From contig JAKASJ010000017.1 in NCBI GenBank assembly GCA_021819085.1, forward strand, positions 1-64,000: a stretch of DNA of 64,000 nucleotides. Direction: 5' to 3'. Numbering within the stretch: position 1 is the first letter of the stretch; each line of letters opens with the position of its first letter. Position numbers and translations under genes: made by a program. Source of the stretch: Pseudomonadota bacterium. Lineage in GTDB: Bacteria; Pseudomonadota; Gammaproteobacteria; Acidiferrobacterales; UBA6901. The notes beneath the pieces are model-generated. The model did no database searches, was not told where the DNA came from, and saw only the letters and a list, made by a program, of their open reading frames with translations. Positions 1 to 64,000 of the stretch are shown piece after piece.

Positions 1-1
1 T

Positions 2-100
2 GCCCCCGTGCCGATTGCCCCGGCCTTGCCGCTATTTGCGAGCGGACTGTCCGCGCTCATGGGCTTCGCGTGGCGTGCGCGCGGTGCGCACCGGGCCTGA
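2..100 (+). CDS. C-terminal end of a PEP-CTERM protein (5' end outside window)
   Basis: The frame beginning at base 2 is open from the window edge to a TGA at 98-100 and encodes 32 residues. They start APVPIAPALPLFASGLSAL and end in a basic WRARGAHRA tail. This is the layout of a PEP-CTERM sorting signal: a VP-x-P motif, a hydrophobic helix containing LFASGL, then an Arg cluster. In known families this signal directs export followed by cleavage by an exosortase in the inner membrane. The function of the missing mature part cannot be told. The next gene downstream carries the same type of tail, so the two probably belong to one exopolysaccharide- or surface-associated locus. The piece is short, so the call rests on motif layout only. 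Confidence 0.7.
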   Translation, partial: APVPIAPALPLFASGLSALMGFAWRARGAHRA

Positions 101-123
101 TCGACGGTCTGTTGGGGCCTGGG

Positions 124-138
124 GGGCGGGTGGCTTGC
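124..138 (+). promoter_or_regulatory. Weak sigma-54-like -24/-12 element
   Basis: GG at 125-126 and GC at 137-138 are separated by exactly ten bases, and the -12 half reads TTGC followed by TTTA. The -24 half (GGGCGGG) matches the TGGCACG consensus only in part. PEP-CTERM genes in other bacteria are often under sigma-54 and the PrsK/PrsR system, which is why the site is recorded. It lies about 125 bases upstream of the chosen start of the PEP-CTERM gene. The match is weak and could be chance in G-rich sequence. Confidence 0.25.
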
Positions 139-261
139 TTTACCAGTAAAAAAATCACAAGGGGATGGAAGACCAGATTCGATGCTCGAAAGGAAAAATT
201 GGTCTACCCGTGCCTGCTTGCTCATGATTAGTGCATGGTCGGTACAGAAGGGGAGGTCACT

Positions 262-1161
262 TTGAAAACAGAAACGTCGATTGTGAGAAAGGCGATGATT
301 GCGGTGGGACTGGCAACAGTGATGACGGCTTCCGCGCAAACGGCGCATGCCAGTCTGCTTAATTTCAGCGGAAGCTCGTCCGTCAACGTGAGCGGATTCT
401 ACGTCTGGCCGGCTGTGAGCGGGGACACCAGCCTTTTTAATGTCACGAATAGCGGTGGCATCGGTCAAACGGCCTCGGCAAGCGACAACGCGTTGACTCC
501 GGCGTCTGTGCCGAGCGGTTCCGTCGAGGCTCAGGGGCAGGCAGCATTTTCCGGCGGAGTCCTGAAAGCGATTGCCAGCACGGCCGCAACATCCGGAGAT
601 CCGAATCTCTATACCGAAGCCGATGCGACGTCCAATGCGAATTTCAACGACGAGTTCATGCTGCAGTCCGCATCCCTGGCGCCAGGAACCGATGTCACCA
701 TCGGCGAGTCGATACAGCTCAATGATGCGATTTCGAGCGTCTCGAATACCGGGGGTGCCTGTGGCTCGGGATCAGCCGTGGGCGGCATCACTCTCACGGG
801 GTTCGGTCTTTCAGTAAGTGACTTCGGCTGCGGGGCGTCGCCTGCGGCAAGCCAGAGTACCACTGCCACGGTGCCGATCGGTTCCATACAGGAAGTCTTC
901 GGAAGTCTGAGCGTCTATTCCAACTCTTTTGCCGAATCGAGCCAGGATTTCGGGACCAGTTCGTCGAATACCGCAAATGCGTTCGATACCGGCAGCTTTT
1001 TCATCTCACTTCCGGCTGGCGTCACCCTGGTGAGCGGCAGCGGCGCGACCTATGCGCCGACTCCGGTACCGGTTCCTTCATCGTTTCTGCTGCTGGCTGC
1101 AGGCTTGACTGGCTTGGTGGGTGTGCTGCATCGGCGCAAGCCACCGGCGGCACGTGTTTGA
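262..1161 (+). CDS. PEP-CTERM sorting domain protein, exported
   Basis: A 299-residue secreted protein. Residues 1-32 form a signal peptide: a basic stretch (KTETSIVRKA), a hydrophobic core (MIAVGLATVMTASA) and a cleavage-type AHA-S site. The mature part is rich in Ser, Ala, Gly and Asn and low in charge, typical of secreted surface proteins. The C-terminus has VPVPSSFLLLAAGLTGL, then HRRKPPAARV, which is a PEP-CTERM signal for an exosortase. I chose TTG at 262 because GGGGAGG lies at 250-256, five bases upstream, and because the signal peptide then starts cleanly. An ATG at 235 in the same frame has no ribosome site and would add a nine-residue acidic leader. The biological role of the mature domain is not recognisable. 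No exosortase gene is in the window. Confidence 0.85.
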   Translation: MKTETSIVRKAMIAVGLATVMTASAQTAHASLLNFSGSSSVNVSGFYVWPAVSGDTSLFNVTNSGGIGQTASASDNALTPASVPSGSVEAQGQAAFSGGVLKAIASTAATSGDPNLYTEADATSNANFNDEFMLQSASLAPGTDVTIGESIQLNDAISSVSNTGGACGSGSAVGGITLTGFGLSVSDFGCGASPAASQSTTATVPIGSIQEVFGSLSVYSNSFAESSQDFGTSSSNTANAFDTGSFFISLPAGVTLVSGSGATYAPTPVPVPSSFLLLAAGLTGLVGVLHRRKPPAARV

Positions 1162-1315
1162 GGGTAACCACGGAGGTTGCGATGTTGTCCATCGCGGCAC
1201 ATTCGGTCGGTTCCGATCTGCGGTCCCGTTGCCGCTGGGAGAGAAGTGTCTGTCACGGTGACCGGGCCAAAAGCCCGCTGCTGACAAAGTAGCGGTGTTC
1301 GGAACTCGGTTGTTG

Positions 1316-2866
1316 TCATTCTATTGCGGCGGACAAGGTGGACGCATCCGGCTTGTGCATCGACTTTCCGATCAGCAGTACCATCGGAAGCATGGCGACG
1401 AAGCTCAGGGAGATGAGCTTGAACGCGTCGACGAGGCCGAGCATCTGTGACTGGCGGGCGAGTGTGTGCGCCAACACGGCTGATGAAGCCGGATCGCCGG
1501 CAGGGAGGTTGAGCCCTTTGAGGTAGGCTGGCAGCGCGGGGTTGAAGACAGTGATCATTCCCCCGAGCTGGTTCCAGGCGACCTGCGTGTACCGGGTCAT
1601 GACGGTCGTGGCAATCGAAATTCCGACCGAGGAGCCGATTGTGCGCATGAGGCTGTAGACACCGGCAGCCTCAGCCGACTGTTCTCTCGGCAGTGTCGAG
1701 AATGCCACGGTGGATAGCGGCACGAAGATCATCCCCAGGCCCAGACCCTGCACGACGATCGGCCATACCAGCCACCATCTGTCGACCTGGAGGTTGTACA
1801 GGGTCATGGCGTGGGATCCGATGACCGACAAAATGATGCCGAAGGCGATCAGGCTGCGGGGTCCGATGCGGCTGATGAGTTTTCCGACGAGTATCATGCC
1901 GATCATGCTGGCGATGCCGCGCGGTGCCATGACCAGGCCGGTTGTGGATGCCGGGTAGTTGAGCAGGGTTTCGAGCATCATCGGTTGCAGTACCATCGCT
2001 CCATACATGCCAAGGCCGAAGACGGCGAGCAGCAGGCTGGCGGTGGCGAAGTTGCGGTCGCGGAAGATGTGCGGATCGAACAGCGCTTTACGCGGTTGCG
2101 TGATTCCATGGTACAGGAATCCCGCAAAGCCTACGGTGCTAAGCGCTGCGGCAGCGCGTATCGCCCAGGATCCAAACCAGTCGTCCTGGGTGCCGCGGTC
2201 CAGGACGAACTGAAGCCCACCGACCGCCAGAGCAATCAGAGCGAAACCCAGCCAGTCCATGCGTCGTTCGCGCCGCGGGGTGTCCGGCACCATGCGCCAG
2301 GTAAGGAACAGCGACAGGATCCCTACCGGCAGATTGATGTAGAACGTCCAGCGCCAGTTGATGGCCTCGGTGATGTAGCCGCCCAGCGTCGGTCCGAGGA
2401 TCGGACCGACCATGACGCCTATACCCCAGATTGCCATTGCCCGGCCCCGTTCCTCCTGGGGGAAGGTCTGGACCATGACCGACTGGGACATCGGCACCAG
2501 TGCGGCGCCGAATACACCCTGCATCAGCCGGAACACCACGATTTCGGCCAGGTTGGTGGAGATTCCGCACAGGGCTGACGCCAGCACGAATCCGAAAATG
2601 CTGACGAGAAGGAAGTTCTTCTGGCCGAACCGGTCGGCGAAGTACCCGGTCAAGGGCATGAACACGCCGGACGCTACCAGGTAGCTTGTCAGCACCCAGC
2701 CGATCTGGTCCGAGGTGGCGCCAAGCTGCCCCTGCATGTGCGGCAGCGCGACGTTGACGATGGTCGTGTCGAGCGCCTGCAGCACGGTCGCTGACATGAC
2801 CGCTACCGAAATCAGAAAGCGGTGGGGGGATCCGTTTGAGGCAGGATCCGCCGTACCGCTGGTCAC
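1316..2866 (-). CDS. emrB: EmrB/QacA-type MFS drug efflux transporter (DHA2, 14 TM)
   Basis: A 516-residue inner-membrane proton antiporter of the DHA2 family, the pump of an EmrAB-TolC-type system that exports hydrophobic toxic compounds across both membranes. Visible marks are LDTTIVNVALPHMQGQLGA near residue 33, the loop motif GYFADRFGQK, and about fourteen hydrophobic segments. Length fits the family (about 510). The start is GTG at 2866-2864, overlapping the TGA of the upstream emrA gene (GTGA overlap), so the two are translationally coupled. The gene is last in the marR-emrA-emrB unit. The substrate cannot be told from sequence. Confidence 0.93.
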   Translation of the reverse strand: MTSGTADPASNGSPHRFLISVAVMSATVLQALDTTIVNVALPHMQGQLGATSDQIGWVLTSYLVASGVFMPLTGYFADRFGQKNFLLVSIFGFVLASALCGISTNLAEIVVFRLMQGVFGAALVPMSQSVMVQTFPQEERGRAMAIWGIGVMVGPILGPTLGGYITEAINWRWTFYINLPVGILSLFLTWRMVPDTPRRERRMDWLGFALIALAVGGLQFVLDRGTQDDWFGSWAIRAAAALSTVGFAGFLYHGITQPRKALFDPHIFRDRNFATASLLLAVFGLGMYGAMVLQPMMLETLLNYPASTTGLVMAPRGIASMIGMILVGKLISRIGPRSLIAFGIILSVIGSHAMTLYNLQVDRWWLVWPIVVQGLGLGMIFVPLSTVAFSTLPREQSAEAAGVYSLMRTIGSSVGISIATTVMTRYTQVAWNQLGGMITVFNPALPAYLKGLNLPAGDPASSAVLAHTLARQSQMLGLVDAFKLISLSFVAMLPMVLLIGKSMHKPDASTLSAAIE

Positions 2867-3891
2867 GGATGCGATTCCTTGGGGGGCGGGGGCGGCACGG
2901 ACTCTGCCGTGTCGATGGTCACCTCGGCACTCGTTCCGACCCGCAGCGGATGTTTCGGATCGGGATTGAGCACGGCGACCCGGACCGGCACCCGCTGCGT
3001 GACCTTGACCCAGTTGCCGGTCGCATTTTCCGGAGGTAGCAGGGAGAACGCGGTGCCGGCTGCACCGCTGATGTGTTCCACGCGTCCGCGGAAGGAATGG
3101 CCCGGATACATGTCAACGGAAATATCGGCCGGCTGTCCAGGACGAATGCGCCCGATCTCGGTTTCCTTGAAGTTGGCGTTGATCCAGTATTCCCGACCGC
3201 ACACCAGCGTGAACAGCGGGGCGCCGTTCTGCACCACATCGCCGGGACGTAACGACAGCTTTGCGATCCGGCCGCTGCAGGCGGCCGAGACATGGGTGTG
3301 GCTGAGGTCAAGGAGGGCCTGCGCAACTGCCGCTGCCGCCTCGCGCACCCGTTCGTTCTGCGCACCTGAGCCTCCCAGCATCATCTGCGCCTGGCGCAGT
3401 TTGGCGCGGGCGAGATTCATCTGCGCTTTGGCACCGTGCACGGCAGCCTCGGCGTTGTCGTATGCCTGCGCCGAAACGAACCCCCTGTCGCGCAGGCGCC
3501 GTATACGATTGGCGGTGACTTCCGCATTGGCCAGCAGCACGCGGCGGTCGGCGAGCGCCGCTTCGGCGGCCACCACTGCCGCCGAGTCGGCCGACACCGT
3601 CTGATGCGCGAGCGCCAGGCGTGCCTGCGCCCGGGCAAGTGCGATGCGGAAGGACGCCGGATCGATCGTGAACAGCGGTTCGCCGCGCCGGACGGGCTGC
3701 TGGTTGGTTACGAAGACGCGCATGACCGGGCCGCTGACCTGCGCCGCGACCTGTACCACATGGGCGTCGACATAGGCATCATCGGTGCTCGGATAGATTT
3801 CGGAGTGGTGCCAATAGGCGTAGACGGCGCCGATCAGTCCGGCCGCAATGAGCACAGAGATCGCCCACTTCCATCTGATCAGGAGTTGCAT
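2863..3891 (-). CDS. emrA: EmrA-type membrane fusion protein (HlyD family)
   Basis: A 342-residue periplasmic adaptor, anchored by one N-terminal membrane helix (about residues 10-27, AISVLIAAGLIGAVYAYW). It links the EmrB pump to an outer-membrane channel. The biotinyl-lipoyl half-motif DAYVDAHVVQVAAQVSGPV follows the helix, then a long alpha-helical hairpin rich in Ala, Arg and Gln (about residues 75-190), then the second lipoyl and beta-barrel parts (SGRIAKLSLRPGDVV, INANFKETEIGRIRPGQ). This is the usual EmrA order. A Pro run (PPPPPK) precedes the C-terminus. It sits 52 bases downstream of marR and overlaps emrB by four bases. No TolC gene is nearby, so a TolC encoded elsewhere is presumably used. 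Confidence 0.93.
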   Translation of the reverse strand: MQLLIRWKWAISVLIAAGLIGAVYAYWHHSEIYPSTDDAYVDAHVVQVAAQVSGPVMRVFVTNQQPVRRGEPLFTIDPASFRIALARAQARLALAHQTVSADSAAVVAAEAALADRRVLLANAEVTANRIRRLRDRGFVSAQAYDNAEAAVHGAKAQMNLARAKLRQAQMMLGGSGAQNERVREAAAAVAQALLDLSHTHVSAACSGRIAKLSLRPGDVVQNGAPLFTLVCGREYWINANFKETEIGRIRPGQPADISVDMYPGHSFRGRVEHISGAAGTAFSLLPPENATGNWVKVTQRVPVRVAVLNPDPKHPLRVGTSAEVTIDTAESVPPPPPKESHP

Positions 3892-3943
3892 GTTTGGGAT
3901 CCACGGTCTGATGCGCTGATGGGGGCGGCTGGACGGGCAGGCC

Positions 3944-4372
3944 TCATAGAGTTTCGGCCTTTTTCTTGATCCGCCTCAGCACCTCGGCGCACTGATTGAG
4001 TTCGGGTTCGGACATGCCGGCAAGCAGTTCACGGCGCAGGTGCGCCGCCACGCTCTTGATCTGTCGGATCACCTCGTGGGATTTGTCGGTCAGATGTACC
4101 GTCTTGCTGCGGCGATCCTCGGCCGATTCCCGCCGCTCGAGCCAGCCGTCACGTGCCATGCGGTCGAGCAGTCCCACCAGGGTCGGACCCTCGATCCCGA
4201 TGCGGCCGGCGAGCTCCTTCTGGATCATGGCATCCCCCCCATGCGACAGGTGCAGCAGCACCAGCCATTTGGCCTGGCTCAGGCCGAGGGGTTTGAGGCG
4301 TTGGTCGAGGCGGGCGCGCCAGGCGCGTGCCGTCTCTCCAAGCAGAACAGGAAATTCTTCGATATCGGGCAT
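3944..4372 (-). CDS. MarR/SlyA-family transcriptional regulator
   Basis: A 142-residue winged-helix repressor. The core is typical: LGLSQAKWLVLLHLSHGGD, then the recognition part QKELAGRIGIEGPTLVGLLDRM, the wing DGWLERRESAEDRRSKTVHLT, and C-terminal dimerisation helices. It is first in an operon with emrA and emrB, so it most likely represses this efflux system and itself and releases DNA when it binds a phenolic or other aromatic ligand. ATG at 4372 is preferred; a TTG two codons upstream is also in frame. A perfect inverted repeat (GCTAAT-A-ATTAGC) lies 15 bases upstream of the ATG and resembles the TTAGC/GCTAA half sites of SlyA-type proteins. Confidence 0.9.
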   Translation of the reverse strand: MPDIEEFPVLLGETARAWRARLDQRLKPLGLSQAKWLVLLHLSHGGDAMIQKELAGRIGIEGPTLVGLLDRMARDGWLERRESAEDRRSKTVHLTDKSHEVIRQIKSVAAHLRRELLAGMSEPELNQCAEVLRRIKKKAETL

Positions 4373-4386
4373 GGACAAATACGCAG

Positions 4387-4399
4387 GCTAATAATTAGC
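4387..4399. promoter_or_regulatory. Palindromic candidate operator of the MarR-emrAB operon
   Basis: GCTAAT and ATTAGC flank a single A, forming a perfect 13-base inverted repeat in an AT-rich patch (4381-4420) just upstream of the marR start. Family knowledge: MarR/SlyA regulators bind AT-rich palindromes containing TTAGC and GCTAA overlapping their own promoter. Autoregulation through this site is therefore an inference from position and sequence. Confidence 0.6.
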
Positions 4400-4484
4400 A
4401 TACGAAACAATTTTAAGCCGCCTGCGGTGTCCTGGCAAGCTCCAATTGCGTCGCCGGTATCGCGAGCCAGGGTGAACAGTGCGG

Positions 4485-4507
4485 GGAAAGGCGCCCTGCG
4501 AGGGCGC
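4485..4507 (-). terminator. Stem-loop after metH, likely rho-independent terminator
   Basis: GCGCCCT (4491-4497) pairs with AGGGCGC (4501-4507) around a GCG loop. On the minus strand the stem is followed by CTTTCC. It lies 14 bases beyond the metH stop codon. The T-run is short, so efficiency is uncertain. Confidence 0.55.
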
Positions 4508-4520
4508 GCGGCGGAAATGC

Positions 4521-8240
<3,720 letters not shown>

Positions 8241-8401
8241 TTTTTTTGGGAAGGGCTGTGGAATGGCGCCCAAGTTTAGCGAAAAGCCGCGCAAATTGCT
8301 TCCGGAAGCTGCGCCCGGGCACGGTCGATTGCCGGCGGCCAGGTAATGGGCCTACACTGCCGAGGGTCAAGCGCGGTGTCCGCAGAGTGCGGGGTGCAGC
8401 C

Positions 8402-9067
8402 ATGATATTTCGCGACCGGGACGATGCAGCGCATCAGCTGGTGCGGCATCTGGTCCGATACCAGGGACAGAATCCGCTGGTGCTTGCGATCCCCCGCGGA
8501 GCGGTGCCGATGGGCCGCGTGATCGCCGACGTGCTGGGCGGTGAACTTGACGTGGTGCTGGTGCGCAAGATCGGCGCGCCGTACAACCCCGAGCTTGCGG
8601 TCGGTTCGGTGGACGAGGAGGGCCGGACCTACATCGCCGACTATGCACGCAGCGCCGGAGCATCCGGGGAGTACCTGGAAGCACAGCGGCAGAAGGAACT
8701 TGCGGTGATGCGCGCCCGGCGTGCGCAGTATACGCCGGTGCGACCGCCTATCGATCCCGCGCACCGGGTGGTGATCGTGGTTGACGACGGACTGGCCACG
8801 GGAGCGACCATGATTTCGGCGCTGCGTTCGGTGCGTGCCAGACAGCCGCAGCGGCTGATCGCGGCAGTGCCTGTATCTCCTCCCGGCACCTTGAACAGGG
8901 TGCAGGCGCTGGCCGACGAGGTTGTATGTCTGGATGCACCCGAGTACTTTTCCGCGGTCGGTCAGTTCTATCGCGATTTTCCCCAGGTTGAGGACGCCGA
9001 AGTCATCGCCGTACTGGCTGCGCCGGCTCAGCCGGCAGGCGGCGGCTCCCCGGGACAGACCCCGTAG
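8402..9067 (+). CDS. Phosphoribosyltransferase-domain protein
   Basis: A 221-residue type I phosphoribosyltransferase-fold protein. The PRPP-binding motif VVIVVDDGLATGATM (about residues 122-136) is intact, and the N-terminal IFRDRDDAAHQLVRHL plus LAIPRGAVPMG are typical of the stand-alone predicted phosphoribosyltransferases often found near stress or CBS-domain genes. The substrate base is not known for this group. The start at 8402 gives the family's normal N-terminus; the frame stays open farther upstream into the metH leader, which is not expected to be coding. The CBS gene begins 40 bases downstream, so the two are probably one unit. Confidence 0.85.
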   Translation: MIFRDRDDAAHQLVRHLVRYQGQNPLVLAIPRGAVPMGRVIADVLGGELDVVLVRKIGAPYNPELAVGSVDEEGRTYIADYARSAGASGEYLEAQRQKELAVMRARRAQYTPVRPPIDPAHRVVIVVDDGLATGATMISALRSVRARQPQRLIAAVPVSPPGTLNRVQALADEVVCLDAPEYFSAVGQFYRDFPQVEDAEVIAVLAAPAQPAGGGSPGQTP

Positions 9068-9107
9068 CGGCGCCGGCCGGACACCGCTTGCAGGACGGAC
9101 ATGCCGT

Positions 9108-9563
9108 ATGTCTCTTTCGAATCTGAAACATGCGCCCCAGGTCATGTCGGTCATGACGCCGTTTCCCTATTCGATCGCAATAGAAGAGTCGGTCAGGACG
9201 GCGCGCGACATGATGGAACGCCACGCCATCAGGCATCTTCCGGTGAAGGATCAGGGAACGCTGGTGGGCGTGATCAGTGATCGCGATGTCTCGCTGGCCA
9301 TGGGAACCGGCGTGCACTTTCCATCGGCGCAGGCACTGCAGGTGCGAGCAGTCTATTTACCGCAGGCGTACGTTGTGGACGTCGGTGAGCGCCTCGACTG
9401 CGTGCTGCTGCACATGGCCCAGCAGCACATCGGCTCGGCGCTGGTAGTGAAGGAAGGCCGGCTGGCGGGAATTTTCACGATGACCGATGCATGCCGCCTG
9501 CTGGGCCAGTTGCTGCGCGACAGGTTTCCCGTTTCGACCGACGATGATCCCGATGTCGCCTGA
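9108..9563 (+). CDS. Tandem CBS-domain protein
   Basis: A 151-residue protein made almost only of two CBS motifs. The first is VMTPFPYSIAIEESVRTARDMMERHAIRHLPV with GVISDRDVSLAMG; the second is YVVDVGERLDCVLLHMAQQHIGSALVV with GIFTMTDACRLL. CBS pairs bind adenosine nucleotides and act as energy or redox sensors. With no catalytic part, this is probably a regulatory module acting on a partner, perhaps the upstream phosphoribosyltransferase (inference from neighbourhood only). The start at 9108 gives MSLSNLKHAPQVMSVMTP; a weak AGGACGG lies upstream. The frame is convergent with the hydrolase gene 18 bases away. Confidence 0.88.
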   Translation: MSLSNLKHAPQVMSVMTPFPYSIAIEESVRTARDMMERHAIRHLPVKDQGTLVGVISDRDVSLAMGTGVHFPSAQALQVRAVYLPQAYVVDVGERLDCVLLHMAQQHIGSALVVKEGRLAGIFTMTDACRLLGQLLRDRFPVSTDDDPDVA

Positions 9564-9581
9564 CGTCCCTGTGGCCCGGAT

Positions 9582-10253
9582 TCAGCTGTGGCTGCAGGCC
9601 GGCCCCAGGTACCGTCCGAACCATTGTGCGGCCAGTGCTGCCACCTGCGCCAGGGTTCCGGGCTCCTCGAACAGGTGGGTGGCACCGGGGACCATTTCGA
9701 GCGCGCGCTCGCAATCCATGAGTGCGTATGCCCGGCGGTTGAGCGAGATGACCTCTTCGTCGCGTCCGCCCACGATCAGCAATGTCGGTGCCCGCACCTC
9801 GCGCAAGGTGTCGGGCCCGGCCAGGTCGGGCCGGCCTCCCCGCGACACCACCGCCGCGATGCGGTTATCCTGCGCCGTCGCCGCCTGCAGCGCTGCTGCC
9901 GCGCCTGTGCTGGCACCGAAATAGCCGATTGCAAGCTGCGTGCTGCCCGGGTGCTCGCGCAGCCAGCGGGTGGCGGCCAGAAGTCGGCGGGTGAGCAGCG
10001 GAATGTCGAATCGCGCCGCGTAAACGAGGTCTTCGGACTGCGAAAGAAGGTCGATCAGAAGGGTGGCGAGGCCGGCTTTCTGGAGCGCCTCCGCAACGTA
10101 GTTGTTGCGCGGGCTGTGACGGCTGCTTCCGCTGCCGTGCGCGAACAACACGGCGCCGAGCGCGGCTTCCGGAATGGCGAGCGCACCTTCCAGCTCGACG
10201 CCGTCGGCTGCGACGTGAACCAGTGTTTCCTGGGTTCGGGCGCGGGAATGCAT
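9582..10253 (-). CDS. Dienelactone-hydrolase-like alpha/beta hydrolase
   Basis: A 223-residue cytosolic alpha/beta-hydrolase. The oxyanion part AVLFAHGSGSSRHSPRN and the nucleophile elbow GYFGASTGAAAALQAA are seen, with Ser as the likely nucleophile. The acid is probably the Asp in IVGGRDEEV, and the His is in VPGATHLFEEPG. This pattern matches DeoC/dienelactone-hydrolase-like proteins often fused to or beside phosphoribosyltransferases; here a phosphoribosyltransferase gene lies about 0.5 kb away on the other strand. It starts 16 bases after the amrS stop codon, so it is probably the last gene of the amrB-amrA-amrS operon. The substrate is unknown. ATG at 10253 gives a clean start; longer readings run into the upstream gene. 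Confidence 0.85.
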   Translation of the reverse strand: MHSRARTQETLVHVAADGVELEGALAIPEAALGAVLFAHGSGSSRHSPRNNYVAEALQKAGLATLLIDLLSQSEDLVYAARFDIPLLTRRLLAATRWLREHPGSTQLAIGYFGASTGAAAALQAATAQDNRIAAVVSRGGRPDLAGPDTLREVRAPTLLIVGGRDEEVISLNRRAYALMDCERALEMVPGATHLFEEPGTLAQVAALAAQWFGRYLGPACSHS

Positions 10254-10269
10254 GGCGTATGCCGGTAGC

Positions 10270-11349
10270 CTAGCCGCCGTGATGGATGGCCACCGGAATC
10301 CGGCGGTTGCCGAACCGGCGGCTGAACCTGCCGAAACGGCCGGCGACCGGCGTACCGCAGACGGGACAGCGCCCGGCGGGGTCCAGCTGGTAGCCGACGA
10401 TGTCGTACCAGTCGCGCTCAATGAGCGGCAAGTGGCAGCCGGGGCAATAGGTTGTACCGCCGGCGAGGTCGTGCACGTTACCGGTGTAGACATAGTGCAG
10501 CCCGGCGCGCAGGGCGATATCGCGGGCGCGCCGCAGCGTACGTGGCGGAGTGGGCGGAACATCCATCATCCTGTAGTCCGGGTGGAAGGCGCTGAAGTGC
10601 AGCGGTACTTCCGGGCCGAGTGCATCGGCGATCCACGCACTGAGCGCCGTGAGTTCTTCGTCCGAGTCATTCTTTCCCGGAATCAGAAGCGTCGTGATCT
10701 CCAGCCATACACCGGTTTCATGGTGCAGATACTGCAGCGTGTCGAGCACCGGCTGCAAATGTGCGCCGGTGAGCTTGAAGTAAAAATCATCGCTGAACGC
10801 TTTGAGGTCGACGTTGGCGGCGTCGATCCTGGCAAAGAAATCGCGGCGCGGTTCGGGGTGTACGTAGCCGGCAGTCACCGCCACGGTGTGGATGCCGCGG
10901 GCATGGCAGGCATCGGCCACGTCCATCGCGTATTCGGCGAATATGACCGGATCGTTATAGGTGAACGCGACGCTTTCGCAGCCAGCCTGCTGCGCGGCGA
11001 CGGCGATCTCCTCGGCGGAGGCCTGGTCGGCGAGGCGGTCGGAATCGCGCGATTTGCTGATGTCCCAGTTCTGGCAGAACTTGCAGGCAAGGTTGCAGCC
11101 GGCGGTGCCGAAGGACAGGACGCTCGATCCGGGAAAGAAATGATTCAGCGGCTTTTTCTCGATCGGGTCGATGCAGAATCCCGATGAGCGTCCGTAGGTG
11201 GTCAGCACCATTCCATCGCCGATGCGCTGGCGCACGAAACATGCTCCACGCTGGCCGTCGTTCAGCCGGCAGTCGCGCGGGCACAGATCGCACTGGATGC
11301 GGCCGTCCGCGAGCCGGTGCCAGTAGCGGGCGGGGTAGGCGGCGCTCAT
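10270..11349 (-). CDS. amrS: AmmeMemoRadiSam system radical SAM enzyme
   Basis: A 359-residue radical SAM protein. The cluster-binding motif CNLACKFCQNWDISK (CxxxCxxC) lies near residue 80, after the N-terminal cysteines in CDLCPRDCRL and GACFVRQ. Near the C-terminus are CPGCHLPL and CPVCGTPV, two CxxC pairs that could bind another metal. This is the pyruvate-formate-lyase-activase-like member of the AMMECR1-MEMO-radical SAM trio. The reaction is not established, to my knowledge. The start ATG at 11349 overlaps the amrA stop by four bases, showing translational coupling. Confidence 0.93.
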   Translation of the reverse strand: MSAAYPARYWHRLADGRIQCDLCPRDCRLNDGQRGACFVRQRIGDGMVLTTYGRSSGFCIDPIEKKPLNHFFPGSSVLSFGTAGCNLACKFCQNWDISKSRDSDRLADQASAEEIAVAAQQAGCESVAFTYNDPVIFAEYAMDVADACHARGIHTVAVTAGYVHPEPRRDFFARIDAANVDLKAFSDDFYFKLTGAHLQPVLDTLQYLHHETGVWLEITTLLIPGKNDSDEELTALSAWIADALGPEVPLHFSAFHPDYRMMDVPPTPPRTLRRARDIALRAGLHYVYTGNVHDLAGGTTYCPGCHLPLIERDWYDIVGYQLDPAGRCPVCGTPVAGRFGRFSRRFGNRRIPVAIHHGG

Positions 11350-11918
11350 GGGGCTGTTCCGCCGCGGCGGGCAGGGGCCTCGCTCCACTTCTGCACCGTG
11401 TAGCGTGAAAGCCGCACCGAGTGGTGCCAGAAATCCGCAGGCAGGCCGGCCTTGCGCTTCAGATGGAACAGGAACTGGTCGGGTTCCGGCAGCTGTTCCC
11501 ACACCTGTGGCAGGAAGGTAGCACGGGCGCGGCCGAATTCCAGCACCACTCCGTCTATGCCCGGGCGCAGTATCGTCCGCGCGTGCTTTTCATCGGTCGC
11601 CACCAGAGGCTCGGCGGCAGAGAGCAGCGATATCTCGATCGCCGTGTCCGGGTATTCGTGCCGGGTGAGCGGCGCGAAGCGCGGATCACGGAACGCCGCC
11701 GCTTTGGCGTTGTTTTCGACATCGGTACGCAGCGCGCGCGTCGCCTCAAGGCTGCCGATGCAACCGCGCAGTTCCCCGTGGTGCGTGAGGGTCACGAACG
11801 TGGCTCCTGGCATCGACAGCTGCGGCGCCTCCTCGTATGCCCGGCACGCTTCATCCAGGGCAGTGGCGATGGTGTTGCGCGCAACGATCAGCAGCGCTGT
11901 GCCGAGCGTGTCAGTCAT
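11346..11918 (-). CDS. amrA: AmmeMemoRadiSam system protein A (AMMECR1 domain)
   Basis: A 190-residue AMMECR1-domain protein. The diagnostic strand HHGELRGCIGSLEATRAL is present (LRGCIG motif), followed by DPRFAPLTRHEYPDTAIEISLL and the C-terminal FLPQVWEQLPEPDQFLFHL. The molecular function of the domain is unknown; in bacteria it is almost always encoded with MEMO and a radical SAM enzyme, as here. ATG at 11918 is chosen because GAGGAG precedes it; a longer reading would overlap more of amrB. The gene overlaps amrB by eight bases and amrS by four. Confidence 0.93.
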   Translation of the reverse strand: MTDTLGTALLIVARNTIATALDEACRAYEEAPQLSMPGATFVTLTHHGELRGCIGSLEATRALRTDVENNAKAAAFRDPRFAPLTRHEYPDTAIEISLLSAAEPLVATDEKHARTILRPGIDGVVLEFGRARATFLPQVWEQLPEPDQFLFHLKRKAGLPADFWHHSVRLSRYTVQKWSEAPARRGGTAP

Positions 11919-12726
11919 GGAGTGGCTCCTCGAAGGCCATAGCCGCGTAGCCGACAACCTCTCCGCGCCCGCCCGCCGTGTCTCCGGAATTGCGCAGGTC
12001 GAGCAGCTGCGGACGCAGCCGGTGTGTGCGGGCCGCCAGGATCAGCCCCCTGACGGAGGCGCTGCCGCAGGCCTCGGCGTCGCCGACGGGCTCACCGTCG
12101 AGTGCGAGGATTGCCTCGACCGTGCGGCCGTCCGTCTCGCGTGCTGCTTCATAAGGAAGGTAATGGGACAGGTCAGTGCTGACCACGATCAGCGTTTCCG
12201 GACCGCCCCACAGAATCTCGATCACCTCGGCCACCTCGGACGGAGTCACAGCGCCGACCGCGAGCGGGAGGATCCGGAACGCCTTCAGTACTTGCTGCAG
12301 AAAAGGGAGCTGCACTTCGAGGGAATGTTCACGCGCATGCGCCGGCTCGCTCACCGTCACCTGCGGCAGGTGCATGATCGCCGAGGCGGCGTCCTGATCG
12401 ACGTCGATGGCACCGAGAGGTGTGGTGAAACGTTCCGCTCCCGGCAGCGCCAGACCGCGCACAGGCAGGCGGTGCGCCGGCCCCAGCAAAATGACACGTT
12501 TGATGCCGGCAGAGCGCCCCCGCAGGCCGGCATAGGCGCTCGCTGCCACCGCGCCGGAGTACACATAGCCGGCGTGCGGGACAATGATCGCCTTGGGTAA
12601 CGGTCCGCCGCCGGCAGATGCGGCGGCCTCCGACAGCAGATGATCCACCATGCGCACCAGTGCGACCCGTTCCCCGGGGTAGAAGCTGCCGCTCACGGCT
12701 GCCGGACGGACTCGGGACATGATCAA
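11911..12726 (-). CDS. amrB: AmmeMemoRadiSam system protein B (MEMO family)
   Basis: A 271-residue MEMO-family protein, related in fold to class III extradiol dioxygenases. The expected metal-ligand stretches are there: IIVPHAGYVYSGAVAA, LLGPAHRLPVRG, HAREHSLEVQLPFLQ, and VVSTDLSHYLPY. The human homologue MEMO1 has been reported to bind reduced copper or iron; what the bacterial protein does is not settled. It is first in the operon amrB-amrA-amrS-hydrolase. The start may be at 12726 or six bases inside at 12720 (MIM-SRV). A promoter-like pair lies 32-59 bases upstream. Confidence 0.93.
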   Translation of the reverse strand: MIMSRVRPAAVSGSFYPGERVALVRMVDHLLSEAAASAGGGPLPKAIIVPHAGYVYSGAVAASAYAGLRGRSAGIKRVILLGPAHRLPVRGLALPGAERFTTPLGAIDVDQDAASAIMHLPQVTVSEPAHAREHSLEVQLPFLQQVLKAFRILPLAVGAVTPSEVAEVIEILWGGPETLIVVSTDLSHYLPYEAARETDGRTVEAILALDGEPVGDAEACGSASVRGLILAARTHRLRPQLLDLRNSGDTAGGRGEVVGYAAMAFEEPLHD

Positions 12727-12757
12727 GCTGCCTCGCTGACGGCTATGTTGTCCTCGT

Positions 12758-12785
12758 TAGATAAGGGCAGCCGGGCCGTTATCAA
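12758..12785 (-). promoter_or_regulatory. Sigma-70-type promoter of the amr operon
   Basis: On the minus strand TTGATA (12785-12780) and TATCTA (12763-12758) are 16 bases apart, close to consensus. The predicted start of transcription would fall about 25 bases upstream of amrB. This suggests the amr operon is expressed separately from the thioesterase gene upstream. Confidence 0.5.
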
Positions 12786-12795
12786 GTCCCTGCCG

Positions 12796-12809
12796 GTGCC
12801 CCGGGGCAC
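12796..12809. repeat. Perfect 14-base palindrome upstream of the amr promoter
   Basis: GTGCCCCGGGGCAC is self-complementary over all 14 bases. It lies just upstream of the predicted -35 of the amr operon and downstream of the thioesterase stop codon. It may be an operator or part of a transcription stop; its high GC content makes chance possible. Confidence 0.35.
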
Positions 12810-12844
12810 GTCCGCAACCGGCACGCACCGGATACGGGCGCCGC

Positions 12845-13255
12845 TCAATTATGTTCAGGCGGCACTTCGCGTGGCAGACGCTGGTCATCGATCGCGACAT
12901 AGGTCAGCGTGGCTTCCGTCACCTTGACGCATTCCCCGGCCCATTCCCCTTTGTGCCGCGCGCGCTCGGCATAGACCACCACGTCCACGGTTATGGAGCT
13001 GCGGCCGACCCTTACCACCTCGGCGTAGAAACTCACCAGGTCGTTTACGAATACCGGTTTGCGGAACTGGAACGCGTTTACCGCGACGGTCACGATGCGG
13101 CCGCGCGCGCGCCGGCTTGCAACAACACTGCCGGCGATGTCGGCCTGAGCCATGATCCAGCCACCGAAGATGTCTCCGGCGGAATTGGTGTCGGAAGGCA
13201 TCGGCACGACACGCAGGGTAGGGTGACGATCGGTCGGAAGGCTGTCTTCGCTCAT
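12845..13255 (-). CDS. Acyl-CoA thioesterase, YciA-like hotdog fold
   Basis: A 136-residue single-domain hotdog thioesterase that hydrolyses acyl-CoA. The pattern PMPSDTNSAGDIFGGWIMAQADIAGSV is the signature of the YciA/BFIT-type family (DxNxxGDIFGGW), with the Asp-containing helix and GRIVTVAVNAFQFRKPVFVNDLVSFYAEV following. Length equals the E. coli protein's (about 130). It is last in a unit with the ATP-grasp and metallopeptidase genes, with a 15-base gap to the ATP-grasp stop codon. Thioesterases of this type often act as broad housekeeping enzymes, so its place in the operon may or may not be functional. Confidence 0.9.
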   Translation of the reverse strand: MSEDSLPTDRHPTLRVVPMPSDTNSAGDIFGGWIMAQADIAGSVVASRRARGRIVTVAVNAFQFRKPVFVNDLVSFYAEVVRVGRSSITVDVVVYAERARHKGEWAGECVKVTEATLTYVAIDDQRLPREVPPEHN

Positions 13256-13270
13256 GAGTCGATGTCCTGG

Positions 13271-14299
13271 CTACTGTATTCTGGCGCTGGCATGCGCGCG
13301 CAAACCGAGCCGCACGATACGCTGAATGAATTCCTCGTAGTTCATTCCGGCCCTGCGCGCCGAAAGTGTGCTGTCCTCGTCCCGCGCGATCCCGGGATTG
13401 GGGTTGGCTTCGAGCACATAGACCTGCCCGGCACCGTTCAGGCGCATGTCTATGCGTGCGTAGCCGCTCATTCCCAGGGCCCGGTAGATTCTCTTGCACA
13501 GCCAGCCGATGCGTTCGGTTGTCTCCGGCGCAAGGTCGGCGGCAAATTGATAGTCGATCCCCCAGCGCTCCCGGTACTTGCCGTCCCACTTTACCTTGTA
13601 GGTGGCCATGCGTGGAGCGCCTTCGATCGCATTGCGGAAGATCAGCTCACGCGCGGGCAGTACCTGCAGTTGCACGTTGCCGAGCACCGTGACGTAGATC
13701 TCGCGGCCGTCGATGTACTGCTCGGCAATGGCATCGTCCTGGATGCGCTCGTGGATGAACTGCACGCGCTCCTGCAGCTGGCGCTCGGTTTCTACGTAAG
13801 ACGCCTGCGCAATGCCGAGAGAACCCTCCTCGGTGAGTGCCTTGACGATCACCGGGTACGGTACGCGGCGCATGGGTGGCGATTTGCGGCCGCGCGGGAA
13901 GACGCGGAAATCCGGAACCTGAATGCGGTGATAGGCGAGCAGCTTCTTGGAAAGCGCCTTGTCGCGTGCCAGCAGCAGGCCACGCGGATTGCACCCGGTG
14001 TAGGGAAGTTTCATCATCTCGAGAAAGCTCACCACATAGTAATCGAACGCCGCGATGCCGGCGAATTCCTCGAGCAGATTGAACGCGATATCCGGCTTCC
14101 ATTGTTCTATGGTCGTGCGTATCGGCGCGAGGTCGTCGTAGACTCCCACCACGTGCACTTCGTGGCCGAGTTTCAGCAGAGCATGTTTGACGTCGTACTC
14201 GGTACGGAATTTCTCCATGCGCGGATCGTCTCTGGAATGCAGGTCGTCCGGAGGAACCAGGGAGTAATGGACGAGCATCATCACGCGGAGTTTCTTCAT
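13271..14299 (-). CDS. ATP-grasp ligase, D-Ala-D-Ala-ligase-like
   Basis: A 342-residue ATP-grasp protein. The N-terminal part (MKKLRVMMLVHYSLVPP, ..HEVHVVGVYDDL) resembles the substrate domain. The ATP-binding middle is YPVIVKALTEEGSLGIAQASYV, then IAEQYIDGREIYVTVLGN. The magnesium site is YARIDMRLNGAGQVYVLEANPNPG, with the expected D-N-rich layout (D..., E.N.N). It is like but not the same as Ddl; the sequence ends EDSTLSARRAGMNYEEFI. The substrate cannot be told, but the fold joins a carboxylate to an amine. Its start overlaps the upstream metallopeptidase stop codon by four bases, so the two are coupled. Start ATG at 14299; longer readings overlap the neighbour more. Confidence 0.85.
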   Translation of the reverse strand: MKKLRVMMLVHYSLVPPDDLHSRDDPRMEKFRTEYDVKHALLKLGHEVHVVGVYDDLAPIRTTIEQWKPDIAFNLLEEFAGIAAFDYYVVSFLEMMKLPYTGCNPRGLLLARDKALSKKLLAYHRIQVPDFRVFPRGRKSPPMRRVPYPVIVKALTEEGSLGIAQASYVETERQLQERVQFIHERIQDDAIAEQYIDGREIYVTVLGNVQLQVLPARELIFRNAIEGAPRMATYKVKWDGKYRERWGIDYQFAADLAPETTERIGWLCKRIYRALGMSGYARIDMRLNGAGQVYVLEANPNPGIARDEDSTLSARRAGMNYEEFIQRIVRLGLRAHASARIQ

Positions 14300-15354
14300 A
14301 GAGTAAGGCGCGAACTGCCAGCCCGCAGTGAGCCCATATAGAGCATGATCAGCGCCGAAACCAGCGGCAACTGCGCGCACCCGCCATCTGCAGGTGCGTG
14401 CAGGTCCAGTTCATCGGCAAGCTGGGCCATGTGCGTGAGTGTCAGGTTTACCCGGTAGCGTGGTGCCGCGGTCCATAGCGAGACCGCGACCAGAGCGTCC
14501 CGGCGGTGACGCCGGATGAAGCGCGCGGCGGGCTCGGTGCGCCGGGACCTGGCGGCAGGGAAGATCCGCTCCAGTTGCTGGCGGTGAAAGCGGGGGTAGG
14601 CGGCACCCAGCCGCTCCTGTTTCTGCTCGAAATACTGGCGCAGTGTCAGGCGTAGCGTGCTTACCGAGTCGACATGGCGCCGGTTGTGCAGCGCCTGCCG
14701 CTGCTGCCCGATCTCCTGCATCAGGGCGTCGACGTACTCGAGCTTGCGCAGTGCCGGCCAGCCGCGGTAGCGCTCGTGCCAGCCCGATCGCGGGTCCAGC
14801 CACACCGCGAACGTCTCTGCCCAGTCCTCGTGCGGATGGCTCTGCGCATACCAACCGTCGAGATTTATCACGTAGCTCCGGCTGTCGGGTCGCGGCAGGT
14901 AGCTCTCCGGATAGCTGCGGGCCGCGCGTCCGAAGCGCCGCCGCCACTCATGCCTCCGATGCAGGCGATATGCATTGGCCAGCGCATGCGCCGTCTCGTG
15001 GCGCATGAGTTTCTGGCACTCCTGCCTGCTTCCGCCCTCCAGCTCCAGCATCCAGCGCTTTTCTAGCTGTGCAAGGCGGGGATGTGCGAGGTAAAAGGGG
15101 ATGGCAAACCCGGGCACGCCGTCCGGACTGAACCAGCAGTCCGACAGCCAGCAGTGCGGCCGGAATCGGATGCCGCGGCGGTCGAGTTCGCGGTATAGCA
15201 CGGAGATCTGCTGTTCCAGCGGGCTGCGTGCGAGCGTCAGGCCGAGGTCGCAAAGGCGGGTATCAAGCAGGCGCTGCTCCGACCAGCCGGCCCAGCGAAA
15301 GACGGGTTTGCGCCGGTGCGCGGCGCCGCTACGCGACAGGGCGCTCGGGCTCAT
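14296..15354 (-). CDS. Putative zinc metallopeptidase (HExxH), unknown substrate
   Basis: A 352-residue protein with no signal peptide, so probably cytosolic. The zincin motif HETAH lies at about residues 119-123, inside QKLMRHETAHALANAY. A second acidic stretch, HPHEDWAETFAVW (about residues 174-185), supplies candidate third ligands. The DWAETFA pattern matches the 'putative zinc-binding metallo-peptidase' group (PF15887-like) as I recall it. N-terminal part is Arg-rich. It is first in an operon with an ATP-grasp ligase (four-base ATGA overlap) and a thioesterase. ATG at 15354 is chosen; a longer frame runs upstream without a ribosome site. A peptide or amino-acid conjugate substrate is a guess from the pairing. 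Confidence 0.75.
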   Translation of the reverse strand: MSPSALSRSGAAHRRKPVFRWAGWSEQRLLDTRLCDLGLTLARSPLEQQISVLYRELDRRGIRFRPHCWLSDCWFSPDGVPGFAIPFYLAHPRLAQLEKRWMLELEGGSRQECQKLMRHETAHALANAYRLHRRHEWRRRFGRAARSYPESYLPRPDSRSYVINLDGWYAQSHPHEDWAETFAVWLDPRSGWHERYRGWPALRKLEYVDALMQEIGQQRQALHNRRHVDSVSTLRLTLRQYFEQKQERLGAAYPRFHRQQLERIFPAARSRRTEPAARFIRRHRRDALVAVSLWTAAPRYRVNLTLTHMAQLADELDLHAPADGGCAQLPLVSALIMLYMGSLRAGSSRLTL

Positions 15355-15732
15355 GAAGCGTGCGCGGTGCCGACACCGCGTCGCCGGGATTGAAGTCGCA
15401 TGGACATGTGTCGGCGGCAGGCCGTCTCTCGGATAATTGCGTGTAACTATAATCCAAACCGTGTCCGAATGAATGTCGTTCCGCAAGGCGCCGCACCATG
15501 GTCTGGTGTGCGCGGCCACATGCGGTTATGGTTCAATCCTGCGCCGGCGGCGTCTGGGTGAGCGCTCCGGGGCGGGGTCGTTGCGCAGGTGCCGGCGTGT
15601 CCGAGTCAGGCAGTGCGCGCGGTCATTCCATTCCGGGACCTGATGTGCGGGCTCCGGCCCGGGCGCGCGGATCGATAGACGCGCCCCGAACTCTTGCGGG
15701 ATCCGAGGATTCATTTGGGAACTGACAACGAA
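15355..15732. other. Divergent intergenic region without a supported gene
   Basis: About 380 bases between the metallopeptidase gene (minus) and the MipA-like gene (plus). No frame here looks protein-like. A TATAAT stands at 15448-15453 on the plus strand, but no good -35 is 17 bases upstream; the same patch is AT-rich and could serve the minus-strand operon. Confidence 0.5.
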
Positions 15733-16596
15733 ATGCGGCTGCCGGCGGCGCGCGCCGGGCGCGACCGCCTGCGCCGGATGCTGGCCGCAGTGCTGCTGGC
15801 CAGTGTGGCGGTGCCGGTACATGCCGCCCAGCGCCCGCTTTGGGAAATCGGTTTTGGCGTGGCTCCGCTCACCGTCCCGGACTACCGTGGGTCGGACGAG
15901 CAGCGCAACTATGTTCTGCCGCTGCCATACCTCGTGTATCGTGGCGACTTTGTGACTGTGAATCGCCATGGTGTAGCGGGACATGTGCTGAGAAACCGGC
16001 GTATTCGTCTCTCCGTAAGCCTGAATGCCGGAGTTCCAGTGAAAAGCAGCGGCAACGACGCGCGTGCCGGAATGCCGGATCTTTACCCGACCCTGGAAGC
16101 CGGACCGGTGCTCGATGTCTGCCTCGACCCGGTGTGCCGGCGCGAACCGACCTGGTCCTTCAGTCTGCCGGCACGCGCAGTGATCGCGACCGACCTGCGG
16201 CATACGCGCTATATCGGCTGGGTATTCAACCCGGCCATCAACTACGACACGCAACTCCTGCTGGGTGCGGGGCGCTGGAATTTCGGCGCGGCGCTCGGCC
16301 CGGTATTCGCGACCGCGCAGCAGAACGTGTACTACTACCAGGTCGACCCTGCCTATGTTACGCCCACGCGCCCGGCTTATGCGGCGCGCGGCGGCTATGG
16401 AGGGATGCGCATGACGATCGGGGTGAGCAGGCGGTTTCGCAGCACCTGGTTCGGCGCGTTCGTGCGCTATGACAACCTCTCCGGGGCGGTGTTCGAGAAC
16501 AGTCCGCTGGTGCGTGTCCGCAACTCCTTCATGGCAGGTTTCGGGATCGCATGGATCTTCGCGCACTCCGCTGCCATGGTTCCGGTGCGCCCCTGA
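15733..16596 (+). CDS. MipA/OmpV family outer-membrane protein
   Basis: A 287-residue exported beta-barrel. The signal peptide runs to about residue 32 (LRRMLAAVLLASVAVPVHAA), then WEIGFGVAPLTVPDYRGSDEQRNYVLPLPYLVYRG, which is the N-terminal signature of the MipA/OmpV family (PDYRGS, PYLVYRG). The last segment ends in a hydrophobic strand (FMAGFGIAWIF), although a short tail follows. E. coli MipA is a scaffold linking murein synthases and hydrolases; many homologues are plain porin-like proteins, so role is open. ATG at 15733 is used. A TTG at 15715 with GAGGA six bases upstream is a good alternative start. Confidence 0.88.
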   Translation: MRLPAARAGRDRLRRMLAAVLLASVAVPVHAAQRPLWEIGFGVAPLTVPDYRGSDEQRNYVLPLPYLVYRGDFVTVNRHGVAGHVLRNRRIRLSVSLNAGVPVKSSGNDARAGMPDLYPTLEAGPVLDVCLDPVCRREPTWSFSLPARAVIATDLRHTRYIGWVFNPAINYDTQLLLGAGRWNFGAALGPVFATAQQNVYYYQVDPAYVTPTRPAYAARGGYGGMRMTIGVSRRFRSTWFGAFVRYDNLSGAVFENSPLVRVRNSFMAGFGIAWIFAHSAAMVPVRP

Positions 16597-16702
16597 AACG
16601 GTGCGCCCGATCCGTTCCCGGTTATACGCGTCCCGTGCTGTCCGGCCTATGGATATCCGGGATCCCAGCCGCTAAACTCTGGCGATCGCATTGACCGCGC
16701 AG

Positions 16703-17029
16703 ATGACCCCCGGAACGCATATGCATCAGCCACAGTCCCCCGAGGAGTATCTCGACCTCATCGAGCAGGCACAGTTCGAGGTCGAGGATCTGCTGCGTTG
16801 TGCCGAAGAAGAGGGCGACGGCCTTCAGGAGTTCGGCGCCCGCATTCCGATCTATCAGCAGCTCGGCGCGGCGCTCGGTCTGCTGCACGGCGAGGTGGCC
16901 GACGGCTCCCATGATTTCGGCAGTGGCGAGGATCTCGCCATCATGCCCGTGGTGCGCCAGTGGAAGGCCTACATACCGTTTCACGGGCTGCTCGAGACGC
17001 TCAATACCGTTCACAGGTCGGGTTTCTGA
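16703..17029 (+). CDS. Conserved small acidic protein of unknown function
   Basis: A protein of about 108 residues with no membrane helix or signal. It is acidic: YLDLIEQAQFEVEDLLRCAEEEGDG near the N-terminus, helical and probably soluble, then LGAALGLLHGEVADGS and a Pro/Trp-containing end. I do not recognise a family. Starts at 16703 and 16721 are both possible; neither has a strong ribosome site. It lies between the MipA-like gene and aroC on the same strand and ends 47 bases before aroC, so it may be cotranscribed. Coding is supported by the frame's length and by sensible composition only. Confidence 0.6.
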   Translation: MTPGTHMHQPQSPEEYLDLIEQAQFEVEDLLRCAEEEGDGLQEFGARIPIYQQLGAALGLLHGEVADGSHDFGSGEDLAIMPVVRQWKAYIPFHGLLETLNTVHRSGF

Positions 17030-17076
17030 CCGGTACGCATCTGTCGGGTCCCGGGTAAATCCGGTACCATGCGGCC

Positions 17077-18174
17077 ATGTCCGGCAATACCTTCGGCAAG
17101 CTGTTCACGGTCACCACCTGCGGGGAGAGCCACGGGCCGGCCTATCTGTGCATCGTCGATGGCTGCCCCCCGGGCATGGCGCTCGGCGAGGCTGATCTGC
17201 AACGCGATCTGGACCGGCGCAAGCCGGGACAGTCGCGTCACACTACCCAGCGGCGCGAAGCCGATGAGGTGAAGATCCTTTCCGGCGTGTTCGAGGGGCG
17301 TACCACCGGAACGCCCATAGGGCTGATGATCCAGAACACGGATCAGCGCTCCCAGGACTATTCGAAGATTATGGATCGGTTCCGGCCCGGTCACGCGGAC
17401 TACACCTACCAGCAGAAATACGGTTTTCGCGACTATCGCGGCGGCGGCCGCGCGTCGGCACGCGAGACCGCAATGCGTGTTGCCGCCGGCGCCATCGCCA
17501 AGAAATACCTGCACGAGCGCATCGGAATCAGCGTGCGCGGTTACCTGGCGGAGCTCGGGCCGATCCGCATGGAGCGGGTCGAGTGGGATGAGGTCGAGAA
17601 CAATCCGTTTTTCTGTCCCGACCCGCAGAAAGTGCCGGAGCTGGAAGCGTACATGGATGCGCTGCGCAAGGAGGGAAACTCGATCGGCGCCCGTGTCAAT
17701 GTCGTCGCTGGCAATGTGCCTGTCGGGCTGGGCGAGCCGGTGTTCGGACGGCTCGATGCCGACATTGCCGCGGCGCTCATGAGCATCAATGCCGTGAAGG
17801 GTGTCGAGATCGGGGCCGGATTCGCGAGCATCGGCCAGAAGGGCAGCGAGCATCGCGACGAGATGACGCCGCAGGGTTTTCTCAGCAACAATGCCGGCGG
17901 CATCCTCGGTGGAATATCCACCGGCCAGGACATCGTCGCGAGCCTTGCGCTCAAGGCTACCTCGAGCATACGTCTGCCTGGCCGGACGGTGAACCTCGCC
18001 GGCGATCCGGCAGAGGTGATCACCACCGGGCGTCACGATCCCTGCGTCGGGATCCGCGCCACTCCGATTGCCGAGGCCATGCTCGCCATTGTGCTGATGG
18101 ATCATGTCCTGCGTCATCGCGCCCAGAATCTCGACGTGGTGCGGACCACGCCCGACATCCCCGGCAGTGCCTGA
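17077..18174 (+). CDS. aroC: Chorismate synthase
   Basis: A 365-residue enzyme for the last shikimate step, 5-enolpyruvylshikimate-3-phosphate to chorismate, using reduced FMN. The family's first signature is at the N-terminus ([28 protein letters not shown]), and [28 protein letters not shown] follows near residue 105, with the conserved Arg/His cluster. [17 protein letters not shown] and [16 protein letters not shown] complete the pattern. Length is standard (about 360). The next gene starts 16 bases after its stop codon. Nothing odd was seen. Confidence 0.97.
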
Positions 18175-18190
18175 CCGCCCGGGGCGGGAT

Positions 18191-19039
18191 ATGGCCAGGA
18201 GCCGGAAGCCGATGGAGCATGACGCCGTTGCGCAGAACTACGGGACCGGACAGGTGCTCGATCGCATCCAGGCCGGGCTGCAGCAGCTCGGCAAGGTTCC
18301 CGGTTCGGTCACGATCGAGGATCTCGCCGCGGTCGATGAATTCCACATAGGAGGGCGTCAGGCGTCGGAAGACCTCCTCGCACAGCTGGAACTGTCGGCC
18401 GCAGACCGGGTGCTGGACATTGGTTGTGGCCTCGGGGGAACGGCGCGCCTGCTGGCAAGCCGTTACCGCTGCCGGGTGAGCGGCGTTGACCGGACCGCCG
18501 AGTACGTGGCGACCGCCAGAGCGCTGTGCGCGTGGACGGGGCTTTCCGGGCAGATCGAGTTTTGCCAGGCAGATGCGTGCCGCCTGCCGTTCGGGGCCGA
18601 TGTGTTCGATGCCGCCTGCATGCTGCATGTCGGCATGAACATCGATGACAAGGCCGCCCTGTGGTCCGAGGTGCACCGGGTGCTGCGTTCCGGGGCGCGG
18701 TTCGGGATCTACGATGTGATGCGTATCGCCGACGGAGCGCTGGCGTATCCCGTTCCGTGGGCGGCCGATGCCGCTGCAAGCCATCTGCATTCCCCGCAAG
18801 CCTACAGGCAGGCGCTGCAGGAGTGCGGCTTTTCCGTTGTTGCCGAGCGCAACCGGCGCGATTTCGCGCTCGCTTTCTTTAGCCAGGTGCGGGCGCAACT
18901 GGCCGCTGCCGGACCGCCCGCGCTGGGGTTGCATCTTCTTATGGGGGCGAGTACGGGAGCAAGAATGCAGAATATTATCAGCGGCGTTTCCGCGGGCCTC
19001 GTGGCGCCGGTCGAGTTCATTGTCCAGAAGCGCCGCTAG
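18191..19039 (+). CDS. Class I SAM-dependent methyltransferase
   Basis: About 282 residues. Motif I of the Rossmann fold is clear (VLDIGCGLGGTARLLA, near residue 95), followed by the acidic end of strand 2 (VSGVDRT) and AACMLHVGMNIDDK and LRSGARFGIYDVMRI. The family pattern is like methyltransferases of small molecules such as glycine/sarcosine or phosphoethanolamine types; no substrate can be assigned. Starts at 18191 (with GGGGCGGGAT before it) or 18212 (MEHDAVAQNYG) are possible. It follows aroC by 16 bases and precedes the MFS gene by about 105, so all three may be cotranscribed. Confidence 0.85.
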   Translation: MARSRKPMEHDAVAQNYGTGQVLDRIQAGLQQLGKVPGSVTIEDLAAVDEFHIGGRQASEDLLAQLELSAADRVLDIGCGLGGTARLLASRYRCRVSGVDRTAEYVATARALCAWTGLSGQIEFCQADACRLPFGADVFDAACMLHVGMNIDDKAALWSEVHRVLRSGARFGIYDVMRIADGALAYPVPWAADAAASHLHSPQAYRQALQECGFSVVAERNRRDFALAFFSQVRAQLAAAGPPALGLHLLMGASTGARMQNIISGVSAGLVAPVEFIVQKRR

Positions 19040-19144
19040 CTGCATTGCCGCATGACCGTTGAACGAGCGTGAGCGCAGTTCTTGTCCGGCCCGGGCTGCG
19101 CAGCAGCCGCTGTGCCGCCTCTGCGGCGTAGGGAGTACGACGCA

Positions 19145-20305
19145 GTGGTTCGACGCCCATTTAACCGATTCCACATCCAGCTGTGCGGATTCTATTTTTT
19201 TTACTTCGCGACGCTGGGTGGTCTGATCCCCTATCTGGGTCTGTACCTGCATTCCATCGGTTTCGGGCCAGGCGCCATCGGCAGCGTCATGGCGTTGCTC
19301 ATGTCCTCGCGCATCGTGGCACCGCTGGTCTGGGGCTGGCTTGCCGACCACCGCGAGCGGCGCATGGTATTCGTGCGTCTCGCTTCTTTGCTCACGCTGG
19401 TTGCATTCTCGGGCATGTATCTGGCGCGGCAATTCTGGTGGATCGCCGCGGTGGTGTTCGTGTTCGGGTTCTTCTGGAACGCCTCGCTGCCGCTGCTCGA
19501 GGCCACCACCATGAGCCATACCGGTTCGGATCCCGGCGCCTACGGGCGGGTGAGGCTGTGGGGTTCGATCGGCTTCATCGCCAGTGTGCTGGTGCTCGGT
19601 GTTGTCATTGACCGGTACGGTGCCTGGTCGGTGCTGCCGGCGCTGTCGCTGCTGATGTCGGGAACAGGGCTGCTGGCGCTGAGTCTGCCCGAGGCTGAGC
19701 TGCGCGGCCGCATCGACCACCCCGGACCGCTGCGTCAGGCGCTGTTGCGTCGCGAAGTGTTCGCCTTCCTTCTGGCGTGTTTCCTGATGCAGGTCAGTCA
19801 CGGACCGTACTATACGTTCTACTCGCTGTACCTGGCCGGACAGGGGTATCCGAAGAGCGTGATTGGCGCGCTTTGGGCGTTCGCAGTATTGTGCGAGATC
19901 GGCGTTTTTCTCTCGATGCGCCGGTTGCTGGCGCGCATCGCACTGCGCCCGGTGCTGCTTGCAAGCTTTGCGCTCGCCGTGCTGCGCTGGCTGCTGATCG
20001 GGTATTTTCCCGGACACCTGGCCATCCTGGTGTTCGCCCAGGCACTGCATGCGGCGACTTTCGGGGCGTTTCATGCCGCTGCGATGCAGATGATTCACCG
20101 ATTCTTCACCGGACGCCATCAGCATCGCGGCCAGGCGATCTATGGCAGTGCAAGCATCGGATTGGGCGGGGCGGTGGGGAGTTTCTGGGCTGGACGCGCA
20201 TGGACAGCCCTCGGTCCTACGGCAACCTTCACGCTGGCAGCACTTATTGCCGGCCTGGCGTTCCTGGTAGCGCTGCTGCTGCTGCGGCCGCAGACAACGC
20301 AGTGA
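19145..20305 (+). CDS. MFS transporter, HcaT/phenylpropionate-permease-like
   Basis: A 386-residue twelve-helix transporter. The N-terminal half has FYFFYFATLGGLIPYLGLYL and the cytosolic motif WGWLADHRERRMVFVRLAS; the second half has FLMQVSHGPYYTFYSLYLAGQGYPKSVIGALW, which is the look of the 3-phenylpropionate/HcaT-like MFS_1 branch. GTG at 19145 is chosen because GGAG is seven bases upstream and it gives the normal N-terminus; an ATG at 19082 in the same frame adds 21 odd residues. The transported substrate cannot be told; many such proteins are annotated by distant similarity alone. Confidence 0.85.
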   Translation: MVRRPFNRFHIQLCGFYFFYFATLGGLIPYLGLYLHSIGFGPGAIGSVMALLMSSRIVAPLVWGWLADHRERRMVFVRLASLLTLVAFSGMYLARQFWWIAAVVFVFGFFWNASLPLLEATTMSHTGSDPGAYGRVRLWGSIGFIASVLVLGVVIDRYGAWSVLPALSLLMSGTGLLALSLPEAELRGRIDHPGPLRQALLRREVFAFLLACFLMQVSHGPYYTFYSLYLAGQGYPKSVIGALWAFAVLCEIGVFLSMRRLLARIALRPVLLASFALAVLRWLLIGYFPGHLAILVFAQALHAATFGAFHAAAMQMIHRFFTGRHQHRGQAIYGSASIGLGGAVGSFWAGRAWTALGPTATFTLAALIAGLAFLVALLLLRPQTTQ

Positions 20306-20336
20306 GCGCCTGTGGCGCGGACCGTCGCGGGCGGAT

Positions 20337-20768
20337 TCAGGCGAGCGATTTCACGCGCCGCCGCACCGCATCGAGCCTTATGAGTTCGCCGCGATGCCGG
20401 ACGGGCGCCTCCCGCTGCGGAGCATCGGACGCAACCCTGGCGATGCGGGGCGCATCGAAGATCTTGGCGACGGCAGTGCACAGCTCCTCCATGAACCGGT
20501 ACGCCTCGATATCGGTGCGGTTGGAGTCGAGCAAGCCGGCGCGGATGGGGCCGAGCGCCTCAAAGGTCGGTTGCGCCGTTACCGGGTCGGTGAGGCGGCG
20601 GCAGCCGTTGTGCTCATAGATTGCGCACACGATGCGGGCGGCAAGTTCGTAGTGCAGGGCGCTCGAATCGACAAGCGCCCGGATATTGGCAGCTGCCGGG
20701 TTCATCGGAAGCTGGTGCTGGCCGATGCGCGTTGTCAGCTGCTCGATGAGCTGCAGGAAATTCATCAT
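20337..20768 (-). CDS. Conserved protein of unknown function cotranscribed with LysR regulator
   Basis: A 143-residue soluble protein. I do not recognise the family. It is helical: MMNFLQLIEQLTTRIG, then HYELAARIVCAIYEHNGCRR and AYRFMEELCTAVAKIFDAP, ending in a basic part. Its ATG at 20768 overlaps the stop codon of the LysR gene by four bases (ATGA), so the two are translationally coupled. A role tied to the regulator is inferred from this alone. Confidence 0.65.
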   Translation of the reverse strand: MMNFLQLIEQLTTRIGQHQLPMNPAAANIRALVDSSALHYELAARIVCAIYEHNGCRRLTDPVTAQPTFEALGPIRAGLLDSNRTDIEAYRFMEELCTAVAKIFDAPRIARVASDAPQREAPVRHRGELIRLDAVRRRVKSLA

Positions 20769-21634
20769 TTGGTCGCTCGAATTGCCTCGATAATTGCCGA
20801 AGCCGCGTTCGACAGGGTGCGCGCCGCATGCGTCACCACCCCGAGTTCACGCACGATACGGATGCCTTCAATCTGGACCACTTTGAGGTCGCCGTCAATT
20901 AACGTATGGGGCAGTGCACTCCACCCCAGGCCGATCGACACGAGCATCTTGATCAGCTCCAGGTAATTCGTCTCAAGGCCGATGCGCAGATTCCGCCGCA
21001 CGGGCGCAAGCGCTGCGAGAACGATTTCGCGGGTAGTGGCGCCCGGCACCGGCAGGATGATCGGATATTCGGCCAGCGCCTGCAGACGCAGATGTCTTGC
21101 GGCAGCGAGCGGATGGGCGGCAGCGACCACGATTTCGAGCGGATCCTCCCAGACCTTTTCCCGCCGCAGGCGCGCGTTCGAACCGCGCGGAAGCGTCACG
21201 ACCGCCAGATCGAGATCGCCCTGTTCGACGGCGTGGCAGGCCGCTTCCGAGTCCATGAACCGCAGATCGAGCTGTACGTTCGGATGGGCAGTGTAGAACT
21301 GCCTAAGCGCGGGCGGCAGGCGGTGCAGGCCGACGTGATAGCTGGTCCCAAGCCGCAGCGGTCCGGCGATGTCCCGGGACAGGGCCGCGATACGGCGTTT
21401 GGCTTCCCCCACTCCGTCAAGAATCGTCCGCGCCTGCGGCAGCAGCGCAATGCCGGCCGGGGCCAGCTGGATCCTTCGGCCGACACGGTCGAAGAGTTTG
21501 GCGCCAAGCTCCGCTTCGAGCGCGGCAATGCGCTTGCTGATGGCCGGCTGGGTGATGAAGGCGCGCTCTGCGGCGCGTGAGAACGAGCCGCTTTCGGCCA
21601 CGGCCAGGAAGGTTTGCAGGTCGTTTATATCCAT
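20765..21634 (-). CDS. LysR-family transcriptional regulator
   Basis: A 289-residue regulator. The N-terminal winged helix reads INDLQTFLAVAESGSFSRAAERAFITQPAISKRIAALEAELG, a textbook LysR helix-turn-helix. The effector domain follows (PLRLGTSYHVGLHRLPPALRQFY..., GDLDLAVVTLPRG). It is divergent from leuC with a 102-base gap, and LysR proteins usually regulate the divergent gene, so control of leuCDB-asd is the leading inference. A branched-chain amino acid precursor such as isopropylmalate could be the effector, but nothing in the sequence shows it. Confidence 0.93.
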   Translation of the reverse strand: MDINDLQTFLAVAESGSFSRAAERAFITQPAISKRIAALEAELGAKLFDRVGRRIQLAPAGIALLPQARTILDGVGEAKRRIAALSRDIAGPLRLGTSYHVGLHRLPPALRQFYTAHPNVQLDLRFMDSEAACHAVEQGDLDLAVVTLPRGSNARLRREKVWEDPLEIVVAAAHPLAAARHLRLQALAEYPIILPVPGATTREIVLAALAPVRRNLRIGLETNYLELIKMLVSIGLGWSALPHTLIDGDLKVVQIEGIRIVRELGVVTHAARTLSNAASAIIEAIRATK

Positions 21635-21669
21635 AACTTTTGAGAATCGAAATCATGATAAATATGACT

Positions 21670-21698
21670 TTGCGTTATTTATAGCCGGATCCTAGAAT
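21670..21698 (+). promoter_or_regulatory. Sigma-70-type promoter of leuC
   Basis: TTGCGT at 21670-21675 and TAGAAT at 21693-21698 are 17 bases apart. The predicted transcription start (about 21705) leaves a leader of some 30 bases before leuC. An ATCATGAT palindrome at 21652-21659, just upstream, sits where a LysR regulator would bind. Confidence 0.6.
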
Positions 21699-21736
21699 AG
21701 ACGCAAGATCCCGACAGACTTAACTGCCCCGAGCGT

Positions 21737-23149
21737 ATGGCCATGAACGGAAAAACACTTTACGACAAACTTTGGGAAGCCCACGTGGTGCGCACAAACC
21801 CGGACGGCACCGCCTTGATCTATATCGACCGCCACCTCGTGCACGAGGTGACCAGTCCGCAGGCCTTTGAAGGACTGCGGCTGGCCGGCCGCAGTCTGTG
21901 GCGTGTCGATGCCAACCTCGCCACCGCCGATCACAATGTTCCGACGACCGGCCGGCGCCAGGGCATTGCTGACCCGGTGTCGCGCCTGCAGGTCGAGACG
22001 CTCGACCAGAACTGTCAGGATTTCGGGATCACTGAATTCGGGATGAACGACCCGCGTCAGGGTATCGTGCACGTCATCGGGCCGGAGCAGGGCGCCACGC
22101 TGCCCGGCATGACGGTGGTGTGCGGCGATTCCCACACTTCGACGCATGGGGCATTCGGCGCGCTTGCCTTCGGAATCGGGACTTCCGAGGTGGAGCATGT
22201 TCTGGCAACGCAATGCCTGTTGTTGAAGAAGTCGAAGAACATGCGCGTGTGCGTCGAAGGCGCGATCCCGTTCGGCGTCACCGCCAAGGACATCGTGCTT
22301 GCCATCGTCGGCCGCATCGGCACCGCTGGTGGCACCGGATATGCGATCGAATTTGCCGGCTCGGCGATCCGGTCGCTGTCCATGGAAGGCCGCATGACGG
22401 TCTGCAACATGGCGATTGAGGCGGGCGCGCGCGCGGGGATGATCGCGGTCGACGACAAGACCGTCGACTACCTGCGCGGCCGCCCGTACGCGCCGCCGCC
22501 GCAGTTGTGGGAACAGGCGCAGGTCGCCTGGCGCAGTTTTTACAGCGACGAGGGCGCGACGTTCGACCATGAAATCAGAATCGACGCCGGCGCGATCGTG
22601 CCCCAGGTCACCTGGGGCACATCACCGGAGATGGTCGTGGGAATCGATGGCCGGGTACCCGATCCCTTGCGCGAACAGGACGCCACACGGCGCGCGAGCA
22701 TGCGCGGCGCGCTCGAGTACATGAACCTCGTGCCGGGAACGGCGATCCAGGATATCGCGATCGACAAGGTGTTCATCGGTTCTTGCACCAACTCACGCAT
22801 CGAAGACCTGCGCGCCGCCGCTGCGGTGGTCCGGGGCAAACGCCTTGCGCACAATGTCAAGCTTGCGATGGTGGTCCCGGGATCCGGTCTGATCAAGACC
22901 CAGGCCGAAAGCGAGGGGCTCGATAAGGTATTCACCGCGGCCGGGTTCGAATGGCGCGAGCCGGGCTGCTCCATGTGCCTGGCCATGAACGCCGACCGCC
23001 TGGAGCCGGGCGAGCGCTGCGCTTCCACATCGAACCGCAATTTCGAGGGACGCCAGGGTGCCGGCGGACGCACGCATCTTGTCAGTCCGGCCATGGCCGC
23101 GGCGGCGGGAATCGCCGGACATTTCGTCGACGTGCGCAGCTGGCGTTGA
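21737..23149 (+). CDS. leuC: 3-isopropylmalate dehydratase large subunit
   Basis: A 470-residue aconitase-family subunit that, with LeuD, isomerises 2- to 3-isopropylmalate in leucine synthesis. It holds the [4Fe-4S] cluster: FIGSCTNSR near residue 346 and CSMCLAMN near residue 410. [33 protein letters not shown] is the standard active-site stretch. Start ATG at 21737 or, two codons in, at 21743 (MAMNG). leuD begins 71 bases downstream. leuA is not in the window. Confidence 0.97.
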
Positions 23150-23220
23150 CTGCCGACGGGCTTTCACTGGCAATCCCGGCGGCATTAGCCGCCCCGCACA
23201 AACCAGAACGTGGAGTCATC

Positions 23221-23859
23221 ATGCAGAAATTCACGACATTGACCGGTATAGCGGCGCCCATGGACCGGGCAAACGTGGACACCGATGCAATCATTCCGAA
23301 ACAGTACCTGAAGTCGATCAAGCGCAGCGGGTTCGGTCCGAACCTGTTTGATTCCTGGCGGTATCTCGATGAGGGCGAACCCGGGATGGATCATGGCCGG
23401 CGCCGGCTCAACCCCGACTTCGTGCTGAACCAGCCGCGCTATGCCGGCGCCAGCATCCTGCTGGCGCGTGCCAACTTCGGTTGCGGTTCCTCGCGTGAAC
23501 ACGCTCCCTGGGCTCTGATGGATTACGGCTTCCGCGTCATCATTGCCCCGAGCTATGCGGACATCTTCTACCAGAACAGCCTGAAGAACGGCCTGTTGCC
23601 CGTTGTCCTGGAAGAAGCAGCGGTACAGCAGCTGTTCGAGGGTGTGTACGCGCAGGAGGGTTACCGGCTCAGCGTCGATCTCGACAGGCAGACGATCACC
23701 ACGCCTTCCGGCCAGGTCATTCACTTCGATATCGATCCGTTCCGCAAACATTGCCTCGTCAATGGTCTGGATGACATCGGCTTGACCCTGAAGCATGTCG
23801 ATGATATCCGGGCATACGAGGCAAGACGGCACAAGGAAGCCCCCTGGCTGTTTCGATAG
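23221..23859 (+). CDS. leuD: 3-isopropylmalate dehydratase small subunit
   Basis: A 212-residue partner of LeuC. The signature [28 protein letters not shown] is complete, and the N-terminus ([33 protein letters not shown]) is the family norm. A ribosome site, GGAG at 23212-23215, precedes the ATG. The frame is open for 270 bases upstream inside leuC, but this is out-of-frame noise with respect to leuC. Confidence 0.97.
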
Positions 23860-24014
23860 GTGCGGTCGCTGCGGCCCGCGGGAAAGCCGGGACTGGGATC
23901 CCCGGACCATGCGCAGATGCCGAATCGACCAGACAAGCCGGATTCGGCCGGACTGGCAAGGCAGGCCCCGGGTCTGATGGAACCATTAATCGCATTTTCT
24001 GACGGAGTGGATCG

Positions 24015-25091
24015 ATGAGTCACAAGGTACTGGTGCTTCCGGGAGACGGTATTGGCCCGGAGATCATGGCAGAGGCAGTGAAAGTGCTGGAGTCGCTGCG
24101 CTCCGATGGCCTGGAGATCGAGATCGAGCACGGACTCGTCGGCGGCGCGGCCTACGATGCTGTCGGTACGCCGCTGCCCGAAGAGACGCTGCGCCTGGCG
24201 CGTGCGGCCGACGCGGTGCTGCTTGGTGCCGTCGGAGGTCCCAAATGGGAGTCATTGGACATCGCGCTGCGGCCGGAAAAGGGACTGCTGGGTCTGCGCT
24301 CGGAACTGGGGCTGTTCGCAAACCTGCGTCCGGCGCTGCTCTATCCGCAGCTGGTTTCGGCCTCCAGCCTGAAGGCCGAAGTGGTCTCGGGGTTGGACCT
24401 GATGATCGTTCGCGAGCTTACCGGTGGCATCTACTTTGGTCAGCCGCGCGGCATTCGGATGCGTGCCGATGGCCAGCGCGAGGGCTTCAACACGCTTATC
24501 TACAGTGAATCGGAGATCAGACGCATCGCACGGGTGGCGTTCGAAACCGCGATGAAGCGCGGCCGGCGCGTATGCTCGGTTGACAAGGCCAATGTGCTCG
24601 AGTGCACCGAGCTGTGGCGGGAAGTCGTCAGTGCGGTGGCCAAGGATTACCCGCAGGTCAGCCTAACGCATATGTACGTGGACAATGCGGCGATGCAGCT
24701 GGTGCGTGCGCCGAAGCAGTTCGATGTCATTGTGACGACCAACATGTTCGGAGACATCCTTTCCGACGAGGCGGCGATGCTGACCGGATCGATCGGCATG
24801 CTTCCTTCGGCATCCCTTGATGCGGCGAACAAGGGGATGTACGAGCCAATCCATGGGTCCGCACCTGATATTGCCGGCAAGGGAATCGCGAACCCCCTGG
24901 GTACGGTCCTGTCTGTGGCGATGCTGCTGCGCTACACTCTGGACCGGCCGGACCTGGCGCTGCGCGTTGAGCACGCCGTCGCGGCGGCGCTGGACCAGGG
25001 GCTGCGTACCACCGACATATACACCGACGGCTGCTCGCGCGTCGGTACCGCGCAGATGGGCGCGGCCGTGGTGGAGGTATTGCGCCGGTAA
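24015..25091 (+). CDS. leuB: 3-isopropylmalate dehydrogenase
   Basis: A 358-residue NAD-dependent enzyme that oxidises and decarboxylates 3-isopropylmalate to 2-oxoisocaproate. [19 protein letters not shown] opens the protein; [14 protein letters not shown] and [25 protein letters not shown], which holds the Asp residues for the metal, are intact. [20 protein letters not shown] follows. A 155-base gap from leuD has no other gene. GGAGTGGAT precedes the ATG. Confidence 0.97.
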
Positions 25092-25186
25092 GGCGCGCAC
25101 GGTGCCGGTGTTTCTGCACCGGGCGGATTCCCGGAGGGCCGGGGTTGGATTGTCGGAGTAGCAGTTCAGTGAGCAGAGGCGACTTA

Positions 25187-26299
25187 ATGAAGCGGGTAGG
25201 GTTTGTCGGGTGGCGTGGCATGGTTGGCTCGGTACTGATGCAGCGAATGCGCGCCGAAGGCGATTTCGCGCTGATCGAGCCGGTATTTTTCACGACGTCC
25301 CAGATCGGCGGGGCGGGTCCGGCCATAGGAAAAGAGGTTCCGCCGCTCAAGGACGCCCGTGATATCGCCGCACTCAGGTCCATGGACATCGTCATCTCCT
25401 GCCAGGGCGGCGACTACACTGGAGAGGTTTTTCCCGGACTGCGTGCAGCGGGCTGGAAGGGATACTGGATCGATGCCGCATCCACGCTGCGCATGGACCG
25501 GGAGAGCGTGATCGTCCTCGATCCCGTCAATCACGAGGTGATCGGCGCGGCACTCGACCGTGGCATGCGCAACTATATCGGCGGCAACTGCACCGTCAGT
25601 CTGATGCTCATGGCGCTGGGCGGGCTGTTCCAGCGGGGCTTGGTCGAGTGGATGACGGCCATGACTTACCAGGCTGCCTCCGGTGCCGGGGCGCAGAACA
25701 TGCGCGAGCTGCTCAGGCAGATGGGTTCGGTGCACCAGGCAGCGCTGCCCATGCTCGACGATCCGGCGTCGGCGATTCTCGAAATCGACAGGGCGGTGGC
25801 AAACAGGCTGCATGACCCGGCGTTTCCCAGCGAGCACTTCGGCGTTCCGCTGGCTGGAAGCGTGATTCCGTGGATCGACAAGGACCTGGGAAACGGTCAG
25901 AGCCGGGAGGAGTGGAAGGGGCAGGCGGAAACCAACAAGATCCTCGGCCGTGACGAGAATCCCGTGCCGGTGGATGGAATCTGCGTGCGCATCGGCGCCA
26001 TGCGTTGCCACAGCCAGGCGCTGACGATAAAGCTGACACGCGACGTACCGCTCGACGAGATCGAGGACATGCTTGCCGGTGCAAACGACTGGGTGCGGGT
26101 GGTTCCGAACGAGCGCGAGCGTACGTTACGCGAACTGACTCCAGCGGCGATCACGGGAACCCTCACCGTGCCCGTCGGCAGGCTGCGCAAGCTGGCGATG
26201 GGCAATCACTACCTTTCGGCATTCACGGTGGGCGACCAGCTCCTGTGGGGGGCGGCCGAGCCGCTGCGCCGCATGCTGCGCATCCTGCTGCAGGCCTAG
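25187..26299 (+). CDS. asd: Aspartate-semialdehyde dehydrogenase
   Basis: A 370-residue enzyme reducing aspartyl phosphate to the semialdehyde for lysine/diaminopimelate, threonine and methionine synthesis. The catalytic cysteine is in [12 protein letters not shown] near residue 133. [18 protein letters not shown] is the NADP-binding N-terminus, and the end holds [16 protein letters not shown] with the active-site His. It is the long gram-negative form. AGAGG at 25175-25179 precedes ATG 25187. Clustering with leuCDB and fimV is common in gammaproteobacteria. Confidence 0.96.
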
Positions 26300-26590
26300 T
26301 TCCGGACCATGGGGCGGGGGGTGCCGGGCAGCGCCTCGCGATGGCAGTGCCGCAATCTGCAGCGGCCGGATAACCCGGGGCCGGGTGCATGGACGGAACG
26401 CGCGAAAGCGGCTATATACCCTTTGAGACCATGATGTTCGGACCTCCGGATCCGTGCGTTGGGCGGACCGTGGGGTGTTGGTCGTCGCGCGGTACGCAGC
26501 GGTTCATGCCGTCCCAGCGCGCGAATTCCTCGGTGGCCTGTGACGCGGCGTCCGGACGTGGGCGGGTATTGCCGCTGCCTCGGCTGAGGG
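26300..26590 (+). other. Intergenic region before fimV
   Basis: About 290 bases with no protein-like frame. A 90-codon open frame at 26389 has odd composition and no ribosome site. Nothing structured was found apart from the promoter and palindrome that follow at its right end. Confidence 0.45.
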
Positions 26591-26619
26591 TTGGTGAAAC
26601 AGTATTTGTAGGCTATAGT
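26591..26619 (+). promoter_or_regulatory. Sigma-70-type promoter of fimV
   Basis: TTGGTG at 26591-26596 and TATAGT at 26614-26619 have a 17-base spacer. Transcription would begin near 26626, inside or next to a 12-base palindrome, and leave a leader of about 95 bases to the fimV start. Confidence 0.6.
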
Positions 26620-26626
26620 TATCTGA

Positions 26627-26638
26627 TGTTTATAAACA
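26627..26638. promoter_or_regulatory. 12-base palindrome at the fimV transcription start
   Basis: TGTTTATAAACA is a perfect inverted repeat directly downstream of the predicted -10. An operator at +1 would allow repression. The repeat is AT-rich, so it may also be chance; no regulator is assigned. Confidence 0.4.
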
Positions 26639-26720
26639 CTATTAATACTATGTGCACGTAACTCCAAGTACTAGAAGCGGTTGTTTAGGTGAGACAGGGG
26701 CAGTCGGGGGAGTATACGCC

Positions 26721-29531
26721 ATGCGCCAGAGCATGATGTTGAAGTCGGGCAGGCATCAGCAGTTGATCAGGATCATTCTGGGCGCAGCGCTTTCGGCATT
26801 GCCAGCGCTGGCGTATGGCCTTGGCCTCGGCCGGCTGGTCGTCGAGTCGGGGCTGGATGAGCCGCTCAATGCGCATGTACGGATCATCGATGCCACGCCA
26901 GGCGAGATCAAAACCCTCAGTCCCTCGCTGGCTTCGGACGCCATCTTTGCCGCCGCCGGCGTAGAACGTCACCACTTTCTTTCGCGCATCAAGTACGCCG
27001 TCAGGCAGCACAAGGACGGTAATTACTACATCGAGCTTTCGACTGACGGTCCTTTTCGCGAGCCCTTTATTCAGACGCTCCTGGAGGTCGACTGGGCCGG
27101 TGGACAACTGGTCCGCGAATACACCGCACTGCTGGATCCCCCCCATTGGGTTGCGAGCCAACATCCGGCGATCTCGGCTCCGGCAGTAACTACCGCTCCT
27201 GCAGCACCCGCCGCCGCGGCTTCCGGGACACCTCTGTCCCCACCGCCGGCATCCGCCGGCACCGCGCGACAGCAGACTCCGCAGCCACAGACTGCCCTGG
27301 CCATGCCGGCAGCACCCAAGGCATCCGCTGCCAATGGGCTGCTGGGGCCCTCCCCGGGCAGCACCGCTGCCGCAGCACCCGAGCCGGCGCCGCAAATCCC
27401 CGCGGCGCACGCGTACGGCGCAGCGGTAACCGGGCAGCGTTCATCGTGGGCGAATGCGACTCAATTTACCGTCAGAAAAGGCGATACCCTGAGCGGGATC
27501 GCCCGCAAGATCACTGTTGACCATAGTATCAGCCCGGAACAGGTCATGATCGCGCTGCTGCAGGCCAATCCGAACGCGTTCTTTGACCGAAATATCAACA
27601 ACCTGATGTCCGGGAAGATACTCAAGGTCCCAGCACGCAAGCAGGTGCTGTCCGTGTCCAGGGCGCAGGCCATCAAGGATTTCCGCGTTCAGTACGACGC
27701 CTGGCAGGAATACAAGCTCAAACTTGCGGCCGCCAGCCATGCCATAAGGGTTGCGGGCGGAAGTGCCCAGGGCGTACAGCACGGGGCACAGCCGTCAGTC
27801 AAGGCGCCGGTCTCGGCGAAATCCAAGCCTGCTCCGACTGCAGCGGCACAGGCCGGCGGCGCAGGGGCTGCACAGGGTTCAGCGGGCGAGGCGTTGCTGC
27901 GCATCGTTCGTTCCGAGCTGAATGCGGAGTCCGTCGGCGGCGGGGCTGGCAAGTCGGCGGGCCCGGTTACTAAGGCGACAGCGGGCCGAGAGCGGGCGGT
28001 ATTGTCGAACAAGATGACGACGCTCGAAGAGCAGATCGATGCCCGGCAGCAGGAAAACAAGGCGCTTCGCCAACGCGTCGGCAAGATGCGCAAGCAGGTG
28101 CAGAATACCAAGCGCCTCATCGCGGTTGAGAACCGGGAACTGGCGCTGGCCGAGAAGCAGGCCACAAAGCCCAAGGCGGCGCCGGTGCGCCCGATCGTGG
28201 GGCGGCCGCTTGCCGCAAAGCCGCCGATCCGGCACTTCGTTCCTCCTCCGCAGCCGCAAAGCGCGGGCCTGATCATGGGTGTGCTCGGCGACATTTTTGA
28301 CAATCCGCAGACGCTTGCGATGCTCGGCGGGGTGGCGGTTCTCGGAGTCGGCATCCTGGCGATGTACTACCTGCGTCGCCGGCGTGCGAAGGCCGAATTC
28401 GAAGAAAGCATCCTCTCGGGCGGCAGCCTCGCGGCCGAAGCCTCGAGCGTCACGGACAGCGGGAGCCAGGCCGCTGCCAGTGATACGTCGTTCCTGAGTG
28501 ACTTCAGCCAGGGCGGCATGGGCAACATACACACCGACGAAGTGGATCCGATCGCCGAGGCGGAAGTGTATCTCGCCTACGGGCGCGATGAGCAGGCAGA
28601 AGAGATTCTGAAAGAAGCGATCGTCAAGGATCCGCAGCGGCAGGAGCTCAAGCAGAAGCTGCTCGAGATCTACCTGCAGCGCAACGACATCGTTGCATTC
28701 GAAACACTCGCCGAAGAGCTGTATGCGCAGATCGGAGGGACGGGCGGCCGGGTTTGGGAAAAAGTAGAGGAAATGGGCCGCAAGATCAGTCCGAGTAACC
28801 CCATGTTCCGCGGCGGTGCACCCGGCCGCAAGCCGGTCGCGGCGACCGGCGAAATGGAAATGCTCGAGGACATGACCGGCAACACCGGTCCGATCGTACC
28901 CAATGCCACTTTCTCCGCGATGAACGACACGCAGCATGCGGCAGCCGCGCCGGCGCCTGAAGCCGGCGGAATCGATTTCACCGCTGCCGATGTGGCAGGT
29001 TCGGCAGTTGCTGCAGCCGCCAGCGAAAGCGCAGCGCCGGGGTCTTCCGGGGGGATAAATTTCGATCTGGACCGAGCTTCGGCGTCCGGCACCGCTCCGG
29101 CCCTCGGCGCCCGTCCATCGTCCGAGGTCGCCGCGGCCGATAGCGGCTTCGGCCTGGATTTCGACCTGGACGGCGTACCGGCCACCGGCGGCGATGCGCA
29201 CGAGATCAGCCTCGATACTGTGGCGCAGTCCGCAGGCGAGCAGACCCTCGATTTCGAACCGGTCACCGGGGCGCCGCGTGCCGACGAGGGCATTGCATTC
29301 ATGGCCGACGCATCCTCCGATGCCCCGGCGCTTGAATTCGAAGGTGCCGACGAAGGCGGTGCCGAGGGCCATTCGCAGTGGGATGAAACCACGACGAAGC
29401 TGGATCTGGCCAAGGCCTACATCGATATGGGCGATTCCGAGGGCGCGCGCAGCATCCTCGATGAGGTCATATCCGAAGGGAACGAGAACCAGAAGAACCA
29501 GGCACGCGAACTGGCCGCGCAGATCGCGTGA
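26721..29531 (+). CDS. fimV: FimV-like polar hub / pilus assembly protein
   Basis: A 936-residue inner-membrane protein with a large periplasmic part and a cytosolic tail. After a signal-like stretch, ALGLGRLVVESGLDEPLNAHVRI is the conserved FimV N-terminal domain. A LysM domain (QFTVRKGDTLSGIARKI, about residues 247-300) binds peptidoglycan. A coiled coil (about residues 420-490), one membrane helix (about residues 530-550) and an acidic tail follow. The tail has TPR-like helices (AEAEVYLAYGRDEQAEEILKEAI) and the FimV C-terminal motif (TKLDLAKAYIDMGDSEGARSILDEVI). In Pseudomonas this protein organises type IV pili and polar signalling. GGGGGAG eight bases upstream sets ATG 26721. Confidence 0.92.
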   Translation: MRQSMMLKSGRHQQLIRIILGAALSALPALAYGLGLGRLVVESGLDEPLNAHVRIIDATPGEIKTLSPSLASDAIFAAAGVERHHFLSRIKYAVRQHKDGNYYIELSTDGPFREPFIQTLLEVDWAGGQLVREYTALLDPPHWVASQHPAISAPAVTTAPAAPAAAASGTPLSPPPASAGTARQQTPQPQTALAMPAAPKASAANGLLGPSPGSTAAAAPEPAPQIPAAHAYGAAVTGQRSSWANATQFTVRKGDTLSGIARKITVDHSISPEQVMIALLQANPNAFFDRNINNLMSGKILKVPARKQVLSVSRAQAIKDFRVQYDAWQEYKLKLAAASHAIRVAGGSAQGVQHGAQPSVKAPVSAKSKPAPTAAAQAGGAGAAQGSAGEALLRIVRSELNAESVGGGAGKSAGPVTKATAGRERAVLSNKMTTLEEQIDARQQENKALRQRVGKMRKQVQNTKRLIAVENRELALAEKQATKPKAAPVRPIVGRPLAAKPPIRHFVPPPQPQSAGLIMGVLGDIFDNPQTLAMLGGVAVLGVGILAMYYLRRRRAKAEFEESILSGGSLAAEASSVTDSGSQAAASDTSFLSDFSQGGMGNIHTDEVDPIAEAEVYLAYGRDEQAEEILKEAIVKDPQRQELKQKLLEIYLQRNDIVAFETLAEELYAQIGGTGGRVWEKVEEMGRKISPSNPMFRGGAPGRKPVAATGEMEMLEDMTGNTGPIVPNATFSAMNDTQHAAAAPAPEAGGIDFTAADVAGSAVAAAASESAAPGSSGGINFDLDRASASGTAPALGARPSSEVAAADSGFGLDFDLDGVPATGGDAHEISLDTVAQSAGEQTLDFEPVTGAPRADEGIAFMADASSDAPALEFEGADEGGAEGHSQWDETTTKLDLAKAYIDMGDSEGARSILDEVISEGNENQKNQARELAAQIA

Positions 29532-29558
29532 TTGCCGGGCGGTCGGAAGGCCCGGCAA
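29532..29558. terminator. Strong stem-loop after fimV
   Basis: TTGCCGGGC (29532-29540) pairs perfectly with GCCCGGCAA (29550-29558) around a nine-base loop. It begins at the fimV stop codon and lies between fimV and the convergent folA gene. No clear T-run follows on either strand, so it may act with Rho or only protect mRNA ends. Confidence 0.45.
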
Positions 29559-29606
29559 AAGTGACGGGAGCCACTAATCCGATGCCGTGGCCACCGGCCT
29601 GCCGGA

Positions 29607-30167
29607 TTATCCGTTGCCGGCTGCCTGCAGTCCCGCGGCCGGCAGGGTGGCGCGGCCGTTCCAGTCCGGTGGCCGTTCCCAGGTGACAAAGCTGTAGTCG
29701 AAGGGATTGTCCTGATCGGCGCGATGGGGCTCGTGGGCAGTTTCCACCCACGCCTTCGTGTCGAAGTCCGGGAACAGCGTATCACCCGGGATGTACGCGT
29801 CGATCAGGGTCGCATACAGACGGTCGGCCATCCCCAGGGTCTGGGCATAGAGTGTGGCGCCGCCGATCACGAAGATCTCGGGATCTCCGGCCGCCGTGCG
29901 CAGCGCCTCTTCGATCGAACCAACCACGGTACAGCCGTCCGCCCGGTAATCTGTCTGGCGGGTAATGACGATATTCTCGCGCCCGGGCAGTGGACGTCCG
30001 ATGGATTCGTAGTTCCTGCGACCCATGATCACGTGATGACCCAGGGTCAGTTTTCGGAAATGCCGCAAGTCGGCCGGCAGACGCCAGGGAAGCGCATTAT
30101 GCGCGCCGATGACGCGATTGCTTGTCATGGCCCAGATCAGCGAAATCCGTGATCGCGGCGTGCTCAT
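29607..30167 (-). CDS. folA: Dihydrofolate reductase
   Basis: A 186-residue NADPH-dependent enzyme reducing dihydrofolate. The N-terminal [35 protein letters not shown] is standard, with the active-site Asp in [33 protein letters not shown] and [15 protein letters not shown] complete it. About 20 extra C-terminal residues trail the usual length. Its ATG overlaps the thyA stop by four bases, so thyA-folA form one unit, thyA first. ThyA makes dihydrofolate and FolA recycles it, an obvious working pair. Confidence 0.95.
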
Positions 30168-30958
30168 ACCGCCACGGCCGCCTTGATGGCCGGATGCGGG
30201 TCGTAGTTCAGCAGCTCGAAATCCTCGTATCGAAAATCGAACAATGAACGGATAGCCGGGTTCAGGCGCATCACAGGCAGGGCTCGCGGTGTGCGCCTGA
30301 GCTGTTCCCCTGCCTGTTCCAGGTGGTTGCGGTAGAGGTGGGCATCGCCGAGGGTGTGGATGAATTCACCGGGCGCCAATCCGCTCACCTGGGCGATCAT
30401 CAGTGTAAGCAGCGCATAGGATGCGATATTGAACGGCACGCCCAGGAATATGTCAGCGCTGCGCTGATAGAGCTGGCAGGAAAGCTTTCCCTCGGACACG
30501 TAGAACTGGAAGAAGGCATGGCAGGGAGGCAAGGCCATGCGATCGATGTCCGCGACGTTCCAGGCGCTGACGATCAGGCGGCGCGAATCCGGATTTTCGC
30601 GGATCTCGCGCAAGAGCTGGCCGATCTGGTCGATCTGGCGGCCGTCGGGTGCCGGCCAGGACCGCCACTGGTAGCCGTATACCGGCCCCAATTCCCCGTG
30701 CGCATCCGCCCACTCGTCCCAGATGGTAACGCCGTGTTCCCGCAGGTAGCGTACGTTCGTGTCGCCGCTGAGAAACCACAGCAGTTCGTGGATGACGGAC
30801 TTGAGGTGGACCTTCTTCGTGGTCAGCAGCGGGAATCCGGCATTGAGATCGAACCGCATCTGGTACCCGAAGACACTCAGCGTGCCCGTGCCAGTGCGGT
30901 CACCCTTGAGGCTTCCGCGGGCCAATACATGCGACATCAGATCGAGGTATTGCTGCAT
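30164..30958 (-). CDS. thyA: Thymidylate synthase
   Basis: A 264-residue enzyme methylating dUMP to dTMP with methylene-tetrahydrofolate. The catalytic Cys lies in [14 protein letters not shown], preceded by DPSRR-like [44 protein letters not shown], and [21 protein letters not shown] are all canonical. Length equals E. coli ThyA. ATG at 30958; the frame stays open about 180 bases upstream but without homology. Confidence 0.97.
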
Positions 30959-31176
30959 GGCCGCATTCTCCCACGAAATCCGAGCGGGATGTAAGCCGCA
31001 AGACCATGATCTGGTGCGCGGCCGGTCCCCTTCGGGTCTGCGGTTACGCAGCGGCCGGCCGTTCGTCGGCTTAATTGCCCATTTAAGGAGAATTCGCAAA
31101 CGATTCGCCGGAGACCGGGATAAAATCAGAGAAAACAAGGGGTGGTTCGACCACCGTCAAGGTGCCGGGGGTAGTG

Positions 31177-31800
31177 ATGGACAAGTATTTTTTCATGCGT
31201 CGCATGCTGGAGCTTCTGCATCAGCCGGGGTTCCTCAACAGGCTGGCGGCGATTACGCTGCGCGCGATTGCCGGCTTCGTCGTGCTCCTTAGCCTGGTCA
31301 CGCTCTTCAAGGTCGGCAAGGTCATCTTCGGTCTGCCCCCGAGCGGAATACTGGGAGGGGTTCTGTTCCTGGTTTGCTACATCCTTGCGGTCTATGCCGT
31401 GGTGCACACGCTGATCATCCGCGCGCGCGAAGCTGCCAAGATCATCGGTTCCGAATTCAGCATGTTCCCGCTGGTGGCGGTGCTGCTCAAGACATTTGGC
31501 GAGGTCTTCGCGGCGTTCATGAGCCTGGTCGCGGTGGGCGGGGGAATGTATGTCTGGTTTACCGGCAAGAGTGTCGCGACCATTCTCGAGCCGCTGCAGA
31601 AACTGACCCCCGTGTTCGGTGACGCGACCTTCCTGGGGGGTATGCAGTTCATCGTCGGCGGCGTCCTGTCCGCCCTGGTCGTTCTGATCCTCAGCTATGC
31701 GCTCTCCGAGGTAGTGAGCCTCCTGTCCGAGGCCAAGAGGCGCCTGCGGGAGACAGAACGCGTTAGTGAACATAGCTTCAAGTTCCGCTCCGGAACCTGA
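31177..31800 (+). CDS. Polytopic membrane protein of unknown function
   Basis: A 207-residue protein with four to five hydrophobic segments, for example IAGFVVLLSLVTLF, ILGGVLFLVCYILAVYAVVHTL and FIVGGVLSALVVLILSYALSEV. It ends in a charged tail (EAKRRLRETERV). I do not recognise a family. ATG at 31177 follows a GGGGG run. A short inverted repeat GGTGGT-TCG-ACCACC (31141-31155) lies in the leader and could form a hairpin, whose role is unknown. The gene is divergent from thyA and convergent with the DUF302 gene. Confidence 0.75.
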   Translation: MDKYFFMRRMLELLHQPGFLNRLAAITLRAIAGFVVLLSLVTLFKVGKVIFGLPPSGILGGVLFLVCYILAVYAVVHTLIIRAREAAKIIGSEFSMFPLVAVLLKTFGEVFAAFMSLVAVGGGMYVWFTGKSVATILEPLQKLTPVFGDATFLGGMQFIVGGVLSALVVLILSYALSEVVSLLSEAKRRLRETERVSEHSFKFRSGT

Positions 31801-31882
31801 TCTTCGTTGGCGCCGCGCCACGGATTCCGGTGCAGTGCGGTCCGCGGCGTGCTTCCTGGCCCCTGGATGCCCGGTCGTCGGG

Positions 31883-32344
31883 CTATTGGCCGGCGTGGTG
31901 GACCTCTCTGAAAATCGCCCGCATGTCGTGTGCCCAGGTCACGAAGTGGGCCTGTAGCGCGTGCTGCGGGAAGAAGCTCGCAATCCTGTCTGGGTTTGCC
32001 GCAAGAAGCAGGGTATGGCCGCGTTCGGCAAAGATCACGATTTGCAGCGGCAGGTAGGCCGCGATCTGCGGATCCAGTGACGGCAGAATGCGCATCTCGG
32101 CGGGCTTGGCGAAGAACACGATTTGGTATGCAGCGGTTGTGTAGCCATTGGCCTTCAGACCCGCATCGACGCGCTGTACGCGCGATATCGTATAGCCGTG
32201 GCTGACAATGCTGTCCTGCAGCTGTGCCATGGCCTCTGGAAACGGAAGATCCACACGCGCCATCATCAGCGCGCCGGCACGGGCGGTCGCCACCGAAAAC
32301 GCGGCCAGCAGCAGCATGCCCAGGAGTGAACGGTACCGGCGCAT
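31883..32344 (-). CDS. Exported DUF302 protein
   Basis: A 153-residue protein with a cleavable signal peptide (RSLLGMLLLAAFSVATARA). The mature part is a DUF302 domain: VDLPFPEAMAQLQDSIVSHGYTIS, ..PLQIVIFAERGHTLLLAANPDRIASFF. DUF302 proteins are of unknown function; some occur with cytochromes and in sulfur-related clusters. It begins two bases after the upstream cytochrome-DUF302 fusion ends, so the two are cotranscribed. Both gene products would be periplasmic. Confidence 0.85.
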   Translation of the reverse strand: MRRYRSLLGMLLLAAFSVATARAGALMMARVDLPFPEAMAQLQDSIVSHGYTISRVQRVDAGLKANGYTTAAYQIVFFAKPAEMRILPSLDPQIAAYLPLQIVIFAERGHTLLLAANPDRIASFFPQHALQAHFVTWAHDMRAIFREVHHAGQ

Positions 32345-32346
32345 GA

Positions 32347-33432
32347 TCAGAAAGTCGCCTCCTCGATGACGTCGCGATACTTCCGGTACATCTGGTCGCA
32401 CAGGCGACTGAGCGCGGTGTCATTGAACAGCGTGCTCAGGCGCTTGGGGTTGACGGACATGACCAGCACCTTGCCGTGGTGCTCCAGCACCGTCACGCGG
32501 CAGGGCAGGAACAGGCCGACCCGCGGATCAACCTGCAGCGCGGTGTTGAGAAAGCCGAAGTCGCAGGAATACACGATGACCTGCTTCCTGTTCTCCTTTC
32601 CTGCTGGCACGAAGCCCTGGTCCAGATATTGAACCCGGATGAGACGCATGTTGGCTGCTTCGACGGCCTCTTTGAGCCGCGTGACCGTCGCAGTCACCCC
32701 ATCGGGCGACACGCCCACGATGTCCGGGCCTTCGTCGCGGGGCGGTGCGGCCCGGGGTGGAGGCTGGTCCTGAAGGCTGCGCACATAGGCGACGAGGTCA
32801 TCGATGTCGCGCTCGCTCAATCCCTGGTTTAGAACGGAGCGCATCGGCGTACCTGCGCGTCCGCGCACGAGCGCCGTGCGGATGACACGGTCCGACGCGG
32901 AAGCGAGAAATCCGGGATTATCGAGCGCCGGTGCCATGATGGGTTGACTGCGCGGCCGCGACAGGGTGACGCCGGTGCCTTCGCCACCGACGCCGTTTGC
33001 GCCGTGGCAGATTGCGCAGCGTGCCGCGAAAAGCGTAGCGCCGCGCACCGCATTGCCGGGTTTGCCGGCGGCCGCCAGCATGACCGGCTGGTTGCCGGAC
33101 CAATGGCGGATATATTGCACGAGCGCATCGATCTGATTGTCACGCAGGTGCGGAAATGCGGGCATGATCCGGCCTGGGCGGCCGAGCCGTATGGTCTGGC
33201 GCAGGTAGCGGTCGTCGACGCCTGCCAGAAACGATGGCAGGGACAGGGGCAGACCGATTCCGCCCCGGCCCCGTTCGCCGTGACACGCGGCGCAATAGTG
33301 GGCATAGAGGCGGGCACCATCGGCCGCAGGCCGGACCGGGCGGGCGACGGTAATGCATGGCAACAGCATGAGGGCGATCAGCGCGGAAAAACCGTGTGTC
33401 TTCAGTTGGCTGGTGGCCGTCTTTCTTTCCAT
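32347..33432 (-). CDS. Dihaem cytochrome c fused to a DUF302 domain
   Basis: A 361-residue exported protein. After a hydrophobic signal (FSALIALMLLPCITVA) come two class I cytochrome c modules: CAACHGERGRGG (about residues 47-51) and CAICHGANGVGG (about residues 139-143), each with a likely Met ligand downstream (GRIMPAFPHLRD; GTPMRSVLNQG). From about residue 240 on, a DUF302 domain follows (VTATVTRLKEAVEAANMRLIRVQYLDQGF, PCRVTVLEHHGKVLVMSVNPKRLSTLF). The fusion suggests DUF302 takes part in an electron-transfer reaction in the periplasm. It is first of two genes, the second being a stand-alone DUF302 protein. The start is ATG at 33432; the divergent SET gene starts 75 bases away. Confidence 0.88.
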   Translation of the reverse strand: MERKTATSQLKTHGFSALIALMLLPCITVARPVRPAADGARLYAHYCAACHGERGRGGIGLPLSLPSFLAGVDDRYLRQTIRLGRPGRIMPAFPHLRDNQIDALVQYIRHWSGNQPVMLAAAGKPGNAVRGATLFAARCAICHGANGVGGEGTGVTLSRPRSQPIMAPALDNPGFLASASDRVIRTALVRGRAGTPMRSVLNQGLSERDIDDLVAYVRSLQDQPPPRAAPPRDEGPDIVGVSPDGVTATVTRLKEAVEAANMRLIRVQYLDQGFVPAGKENRKQVIVYSCDFGFLNTALQVDPRVGLFLPCRVTVLEHHGKVLVMSVNPKRLSTLFNDTALSRLCDQMYRKYRDVIEEATF

Positions 33433-33507
33433 CGGTTTTATGGATAGGCTAGCGTGACGGGTTGTGAGTGTCACACATTCCAGCAAAGGTTGTACAGCGC
33501 CGGGGTC

Positions 33508-33963
33508 ATGAAGCTTTACGTCAAACAGAGCGGTCAGCACGGAAGCGGGGCGTTCGCGTCCGAACCCATCCGGGAAGGGGAACCGATCATCGTTTTCAGC
33601 GGACCCGTCCTGCACCGATCCGAGGTCGATTTCGGCGATTACCATCTGCAGATCGGAGAGGCGCTGTATCTGGGCCCCTCCGGGGTTGCCGACGATTACA
33701 TCAACCATTCGTGCCGGCCCAACTCGGGTTTCCGCGGCGGTCTCACCCTGTATGCGCTGCGCGACATTGACGCGGATGAAGAGATCACCTGGGACTACAG
33801 CACCGCCATCGATGAGGAGGATTTTGCTGGGTTTCCCTGCGCCTGCGGTTCGTCGGACTGCCGCGGGGTGGTGAGATCCTTCCGCCATCTGCCGGCGGAT
33901 GTGCAGCGGCGACTGCGTCCACTGCTGCTCTCTTACCTGAACGATCGCTATTTCCCGCACTGA
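33508..33963 (+). CDS. SET-domain protein, predicted lysine methyltransferase
   Basis: A 151-residue protein that is essentially one SET domain with a post-SET zinc loop. The pattern GSGAFASEPIREGEPIIVFSG opens it; YINHSCRPNSGF (about residues 65-76) is the catalytic NHSCxPN knot; EEITWDYSTAIDEED and CACGSSDCRG follow, the last three cysteines fitting a post-SET zinc site. SET enzymes methylate protein lysines using S-adenosylmethionine and are far commoner in eukaryotes; bacterial targets are mostly unknown. It is divergent from the cytochrome-DUF302 operon. Confidence 0.88.
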   Translation: MKLYVKQSGQHGSGAFASEPIREGEPIIVFSGPVLHRSEVDFGDYHLQIGEALYLGPSGVADDYINHSCRPNSGFRGGLTLYALRDIDADEEITWDYSTAIDEEDFAGFPCACGSSDCRGVVRSFRHLPADVQRRLRPLLLSYLNDRYFPH

Positions 33964-33978
33964 TCCGGAGTGTCCGTC

Positions 33979-34749
33979 TCAGGGGCGTGGCCGAAAGACG
34001 CGCGCGTACGGGTCCTGGCGGTAGAACCTGGCCAGCTGGCCATAGACGCGCGGGAATTCCTCCAGAACGGTGCCGGGCTCGGCAAAGAATGCCTCGCTCG
34101 CCACGGCAAAAAACTCGCCGGGATCGGTCGCGGCATAGGGATCGATGCGCGGCGTCTCTCCCGCATCCAGCCTGCGGCAAAGATCGTCATACGCTGCGCC
34201 GAAGTCGAGGGTCCATTGGCGGGCATCCATACCGGCATGCAGCGGCGGAAAGCCATTTGCCTTGCCATTGAGCATGTCGATCTTGTGCGCGAACTCGTGC
34301 AGCACGACGTTGTGGCCGGGTACGGCCGGTTGCGCCGCCGCGCGCCACGACAGCACCACTGGCCCGCGCTGCCAGGATTCGCCGGAAAGCGTGGGGCTGT
34401 GTTCGTGCACAACGCCGGCGCCGTCGCGGAATTCCCTGCGTACCCGGAACTCCCCGGGATAGAGGATGACCGACGACCAGTCGCGGTAATAGTCCATGCC
34501 GAGGTTGAGGATGAGCAGGCATGCCTGTGAGGCGATGGTTGCCCGGATCGAATCGTCGATGCGCAGGCCGGCAGCGCCTTCCAGCGTCTTGGCGTGCAGG
34601 AACTGTCCGGCCAGGCGGCGCAGGCGCCGGCGTTCCGGCGGTGCCAGCGCCGCCAGGCACGGGAAACGGGAAAGGGCCTCTTGCCATGGCCCCTCCGCCA
34701 GGGATGGGCCGGCGCGCCGTCTACGGTACCATCTGGAGATTCCGAGCAT
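33979..34749 (-). CDS. mtfA: MtfA-like zinc metallopeptidase
   Basis: About 256 residues, cytosolic. HEFAHK (about residues 151-156) is the HExxH zinc motif, and the region GKANGFPPLHAGMDARQW and PGEFFAVASEAFF, with a Glu ligand, are as in E. coli MtfA. In E. coli this protein binds the glucose repressor Mlc and thus affects ptsG; whether that applies here is unknown. The start at 34749 (MLGISRWYRR) is preferred. A TTG at 34785 in the same frame would extend it by 12 residues nearly to pgi, which ends at 34792. Confidence 0.9.
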   Translation of the reverse strand: MLGISRWYRRRRAGPSLAEGPWQEALSRFPCLAALAPPERRRLRRLAGQFLHAKTLEGAAGLRIDDSIRATIASQACLLILNLGMDYYRDWSSVILYPGEFRVRREFRDGAGVVHEHSPTLSGESWQRGPVVLSWRAAAQPAVPGHNVVLHEFAHKIDMLNGKANGFPPLHAGMDARQWTLDFGAAYDDLCRRLDAGETPRIDPYAATDPGEFFAVASEAFFAEPGTVLEEFPRVYGQLARFYRQDPYARVFRPRP

Positions 34750-34791
34750 GATGTCGGCGGGACCGTTGCGCAGTGCCGCGAGCAATGGCGT

Positions 34792-36192
34792 TCAGGATGC
34801 GGAGCGCTGCAGATACTGGATCGTCAGTTTCTTGCCCTTCTCGACAGACGGCTGATCCAGCGGGTTGATGCCGTAAAGCAGTCCTGTGTAGATGGTCGTG
34901 CGCTGATACAGGTCGATCAGCTGGCCCAGCGCATGGGCGTCGAGCACCGGCATCCCCAGAGTCACATTCGGATGGCCGGCGTCGGTGATGACCTGCCGGG
35001 TCGCAAGAAACTCGGCATGAATGACATCGACAAGCGAGCGGTCTTCGAGATACGGAAATCCGCGCTGCGCTGGCGCATCGAGCGGAATGGCGAAATCGTG
35101 ATCCCAGCGATCCAGATTGATGAACGTGAACATCTTGTCGTGGCGCGATTCCAGGTACATCTGCAGCTGGCTGTGCTGGTCTACGGCCCCCATGGCGCGT
35201 ACCGGAAGGGATCCGGCCGCTGTCTCGGCGGGCCGAGGTCCCTGCCACTTGCCGAGTGACTCGGCCCACAGCTGGCAGTACCAGTCGGCGAACAGGCGCA
35301 GCCGGCTGACATAGGGCATCATGATGCTGATGCGCTTGTTCCGGCGCTGTTCGAGGAGGTAGTAGAGGCCGGCAAGCTGCAATGCCGGATTTTCCTGCGG
35401 ATCCGGACTGAGACAGCGCGCCGCAGAATCCGCCGCTCCCTGCAACAGCGCATCCACATCGACATCGAGTGCTGCAAGCGGCAGCAGGCCGACGGCGGAC
35501 AGCACCGAGTAGCGTCCGCCGACCTGTGGCGGAACCGGAAGACTTGCAAGACCCTCGGCGCGCACCCTCTCGCGCAGCCAGCCATGCCCAGGATCGGTGA
35601 TCACCCATTGACGCCGCCTTGCCTCTTCGGCCCCCAGGCTCCGTGTCAGCCAATCCCGCAGAATAAGGTACTGAACGACTGTCTCGATGGTTCCGCCCGA
35701 CTTGCTGATGCACAGCAGCGCGGTTGTACCGGGAGACAGGCGACGAAACAACCGCTCCAGATGGTAGGAATCGATGTTTTCGATGAAGTGCAGACGCCGA
35801 CCTGATGCGTCAGCCGATGCACGCGGCGCATCGTCTTCCGGTTTGAGGGCATGACGGATTGCCTTGGTGCCGAGATTGGAGCCCCCGATGCCGATCAGCA
35901 GGATGTCCCGGTACTCCTTCATCCCGGCCGCTGCCTCGCGAATCTGCGGCAGCGCATCGCGCATGGTCGTGGCCAGGTGCAGGCAGGCGTACTCACTATC
36001 CAGGCCGCCTGCGGATTTCGTGACGAGCTCGGCGTGCACGCGGTGCAACTCGGGGGCGAACTGCACCAGTTCTTCGTGCGCCACGCCCTCGGCGCCGACA
36101 TTGTCCCGGAACAGGTTTCCGGTATCGATGGTCAGCAGTCTGTCCGTCGAACGGGCCGTGCCCGAATCGCCCGCGCTCTCTGGGATTGGCAT
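34792..36192 (-). CDS. pgi: Glucose-6-phosphate isomerase
   Basis: A 466-residue phosphoglucose isomerase of glycolysis and gluconeogenesis. GIGGSNLGTKAIRHAL is the sugar-phosphate-binding SIS part, and CISKSGGTIETVVQYLIL is the second signature. Family-end motifs VDQHSQLQMYLESRHDKMFTFI and GINPLDQPSVEKGKK, with the catalytic His/Gln/Glu residues, are present. Slightly shorter than E. coli's 549; it resembles the 'bacterial short' type. GAGGGA precedes ATG 36192. It is upstream of mtfA with a 42-base gap. Confidence 0.93.
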   Translation of the reverse strand: MPIPESAGDSGTARSTDRLLTIDTGNLFRDNVGAEGVAHEELVQFAPELHRVHAELVTKSAGGLDSEYACLHLATTMRDALPQIREAAAGMKEYRDILLIGIGGSNLGTKAIRHALKPEDDAPRASADASGRRLHFIENIDSYHLERLFRRLSPGTTALLCISKSGGTIETVVQYLILRDWLTRSLGAEEARRRQWVITDPGHGWLRERVRAEGLASLPVPPQVGGRYSVLSAVGLLPLAALDVDVDALLQGAADSAARCLSPDPQENPALQLAGLYYLLEQRRNKRISIMMPYVSRLRLFADWYCQLWAESLGKWQGPRPAETAAGSLPVRAMGAVDQHSQLQMYLESRHDKMFTFINLDRWDHDFAIPLDAPAQRGFPYLEDRSLVDVIHAEFLATRQVITDAGHPNVTLGMPVLDAHALGQLIDLYQRTTIYTGLLYGINPLDQPSVEKGKKLTIQYLQRSAS

Positions 36193-36382
36193 GAATGGAT
36201 CCCTCTTGCCGATGGCGAAGTGTGCGTGGCCCTGTCCTGAGACGGCAAGCTGTCGGCAAGGTTGCAGCGCGGGGCAAATCGGGGAATCATACCACAAATC
36301 GTAGGACAACCGGCCGGATGCTGCCGCGAAATATTTCTACCGTAAATCGGCTGCGGCGGCTAGTCTGCGAGGATGATCCATG

Positions 36383-36388
36383 TATAAT
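36383..36388 (+). promoter_or_regulatory. Candidate -10 element before small lipoprotein gene
   Basis: A perfect TATAAT lies 78 bases upstream of the small lipoprotein start, in an otherwise GC-rich region. No convincing -35 is found at the right distance. Confidence 0.35.
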
Positions 36389-36466
36389 CGGCGCCGGCTT
36401 CGTGCCAAGTGCCTTTATGTTATTGCGCTTTCCGAATTTTGACTAATTTTTTGGGAGAATTCACAA

Positions 36467-36691
36467 ATGAAAAAGCTGCTGGTTTTGTTTGCCATCGCAT
36501 TAGCGGTTGCCGCATGCCAGAAAAAGACCCCCGAGGCCCCGGCTACCGCCCCTGCTGCACCGGCGACCCAGGCCCCGTCTGCCATGCCTAGCCCGACCAC
36601 CAGTGCGGCTCCGGCCACCAGTGCTCCGACCAATGGTGAAGCACCAGCCAACGGCACGGCTCCGGCCAACGGCTCCGACACTTCCAAGTAA
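36467..36691 (+). CDS. Small Pro/Ala-rich lipoprotein
   Basis: A 74-residue lipoprotein. The signal MKKLLVLFAIALAVAAC ends in a lipobox VAAC, so Cys17 would be lipidated. The rest is a low-complexity stretch of Pro, Ala, Thr and Ser repeats (APATAPAAPATQAPSA, then NGTAPANGSDTSK), with few charged residues, like linkers of cell-envelope proteins. GGGAG ten bases upstream of ATG supports the start. Function unknown. Confidence 0.82.
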   Translation: MKKLLVLFAIALAVAACQKKTPEAPATAPAAPATQAPSAMPSPTTSAAPATSAPTNGEAPANGTAPANGSDTSK

Positions 36692-36766
36692 AGGAAGTAG
36701 GCTGTAGCGATTGGACTGTGAAGTCGCCGGACCGCCGCACGGTTCGGCAGCAACGGACGCAGCAGC

Positions 36767-37636
36767 TCAGGCAGCTGTGATCTGACCGGGTGGTTGTTCG
36801 GCGGCTTCCAGTGTATTCAGTAACAGGGTGGCAACGGTCATCGGTCCCACTCCGCCGGGGACCGGGGTGATCCATCCTGCCTTTTGGCGTGCAATTTCAA
36901 ACTCCACGTCGCCTACCAGGGTGCCATCGGCTCTGCGGTTGATTCCGACGTCGATAACCACTCCACCCGACTTCACCCACTGGCCTTTAATAAGGTGTGG
37001 TTTGCCTACGGCCACCACCAGAATGTCGGCGCCCGTGACCTGCTCAGGCAAATCGCGGGTAAAGCGGTGACAGATGGTGACCGTGCAGCCGGCGAGCAGC
37101 AGTTCCAGGGCCATGGGGCGCCCGACGTGATTGGATGCCCCGACCACAACCGCATGCTGCCCCCGGACAGGAACACCCGTGTTTTCCAGAAGGGTCATCA
37201 CCCCGCGCGGGGTGCACGGACGCAGCACCGGCATCCGTAGCGCCAGCCTTCCGACGTTATAAGGGTGAAAGCCGTCGACGTCCTTGCCGGGCAGAATGCG
37301 CTCGATCACCGTTTCCGGATCGATGTGTGCAGGTAGTGGCAGCTGCACCAGGATGCCGTCCACCCGAGCGTCGCCATTGAGGCGGTCGATGAGTTCCAGC
37401 AGGCTTGCTTGCGACGTGGATGCGGGCAGGTTATGGGAAAAAGACAGGATGCCGGCGTCGGCGCAGGCCTTGCGCTTGCTGCGCACGTAGACCTGCGATG
37501 CCGGATCTTCCCCGACCATGATCACGGCCAGACCCGGTGCGCGCCTGCCCTCCGCGGTGCGTTGTGCGACCCGCTGTGTGACTTCGGCCTGGAGCGAGGC
37601 AGCGATCGCCTTTCCGTCGATGATGTTTGCGCTCAT
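36767..37636 (-). CDS. folD: Bifunctional methylenetetrahydrofolate dehydrogenase / cyclohydrolase
   Basis: A 289-residue enzyme of one-carbon metabolism. The active-site Lys is in [23 protein letters not shown] and [12 protein letters not shown] are the conserved substrate motifs; and the NADP site [18 protein letters not shown] follows (Asn-His replaces the usual Ser-x-x-x-Gly look slightly). Ends with [19 protein letters not shown]. The frame stays open upstream across the tRNA region, but homology starts at [11 protein letters not shown]. folA, thyA and metH in the same window serve the same folate cycle. Confidence 0.95.
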
Positions 37637-37778
37637 TTTGAGCCGGACCCCCGCGCCCCTGGGAAAGGGGCGCATCATCGCACGACCCCGGCGGGTCGCC
37701 AAGTATCGGGGCGCTCCTTCCCTGAAATCGGCACCGATACCGGCGAGGTTCGCTGCATCGCAGCGGCGCGTCTTGCCA

Positions 37779-37807
37779 TTGACCGTGGTGGAGGCAGCGC
37801 GTATATT
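37779..37807 (+). promoter_or_regulatory. Promoter of the tRNA cluster with GC-rich discriminator
   Basis: TTGACC (37779-37784) and TATATT (37802-37807) have a 17-base spacer, close to consensus. A GC-rich stretch (GCGCCC) lies right after the -10, as in stable RNA promoters under stringent control. It is about 110 bases upstream of the tRNA(Pro) gene. Confidence 0.65.
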
Positions 37808-37924
37808 TTGCGCCCTTGCGCGGCACCGGTCTTGCCGTTGTGGCTGGAGCCACAAGGTCTGCGCCGAGGGCCGGCCCGGGTGGTGAGGGGTCGCGCGATG
37901 CTTTCCGAGCTGAACCGTGGTCGT

Positions 37925-38001
<77 letters not shown>

Positions 38002-38079
38002 AATTTTTTTAAGTATCGACCGACAGGGGCCGCGGGATTGTGAGGGTTGAGCCGACGCCCGTTGCTCTGGACCGAGCAC

Positions 38080-38156
38080 GCGCCCGTAGCTCAACCGGAT
38101 AGAGCACCAGCCTTCTAAGCTGGGGGTTACAGGTTCGATTCCTGTCGGGCGCGCCA
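38080..38156 (+). tRNA. tRNA-Arg (anticodon TCT)
   Basis: A complete 77-base cloverleaf. The acceptor GCGCCCG pairs with CGGGCGC, the anticodon loop is CTTCTAA, and the T-arm has GGTTCGATT. CCA is encoded. It reads AGA codons. Confidence 0.97.
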
Positions 38157-38206
38157 TTCCGAATCCGGCTGGAACGGTTGGGAAGGCGCGTGAAAAAGGG
38201 GAGAGT

Positions 38207-38226
38207 GGGTTCCAGAACCCCCTTTT
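38207..38226 (+). terminator. Weak stem-loop with T-run between tRNA-Arg and tRNA-His
   Basis: GGGTT (38207-38211) pairs with AACCC (38216-38220) around CCAG and is followed by CCTTTTT. The stem is only five pairs, so any termination would be partial; it may be a processing feature of the cluster. Confidence 0.35.
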
Positions 38227-38242
38227 TCGACCAAAGATTTAC

Positions 38243-38320
38243 GGTGAGCGTAGCTCAGCTGGTCAGAGTCCCGGATTGTGATTCCGGTTGTCGTGGGTTC
38301 GAATCCCATCGCTCACCCCA
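38243..38320 (+). tRNA. tRNA-His (anticodon GTG)
   Basis: The acceptor stem GUGAGCG/CGCUCAC is preceded by the extra G(-1) at 38243 typical of tRNA(His), which pairs with C73. The anticodon loop is TTGTGAT between CCGGA and TCCGG. CCA is encoded. Confidence 0.97.
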
Positions 38321-38345
38321 GTTTCACCTGGGTTAGATAGTTTGC

Positions 38346-38421
38346 GGGCCGTTAGCTCAGTTGGTAGAGCTGGAGACTCTTAATCTCTAGGTCGTAGGTT
38401 CAAGTCCTACACGGCCCACCA
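38346..38421 (+). tRNA. tRNA-Lys (anticodon CTT)
   Basis: A 76-base cloverleaf. Acceptor GGGCCGU/ACGGCCC; the anticodon stem GGAGA pairs with TCTCT (one G-U), loop CTCTTAA, which gives anticodon CTT. The T-arm has GGTTCAAGT. CCA is encoded. Confidence 0.95.
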
Positions 38422-38428
38422 TCCCGCC

Positions 38429-38460
38429 AGGCTCGGTGTTGCGGACACCGAGCCTTTCTT
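38429..38460 (+). terminator. Strong rho-independent terminator inside the tRNA cluster
   Basis: AGGCTCGGTGT (38429-38439) pairs over 11 bases with ACACCGAGCCT (38445-38455), loop TGCGG, followed by TTTCTT. It lies seven bases after tRNA(Lys) and 76 bases before tRNA(Leu), so the leucine tRNA probably has its own promoter or depends on read-through. Confidence 0.8.
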
Positions 38461-38535
38461 CCATCTGCCGGCCCCGCAGGGTTCGAAAAGCCTGAGCGAA
38501 AGGGTGGCGCGGAAGCAGTCGGCATGTTCCCGCTT

Positions 38536-38620
38536 GCGAATGTGGCGGAACTGGTAGACGCGCTGGATTTAGGTTCCAGTGGGGTAACCCGTGGGAGTTC
38601 GAGTCTCCCCATTCGCACCA
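38536..38620 (+). tRNA. tRNA-Leu (anticodon TAG)
   Basis: An 85-base class II tRNA with a long variable arm. Acceptor GCGAAUG/CAUUCGC, anticodon stem CTGGA/TCCAG with loop TTTAGGT, and the T-arm has AGTTCGAGT. CCA is encoded. Confidence 0.97.
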
Positions 38621-38640
38621 TTCCTTTCCGCCCGCCGTCC

Positions 38641-38669
38641 TTGGCCTCCCGCCTGCTACACGGTATGAT
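38641..38669 (+). promoter_or_regulatory. Sigma-70-type promoter of tig
   Basis: TTGGCC (38641-38646) and TATGAT (38664-38669) are 17 bases apart. The start of transcription would be near 38676, about 58 bases before the tig start. Confidence 0.5.
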
Positions 38670-38733
38670 GCGCTGATCACGGTCTGGTACGACGATGGCC
38701 GGTCAAATTGTCTTTCCTGAATAGGGTTTCTTG

Positions 38734-40059
38734 ATGCAAGTATCTGTTGAAGCCACCGGCGGGTTGGGTCGGAGGATGACTGTCGCGCTCCCTGCGGAGC
38801 GGCTCGAGAGCGAAGTGTCCGCCCGCCTGCAGCGTCTTTTGCGTACATCCCGCTTCCCGGGGTTCCGTCCCGGAAAAGCGCCCATGAAGCTCGTGGAGGC
38901 ACATTATGCGGGCAAGGTCGTCGAGGAGGTTGCTGGCGACCTCATTCAATCGAGCTTCTACGAGGCGGTCGTCGGACAGGGTTTGAAGCCAGCCGGTGGA
39001 CCGAGGGTGGAATCGCGCTCGATCGAACGCGGCCGGGACCTGCAGTACACGGTGGTGTTCGAGGTCTACCCCGATGTGCGCAAGCTGGACATCGCAGGGT
39101 GCCGGATCGAGCGCCCGGTAGGCAGCATCACCGAGGAGGACGTCAGTCGCACACTGGAGTCGTTGCGCAAGCAGCGCGTGACCTGGACCGCCGTGCCGCG
39201 CGCTGCCCGAAACGGCGACCGTCTGGTGATCGATTTCGAGGGGCAGCTCGACGGCAAGCCGTTCGAGGGCGGGCGCGCCAGCGGTTTTGCGCTGGTTCTG
39301 GGCAGCGGGAGCCTGGTGGGCAGTTTCGAGGAGAGCCTCGTGGGCGCCCTGCCTGGCGAAACCCGCAGCGTACCGGTACGGTTTCCCGCGGATTATCGTG
39401 ACGCCACGCTTGCCGGACGGGATGTCGAGTTCAAGGTACAGGTCAAAGACGTGGAGGAGCCGGTGCTGCCCGAAATCGATGCCGCGTTTGCGCGCGAATT
39501 CGGGATCCAGGACGGCAATGTCGATACCCTGCGGGCAGAGGTGCGGGCCAACCTGGAACGCGAGTTGCGCGACCAGGTGCGGGTCAGGATTCGCGACCAG
39601 GTGTTCGATTTATTGCTGCAACAGAACAACCTCGAGGTGCCGATTGCCCTGCACGAAGCCGAAATCGACCGGCTGATGGCGCTCGCGGCGGATAATCTCG
39701 AGGCGCAGGGCATTGCCCGGACCCGGGCGCCGCAGGACCGTTCGCGCTATGTGGACGAGGCGCGACGCCGGGTAGCGCTGGGCCTTATTCTCGCGGAAAT
39801 CGTCAAGTCGCGCGGACTCGTGGCTGATCCGTCCCAGGTCCGGGCACGCGTCGAGCATTTGGCGGGCGGCTACGAGTCGCCGCAGCAGTTCATCGACTGG
39901 CATTACGCCGAACCAGGCCGTCTTTCCCAGATCGAGTCTTTGGTTCTGGAGGAGCAGGTCGTCACTGTCCTGCTGGAAACGGCCGACGTCGCCGACAGCG
40001 CTGTGTCTTTCGACGAACTTGTTGAGCGCACGAGCGCCGGGCGGCGCGAGGGCGGATAG
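38734..40059 (+). CDS. tig: Trigger factor, ribosome-bound chaperone
   Basis: A 441-residue chaperone that meets nascent chains at the ribosome exit. The ribosome-binding motif is FPGFRPGKAPMKLVEAHYAGKVVEEVAGDLI near residue 40. The FKBP-type prolyl isomerase domain spans about residues 155-240 (GDRLVIDFEGQLDGKPFEGG, LPGETRSVPVRFPADY). The C-terminal SurA-like helices end the protein. A short linker replaces the usual acidic tail. ATG at 38734 follows TTG at 38731 in frame; either may be used. tig-clpP-clpX-lon is a classic bacterial order. Confidence 0.96.
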   Translation: MQVSVEATGGLGRRMTVALPAERLESEVSARLQRLLRTSRFPGFRPGKAPMKLVEAHYAGKVVEEVAGDLIQSSFYEAVVGQGLKPAGGPRVESRSIERGRDLQYTVVFEVYPDVRKLDIAGCRIERPVGSITEEDVSRTLESLRKQRVTWTAVPRAARNGDRLVIDFEGQLDGKPFEGGRASGFALVLGSGSLVGSFEESLVGALPGETRSVPVRFPADYRDATLAGRDVEFKVQVKDVEEPVLPEIDAAFAREFGIQDGNVDTLRAEVRANLERELRDQVRVRIRDQVFDLLLQQNNLEVPIALHEAEIDRLMALAADNLEAQGIARTRAPQDRSRYVDEARRRVALGLILAEIVKSRGLVADPSQVRARVEHLAGGYESPQQFIDWHYAEPGRLSQIESLVLEEQVVTVLLETADVADSAVSFDELVERTSAGRREGG

Positions 40060-40080
40060 ATTTTAGAAGTGGAGGCAGGC

Positions 40081-40716
40081 ATGAGCATGAATGATTTCAA
40101 CCGCAACCCGGGCGCACTGGAAACTCGCGGACTGGGTCTGGTTCCGATGGTGATCGAGTCTACCGGTCGTGGCGAGCGTGCATACGACATCTATTCGCGC
40201 ATGCTCAAGGAGCGTCTCGTGTTTCTCGTCGGACCGATCGAGGACCATATGGCGAACCTGGTGGTGGCGCAGCTGCTTTTTCTGGAGTCAGAGAACCCCG
40301 ACAAGGACATCAACCTGTACATAAATTCCCCGGGCGGGGCGGTCAATGCCGGGCTGGCCATCTACGATACGATGCAGTTCATCAAGCCCGATGTCAGCAC
40401 GGTCTGCATCGGCCAGGCGGCCAGCATGGGCGCGCTGCTCCTGGCAGGGGGCGCAAAGGGTAAGCGTTACTGCCTGCCGCATGCACGCATGATGATTCAC
40501 CAGCCTCTGGGCGGCTTCCAGGGCCAGGCCACGGACATTGACATCCATGCCCGCGAGATCCTGCGCGTGCGCGAGCGCCTTAACTCCATTTTGGCCCGAC
40601 ATACGGGGCAAAATTTCCAGAAGATTGAGCAGGATACGGAACGTGACAACTTCATGGACGGCGTTGAGGCCGTGGCCTACGGTCTGGTCGATTCCGTGAT
40701 CGAAAAGCGCAGCTGA
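40081..40716 (+). CDS. clpP: ATP-dependent Clp protease proteolytic subunit
   Basis: A 211-residue serine protease that forms the tetradecameric barrel working with ClpX. The nucleophile Ser is in [14 protein letters not shown] (near residue 115) and the catalytic His in MMIHQPLGG (near residue 140). [24 protein letters not shown] is the oxyanion part. The start ATG at 40081 has GGAGG ten bases before it; a second ATG is at 40087. clpX follows after 113 bases. Confidence 0.97.
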
Positions 40717-40829
40717 ACGAGTTATGCTATATAAAGGTTAGAAAGAGCGGTGAGACTTGCAATTGGCGGCGTAAGCAGGCATTTTTGTTTGTAGATAGTC
40801 CTGCAAGGCAGGGTTAGAGCGAGGCTGAG

Positions 40830-42131
40830 ATGGCTGACGACAACCACAATGACCGGGGTAACGGGAAGGGCGAAAAGCTCTTGTACTGCTCGTTCTGCGG
40901 CAAAAGCCAGCACGAGGTACGAAAGCTCATTGCCGGACCGTCCGTGTTCGTTTGCGACGAATGCGTCGAATTGTGCAACGACATCATCCGCGAGGAAGTT
41001 CAGGAAGAGTCCAGCACTGCGGCCGCGAAGAACAAATTTCCCACTCCAAAAGAGATTTGCCAGATCCTGGACGAATACGTGATCGGGCAGCCCAATGCCA
41101 AGAAGGTGCTGTCAGTAGCGGTCTACAACCACTACAAGCGCATCGAGCACGAAGGCAATATCGGGGATGTCGAGCTCTCCAAGAGCAATATCCTGATGAT
41201 CGGCCCGACCGGGTCGGGCAAGACGCTGCTGGCCGAGACCCTGGCACGCCTGTTGAACGTGCCGTTTACGATCGCCGATGCGACCACTCTGACCGAAGCC
41301 GGTTACGTGGGTGAGGATGTCGAGAACATCATCCAGAAGCTGCTGCAGAAATGTGATTACGACGTCGAAAAGGCGCAGAAGGGAATCGTATACATCGACG
41401 AGATCGACAAGATTTCGCGCAAGTCCGATAACCCGTCGATCACCCGTGATGTGTCGGGCGAGGGCGTGCAGCAGGCGTTGCTGAAGCTGATCGAGGGAAC
41501 AATCGCCTCGGTGCCGCCCCAGGGCGGGCGCAAACATCCGCAGCAGGAATTCCTGCAGGTCGATACGCGTAACATCCTGTTCATCTGTGGCGGTGCATTT
41601 TCCGGGCTGGAACGGGTGATCCGTGATCGCTCCGAGAAGGGTGGCATCGGCTTCGGTGCGGATATCAAGAGCAAGGCTGAGAATCGGGCGACAGGAGATG
41701 TATTGCGTGCCGTGGAGCCCGAGGACCTGATCAAGTACGGCCTCATTCCGGAGTTCGTCGGGCGTCTCCCGGTCGTAGCCATCCTCGACGAGCTGGATGA
41801 GCAGGCGCTCATCCGCATCCTGACCGAGCCCAAGAACGCGCTGATCAAGCAGTACCAGAAGCTCCTGAAGCTCGAAGGTGTCGAGCTCGAAGTACGGACG
41901 GACGCCCTCATCGCTGTGGCCCGGCGCGCCATGGAACGCAAGACCGGAGCGCGCGGCCTGCGGTCCATTCTGGAAGCAGCGCTACTCGATACGATGTTCG
42001 AGTTGCCGTCGGTCGATGACGTCCGGAAGGTGGTCGTCGAAGAGGGTGTGATCAAGGAAGGTTCGAAGCCGCTGGTCATCTATGCCGATGACGAGGACCA
42101 GGGCCACAAACGCGCATCAACCCGCACCTGA
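40830..42131 (+). CDS. clpX: ATP-dependent Clp protease, ATP-binding subunit
   Basis: A 433-residue AAA+ unfoldase. The zinc-binding N-terminus [15 protein letters not shown] and VCDECVELC holds the four cysteines. Walker A is [15 protein letters not shown] (near residue 125), Walker B is [10 protein letters not shown], and [16 protein letters not shown] contains the pore and sensor residues. Ends with the typical small domain ([20 protein letters not shown]). It feeds ClpP and has a short leader. Nothing unusual. Confidence 0.97.
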
Positions 42132-42132
42132 G

Positions 42133-42153
42133 CGCCGGTTTGCCGGTGCCCTT
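42133..42153 (+). terminator. Weak stem-loop after clpX
   Basis: CGCCGG (42133-42138) pairs with CCGGTG (42143-42148, one G-U) around TTTG and is followed by CCCTTT. Probably a partial terminator between clpX and lon. Confidence 0.4.
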
Positions 42154-42216
42154 TGCCGGGACGTCGACTTTCTCCCTGTCTTTGCAGTGGCCTTTCCGCC
42201 GCTCCGGTGGCAACTA

Positions 42217-42244
42217 TTGAAATCGCCCGTGAATGTCCCCAGAC
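42217..42244 (+). promoter_or_regulatory. Sigma-32 (heat-shock)-like promoter of lon
   Basis: TTGAAA (42217-42222) and CCCCAGAC (42237-42244) are separated by 14 bases, like the sigma-32 consensus CTTGAAA with CCCCAT. It lies 120 bases upstream of the lon start. lon is a sigma-32 gene in E. coli, which makes the match credible. Confidence 0.5.
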
Positions 42245-42364
42245 TACCCTAATGCGGTTGCCGGAGAGGACCGTCGAGTCTGACTGCGAACGTCGGGTAG
42301 CCGGCGGCGTCGTCTTCCATGTTAGCCAGCGCGCCCGAAACGCCAGAACTGAGGTATTTAGTCT

Positions 42365-44794
42365 ATGACGCAGGAGCACAAAACCCTGGCCGCCGTCGGT
42401 TCGGTCATCACACTCCCGGTACTTCCGCTGCGGGACGTGGTGGTCTTTCCGTACATGGTCATCCCGCTTTTTGTCGGTCGCAAGAAGTCCATCAAGGCTC
42501 TTGAGCAGGCGATGGAATCCGGCAAGCAGATCATGCTGATCGCCCAGAAAAGCGCCTCGGACGACGATCCGGCGCCGGAGCAGATCCACGAGATAGGTAC
42601 CATTGCCAGCATCCTGCAGTTGCTGAAGCTGCCGGACGGTACGGTCAAGGTGCTGGTCGAGGGCGAGCAGCGCGCCAAACTCCAGGGTTTCGTTGAGACC
42701 GCGGAATACTTTTCGGCGCATGTTATAACGCTCGGCGCGGAGCCGGTCGAAGACAAGGAGGGCGAAGCGCTCATGCGCTCGGTGCTGGCCGAGTTCGACC
42801 AGTATGTGAAGCTCAACATGAAGATTCCCCCCGAGCTGCTTACGTCGCTCGCGGGTATAGACGATCCGGGCCGTCTGGCGGACGCCATTGCCGCACACCT
42901 GAGTCTGAAGATCGAGGAAAAGCAGCAGATCCTCGAGATGCAGGGCGTGCGCGAGCGTCTGGAACACATCCTCGGCGTCATGGAGACGGAGATCGACCTG
43001 CTGCAGGTCGAGAAACGCATCCGCGGGCGCGTCAAGCGCCAGATGGAAAAGAGCCAGCGTGAGTACTATCTGAACGAGCAGATGAAGGCGATTCAAAAGG
43101 AGCTCGGTGAACTCGAGGAAGCTCCGAACGAGGCCGAGGAGCTGGCCCAGAAGATCGAGAAGGCGGGCATGCCTAAGGAGGCCCGCGAGAAGGCGCAGGC
43201 CGAGCTGAACAAGCTGAAGATGATGTCGCCGATGGCCGCGGAGGCCACCGTGGTGCGCAACTACATCGATTGGCTGCTGAGTGTGCCGTGGAAGAAGCGC
43301 ACCAAGATCCGCAAGGACCTGGCAGCCGCCGAGAAGATCCTCGAGGCCGATCATTACGGCCTGGAAAAAGTTAAAGAAAGAATCCTCGAGTATCTGGCGG
43401 TGCAGCAGCGCGTGAACAAGCTCAAGGGTCCGATTCTGTGCCTAGTGGGTCCGCCGGGGGTCGGCAAGACCTCGCTCGGCCAGTCGCTCGCGCGCGCGAC
43501 GAACCGCAAGTTCGTGCGCATGTCGCTTGGCGGCGTGCGGGACGAGGCCGAGATCCGGGGGCACCGCAGGACCTATATCGGGTCGCTGCCGGGCAAGATC
43601 GTCCAGAACCTGGCCAAGGTGAAGGTGCGAAACCCGCTGTTCATGCTGGATGAAGTGGACAAGATGTCGATGGATTTTCGTGGCGATCCGTCCTCGGCGC
43701 TTCTCGAAGTGCTCGACCCCGAACAGAATCACACCTTCAGCGATCATTATCTCGAGGTGGATTATGATCTTTCCGATGTCATGTTTGTGGCGACCGCGAA
43801 CAGCCTGAACATTCCTGCGCCGCTGCTCGACCGCATGGAAGTGATCCGCCTCTCGGGCTACACGGAGGATGAGAAGGTCAATATTGCGACCCGCTACCTG
43901 GTTCCTAAGCAGCGCAAGAACAACGGCCTGAAGGATTCGGAGATCGCCATTTCGGACAGCGCAGTGCGGGACATCGTGCGTTATTACACGCGCGAGGCGG
44001 GTGTGCGCAGTCTCGAGCGCGAGGTATCGAAGATCTTCCGCAAAGTGGCCAAGGAGCTGCTGCTGGGCAAGAAGAGTACGAAGATCATGGTGAACGCCAA
44101 GAACCTGGAGAAGTATCTGGGCGTTCGCCGTTACCGCTACGGCGTGGCCGAACAGACGAACCAGGTCGGGCAGGTCACAGGTCTGGCATGGACCGAAGTC
44201 GGGGGCGAGCTGCTGACGATAGAAAGCATCATCGTTCCGGGCAAGGGCAAGCTCACTATCACCGGCAAGCTCGGAGATGTCATGCAGGAGTCGATCCAGG
44301 CGGCGATGAGCGTCGTGCGCAGCCGTGCGGCCACGCTTGGGATACCCGTTGATTTCTACCAGAAGCACGATTTCCATGTGCATGTGCCGGAAGGCGCTAC
44401 GCCAAAGGACGGACCCAGCGCAGGTATTGCGATGTGTACCGCCATGGTGTCGGCGCTCACCCGTATCCCGGTACGTGCCGACGTTGCGATGACCGGAGAA
44501 ATCACGCTGCGCGGGGAAGTGCTGCCGATCGGCGGGCTGAAGGAGAAGCTCCTGGCTGCCCATCGGGGCGGTATCAAGATCGTGGTGATCCCGGAGGAAA
44601 ACCGCAAGGATCTGGCCGATATCCCGAAGAATGTCCGGGAAGGTCTCGATATCCGTCCGTACCGCTGGATCGATCAGGTGCTCGAAACGGCGCTGGAACG
44701 GCCGCCGGAGCCCCTCAAAGAGCCGGAAGCGGGCGAGCAGTCGAAGGCGGTGGACGACAAGTCTGAAGTGACCAAGGTCGTGACCACACATTGA
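42365..44794 (+). CDS. lon: Lon protease
   Basis: An 809-residue ATP-dependent serine protease for damaged and short-lived proteins. The N-domain begins with [26 protein letters not shown]. Walker A is [13 protein letters not shown] (near residue 362) and Walker B is [10 protein letters not shown]. The proteolytic domain holds the catalytic Ser in [11 protein letters not shown] (near residue 685) and the Lys in [13 protein letters not shown]. Length is near the E. coli protein (784), with an extra charged C-terminal tail. A sigma-32-like promoter lies upstream and a terminator downstream. Confidence 0.97.
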
Positions 44795-44799
44795 GTCCC

Positions 44800-44833
44800 G
44801 CCTGCCGGCCCGGTGCGCGGCAGGCTCTGTCGT
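44800..44833 (+). terminator. Rho-independent terminator after lon
   Basis: GCCTGCCG (44800-44807) pairs perfectly with CGGCAGGC (44818-44825), loop of ten bases, followed by TCTGTCGT. It begins six bases after the lon stop codon. Confidence 0.55.
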
Positions 44834-45112
44834 CCCGTGCGTGGAAGGATAGCGCGACGGTTTTTGATGTGGTATTGTGAATCGCACGGAAAATTAAGGG
44901 CGGGGCGCGCCCGGTTAGTGGGCGGCGTGGTCGTGCCACCGGCAGCAGAAAACCACCGCAGCGAATCCGCCCGTGACGTGGTAGTGATTTCGCCGGCTGA
45001 GGACGCGGGGAGGAGGTTTGATGGCTCCAGCGGACCGTGGTTTGTACGCTGGCAGCAAAGATGCTGCGCCTCGTGCCACTACATCTAGCGCATTCATCTA
45101 GGGGAAAGGAAA
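44834..45112 (+). other. Leader region of the HU gene
   Basis: About 280 bases with no supported gene. A TATTGT at 44873-44878 is a possible -10, though no good -35 matches. A GGGGAAAGGA ribosome site ends the region. HU is a highly expressed protein, so a strong promoter is expected here, but I could not fix it by eye. Confidence 0.4.
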
Positions 45113-45385
45113 ATGAATAAAGCCGAACTTGTCGACAAAGTCATCGAAGCCACGGATCTCAACAAGGCTTCCGCCTCGAGGGCAGTAGACGCAGTGTTCG
45201 ATTCGATCTCCAAGGCTCTTAAGGGCGGGGATCAGGTCACAATCGTCGGGTTCGGAACGTTTTCGGTGAGCAACCGCGCAGAGCGCACCGGGCGCAATCC
45301 GCGTACCGGCGACACCATCACCATTCCTGCTTCGAAAAACCCCAAGTTCAAGGCTGGCAAAGGCCTGAAGGATGCCGTAAACTAG
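45113..45385 (+). CDS. hup: DNA-binding protein HU
   Basis: A 90-residue histone-like protein. The N-terminus MNKAELVDKVIEATDLNKASASRAVDAVF is HU's, and the DNA-contacting beta-ribbon signature GFGTFSVSNRAERTGRNPRTGDTI is intact. It bends and packs DNA. GGGGAAAGGA lies directly upstream of ATG. Placed after lon, as hupB is in E. coli, so it probably belongs to the HU-beta branch. Confidence 0.96.
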   Translation: MNKAELVDKVIEATDLNKASASRAVDAVFDSISKALKGGDQVTIVGFGTFSVSNRAERTGRNPRTGDTITIPASKNPKFKAGKGLKDAVN

Positions 45386-45394
45386 CGCTCCTTC

Positions 45395-45470
45395 GGGTGC
45401 TTAGCTCAGTTGGTAGAGCGTCGCCCTTACAAGGCGAATGTCGGGGGTTCGAACCCCTCAGCACCCACCA
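45395..45470 (+). tRNA. tRNA-Val (anticodon TAC)
   Basis: A 76-base cloverleaf. Acceptor GGGUGCU/AGCACCC, anticodon stem TCGCC/GGCGA with loop CTTACAA, T-arm GGTTCGAAC, CCA encoded. It lies nine bases after the HU stop codon, so HU mRNA read-through is possible. Confidence 0.97.
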
Positions 45471-45496
45471 CCACGTCATTGCGGAATACAAGATCT

Positions 45497-45573
45497 GGAG
45501 TGGTAGTTCAGTTGGTTAGAATACCGGCCTGTCACGCCGGGGGTCGCGGGTTCGAGTCCCGTCCACTCCGCCA
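45497..45573 (+). tRNA. tRNA-Asp (anticodon GTC)
   Basis: A 77-base cloverleaf. Acceptor GGAGUGG/CCACUCC, anticodon stem CGGCC/GCCGG with loop TGTCACG region giving GTC, T-arm GGTTCGAGT, CCA encoded. 26 bases after tRNA(Val). Confidence 0.97.
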
Positions 45574-45581
45574 GTGGCACG

Positions 45582-45609
45582 AAGGGCGAGTGACTGCACT
45601 CGCCCTTTT
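45582..45609 (+). terminator. Rho-independent terminator after tRNA-Val-Asp
   Basis: AAGGGCGAGT (45582-45591) pairs perfectly over ten bases with ACTCGCCCTT (45598-45607), loop GACTGC, followed by TT. Ends the HU-tRNA transcript. Confidence 0.8.
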
Positions 45610-45695
45610 CCATTCGGCATCTCCCCAGATTGTCCCCTCAGGGGGTGAATGTGCGGCAGCGATGTGCGCGCATGCCCCGTCAGGATCCTGATCAC

Positions 45696-47612
45696 ATGCT
45701 TACAACCATACATGAAAAGACCCAAGGCTGGATCATGGCGGTCATCCTTGGCCTGTTTACGATTCCCTTCGCCCTGTGGGGTGTGAGTTCGTACTTCGAG
45801 TATGCCGGCGCGACCAAAGTCGCAACGGTGGACGGGCACGGCATCAGCGTCGCGGCCTACCGGAGCGCCCTGGAACGCCAACGCGCAGCGCTTGAGGAGG
45901 CCATGGGCCGCTCGGTCGACCCGAGGATCTTCGACACCCGGAAATTCAAACAGCAGGTCCTGGACGGACTCATCGACCGCATGCTCCTCGATCGCGCAGC
46001 GGCATCGCAGGGCTACCGCATCAGCAACACTGATCTTGCCGAATACATCCGGCGTGCACCGCAGTTCCGGAGTGGCGGCAGATTCGATCTGCAGCTCTAC
46101 CGCAGCTTTGTGCAGAATACCGGATACGGGGTCCGGCAGTTCGAAGCGCGCGTACGCGAGCAGCGGGTGCAGCAGCAGATGGAGGCCGGGTTCATCGCCA
46201 GCACGGTCATCACGCCCGACGACCTGGGAAACCTGGTCCGGCTGATGGGTGAGACGCGCGTTGCGTCCTATGCTGTACTCAAGCCACAACGCTTTATGGC
46301 CGGCGTGACGGTCACGCCGGCCCAGATCAAGACCTACTACGCAGCTCATCTGGACCAGTACAAGACGCCGGAGCGGGTCCGTGTCCAGTACATCGAACTT
46401 TCTGCGGCCAGCCTGGAGAAAACCGTCAATCCTTCAGAACAGGACCTGAAGCGCGAGTATGAGAACAACATAGCCCGCTACACGACGCCGGAGCAGCGGC
46501 GCGCCAGTCATATACTCATAGCGCTTCCTCCGAACGCTTCCCCGCAGGCCGCGCACAAGGCTCTGCTCGAGGCGCAGAACATCCGCACGCGCCTGCTGCA
46601 CGGCGCGAACTTCGCCCGGCTTGCCAGAGAATACTCGGCGGATTCCGTATCGGCTGCCAAGGGCGGAGACCTCGGGTTCGTGGCGCCCGGTTCCCTCGAA
46701 AAAAGTTTCGTGACGGCGCTGTATGGTCTCAAGAAGCCCGGGGACATCAGTGAGCCGGTACGCACGAAGTTTGGCTATCACATCATCGAGCTGACGGCGA
46801 TCCGCCCCGCGGTGACCATCCCCTTTGCCCGGGCTCGGGCCGAGGTGGCGGCCGATTGGCGCCAGCGCCATGCGATCGACCGCTACTATGACGAATCAGA
46901 TCGGTTTCGCAATCTGATATTCGAGCAGTCCGACAGTCTGGCACCGGCGGCAAAGGCGTTCGGGCTCAAGGTCGAGGAAAGCGACTGGTTCTCGCGCTCA
47001 GGTGGCCCGGGAATTGCCGCGAACCCCAAGGTTGTCGCGGCGGCGTTCGACCCTGACGTCCTGACCCAGGGACACAACAGCCATGCCATCAGACTGGGCT
47101 CACACGTGCTGCTGGCGATCCGCGATGTTGCGCACCAGGATGCCTCTGTCAGACCGCTGACCGAAGTGAGCAGTCAGATCAGGCAGACCCTCGTGATGAA
47201 GGCAGCGCTGGCCCGGGCAGAGCTGGCGGGTGCCTCGGCACTCAAGTCCCTGAGGCAGGGCGCGTCACTGGCGGCGGTGGCGAAGCGGGATGGACTTCAG
47301 GTCGTCGGCCCCGTCACGGTCACGCGCAATCAGACCCAGGACTTGCCCCCGGCGCTTGTCGAGGCGCTGTTTGTTTCCGGCAGGCCCGCCGCAAACAGGC
47401 CCGTATACGGCAGCGCCGATCTGGCGACTGACGGTTACGCCATATTCGCTCTCACCCGGGTTGTGCCGGGCAGCATGGCCAGTGCGACGAAGGATCTGAA
47501 GGAAAGGGCGGTCAGTGTGCTGGCGCAGCGCCGGGGAAGCGACTATTTCACGGATTACCTGAACGGTCTGCGCCAGAAGGCGAAGATCAAGATCTACCGC
47601 AAGCTCCTATAG
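45696..47612 (+). CDS. ppiD: PpiD-like membrane-anchored peptidyl-prolyl isomerase/chaperone
   Basis: A 638-residue periplasmic folding factor. The N-terminal membrane anchor is about residues 12-32 (WIMAVILGLFTIPFALWGV). A SurA-like chaperone domain follows (about residues 40-200, with QQVLDGLIDRMLLDRAAA). One parvulin domain, about residues 267-365, reads RRASHILIALP, GGDLGFVAPGSLEKSF and GYHIIELT. E. coli PpiD has 623 residues and the same order. It acts at the Sec translocon exit. Convergent with fabI. Confidence 0.94.
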   Translation: MLTTIHEKTQGWIMAVILGLFTIPFALWGVSSYFEYAGATKVATVDGHGISVAAYRSALERQRAALEEAMGRSVDPRIFDTRKFKQQVLDGLIDRMLLDRAAASQGYRISNTDLAEYIRRAPQFRSGGRFDLQLYRSFVQNTGYGVRQFEARVREQRVQQQMEAGFIASTVITPDDLGNLVRLMGETRVASYAVLKPQRFMAGVTVTPAQIKTYYAAHLDQYKTPERVRVQYIELSAASLEKTVNPSEQDLKREYENNIARYTTPEQRRASHILIALPPNASPQAAHKALLEAQNIRTRLLHGANFARLAREYSADSVSAAKGGDLGFVAPGSLEKSFVTALYGLKKPGDISEPVRTKFGYHIIELTAIRPAVTIPFARARAEVAADWRQRHAIDRYYDESDRFRNLIFEQSDSLAPAAKAFGLKVEESDWFSRSGGPGIAANPKVVAAAFDPDVLTQGHNSHAIRLGSHVLLAIRDVAHQDASVRPLTEVSSQIRQTLVMKAALARAELAGASALKSLRQGASLAAVAKRDGLQVVGPVTVTRNQTQDLPPALVEALFVSGRPAANRPVYGSADLATDGYAIFALTRVVPGSMASATKDLKERAVSVLAQRRGSDYFTDYLNGLRQKAKIKIYRKLL

Positions 47613-47621
47613 CCGCAGGTT

Positions 47622-47639
47622 GCCGGCCCCGATGCCGGC
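47622..47639. terminator. Hairpin between convergent ppiD and fabI
   Basis: GCCGGC (47622-47627) and GCCGGC (47634-47639) form a six-pair stem with a CCCGAT loop, between two convergent stop codons. No T-run is seen on either side, so it may be a weak bidirectional stop. Confidence 0.35.
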
Positions 47640-47645
47640 GGTTGC

Positions 47646-48434
47646 TCAGGTAAAAGCGTGGCCGATTCCGACCGTGTTGAAGCCGGCATCCACATAGGTG
47701 ATCTCGCCGGTGATGCCGGATGCCAGGTCGGAGCACAGGAACGCCGCCGCATTGCCTACCTCCTCGATGGTTACGCCGCGACCCAACGGCGTCGATTTCT
47801 CATAGTAATCGAGCATCTTCTTGAAGTCGTTGATCCCGGCAGCGGCGAGGGTGCGGATCGGACCGGCAGAGATTCCGTTCACGCGGATGCCCTCGGGTCC
47901 GAGAGACTGGGCGAGGTATCGCACGTTGGCTTCCAGGCTGGCTTTCGCCAGTCCCATCACGTTGTAGTGGGGTATCGAGCGTACCGCACCGATGTAGGAC
48001 AGGGTGAGCAGTGCGCCCGCACGTCCCGTCATCAGGGGGCGTCCCGCCTTGGCCAGGGCGGCGAAGCTGTAGGAGCTGATATCGTGGGCGGTGAGGAACC
48101 CAGAACGAGTCACGGCGTCTATGTAGGAGCCGCTCAGTTCTTCACGTGGGGCGTAGGCCACCGAATGCACGATGACATCCATGTGGTCCCAATGCCGGGC
48201 CAGGCCGTCGAAAACGTCCTGGATCTGCGCGTCGCTGCCGACGTCGCAGGGCAGGACGATCGAGGACTCCGTTTCGCCCGCGAGCTTCTGGACCCGTGAC
48301 AGGAGCTTGTCGTTCTGGTAGGTATACGCCAGTTCGGCGCCCTCCCGATGCATGGCCTTGGCTATGCCGCTCGCAATGGAGCGTTCGCTTGCGACGCCGA
48401 CGATCAGCACCCGTTTCCCGGCGAGGAATCCCAT
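47646..48434 (-). CDS. fabI: Enoyl-ACP reductase (NADH)
   Basis: A 262-residue short-chain dehydrogenase-like reductase ending each round of fatty acid elongation. The NADH site is [17 protein letters not shown]; the catalytic pair is Tyr157-Lys164 ([11 protein letters not shown]), with Tyr147 in SYIGA. Size equals E. coli FabI. It is the classic target of triclosan and isoniazid-type inhibitors. The gene is divergent from the peptide-transporter operon. Confidence 0.96.
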
Positions 48435-48656
48435 GTCGAATTACCTGTATTTTTTACTAGTTGCGGACCAGCTGTCCGGGCCGATGCGACCACCGCCGAC
48501 GGACGCGGCAAAGCCGCTACACTACCGGAAATTGATGCAGACTGGAAGGGTGAACTCCAGTGCATCGAGTCAAGTTCCGGCGGCGTGCCGGAAGCGGTTG
48601 CCGGAAGCGGACTGCGCGTCCGGTATCGGGTGCGGTAAGCGGATGGCAGTCCGGAC

Positions 48657-50849
48657 ATGAGCGCTGCGGTTACGCGCGTCCCACGGATCGCCGCGCTTCT
48701 GGGCTTGTTCATATTCCTGCTGGTCCGGCCGGCACCTCTGCGGGCGCAGTGGAACGACCCCTATCCGGCTGCCGACGGGAACAGGAACATCCTGTATGCG
48801 GCATTCATGGAGCGCCCCAAGCGCCTCGATCCGGCCCAAGCCTACAGCGCCGACGAATACGCGTTCATATCCCAGATCTATGAGCCGCCGTTCGAGTACC
48901 AGTATCTGCTGCGGCCCTACACGCTGGTGCCGTTGACGGCACGCGCGCTGCCCCAGCCTGTCTACCTGGATCGTCACGGGCGGCGTTTGCCCGCTGATGC
49001 GTCTTCCGGCCGCATCGCCTACAGTGTCTACACAATACGGATTCGCCGCGGAATCATGTACCAGCCGCATCCGTGCTTTGCGCGCGACGCCTCCGGCAAG
49101 TATCTGTACCAGTCGCTCACGCGCGCGCAGCTCAAGGGCGTCAGGACGATTTCGGCGTTCAGGCACACCGGCACCCGCGAGCTGGTGGCGGCCGACTACG
49201 TCTACGAGATCAAACGCCTTGCGAGCCCGTGGATCCATTCTCCGCTGTACAGCGTGCTCAGCCACTACATCGTCGGATTCAGGCGCTTTGCGCATACGGC
49301 TGCGCGCCTTCGCGCAGCCTTGCCGAAGGTGGACGGCAAGCCGCCGTACATCGATCTGGGGCGCATCCCCATGGCTGGCGTGAAGGTGCTCGGGCGCTAT
49401 ACCTACAGCATCACGATCCGCGGCAAGTACCCGCAGTTTCTCTACTGGATGGCGATGCCGTTTTTCGCACCCATGCCGCCGGAGGCCGATCACTTCTTCT
49501 CCCAGCCGGGCATGGCGCGCCGCGACCTGACGCTCAACTGGTACCCGGTAGGGACTGGACCCTACATGCTGACCGTCAACGATCCCAACCGCGAGATGGT
49601 GCTGGAACGCAACCCCAACTACCACCCGGATTTCTATCCGCGGCGCGGCGAGCCTTCCGATGTTCGGCTCGGGCTTCTGAAGGATGCCGGCAAGCGCCTG
49701 CCGTTCATCAAGCGGGTCGTGTTTAGCCTGGAAAAGGAGGGCATACCGTACTGGGACAAGTTTCTGCAGGGCTACTACGACGAATCCGCCATCAGCGCCG
49801 AGAGCTTCAACCAGGTTGTGCACTTCACGCCGGGCGGCGAGGCACAGCTCACGCCATCGATGCGTGCGAAGGGCATGCGACTCGTGACGGGCGTCGCTCC
49901 GTCTATATTCTATTACGGCTTCAACATGCTCGATCCGGTCGTGGGCGGCTATTCGCAGCGCAGCCGCCGGCTGCGCCGGGCGATATCCATTGCCATCGAT
50001 ACCCAGCAATACATCTCGATATTCCGCAACGGGCGCGGGTTGCCCGCCCAGGGGCCCGTGCCGCCGGGGATATTCGGTTACGAGCCGGGCTGTGCCGGGC
50101 GCGATCCGTACGTGTATGACTGCGTCGACGGCCGTATCCAGCGCAAGCCGATCGCCACGGCCCGCCGCCTGCTGGCCGAGGCGGGTTACCCGGATGGGCG
50201 CGACGAGCGCACCGGAAAGCCGCTGCTGCTGTACTACGACACAGCGGAAACCGGTCCCGAGGCCAAGGCGAATATGGACTGGATGCGCAAGCAGTTCCGC
50301 AAGCTGAACATCCAGCTTGTCGTCCGGGCGACGGACTACAACCGGTTCCAGGCGAAGATGCGCCGCGGCGAAGAGCAGATTTTCGCGTGGGGCTGGAGTG
50401 CCGACTATCCGGATCCGGAGAATTTCCTGTTTCTGCTCTATGGGCCGAACAGCGAGGTGGGGGGCAACGGCGAGAATGCCGCCAATTACAACAATCCGGA
50501 GTTCAACCGGTTGTTCAACCGGATGCGCAACATGGAAAACACCCCGGCACGCGAGGCTATAATCAGACGCATGGTCGGAATGGTCCAGCGCGATGCTCCC
50601 TGGGTGTGGGGTTTCAATCCCATGGAGTTCCGCCTGCACCAGGCCTGGGTCTTCAACGTCAAACCCAACTACATGGCGAACAACGACCTCAAGTACCTGC
50701 GCATCGATCCGGCGCTGCGCGCGGCAGACCAGAAGGCCTGGAACAGGCCGGTGATCTGGCCGCTGTGGGTCATTCTCGGACTGCTGGTTGTCATGGTTCT
50801 GCCGGCGGTCTTCGTCTACCGGCAGAAGGAACGCAGGTCTGCGCTGTGA
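48657..50849 (+). CDS. Peptide ABC transporter substrate-binding protein with C-terminal membrane anchor
   Basis: A 730-residue SBP_bac_5-type (DppA/OppA-like) protein. The signal peptide has AALLGLFIFLLVRPAPLRAQ. Substrate-binding-fold signatures occur in GTGPYMLTVNDPNREMVLERNPNYHPDFYP and FAWGWSADYPDPENFLFLLYGPNS, as in dipeptide- and oligopeptide-binding proteins. Unusually, the C-terminus has a membrane helix (VIWPLWVILGLLVVMVLPAVFVY) followed by KERRSAL, so the protein would be anchored at its C-terminal end as well as processed. It is first of a four-gene transport operon; its TGA overlaps the permease GTG start (GTGA). Confidence 0.88.
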   Translation: MSAAVTRVPRIAALLGLFIFLLVRPAPLRAQWNDPYPAADGNRNILYAAFMERPKRLDPAQAYSADEYAFISQIYEPPFEYQYLLRPYTLVPLTARALPQPVYLDRHGRRLPADASSGRIAYSVYTIRIRRGIMYQPHPCFARDASGKYLYQSLTRAQLKGVRTISAFRHTGTRELVAADYVYEIKRLASPWIHSPLYSVLSHYIVGFRRFAHTAARLRAALPKVDGKPPYIDLGRIPMAGVKVLGRYTYSITIRGKYPQFLYWMAMPFFAPMPPEADHFFSQPGMARRDLTLNWYPVGTGPYMLTVNDPNREMVLERNPNYHPDFYPRRGEPSDVRLGLLKDAGKRLPFIKRVVFSLEKEGIPYWDKFLQGYYDESAISAESFNQVVHFTPGGEAQLTPSMRAKGMRLVTGVAPSIFYYGFNMLDPVVGGYSQRSRRLRRAISIAIDTQQYISIFRNGRGLPAQGPVPPGIFGYEPGCAGRDPYVYDCVDGRIQRKPIATARRLLAEAGYPDGRDERTGKPLLLYYDTAETGPEAKANMDWMRKQFRKLNIQLVVRATDYNRFQAKMRRGEEQIFAWGWSADYPDPENFLFLLYGPNSEVGGNGENAANYNNPEFNRLFNRMRNMENTPAREAIIRRMVGMVQRDAPWVWGFNPMEFRLHQAWVFNVKPNYMANNDLKYLRIDPALRAADQKAWNRPVIWPLWVILGLLVVMVLPAVFVYRQKERRSAL

Positions 50850-51823
50850 TCGCCTATATCATCCGGCGCATCCTGTACGCCATTCCGATCCTGATCGGCG
50901 TCAACCTGCTGACCTTCGTGCTGTTTTTCTTAGTCAACAGCCCGAACGACATGGCGCGCTTTCATCTCGGCATGAAGCGGGTGACTCCGCAGGCCATTGC
51001 CGAATGGAAGGCCGAGCACGGCTACGATGCGCCGCTGCTCTACAATTCTGCCGCATCCGGGGTGAAGAAGCTCACACAGACCATATTCTTCCAGCATTCG
51101 GTCAAGCTGTTCGTGTTCGATTTCGGGGGTTCGGACGACGGCCGCGACATCGGCTACGACATCAGGCAGCGCATGTGGCCCAGCCTTGCCATCCAGCTGC
51201 CTACCTTCGTCGTGGGGCTTGCAGTCTATATTTCCGTGGCGCTCATGATGGTGTTCTTCCGCGGTACCTACCTCGATACCGGAGGGGTCGTGCTGGCGGT
51301 CGTCCTGATGTCCATCTCGATGCTGTTCTACGTCATCGGCGGGCAGTATCTGTTCAGCAAGGTGTTGCGCCTGGTGCCGATATCGGGCTACGACAGCGGA
51401 CTTTCAGCGATCAAGTTCGTCATTCTTCCCATTGCGATCGGCGTGATCAGCGGTGTAGGTTCCAGTGTGCGGCTGTATCGGACCTTCTTTCTGGAGGAAT
51501 CCGGCAAGGACTACGTGCGCACGGCGCGCGCCAAAGGCCTGTCGGAGATCCGCGTGCTGTTCCGGCACGTGCTCAAGAATGCGATGATTCCCATCCTTAC
51601 CGGCGTGGTGGTAGTGATCCCGTCACTGTTCATCGGCAGTCTCATCCTGGAATCGTTCTTTGGAATTCCGGGGCTGGGCAGCTATACCATCGATGCCATC
51701 CGCTCGCAGGATTTCGGCATCGTGCACGCCATGGTTTTCCTCGGTTCGGTGCTGTACATCGTGGGATTGATCCTGACGGACATCAGCTACACGCTTGTCG
51801 ATCCGCGCGTGCGGCTGGGATGA
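50846..51823 (+). CDS. Peptide ABC transporter permease, DppB/OppB type
   Basis: A 325-residue permease. IAYIIRRILYAIPILIGVNLLTFVLFF is the DppB N-terminus. The ATPase-contact (EAA) loop lies near residue 230 (GKDYVRTARAKGLSEIRVLFRHVLKNAMIPIL), and LESFFGIPGLGSYTIDAI near 275. About six helices. The GTG start at 50846 overlaps the preceding stop by four bases. The next permease starts 69 bases later. Confidence 0.93.
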   Translation: MIAYIIRRILYAIPILIGVNLLTFVLFFLVNSPNDMARFHLGMKRVTPQAIAEWKAEHGYDAPLLYNSAASGVKKLTQTIFFQHSVKLFVFDFGGSDDGRDIGYDIRQRMWPSLAIQLPTFVVGLAVYISVALMMVFFRGTYLDTGGVVLAVVLMSISMLFYVIGGQYLFSKVLRLVPISGYDSGLSAIKFVILPIAIGVISGVGSSVRLYRTFFLEESGKDYVRTARAKGLSEIRVLFRHVLKNAMIPILTGVVVVIPSLFIGSLILESFFGIPGLGSYTIDAIRSQDFGIVHAMVFLGSVLYIVGLILTDISYTLVDPRVRLG

Positions 51824-51892
51824 AACGGGGCCGCTTTCCGTGCTGAAGACGACCACCGCTGCCGATAGCGCAATCGGAGTTCTGCCATAGAC

Positions 51893-53302
51893 ATGCCTTT
51901 CAAGCTGGTGATCCTGTGGACCGATGCGCTGATCTATCTGCTGCTCGCGGTGTCGATCGCGTATGGGATCTATGCGGCGCGCCATGAGCACCTGCGTGCC
52001 CCCTGGCGGCAGGTGCGGCGCAATCCGCTGGCCATGGCCGCACTCGTGGTGCTCGCCGCCTACATAGTGACAGGGCTGGTGGATTCGATTCATTTCCGCA
52101 TGAGGCTGGACGTCCCCCGGGCGCAGGCCAGGCACGCAATCTATTCTCCGCAGGTGCTGAGCGTGCTGGACCTGCTGTGTGCTCCATTGCGCACCCATGT
52201 GGAGCAAACCTATTCCGCCCCGTTTGCCCTGTATGCCTTTACGCCCCAGATGGTCCGGCGGCCGGACGGCAGCCATGTGCTGGAGTATCCGCGGCTGCGC
52301 TACGCGGGCGCTGCCCTCAAAGTCCCGGGTGACCGCGGGCGCGATATCGCAGTTCGCTGCCTGCGGGGGGCGGTCGAGAGTCTGATTCTGTGGGTGGCCG
52401 TCGCCGCCGCGGTTGCGTACTGGCGGGTACGGCGCCCCGGGGAATCCGCGCGCGCCGCATTCGGGCGCCTGATCAGAGGTGAGACCGATACACCGTGGCG
52501 GGCGATGCTCGCCAGCCTGGGTGCCGTCATTTTGTCCGTTGCCGCGGTGGCAAACCTCGGGGGGGCATACCACATCCTGGGTACCGACCAGGTCGGTCAG
52601 GATGTGCTGTTTGAGGCAATCAAGAGCATTCGCACCGGACTGCTGATCGGTACCCTGACCACCCTGGTCATGCTGCCTTTCGCGCTGGCTATGGGCGTGA
52701 TGGCCGGCTATTTCGGCGGGTGGGTCGACGATCTCATCCAGTATATCTATGCGACGCTCAGTTCGATTCCGAGCGTTCTGCTGATCGTAGCCGGAATCCT
52801 CAGCCTGGACCTGTACATGGCCAATCATGCCGCCGCCTTCGACAACATCGCACAGCGCCAGGATATGCGGCTGCTGTCCCTGTGCGTCATACTCGGAGTC
52901 ACCACCTGGACCGGGCTGTGCCGGCTGCTGCGCGGCGAAACGATGAAGCTGCGCAACATGGACTATATCCAGGCCGCCGTCGCCCTCGGCGTGCGGTCCC
53001 GCCGGATCATGACGCGGCATATCATTCCCAATGTCATGCATATCGTCTTGATCAACGTGGTGCTCAATTTCAGCGGCCTGGTGCTGGCGGAGGCGGTCCT
53101 GTCCTATGTGGGTGTCGGTGTGGACCCCAGCATGAACAGCTGGGGAAACATGATCAACGGGGCGAGGCTGGAGATGGCGCGTGATCCGGTGGTGTGGTGG
53201 TCGCTGGCTGCGGCATTCCTGTTCATGTTCACGATGGTGCTTGCAGCCAATCTTTTTGCCGATGCGGTGCGCGACGCTTTCGACCCGCGCATGAGAAAGT
53301 GA
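51893..53302 (+). CDS. Peptide ABC transporter permease, DppC/OppC type, with long extra N-terminal part
   Basis: A 469-residue permease. The C-terminal half (about residues 220-469) is standard: HILGTDQVGQDVLFEAIKSIRTGLLIG, GYFGGWVDDLIQYIYATLSSIPSVLLI, MDYIQAAVALGVRSRRIMTRHIIPN and VLSYVGVGVDPSMNSWGNMI. The first 200 residues are unusual, holding an initial membrane helix, PWRQVRRNPLAM with another helix, and a poorly charged stretch with LLCAPLRTHVEQTYSAPFALYAFTPQMVRRPDG that looks like a periplasmic loop. Typical OppC has about 300 residues. The fused ATPase gene starts 28 bases later. Confidence 0.9.
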   Translation: MPFKLVILWTDALIYLLLAVSIAYGIYAARHEHLRAPWRQVRRNPLAMAALVVLAAYIVTGLVDSIHFRMRLDVPRAQARHAIYSPQVLSVLDLLCAPLRTHVEQTYSAPFALYAFTPQMVRRPDGSHVLEYPRLRYAGAALKVPGDRGRDIAVRCLRGAVESLILWVAVAAAVAYWRVRRPGESARAAFGRLIRGETDTPWRAMLASLGAVILSVAAVANLGGAYHILGTDQVGQDVLFEAIKSIRTGLLIGTLTTLVMLPFALAMGVMAGYFGGWVDDLIQYIYATLSSIPSVLLIVAGILSLDLYMANHAAAFDNIAQRQDMRLLSLCVILGVTTWTGLCRLLRGETMKLRNMDYIQAAVALGVRSRRIMTRHIIPNVMHIVLINVVLNFSGLVLAEAVLSYVGVGVDPSMNSWGNMINGARLEMARDPVVWWSLAAAFLFMFTMVLAANLFADAVRDAFDPRMRK

Positions 53303-53330
53303 CGGCTTCGACCCGTCCCAAAGGAACTCC

Positions 53331-55361
53331 ATGCCTGCGCTGCTGAAGATCGACGGCCTCAAGGTCTGGTTCGATACCACCGGTGGCACGGTGCGCGCCG
53401 TTGACGGCGTATCCCTCGACATTGCGGCAGGAGAGTCCATGGCGCTGCTGGGCGAATCCGGCAGCGGCAAATCGGTGGCGGCCATGGCGCTGCTGCAGCT
53501 TCTGCCGCAGCCGGCGGGGCGCATTGTCGCGGGCAGGGCCCTGCTTGGCGAACGCGACCTGCTGCGTACGCCGGAACGCGACATGCGCACGGTGCGCGGA
53601 CGGCGCATCGCAATGATTTTTCAGGAGCCTCAGACCTCGCTCAACCCGGTGATGACCCTGGGTGATCAGATCAGCGAGGTCCTGCCGGCATCCTGGCCGC
53701 GAAGAAGGCGGCGCGAGCGTGTCATCTACTGGCTGGATGCCGTAGGGATCTCCGATCCCGGGCGCCGCTACCGCGAATATCCGCATCAGCTGTCCGGGGG
53801 GATGAAGCAGCGAGCGATGATCGCCATGGCGCTCGCAGGGGAGCCGGAACTGCTCGTCGCCGACGAGCCTACCACCGCCCTGGATGTGACGATTCAGGCC
53901 CAGATCCTGGACTTGCTCAAAGAACTCCAGCGGCGCACCGGAATGGCGATGCTTTTTATCACCCACGATCTCGCGGTCGCATACCAGGTTGCGGACCGTG
54001 TGGCGGTGATGTATGCGGGCGAGATCGTCGAATCGGCCGACCGACCTGCGTTCTTCGGCGGTGCCCGCCATCCCTATACGCAGAAGCTGTTCCGGGCGGT
54101 GCCCGGACGCGGCAAGCGCGGCGAGATGCTGGAGGTCATCCCCGGCGGAGTCCCGTCGCTGACGCAGGAATTTAGGGGCTGCCGCTTCGCCGATCGCTGT
54201 GACTACGCGTGGGATCTGTGTCGGACCACCATGCCGGCCTGGCGGGTCGAATCCGGCCACGGAGTGCGCTGCCACCTATACGGTGGAGCAGCGGGCCTGT
54301 CGACGCCGGTAGCGGCACCCAGGCCGGTGGCAGTACCGGTACGTGAAATCGGCCCGGGCCAGCCGCTGCTTCAGGTCAGGGACCTGAAGGTTCATTTCCC
54401 TATTCACAGCGGCATCCTGCGGCGTGTTGTCGGCCAGGTGCGTGCCGTAGACGGAGTCACGCTGTCGGTTGGAACCGGCCGCACGCTCGCGCTGGTCGGG
54501 GAATCCGGTTGCGGCAAGACCACCATCGGCAAGGCAATTCTGCAGCTGGTAGCCCCCACGGCGGGCGAGGTGTTATTCGAGGACACACGCCTCGATCTCA
54601 TGACCCCGTCGGCCCTTCGGCCGCTACGTCGGCGCCTGCAGGTCATTTTCCAGGATCCGTACGCCTCGCTCGACCCGCGCATGCTGGTCAGCGAGATTCT
54701 GGAGGAGGGCATGCATGCGCAGGGGATCGAAGTCGCCACAGCCGGGCGCCATAGCCGGGCCCGTGACCTGCTGGAGCAGGTCGGCCTGGGTGCTGAAGCG
54801 CTGACGCGCTATCCTCACGAGTTCTCGGGGGGGCAGCGGCAGCGTCTCTGCATCGCGCGCGCGTTGTCGGTGGAACCGCGCCTGATCATCTGTGATGAGC
54901 CTACCAGCGCGCTCGATGTGTCGGTGCAGGCGCAGATCCTGAACCTGCTGCGGCGATTGCAGCAGGAATTATCACTCAGCTATCTGTTCATTACGCACAA
55001 CCTGGGGGTCGTCGAGTACCTGGCCCATGAGGTGGCGGTCATGTATCTGGGGCGCCTGGTGGAAACCGGAGTGGTGCATGAGGTGCTGGAGGGACCCAGG
55101 CATCCTTATACCCAGGCACTGCTTGCGGCCGTCCCATCGATTGCCGGCAACCGGACAGGGAATGCGCCGGTGCCGCCGTCTGCCGGTCTGCCTCGCGGGG
55201 AAGCACCGTCGCCCGTCAACCCGCCGGCGGGATGCCATTATCATTCCCGTTGCCCGCAGGCGATGGCGCAGTGTCGCACGGATTACCCGGCGCCAAGCCG
55301 GATCAGTGCCACCCACTGGGTACGCTGTCACCTCTATCCGGCCGATACCGGCCCGTCATGA
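53331..55361 (+). CDS. Peptide ABC transporter ATPase, two nucleotide-binding domains in one chain
   Basis: A 676-residue fusion of a DppD- and a DppF-like ATPase, as in YejF/GsiA-type proteins. Domain 1: Walker A GESGSGKS (about residues 41-48), signature LSGGMKQR (about 153-160), and a Cys-rich oligopeptide-type C-terminal region (RGCRFADRCDYAWDLC). Domain 2: Walker A GESGCGKT (about 389-396), signature FSGGQRQR (about 497-504), with another oligo_HPY tail (GCHYHSRCPQAMAQC). Both have intact Walker B (DEPTTALD, DEPTSALD). It powers the two permeases upstream. GGAAC precedes the ATG. Confidence 0.95.
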   Translation: MPALLKIDGLKVWFDTTGGTVRAVDGVSLDIAAGESMALLGESGSGKSVAAMALLQLLPQPAGRIVAGRALLGERDLLRTPERDMRTVRGRRIAMIFQEPQTSLNPVMTLGDQISEVLPASWPRRRRRERVIYWLDAVGISDPGRRYREYPHQLSGGMKQRAMIAMALAGEPELLVADEPTTALDVTIQAQILDLLKELQRRTGMAMLFITHDLAVAYQVADRVAVMYAGEIVESADRPAFFGGARHPYTQKLFRAVPGRGKRGEMLEVIPGGVPSLTQEFRGCRFADRCDYAWDLCRTTMPAWRVESGHGVRCHLYGGAAGLSTPVAAPRPVAVPVREIGPGQPLLQVRDLKVHFPIHSGILRRVVGQVRAVDGVTLSVGTGRTLALVGESGCGKTTIGKAILQLVAPTAGEVLFEDTRLDLMTPSALRPLRRRLQVIFQDPYASLDPRMLVSEILEEGMHAQGIEVATAGRHSRARDLLEQVGLGAEALTRYPHEFSGGQRQRLCIARALSVEPRLIICDEPTSALDVSVQAQILNLLRRLQQELSLSYLFITHNLGVVEYLAHEVAVMYLGRLVETGVVHEVLEGPRHPYTQALLAAVPSIAGNRTGNAPVPPSAGLPRGEAPSPVNPPAGCHYHSRCPQAMAQCRTDYPAPSRISATHWVRCHLYPADTGPS

Positions 55362-55449
55362 GCCGCTCCCGTCAAGCCGCGGCCCGACGGGGCAGCACGG
55401 CAGCATGGTGCATGCCCGGGCAAACGGGAACAGCAGGAGGGAATGCAGG

Positions 55450-57042
55450 TCAGCCGCGACCGGGACCGACACTGGCCAAAGCTGCAGCGGGAGCGGACCG
55501 CACCCAGATCCTCAGTCTCTGACCAAGACGCAGGACAGCGGTGGCGTCCATCAGGTTCCAGCGACGCAGCTGGCGGACGTAGACATTGTATCTGCGTGCG
55601 ATACTCCAGAGCGTTTCGCCGGCCCGGACCCGATGGACCACACGCACCACGCGACCGCGCCGCACGGGGTGGTAGCGGCGCACCGGACGATACCGGCGAT
55701 AAACGGCATGATAAATGCGTGGCCGGTGCCAGTGTGCCCTGCTGCGTGCGAGCCGGTCCATAGGCACCGGGATCAGCAGGTTTTGGCCAATACGCAGGAA
55801 ATTGCCGCGCAGGCTGTTGGATGACCTGATAGCTCCGATGCTGACTCCATACCAGCGGGCAATCTGGCTCAGCGTATCGCCGCGATGTACGACATGGTGC
55901 CACCAGCGCACCCGTTCATCCGCGGGGAGTTCGCGGAGTCCCCGGAGCACGGCTTCCTTGGTGGCGGCAGGAACGAGCAGATCGTGGTCCCCGTGCGGAC
56001 CGGTCACCCAATGTATGTACGCCGGATTGATCCGGTAGAGTGTGCTGACTGACTTGCCGGTCAGTTTGGCGACGACGCTGAGATCCACCTGGGTGTGGGT
56101 CTTGATCTGCGCGAAGTACGGGCGGTTCGGTATCGCGGGAAAGGTCAGGCCGAATTTCGCGGGGTCAGATACGATGTCCACCATCGCCATCAGCTTGGGC
56201 ACGTAATTCTCGGTCTCCGGCGGAAGCCGCAGGTCCGAGTAATCGGTCGGAAGACCGTGTCGCCGGTTGTAGTCAATTGCATACTGGACTTCCCCTTCGC
56301 CGCAGTTGTAAGCGGCGAGAGCAAGCTGCCAGTTGCCATTAAAGTCGTTCTTGAGTTTCTCGAGGTAGTCGAGCGCCGCATCCGTGGACGCCACGACATC
56401 GCTGCGTCCGTCATACCACCAGTCGGTCTTGAGTCCGTAACGGCGCCCGGTGGAAGCCATGAACTGCCATAAGCCGACCGCGCGAGCGCGCGAGTAGGCA
56501 TGGGGCTGGTAGGCGCTTTCGATTGCCGGTAACAGGGCGATTTCGGTGGGCATGCCCCGCTTCTGCACTTCCTGCACGATATAGTACAGGTAGAGGCGCG
56601 CCCGCCGCAGCATGTTCTGCATGTAGACCGGATTTTCCGCGAACCATTGTTCCTGGCGCTTGACTCGCCAATTGTCGAGTGGCGGCAGAGCGAAGCCGGC
56701 GCGTATGCGATGCCAGAGACTGGCGTAGCTGTCCGGCGAAGGTTTCGCGGCAGGCGCCGAATTTCCCGCCGGACTGCTCGCGGTGGCCGTCAGGGCATTC
56801 GCGGCTCCGGCAGCGGCAATAACGGGCGCGGCCGGCGTGCCAGGCTGGGCGCTCGCCTGAACCTTGGAACTGGAAGTGCCTGCGGTGCCTGCTGCGAGCT
56901 TAGCAGCCGGAGTCGCGGCGGTCGATGTGTCGAAGTGATGGGGGAAGGAAGCACACCCCGCCATTCCGGTGAGGGTGGCAAGGATGCTTAGGGTTGCAAT
57001 GAAGTTTCGCAGGGCCTCATTATTGCTTTTAGCTCGGTCCAT
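55450..57042 (-). CDS. mltD: Membrane-bound lytic murein transglycosylase D
   Basis: A 530-residue lipoprotein that cleaves peptidoglycan. The signal ends in MAGC, so Cys30 is lipidated. An Ala/Pro-rich linker follows to about residue 110. The SLT domain holds the catalytic Glu in LPAIESAYQPHAYSRARAVGLWQFMASTG (about residue 174). Two LysM domains, HRGDTLSQIARWYGVSIG (about 384) and RAGETLWSIARRYNVYVR (about 474), bind peptidoglycan; between them lies a Tyr/Arg/His-rich stretch. Convergent with the ABC ATPase gene; next to gloB, as in E. coli. Confidence 0.95.
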   Translation of the reverse strand: MDRAKSNNEALRNFIATLSILATLTGMAGCASFPHHFDTSTAATPAAKLAAGTAGTSSSKVQASAQPGTPAAPVIAAAGAANALTATASSPAGNSAPAAKPSPDSYASLWHRIRAGFALPPLDNWRVKRQEQWFAENPVYMQNMLRRARLYLYYIVQEVQKRGMPTEIALLPAIESAYQPHAYSRARAVGLWQFMASTGRRYGLKTDWWYDGRSDVVASTDAALDYLEKLKNDFNGNWQLALAAYNCGEGEVQYAIDYNRRHGLPTDYSDLRLPPETENYVPKLMAMVDIVSDPAKFGLTFPAIPNRPYFAQIKTHTQVDLSVVAKLTGKSVSTLYRINPAYIHWVTGPHGDHDLLVPAATKEAVLRGLRELPADERVRWWHHVVHRGDTLSQIARWYGVSIGAIRSSNSLRGNFLRIGQNLLIPVPMDRLARSRAHWHRPRIYHAVYRRYRPVRRYHPVRRGRVVRVVHRVRAGETLWSIARRYNVYVRQLRRWNLMDATAVLRLGQRLRIWVRSAPAAALASVGPGRG

Positions 57043-57124
57043 GTCAGTAGATAGTAGGGTGTGACGTTGGATGCGTCAACCCTTAACTTTGCGATACTTT
57101 GCGATCGATTCTGTTCCGGACCGC

Positions 57125-57901
57125 TTATCCCTTGAAGCCATCCTTCCATCGGCGCACGGCTGCGAATGCCTCGCACTCGGACGCAAGTTGCCGGCGCGCG
57201 AACGTCTCGGCCGCAGCGTGTACCCCGGGCACGCTGCAGCGCAGGAACGGATTGACGGACTTCTCCCGCGCGATGGTCGAGGGCAGGCTGGGGCGATTGC
57301 GCTGGCGCAAGGCGATGACCGCTTCGCGGTATTGCCTTGCCTCGACATTTTCCGGCTCCACGGCGAGGGCGAACCGCAGATTCTCTTCGGTGTATTCGTG
57401 GCCGCAGAAGACTTCAGTGTCGTCGGGCAATGCCGCAAGCCGCTGCAAGGAACGGCACATCTGCTCTGCGGTACCTTCAAACAACCGGCCGCAGCCTGCC
57501 GAAAAGAGGGTGTCGCCGCAGAACAGTATGCCCCCGCCATGATAGGCGATGTGTCCGGCGGTATGGCCGGGTATGTCGATGACCCGCAGCTGCAGCCCCA
57601 GTGAGGGCAGCGGTACCTCGTCGCCTTCTCCGACGGGATGTGTGACCGCCGGGATGGCTTCGCGTGCCGGGCCGTACACGGGCACTGGATTGTCGTCGAC
57701 GAGTTCGGCTATGCCGCCCACATGGTCGCCGTGGTGATGCGTGCACAGGATCGCTACCGCCGTCAGCCGCAGCCGCGCAAGGGCCGCGCGCACCGGGGCA
57801 GCCTCACCTGGATCGACGATCGCCACGCCGTCGCCGGCATGGCCGCGGATCAGCCAGATGTAGTTGTCCTTGAAGGCCGGGACGTGTAAAACAGCGGTCA
57901 T
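57125..57901 (-). CDS. gloB: Hydroxyacylglutathione hydrolase (glyoxalase II)
   Basis: A 258-residue metallo-beta-lactamase-fold hydrolase that splits S-lactoylglutathione to lactate and glutathione in methylglyoxal removal. The metal-binding motif THHHGDH lies at residues 54-60; HTAGHIAYHGGGILFCGDTLFSAGCGRLFEG and FCGHEYTEENLRFA give the remaining ligands. Length and the C-terminal alpha domain (NPFLRCSVPGV) are as in E. coli. Divergent from the methyltransferase gene by 51 bases. Confidence 0.96.
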   Translation of the reverse strand: MTAVLHVPAFKDNYIWLIRGHAGDGVAIVDPGEAAPVRAALARLRLTAVAILCTHHHGDHVGGIAELVDDNPVPVYGPAREAIPAVTHPVGEGDEVPLPSLGLQLRVIDIPGHTAGHIAYHGGGILFCGDTLFSAGCGRLFEGTAEQMCRSLQRLAALPDDTEVFCGHEYTEENLRFALAVEPENVEARQYREAVIALRQRNRPSLPSTIAREKSVNPFLRCSVPGVHAAAETFARRQLASECEAFAAVRRWKDGFKG

Positions 57902-57952
57902 GAAAACAGTGTGGAATCCCGCTGGGCCTGAGTCAACTGATGGGCGATCCCG

Positions 57953-58768
57953 ATGAGTGGATGTGAAAACGATCCGGATCTGCGCCAGCACCTTTGTCAC
58001 TGGTTTGGCGAACCTCTGGGACGGTCTTTGCAAGCGATCGAGAGCCATCGCCTGCGCGAGGTGTGGCCCCATCTGTACGGGACGACGGCACTTCAGCTGG
58101 GCTGCATCGGTGCCATGGATCTGCTCGATTGCTGTGTTGCGCCGACACGCATCATTCTCGATTTGCCCGGTGCCGGTACTGTACGGTCGCCGGCGCGGGT
58201 TGCGGGGGCGCCCGAGGCGCTGCCCTTCGACGCCCGCAGCGTCGATCTCGTGCTGCTGCCTCATACTCTGGAGTTCTGTGCGGATCCGCACCTGGTACTG
58301 AGAGAGGTTGAGCGTGTGCTCTCGCCCGAGGGCTACGCGGTGATCCTGGGGTTCAACCCGTTCAGTCTGTGGGGAGCGTGGCGCCTGCTTGCCCGCCGCA
58401 GCAGGCGTGTCCCCTGGTGTGGACATTTCATACAGCTGCCTCGCATCAAGGACTGGCTCAAGCTGCTCGATTTCGAGTTGACCCGCGGGCGCATGCTGTA
58501 TTACCGGCCGCCGCTGAGCAACGAAGCGGTCATGGACAGGCTGTTTTTTCTCGACAAGATCGGCGACCGCTGGTGGCCAATGGCTGGTGCGGTCTATCTG
58601 CTGGTGGCGCGCAAGCGGGTAGCAGGCATGATTCCGTTGCGGCCCGCCTGGAGGAAGCGCCCGGTGCTTGCGGATGCCGTGACTCGACCACTCGCCCGGA
58701 GCAAGCGCCCCGCGCCTGCGGGGCGTGTGGCCCGAGTGGGTGGCGGTGGTAGCGGTAATGGTGGGTAA
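57953..58768 (+). CDS. YafS-like SAM-dependent methyltransferase
   Basis: A 271-residue protein. A methyltransferase-11-like part is visible ([51 protein letters not shown]), although motif I of the usual form is blurred in [15 protein letters not shown]. In E. coli yafS lies between gloB and rnhA, exactly as here. Function is unknown. Its end overlaps the rnhA start by 11 bases. A basic, Gly-rich tail is present. Confidence 0.85.
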
Positions 58769-59219
58769 GGTGGTGATCTACACCGACGGAGCCTGCCGTG
58801 GCAACCCCGGGCCCGGCGGCTGGGGCGCGATTCTGGGTTATGGTGACCACGAGAAAGAACTGCGTGGCGCAGAACGGGATACCACCAACAACCGCATGGA
58901 GCTGATGGCCGCAATCCAGGCGCTGGAAGCGCTCAAGCGATCTTGCGAGGTGACCCTCACGACGGATTCGGAGTACGTACGCAAAGGCATCACCGAGTGG
59001 CTGGCCGGCTGGAAGCGCCGCGGCTGGAAGACGGCGGACAAGAAGCCTGTGAAGAACCAGGACCTGTGGGAGCGCCTTGAGGCGGCGTCCCGCAAGCACA
59101 CCATCCATTGGAAATGGATCAAAGGGCACAGCGGGCACCCGGAAAACGAACGCGCAGACCAGCTGGCCAATCGCGCGATCGATGAGATGCTGGACAGCGT
59201 TCGCGGAGATTCACGGTGA
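58758..59219 (+). CDS. rnhA: Ribonuclease HI
   Basis: A 153-residue enzyme cutting RNA in RNA-DNA hybrids. Catalytic acids are in place: Asp in [19 protein letters not shown] (about residue 10), Glu in [10 protein letters not shown] (about 48), Asp in TLTTDSEYV (about 70) and Asp in [15 protein letters not shown] (about 134). Length matches E. coli (155). Start ATG 58758, inside the end of the methyltransferase gene. Confidence 0.97.
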
Positions 59220-59330
59220 GCCCGCCGTGCGGAATGCCATGGTGGATCGATGGATTCCGGGCTTCCCCTGCGGTATTCCGGAAGCCCGGGCGCCCGCACC
59301 ACGTCCGGACATAAGAAGGAGCCAGCGAAA

Positions 59331-60062
59331 TTGCGCCAAATCGTCCTCGACACCGAAACAACCGGCCTGGAGCCGTCCCAGGGGCACCGCATCATTGAAA
59401 TCGGTGCGGTGGAGCTCGTCAACCGCCGTGTCAGCGGTAACCGGTTCCATCAGTATCTGAATCCGGAGCGTGAAATCGAGGCCGGAGCGATCGAAGTGCA
59501 CGGCATCACCAACGAGATGCTCGCCGACAAGCCGCGATTTGCCGACATCGCGGCCGATTTTCTTGCTTTTGTGCGTGACAGCGAGCTCATCATCCACAAC
59601 GCCCCGTTCGATGTGGGATTCATCAACAGCGAACTGGCGTTGATGCAGGCGGAAGACAGACGCATCGAGGACCTCTGCCGCGTGCTTGACACGCTCAGGC
59701 TGGCGCGCAGCCGGCATCCTGGCCAGAAAAACGACCTCGATTCACTGTGCAAGCGCTATCACATCGACAATTCGCAGCGCACGTTGCATGGCGCGCTGCT
59801 TGACGCGGAGATACTGGCCGACGTCTATCTCGCCATGACCGGCGGACAGACCGCTCTGTTCCAGGACGTGGCGGCGCAGCCGACGGCGCAGGGCGCCGCC
59901 CGCGCCGGCGCGGGTCCGGTCGGCCGTGAGCGGTCGCCGCTGGCGGTTATCCGTGCGAGTGCCCAGGAACTCGCGGCGCATGCCGCCTGGATGGATGAGA
60001 TCGACAAGAAAAGCGGTGGCAAATGCGTGTGGAAAAAACTCGAAAATCCGGGCGGGACATGA
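59331..60062 (+). CDS. dnaQ: DNA polymerase III epsilon subunit (3'-5' proofreading exonuclease)
   Basis: A 243-residue proofreading exonuclease. The N-terminal RQIVLDTETTGLE is motif ExoI with Asp7 and Glu9; HNAPFDVGFINSEL is ExoII, and HGALLDAEIL is ExoIII, with the general-base His and Asp. TTG at 59331 is chosen because AGGAG lies at 59317-59321 and because the normal N-terminus starts there; upstream ATG at 59250 would add 27 odd residues. The C-terminal part binds the polymerase alpha subunit. rnhA and dnaQ are adjacent as in E. coli, but in the same direction here. Confidence 0.95.
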   Translation: MRQIVLDTETTGLEPSQGHRIIEIGAVELVNRRVSGNRFHQYLNPEREIEAGAIEVHGITNEMLADKPRFADIAADFLAFVRDSELIIHNAPFDVGFINSELALMQAEDRRIEDLCRVLDTLRLARSRHPGQKNDLDSLCKRYHIDNSQRTLHGALLDAEILADVYLAMTGGQTALFQDVAAQPTAQGAARAGAGPVGRERSPLAVIRASAQELAAHAAWMDEIDKKSGGKCVWKKLENPGGT

Positions 60063-60204
60063 GCTAGCCCGACGCTGGCCGAATCCCCGCCTGCCGATCC
60101 GGTGGGCCTGGACGCCGGTGCATTGCGGCGGCCCGTTTCCAACAATACCATTGCTTTCCCGACTTTCCATCCGCAGACCGGTTTAGAGCCCGAGAGGAAA
60201 ATCA

Positions 60205-61746
60205 GTGACTACAGATTCCTTGCCCCGCAAGCCCGTAAAACGGGCGAACGCCATTTCTCCGACTCGCCAGGAGGACTACGCGGAGTGGTATCAGCAGGTC
60301 ATCAAGGAGGCGGACCTCGCGGAAAATTCGCCGGTTCGCGGCTGCATGGTGATCCGGCCCTGGGGCTACGGTCTGTGGGAGAACATCCAGCAGAGCCTGG
60401 ACCGCATGTTCAAGGATACCGGTCACCAGAACGCATACTTTCCGTTGTTCATTCCGCTGTCGTTCTTCGAGAAGGAGGCCGAGCACGTAGAAGGTTTCGC
60501 CAAGGAATGTGCCGTTGTCACCCACCGGCGGCTGGAAGCTAAGCCCGGCGGCGGGCTTGTGCCGGCAGCCGAGCTCGAGGAGCCACTCGTTGTCCGCCCC
60601 ACCAGTGAAACCATCATCGGTGCGAGCTTCGCCAAATGGATCCGGAGCTACCGCGATCTGCCGGTACTCATCAACCAGTGGGCGAACGTGGTGCGCTGGG
60701 AGATGCGCACGCGGCTGTTCCTTCGAACCACGGAATTCCTGTGGCAGGAAGGGCATACGGCGCATGCAACCGCCGATGAGGCGCGCGCGGAAACGATGCG
60801 TATGCTCGACATCTACGAGCATTTTGCCCATGAATACATGGCCATCCCGGTGATCAAAGGGGAGAAGTGCTCCTGGGAGCGTTTTCCCGGTGCGATCAAT
60901 ACCTATTCCATCGAAGCGATGATGCAGGACCGACGCGCGTTGCAGGCCGGTACTTCGCATTTTCTCGGCCAGAATTTCGCGCGCGCTTCCGGCATCCGGT
61001 TCCAGACGAAGGAGGGCGGGGAAGACTATGCCTGGACGACATCCTGGGGCGTGTCTACGCGTCTCATCGGGGCGCTGATCATGAGTCACAGCGACGACGA
61101 CGGTCTGGTGTTGCCTCCGCGTCTTGCGCCGCGGCACGTGGTGATCCTGCCAATCTACCGAAATGATGCCGATCGGGAGCGCGTGCTGCAATACTGCCGC
61201 ACTCTGACCGCGGAGCTGCGGGATCGGCCGTACGGCGACGGCCGGATACAGGTGGAGATTGACGATCGCGACATTCGTGGTGGCGAGAAAACCTGGTACC
61301 ACATCAAGCGAGGGGTCCCCGTTCGCCTGGAGATCGGTCCGCGCGACCTCGATGCGGGTGTGGTTTCGGTTTCGCGGCGCGACCGGCCGAGTGGCGAGCG
61401 CCAGGCGCTGCCGCATGCCGAATTCGTGGCGCGCGCAGGAGAAATACTCGGGGAGATCCAGCGCGGCCTGTTCGAACGCGCACTCACGTTCCGTGACGCG
61501 AATATGCGGGAGATCGTCGACCGTGCCGTATTCGAGGAATGGTTCCAGTCCCAGGACGACGAAAAACAGCTCCGCGGCGGATTCGCGCTATGCCCGTTTG
61601 TCGATGACCCTGCGATCATTGACGCCTTGGCGGCGCTCAAGGTCACCGTGCGCTGCCTGCCACTTGACCAGCAGCCGCGTGCTGCAAAGTGTCTGTTCAC
61701 CGGCAAGTCCACTGATCGCTGGGCGATTTTCGCAAAAGCCTACTGA
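60205..61746 (+). CDS. proS: Prolyl-tRNA synthetase, short eukaryote/archaeal-like type
   Basis: A 513-residue class II synthetase that charges tRNA(Pro). RPTSETIIGASFAKWI (motif with the Pro site), VVRWEMRTRLFLRTTEFLWQEGHTAHAT (motif 2), and the C-terminal FALCPF zinc-region remnant and end FAKAY are seen. The chain ends in Tyr, as the eukaryote/archaea-like type (Thermus, archaea) does, and it lacks the about 180-residue editing insertion of the normal bacterial type found in E. coli. GTG at 60205 follows GAGAGGA. See findings for the likely lateral origin. Confidence 0.95.
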   Translation: MTTDSLPRKPVKRANAISPTRQEDYAEWYQQVIKEADLAENSPVRGCMVIRPWGYGLWENIQQSLDRMFKDTGHQNAYFPLFIPLSFFEKEAEHVEGFAKECAVVTHRRLEAKPGGGLVPAAELEEPLVVRPTSETIIGASFAKWIRSYRDLPVLINQWANVVRWEMRTRLFLRTTEFLWQEGHTAHATADEARAETMRMLDIYEHFAHEYMAIPVIKGEKCSWERFPGAINTYSIEAMMQDRRALQAGTSHFLGQNFARASGIRFQTKEGGEDYAWTTSWGVSTRLIGALIMSHSDDDGLVLPPRLAPRHVVILPIYRNDADRERVLQYCRTLTAELRDRPYGDGRIQVEIDDRDIRGGEKTWYHIKRGVPVRLEIGPRDLDAGVVSVSRRDRPSGERQALPHAEFVARAGEILGEIQRGLFERALTFRDANMREIVDRAVFEEWFQSQDDEKQLRGGFALCPFVDDPAIIDALAALKVTVRCLPLDQQPRAAKCLFTGKSTDRWAIFAKAY

Positions 61747-62315
61747 ACCTCTTTTTCTGCCGGGTAACGTCCCAGGAGTCCGGGTCGCCCCGTCCGGACC
61801 GGTGGAAAATGCCGATGCATGCGGGTATGTCTGTGCGTGTTTTGTCGCACGCGGATGCCACGCACAGGGTATCCGCCGTAGGCGGGGCCGGATCCCGGCG
61901 GATGCATCTGGCTTCCGTGCGCGAAGCGGGTGACCTGAATGCGCAGACGCGGACCGCCGTTGCTGTGCGGTCTCCATCCCCGACACCTTGCCGACTCCTT
62001 ACCACCTCTAATGAATGCGATCAGACCCGGAAGTACCGGGATCTGCACCAGAAGCCAAGTCCATTCGTTTTGTTTGGCGCATCCGCCGAGCCGGAAGGAC
62101 GCCGGGGTCGGGAGCTGCCGTACGATATTGCCCGGATCGTCAGCAATCGGCCGGTTATTCAGGTCAGCCTCGGGCTGCCGGGGGTCGGCTTGAGTACTGG
62201 CCGACCGGATCCGAAGTACCAGTCCGGATTGGCCGGGATTCCGAACGGGGAGGCAGGAATCAGCCGTTCCCCGTAGCCGTCACAGCATGCCTTCCTTTGC
62301 TAAGAAACAGCAAGT
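61747..62315 (+). other. Long intergenic stretch without a supported gene
   Basis: About 570 bases between proS and the next palindrome. A 155-codon open frame at 61809 has a composition unlike a protein and no ribosome site. GTCCGG (61778-61783) can pair with CCGGAC (61794-61799), and CCCGG (62026-62030) with CCGGG (62036-62040). The word GAAGTACC occurs at about 62030 and again at about 62212. Nothing firmer was found. A small RNA or decayed gene cannot be ruled out. Confidence 0.4.
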
Positions 62316-62329
62316 CATTGTTAACAATG
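62316..62329. promoter_or_regulatory. Perfect 14-base palindrome upstream of the acyltransferase gene
   Basis: CATTGTTAACAATG is fully self-complementary, centred on GTTAAC, in an AT-rich island about 165 bases upstream of the acyltransferase start. Its length, perfect symmetry and position suggest a regulator site. No regulator is assigned. Confidence 0.5.
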
Positions 62330-62495
62330 CAATTTCCTGGGCATCTTCCCCGATTTCGTCAATTTTTTGAAAACCTGACCCTTCCGTGCTGTAGTTAATC
62401 ACCCTGTTTTGGACAGGGATCACAATGCGTGGATACGGCCACTGCGCGCCCACACCCGGCTTCGTCCGCACAAAAAATCTAGATAAGGAGGGCTC

Positions 62496-63257
62496 ATGCC
62501 ACGGAATCGCACCCCGACTATTCCACCTGGTGTTGTCATCCGGATGGCACAGACCGGACCGGAGATAGAAGCTGCTAACCGGCTGGTCTACCAGAACTAT
62601 GTCGAGGACGGCTTCTGGGAGCCGGACGAGGCGCAACTCGAGACGAACCGGTACCTGCATTCGCCGGATCGTGTAGCCTGGATCGCGGTCCGAGACGGCG
62701 AAGTCCTCGGCACCCTGAGCATCATCCGCGACAATCAGCAGGGTCTGCCGTCCGATACAGCCCAGCCGGCGCTCATGGGCCGGTTACGTGCCGCAGGCGA
62801 GAAGCTTGCTGAGGTCTCATGTCTGGCAACGCGGCGCTCGCGAGCCGCGCCACAGATCGTTCTCTGGCTGATGGCCTGGGGTCTGCAGTACTGCTTCTAC
62901 AACGAGGGGCTGGATCGTCTGGTCGCCTCGTGCAAGCCGCAGCATGCAGACTTCTACGAGTCGGTCCTGTGTTTCAGCAAGCTGAGCGCACCCATTTACT
63001 ATGAATATTCCCATGCTGTCGGATACCTGATCAGTCTGCAGCTCCTCGAGGCGCATCGGCTGCTGGCGACCCGCTATCCGGTGGATCCGGCGAGCGGGAC
63101 AAGTCTGTACCGTTTTCTGCTCGTCGACCCTCATCCGGCGCTTCAATTTCCGGCTGCCGGTCTCCTGCGACGCGCTCGCGTGAACCCACGCCCGGTCGCG
63201 GCCGGGCCGCATCGGGATGCGGTCCCGACGGCTTCCGCCGAGGTGCGGGTGGCCTGA
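62496..63257 (+). CDS. N-acyltransferase of the FeeM / PEP-CTERM-associated type
   Basis: A 253-residue GNAT-fold protein. The patterns VYQNYVEDGFWEPDEAQLETNRYLHSPD, VRDGEVLGTLSIIRDNQQGLPSD and GEKLAEVSCLA match the autoinducer-synthase-like branch (FeeM N-acyl amino acid synthases and the exosortase-associated acyltransferases). These use acyl-ACP as donor to acylate an amine. The last about 50 residues are Pro/Arg/Ala-rich. AAGGAGG seven bases upstream gives a very strong ribosome site. The product may be an acyl amino acid or a signal; the acceptor is unknown. It precedes a membrane protein on the same strand and lies far from, but on the same window as, the PEP-CTERM genes. Confidence 0.8.
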   Translation: MPRNRTPTIPPGVVIRMAQTGPEIEAANRLVYQNYVEDGFWEPDEAQLETNRYLHSPDRVAWIAVRDGEVLGTLSIIRDNQQGLPSDTAQPALMGRLRAAGEKLAEVSCLATRRSRAAPQIVLWLMAWGLQYCFYNEGLDRLVASCKPQHADFYESVLCFSKLSAPIYYEYSHAVGYLISLQLLEAHRLLATRYPVDPASGTSLYRFLLVDPHPALQFPAAGLLRRARVNPRPVAAGPHRDAVPTASAEVRVA

Positions 63258-63304
63258 TGAAACCGGGTTGCCTGGTGCCCTGCGCGGCATTACCCTAAAT
63301 TATC

Positions 63305-63313
63305 TGTTATAAT
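63305..63313 (+). promoter_or_regulatory. Extended -10 promoter before the membrane protein gene
   Basis: TG-T-TATAAT (TG at 63305-63306, TATAAT at 63308-63313) is a perfect extended -10. No good -35 is seen, which extended -10 promoters can do without. Transcription would start near 63320, about 73 bases before the gene. Thus the membrane protein may be expressed independently of the acyltransferase. Confidence 0.55.
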
Positions 63314-63392
63314 TTACTATTATTGCGTCACGGAAGGGTCGCATGATGGAACGGTCCGGGCCGCGCTGTCATGTTTTCTGTCAGGAGGAACT

Positions 63393-64000
63393 ATGACCTA
63401 CGATGCTCTCCCGTCGTTGGTAGCGCTGGTTTTCAAAGTTGTTCTTCTGGTTTTTGCATCACGCTTCCCGACTCGCAATGCCATCACGCGACTTTACCTG
63501 GCGCTGCTGGTTCTGCTGTCGTTTCAGAACATCGTCGAGTTCGTGGGGTTTACTCATTTTGCGCAATATGGCCTGGACGACACCATCGTTCGGCTCGGCT
63601 ATGCGTATTTTGCCATCGGAATTGCCTTTTTCGCGCTCATCCTGCATTTGTCGCTGCGATTGAGCGTTGACAAAGGAGGGCAGCTCAAGTCGGTTCTGCC
63701 CTGGCTCTATCTGCCGGTTCTGCCGCTTGAGTATCTTCTGCTGTTCACACACCGACTGGTGGCGGGGTTCCGGCTTTTCGAGGGCTATACGGTGTTGCGC
63801 ATCGCAGGACCACTCTATTTCCTGTTCGAGACGTACGTGCCGCTCTACCTCCTTGCGACGGTCGTCTATCTTGTGTACGGGGCCCGCAATTCCCGCCAAT
63901 CGGCGCTGCGACGCACTCGCAACCGTCTGTGGCTGCTTGCACTGTCGCCATTCGTATTCATCAATCTCTATTTGATACTTGCCAACCACTTCGGCCTGGC
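63393..64000 (+). CDS. N-terminal part of a polytopic membrane protein, possibly a sensor (3' end outside window)
   Basis: The frame is open from ATG 63393 to the window edge, giving about 202 residues. AGGAGG at 63383-63388 sets the start. At least five hydrophobic segments are seen: VALVFKVVLLVFASRF, LYLALLVLLSFQNIVEFVG, YAYFAIGIAFFALILHLSL, WLYLPVLPLEYLLLFTH and YLLATVVYLVYG, then LWLLALSPFVFINLYLILA. Spacing and short loops resemble the 7TM N-terminal regions of histidine kinases or the sensor part of PrsK-like kinases in PEP-CTERM systems, but the domain that would prove this lies outside. Confidence in coding is high, in function low. Confidence 0.75.
   Translation, partial: MTYDALPSLVALVFKVVLLVFASRFPTRNAITRLYLALLVLLSFQNIVEFVGFTHFAQYGLDDTIVRLGYAYFAIGIAFFALILHLSLRLSVDKGGQLKSVLPWLYLPVLPLEYLLLFTHRLVAGFRLFEGYTVLRIAGPLYFLFETYVPLYLLATVVYLVYGARNSRQSALRRTRNRLWLLALSPFVFINLYLILANHFGL

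Follow-up and report, generated by a model that had tools for sequence, protein, structure and literature searches.

The locus studied here raises the question whether a zinc metallopeptidase and an ATP-grasp ligase encoded by overlapping genes serve one common pathway, and whether the thioesterase encoded behind them belongs to it. From the DNA alone it had been predicted that the genes could form a small amide- or peptide-making and -breaking pathway, in which the ligase joins a carboxylate to an amine, the peptidase would release it and the thioesterase might unload the acyl part. In the window, i.e. the whole stretch of 64,000 nucleotides that was analysed, the three open reading frames are found on the minus strand with the predicted four-base overlap and 15-base gap. 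The features are:

14296-15354, minus strand: zinc metallopeptidase gene, first of the pair (352 aa; distant Peptidase_Mx (PF15887) relative)
14986-15000, minus strand: HExxH zinc motif HETAH, peptidase residues 119-123 (invariant in 75/75 aligned members and 80/80 loci)
14809-14850, minus strand: second half of the peptidase active site, YxQxHPxEDxAExF (Tyr169, His173-Pro174, Glu176-Asp177, Glu180 and Phe182 invariant)
14296-14299, minus strand: ATGA stop/start overlap of peptidase and ligase genes (four bases, coupling both genes)
13271-14299, minus strand: ATP-grasp ligase gene, second of the pair (342 aa; D-Ala-D-Ala ligase (Ddl) fold, separate clade)
13397-13411, minus strand: ligase Mg2+/ATP motif EANPN, E297-x-N299-x-N301 (essentially invariant)
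13373-13378, minus strand: ligase acidic pair E308-D309 (Ser-Leu in Ddl, binding the second D-Ala carboxylate)
12845-13255, minus strand: YciA-like hotdog thioesterase gene (136 aa; local passenger outside the conserved pair)
10270-12726, minus strand: complete AmmeMemoRadiSam set (AmrS, AMMECR1, Memo), lying downstream of the thioesterase gene at a distance of about 120 bases

The peptidase gene ends with CTATGA, the ATG of the ligase lying inside this ATGA (14296-14299), and 15 bases (13256-13270) separate the ligase stop from the thioesterase start. According to Pfam the ligase carries a Dala_Dala_lig_C domain (98.9 bits) and the thioesterase a 4HBT domain; by NCBIfam the latter is near YciA. 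No promoter or terminator of note was recognised at the locus.

Linkage of the two genes and their neighbourhood

Searching the genome collection with a peptidase profile yields 273 confirmed relatives, of which the best 80 loci were taken. These best 80 of 273 loci, nearly all from metagenome assemblies, represent about 13 phyla as named in the genome records: Gammaproteobacteria, Planctomycetota, Myxococcota, Bdellovibrionota, Acidobacteriota, Verrucomicrobiota, Gemmatimonadota, Krumholzibacteriota, Elusimicrobiota, Omnitrophota, Auribacterota, Fibrobacterota and FCPU426. The ligase gene lies directly downstream of the peptidase gene in 74 of the 80 loci (66 of them complete and 8 truncated where the contig ends), the contig stops at the peptidase in three, and no ligase follows in the remaining three (L071, L078 and L127, of which L127 contains an assembly gap), all three genomes of which possess a strong ligase match elsewhere. 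The genomes of L071 and L078 (G422, G423) are natural cases of both genes without operon coupling. In the order to which the window belongs, the ligase finds a match at E<=1e-20 in 33 of 57 genomes, the majority with 60-96% identity and the rest being Ddl-like genes, and the peptidase gene is upstream of the ligase gene on the same strand in all 20 loci fetched.

Whole genomes were also counted for both genes/peptidase only/ligase only/neither, the units being species genomes and not independent events. The counts are 15/2/0/352 in the Gammaproteobacteria sample (Fisher p 7e-25; both peptidase-only cases at contig edges), 29/4/1/115 in the Planctomycetota sample (p 2e-25; genes adjacent in 26 of 29) and 10/1/0/101 in the Myxococcota sample (p 2e-13). 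The distance matrices of peptidase and ligase correlate with r 0.81, a value reached by none of 999 permutations. In some Planctomycetota the two genes stand apart and the peptidase is divergent; one genome of this phylum (G493) has the ligase without a detected peptidase. The plasmids and phages searched gave no match to the peptidase. Because the pair persists in about 13 phyla, and the ATGA overlap in 50 of the 74 homologous loci, chance does not explain the association; peptidase and ligase form a genuine and old pair. The conservation across genomes on which the original prediction had made its case depend is thereby found, as adjacency and as co-occurrence in three groups.

The thioesterase gene was considered as a third component and rejected: it accompanies the pair in the window's own family alone, and at this position unrelated genes are found in other orders and phyla. 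Memo, AMMECR1 and AmrS, which in the window score over their family cut-offs, were rejected as partners too, as they adjoin it only within this family, and there not in every member (seen in L032, L033, L046). Since both the thioesterase and the AmmeMemoRadiSam genes are limited to one family, the three-gene reading fails, and the idea of a thioesterase that unloads the acyl part is not supported; the coupling of a peptidase to a Ddl-like ligase, conserved and with an HExxH motif that never varies, is the part of the interpretation that stands. In the other large family of the same order the gene after the pair is usually that of methionine synthase. Judging from the neighbours in both families, the ancestral block looks like an outer-membrane protein gene on the opposite strand, the pair and metH, the thioesterase and AmmeMemoRadiSam genes being later neighbours. 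When the ORFs on either side of the pair were clustered for the 80 loci and the neighbours, including those of divergent members, were scanned with Pfam, no conserved third gene was found beyond close kin; small neighbours could be missed, because these genes come from a simple gene caller that is poor on GC-rich loci and missed some known genes.

Active sites and predicted folds of the two enzymes

Across all 75 members in the alignment, the peptidase residues H119, E120, H123, Y169, H173, P174, E176, D177, E180 and F182 do not vary. The original prediction had regarded variation of the HExxH residues among homologues as a reason to drop it, and no such variation occurs in these members or in the 80 loci. 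The combination of HExxH with a downstream third Glu, which is typical for gluzincins, is present (E176 and E180 in 75/75), and Glu176 is the likely third zinc ligand. In lethal factor and the PPEPs the zinc-binding Glu is preceded by a Tyr at a distance of seven residues and followed by a second Glu at a distance of four. Y169, E176 and E180 fit this Tyr/Glu/Glu spacing, if they are, as we presume, the corresponding residues. The protein with the HETAH motif also lacks a signal peptide, as predicted: there is no hydrophobic stretch at the N-terminus (best 17-residue mean hydropathy 0.6 in the first 60 residues), and none of the 80 homologues has a signal-like N-terminus (maximum 17-residue mean 1.24), so that the peptidase is apparently cytosolic.

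The peptidase model of AlphaFold2 has a pLDDT of 90.7. In structure comparisons it resembles lethal factor (Z 9.8, rmsd 3.4 over 139), PPEP-3 (Z 8.3), the PF15887-type structure 4l7a (Z 6.9, residues 41-218) and the putative metal-dependent hydrolase 3khi (Z 5.4). All fold matches are confined to residues 37-220, the catalytic domain, and the C-terminal helical domain had no match in the fold searches run. As Foldseek with this model finds nothing below E 0.1, the statements on the peptidase fold rest on VIA-align Z scores of 5-10; when solved structures were searched with the peptidase sequence profile, all hits were weak and concerned unrelated proteins, one of them at E 0.003. The Peptidase_Mx profile PF15887 (gathering cut-off 27) scores the window peptidase with 26.6 bits in hmmscan and 27.1 bits in a six-frame search. 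It is matched around the zinc motif by all 75 members at E<=0.01 (best 2.4e-10), the match being partial (profile positions 90-165 of 236), and it has no match in 14 well-known control genomes.

A short peptidase, matched over about the first 240 profile positions and followed directly by the ligase, is found at L098 (3813-5566) and in two Myxococcota (G638:C54, G648:C173). Because this form, in which the C-terminal helical domain is missing, still stands beside the ligase, that domain appears dispensable. Two divergent peptidase relatives from Planctomycetota lack the usual adjacent ligase: one (L187, 4513-8531) lies beside a diadenylate cyclase gene, and the other (L184, 6188-13015) is clustered with a kinase, an ADP-ribosylglycohydrolase and a distant ATP-grasp protein, its adjoining 249-aa gene having no Pfam match.

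For the ligase a Ddl fold is predicted (pLDDT 92.4), with Z 33.8 and rmsd 2.6 over 312 residues against the D-Ala:D-Lac ligase 1ehi. The single-chain structure predictions proposed for both proteins thus gave a zincin-type and a Ddl-type fold. In an alignment of 67 ligases K114, K153, R282, D284 and N299 are invariant and E297 is found in 66. The substrate triad of Ddl is Glu15-Ser150-Tyr216 (E. coli DdlB numbering). In the Ddl of the window's genome (G000:C17, L171), which is encoded separately elsewhere and served as reference for this comparison, the triad is E14/S175/Y242. The pair ligase has lost it, having P26 (variable), G/A159 and W238 (Trp in 61/67) at these positions, and in the second D-Ala site Ser-Leu is replaced by E308-D309, acidic in 65/67 and 66/67 members. 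The curated Ddl models are missed (115.6 and 140.6 bits against cut-offs of 245.65 for TIGR01205 and 243 for NF002378), and the pair ligases sampled, 31 in number, all group in a single clade with support 100/100, apart from Ddl and from tandem ATP-grasp relatives. The lost triad, the acidic second site, the own clade and the separate true Ddl show that the pair ligase is not a Ddl. Since the triad is lost and the acidic Glu308-Asp309 faces the acceptor site, the acceptor is suggested to be cationic, for example the side chain of a lysine, a polyamine or a peptide of basic character, rather than D-alanine.

Possible functions of the pair

The relatives of the two enzymes make or cut amide bonds, and the pair is co-translated, co-inherited and apparently cytosolic. 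Therefore both enzymes most likely act on one shared linkage, and the pair probably makes and cuts, or cuts and makes, the same bond. The ATP-grasp enzyme would activate a carboxylate with ATP to an acyl phosphate, which would be joined to an amine, presumably one of the cationic acceptors named above. The zinc peptidase of the lethal-factor/PPEP (Pro-Pro endopeptidase) type would cleave the same class of amide or peptide and most likely remove or turn over what the ligase has added, as in RimK/RimB. We infer the amide chemistry, the cationic acceptor and the antagonistic rather than sequential order of the pair. Such a two-gene cytosolic module is the reading we tentatively prefer, giving it somewhat less than an even chance; the missing conserved third gene, the unlinked genes in some Planctomycetota and the solitary ligase of G493 count against it, as does the lack of any peptidase-ligase fusion among the proteins encountered (fusions being covered only unsystematically). 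The more specific proposal of an undescribed reversible protein or peptide modification in about 13 phyla, with a Ddl-derived ligase adding a carboxylate to a cationic acceptor and a cytosolic zincin removing it, seems rather doubtful to us.

Co-translation fits a sequential pathway as well, in which the peptidase exposes a carboxyl or amino end to which the ligase then adds an amine or amino acid, much as in the biosynthesis of RiPP-like products or peptide metabolites. The peptidase gene comes first wherever the pair is adjacent (the 20 loci of the window's order and the best 80 of 273), the genes are translationally coupled and the fold relatives of the peptidase are of the endopeptidase type; however, no conserved precursor peptide, exporter or tailoring gene was recognised among the scanned neighbours (small ORFs being covered only unsystematically), and we regard such a maturation as unlikely. 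A role in the cell wall or in murein recycling, with the ligase forming a peptide of D-amino acids and the zinc enzyme cleaving muropeptides in a VanA/VanX-like logic, would agree with the place of the ligase in the Ddl superfamily. It is made quite improbable by the change of the Glu-Ser-Tyr triad to variable, Gly/Ala and Trp, by the acidic second D-Ala site, by the genuine Ddl elsewhere in the genome and by the scanned neighbours, among which no wall genes were recognised. The two enzymes could also be of a housekeeping type and share no substrate, for example a chaperone-like protease and a scavenging ligase kept together by operon inheritance; the varied housekeeping genes around the pair and the unlinked copies in a few genomes speak for this, but co-occurrence holds across deep branches, even with the genes apart, and we consider it improbable.

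Comparison with known systems

In Pseudomonas an ATP-grasp ligase and a dedicated protease are encoded in one operon in RimK/RimB and in RloC/RloA, RimK adding glutamates and RimB regulating RimK and cutting polyglutamate (PMC12239564). The pair shares this operon design, whereas the protein families are unrelated: there a retropepsin-like (aspartic) protease is combined with a RimK-like ligase, here a zincin with a Ddl-like one, and RloA is secreted while the peptidase of the pair has no signal-like N-terminus. The pair ligase reaches 20.4 bits with the Pfam RimK profile, below the cut-off of 21, and the Ddl domain fits far better. Ligases with a dedicated protease are a small and functionally important class (RimK/RimB acting on ribosomes, Rlo on osmotic stress), from which the pair differs in its enzyme families; it is widespread over many phyla, with intact and invariant active-site residues, also in lineages from which few peptide modifications are known (Planctomycetota, Myxococcota, Omnitrophota). 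What the pair makes would be new, either as a metabolite or as a modification of proteins, and as only two genes are involved it should be easy to reconstitute. We found no published description of it in the literature searched, which does not include the 2009 amidoligase survey of Iyer et al. that may mention it.

With Peptidase_Mx (4l7a from Bacteroides caccae) the peptidase has the zinc-motif region and the fold in common, but it differs by the partial match and the extra C-terminal helical domain; we know of no link of PF15887 itself to a ligase. Lethal factor and the PPEPs share the zincin fold of the catalytic domain, a likeness of fold only that implies no toxicity. They show no detectable sequence similarity to the pair's peptidase, which in addition is coupled to a ligase and has no signal-like N-terminus. 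The Ddl/VanA family has the fold and the ATP/Mg residues in common with the pair ligase, which differs by the lost triad, the acidic second D-Ala site and its fully supported separate clade.

Among the nearest ligase relatives found (about 110-190 bits to the family profile) are two tandem Ddl-like ATP-grasp genes beside a KamA/lysine-2,3-aminomutase-type radical SAM gene in Planctomycetota (L195, 4288-10004; L197, 4584-8481). They differ from the pair by having two ligases in a row with no such peptidase seen alongside, and fall outside its clade. These tandem clusters, of which that in L195 also contains a histone-deacetylase-fold gene, possibly represent an undescribed beta-amino-acid amide pathway.
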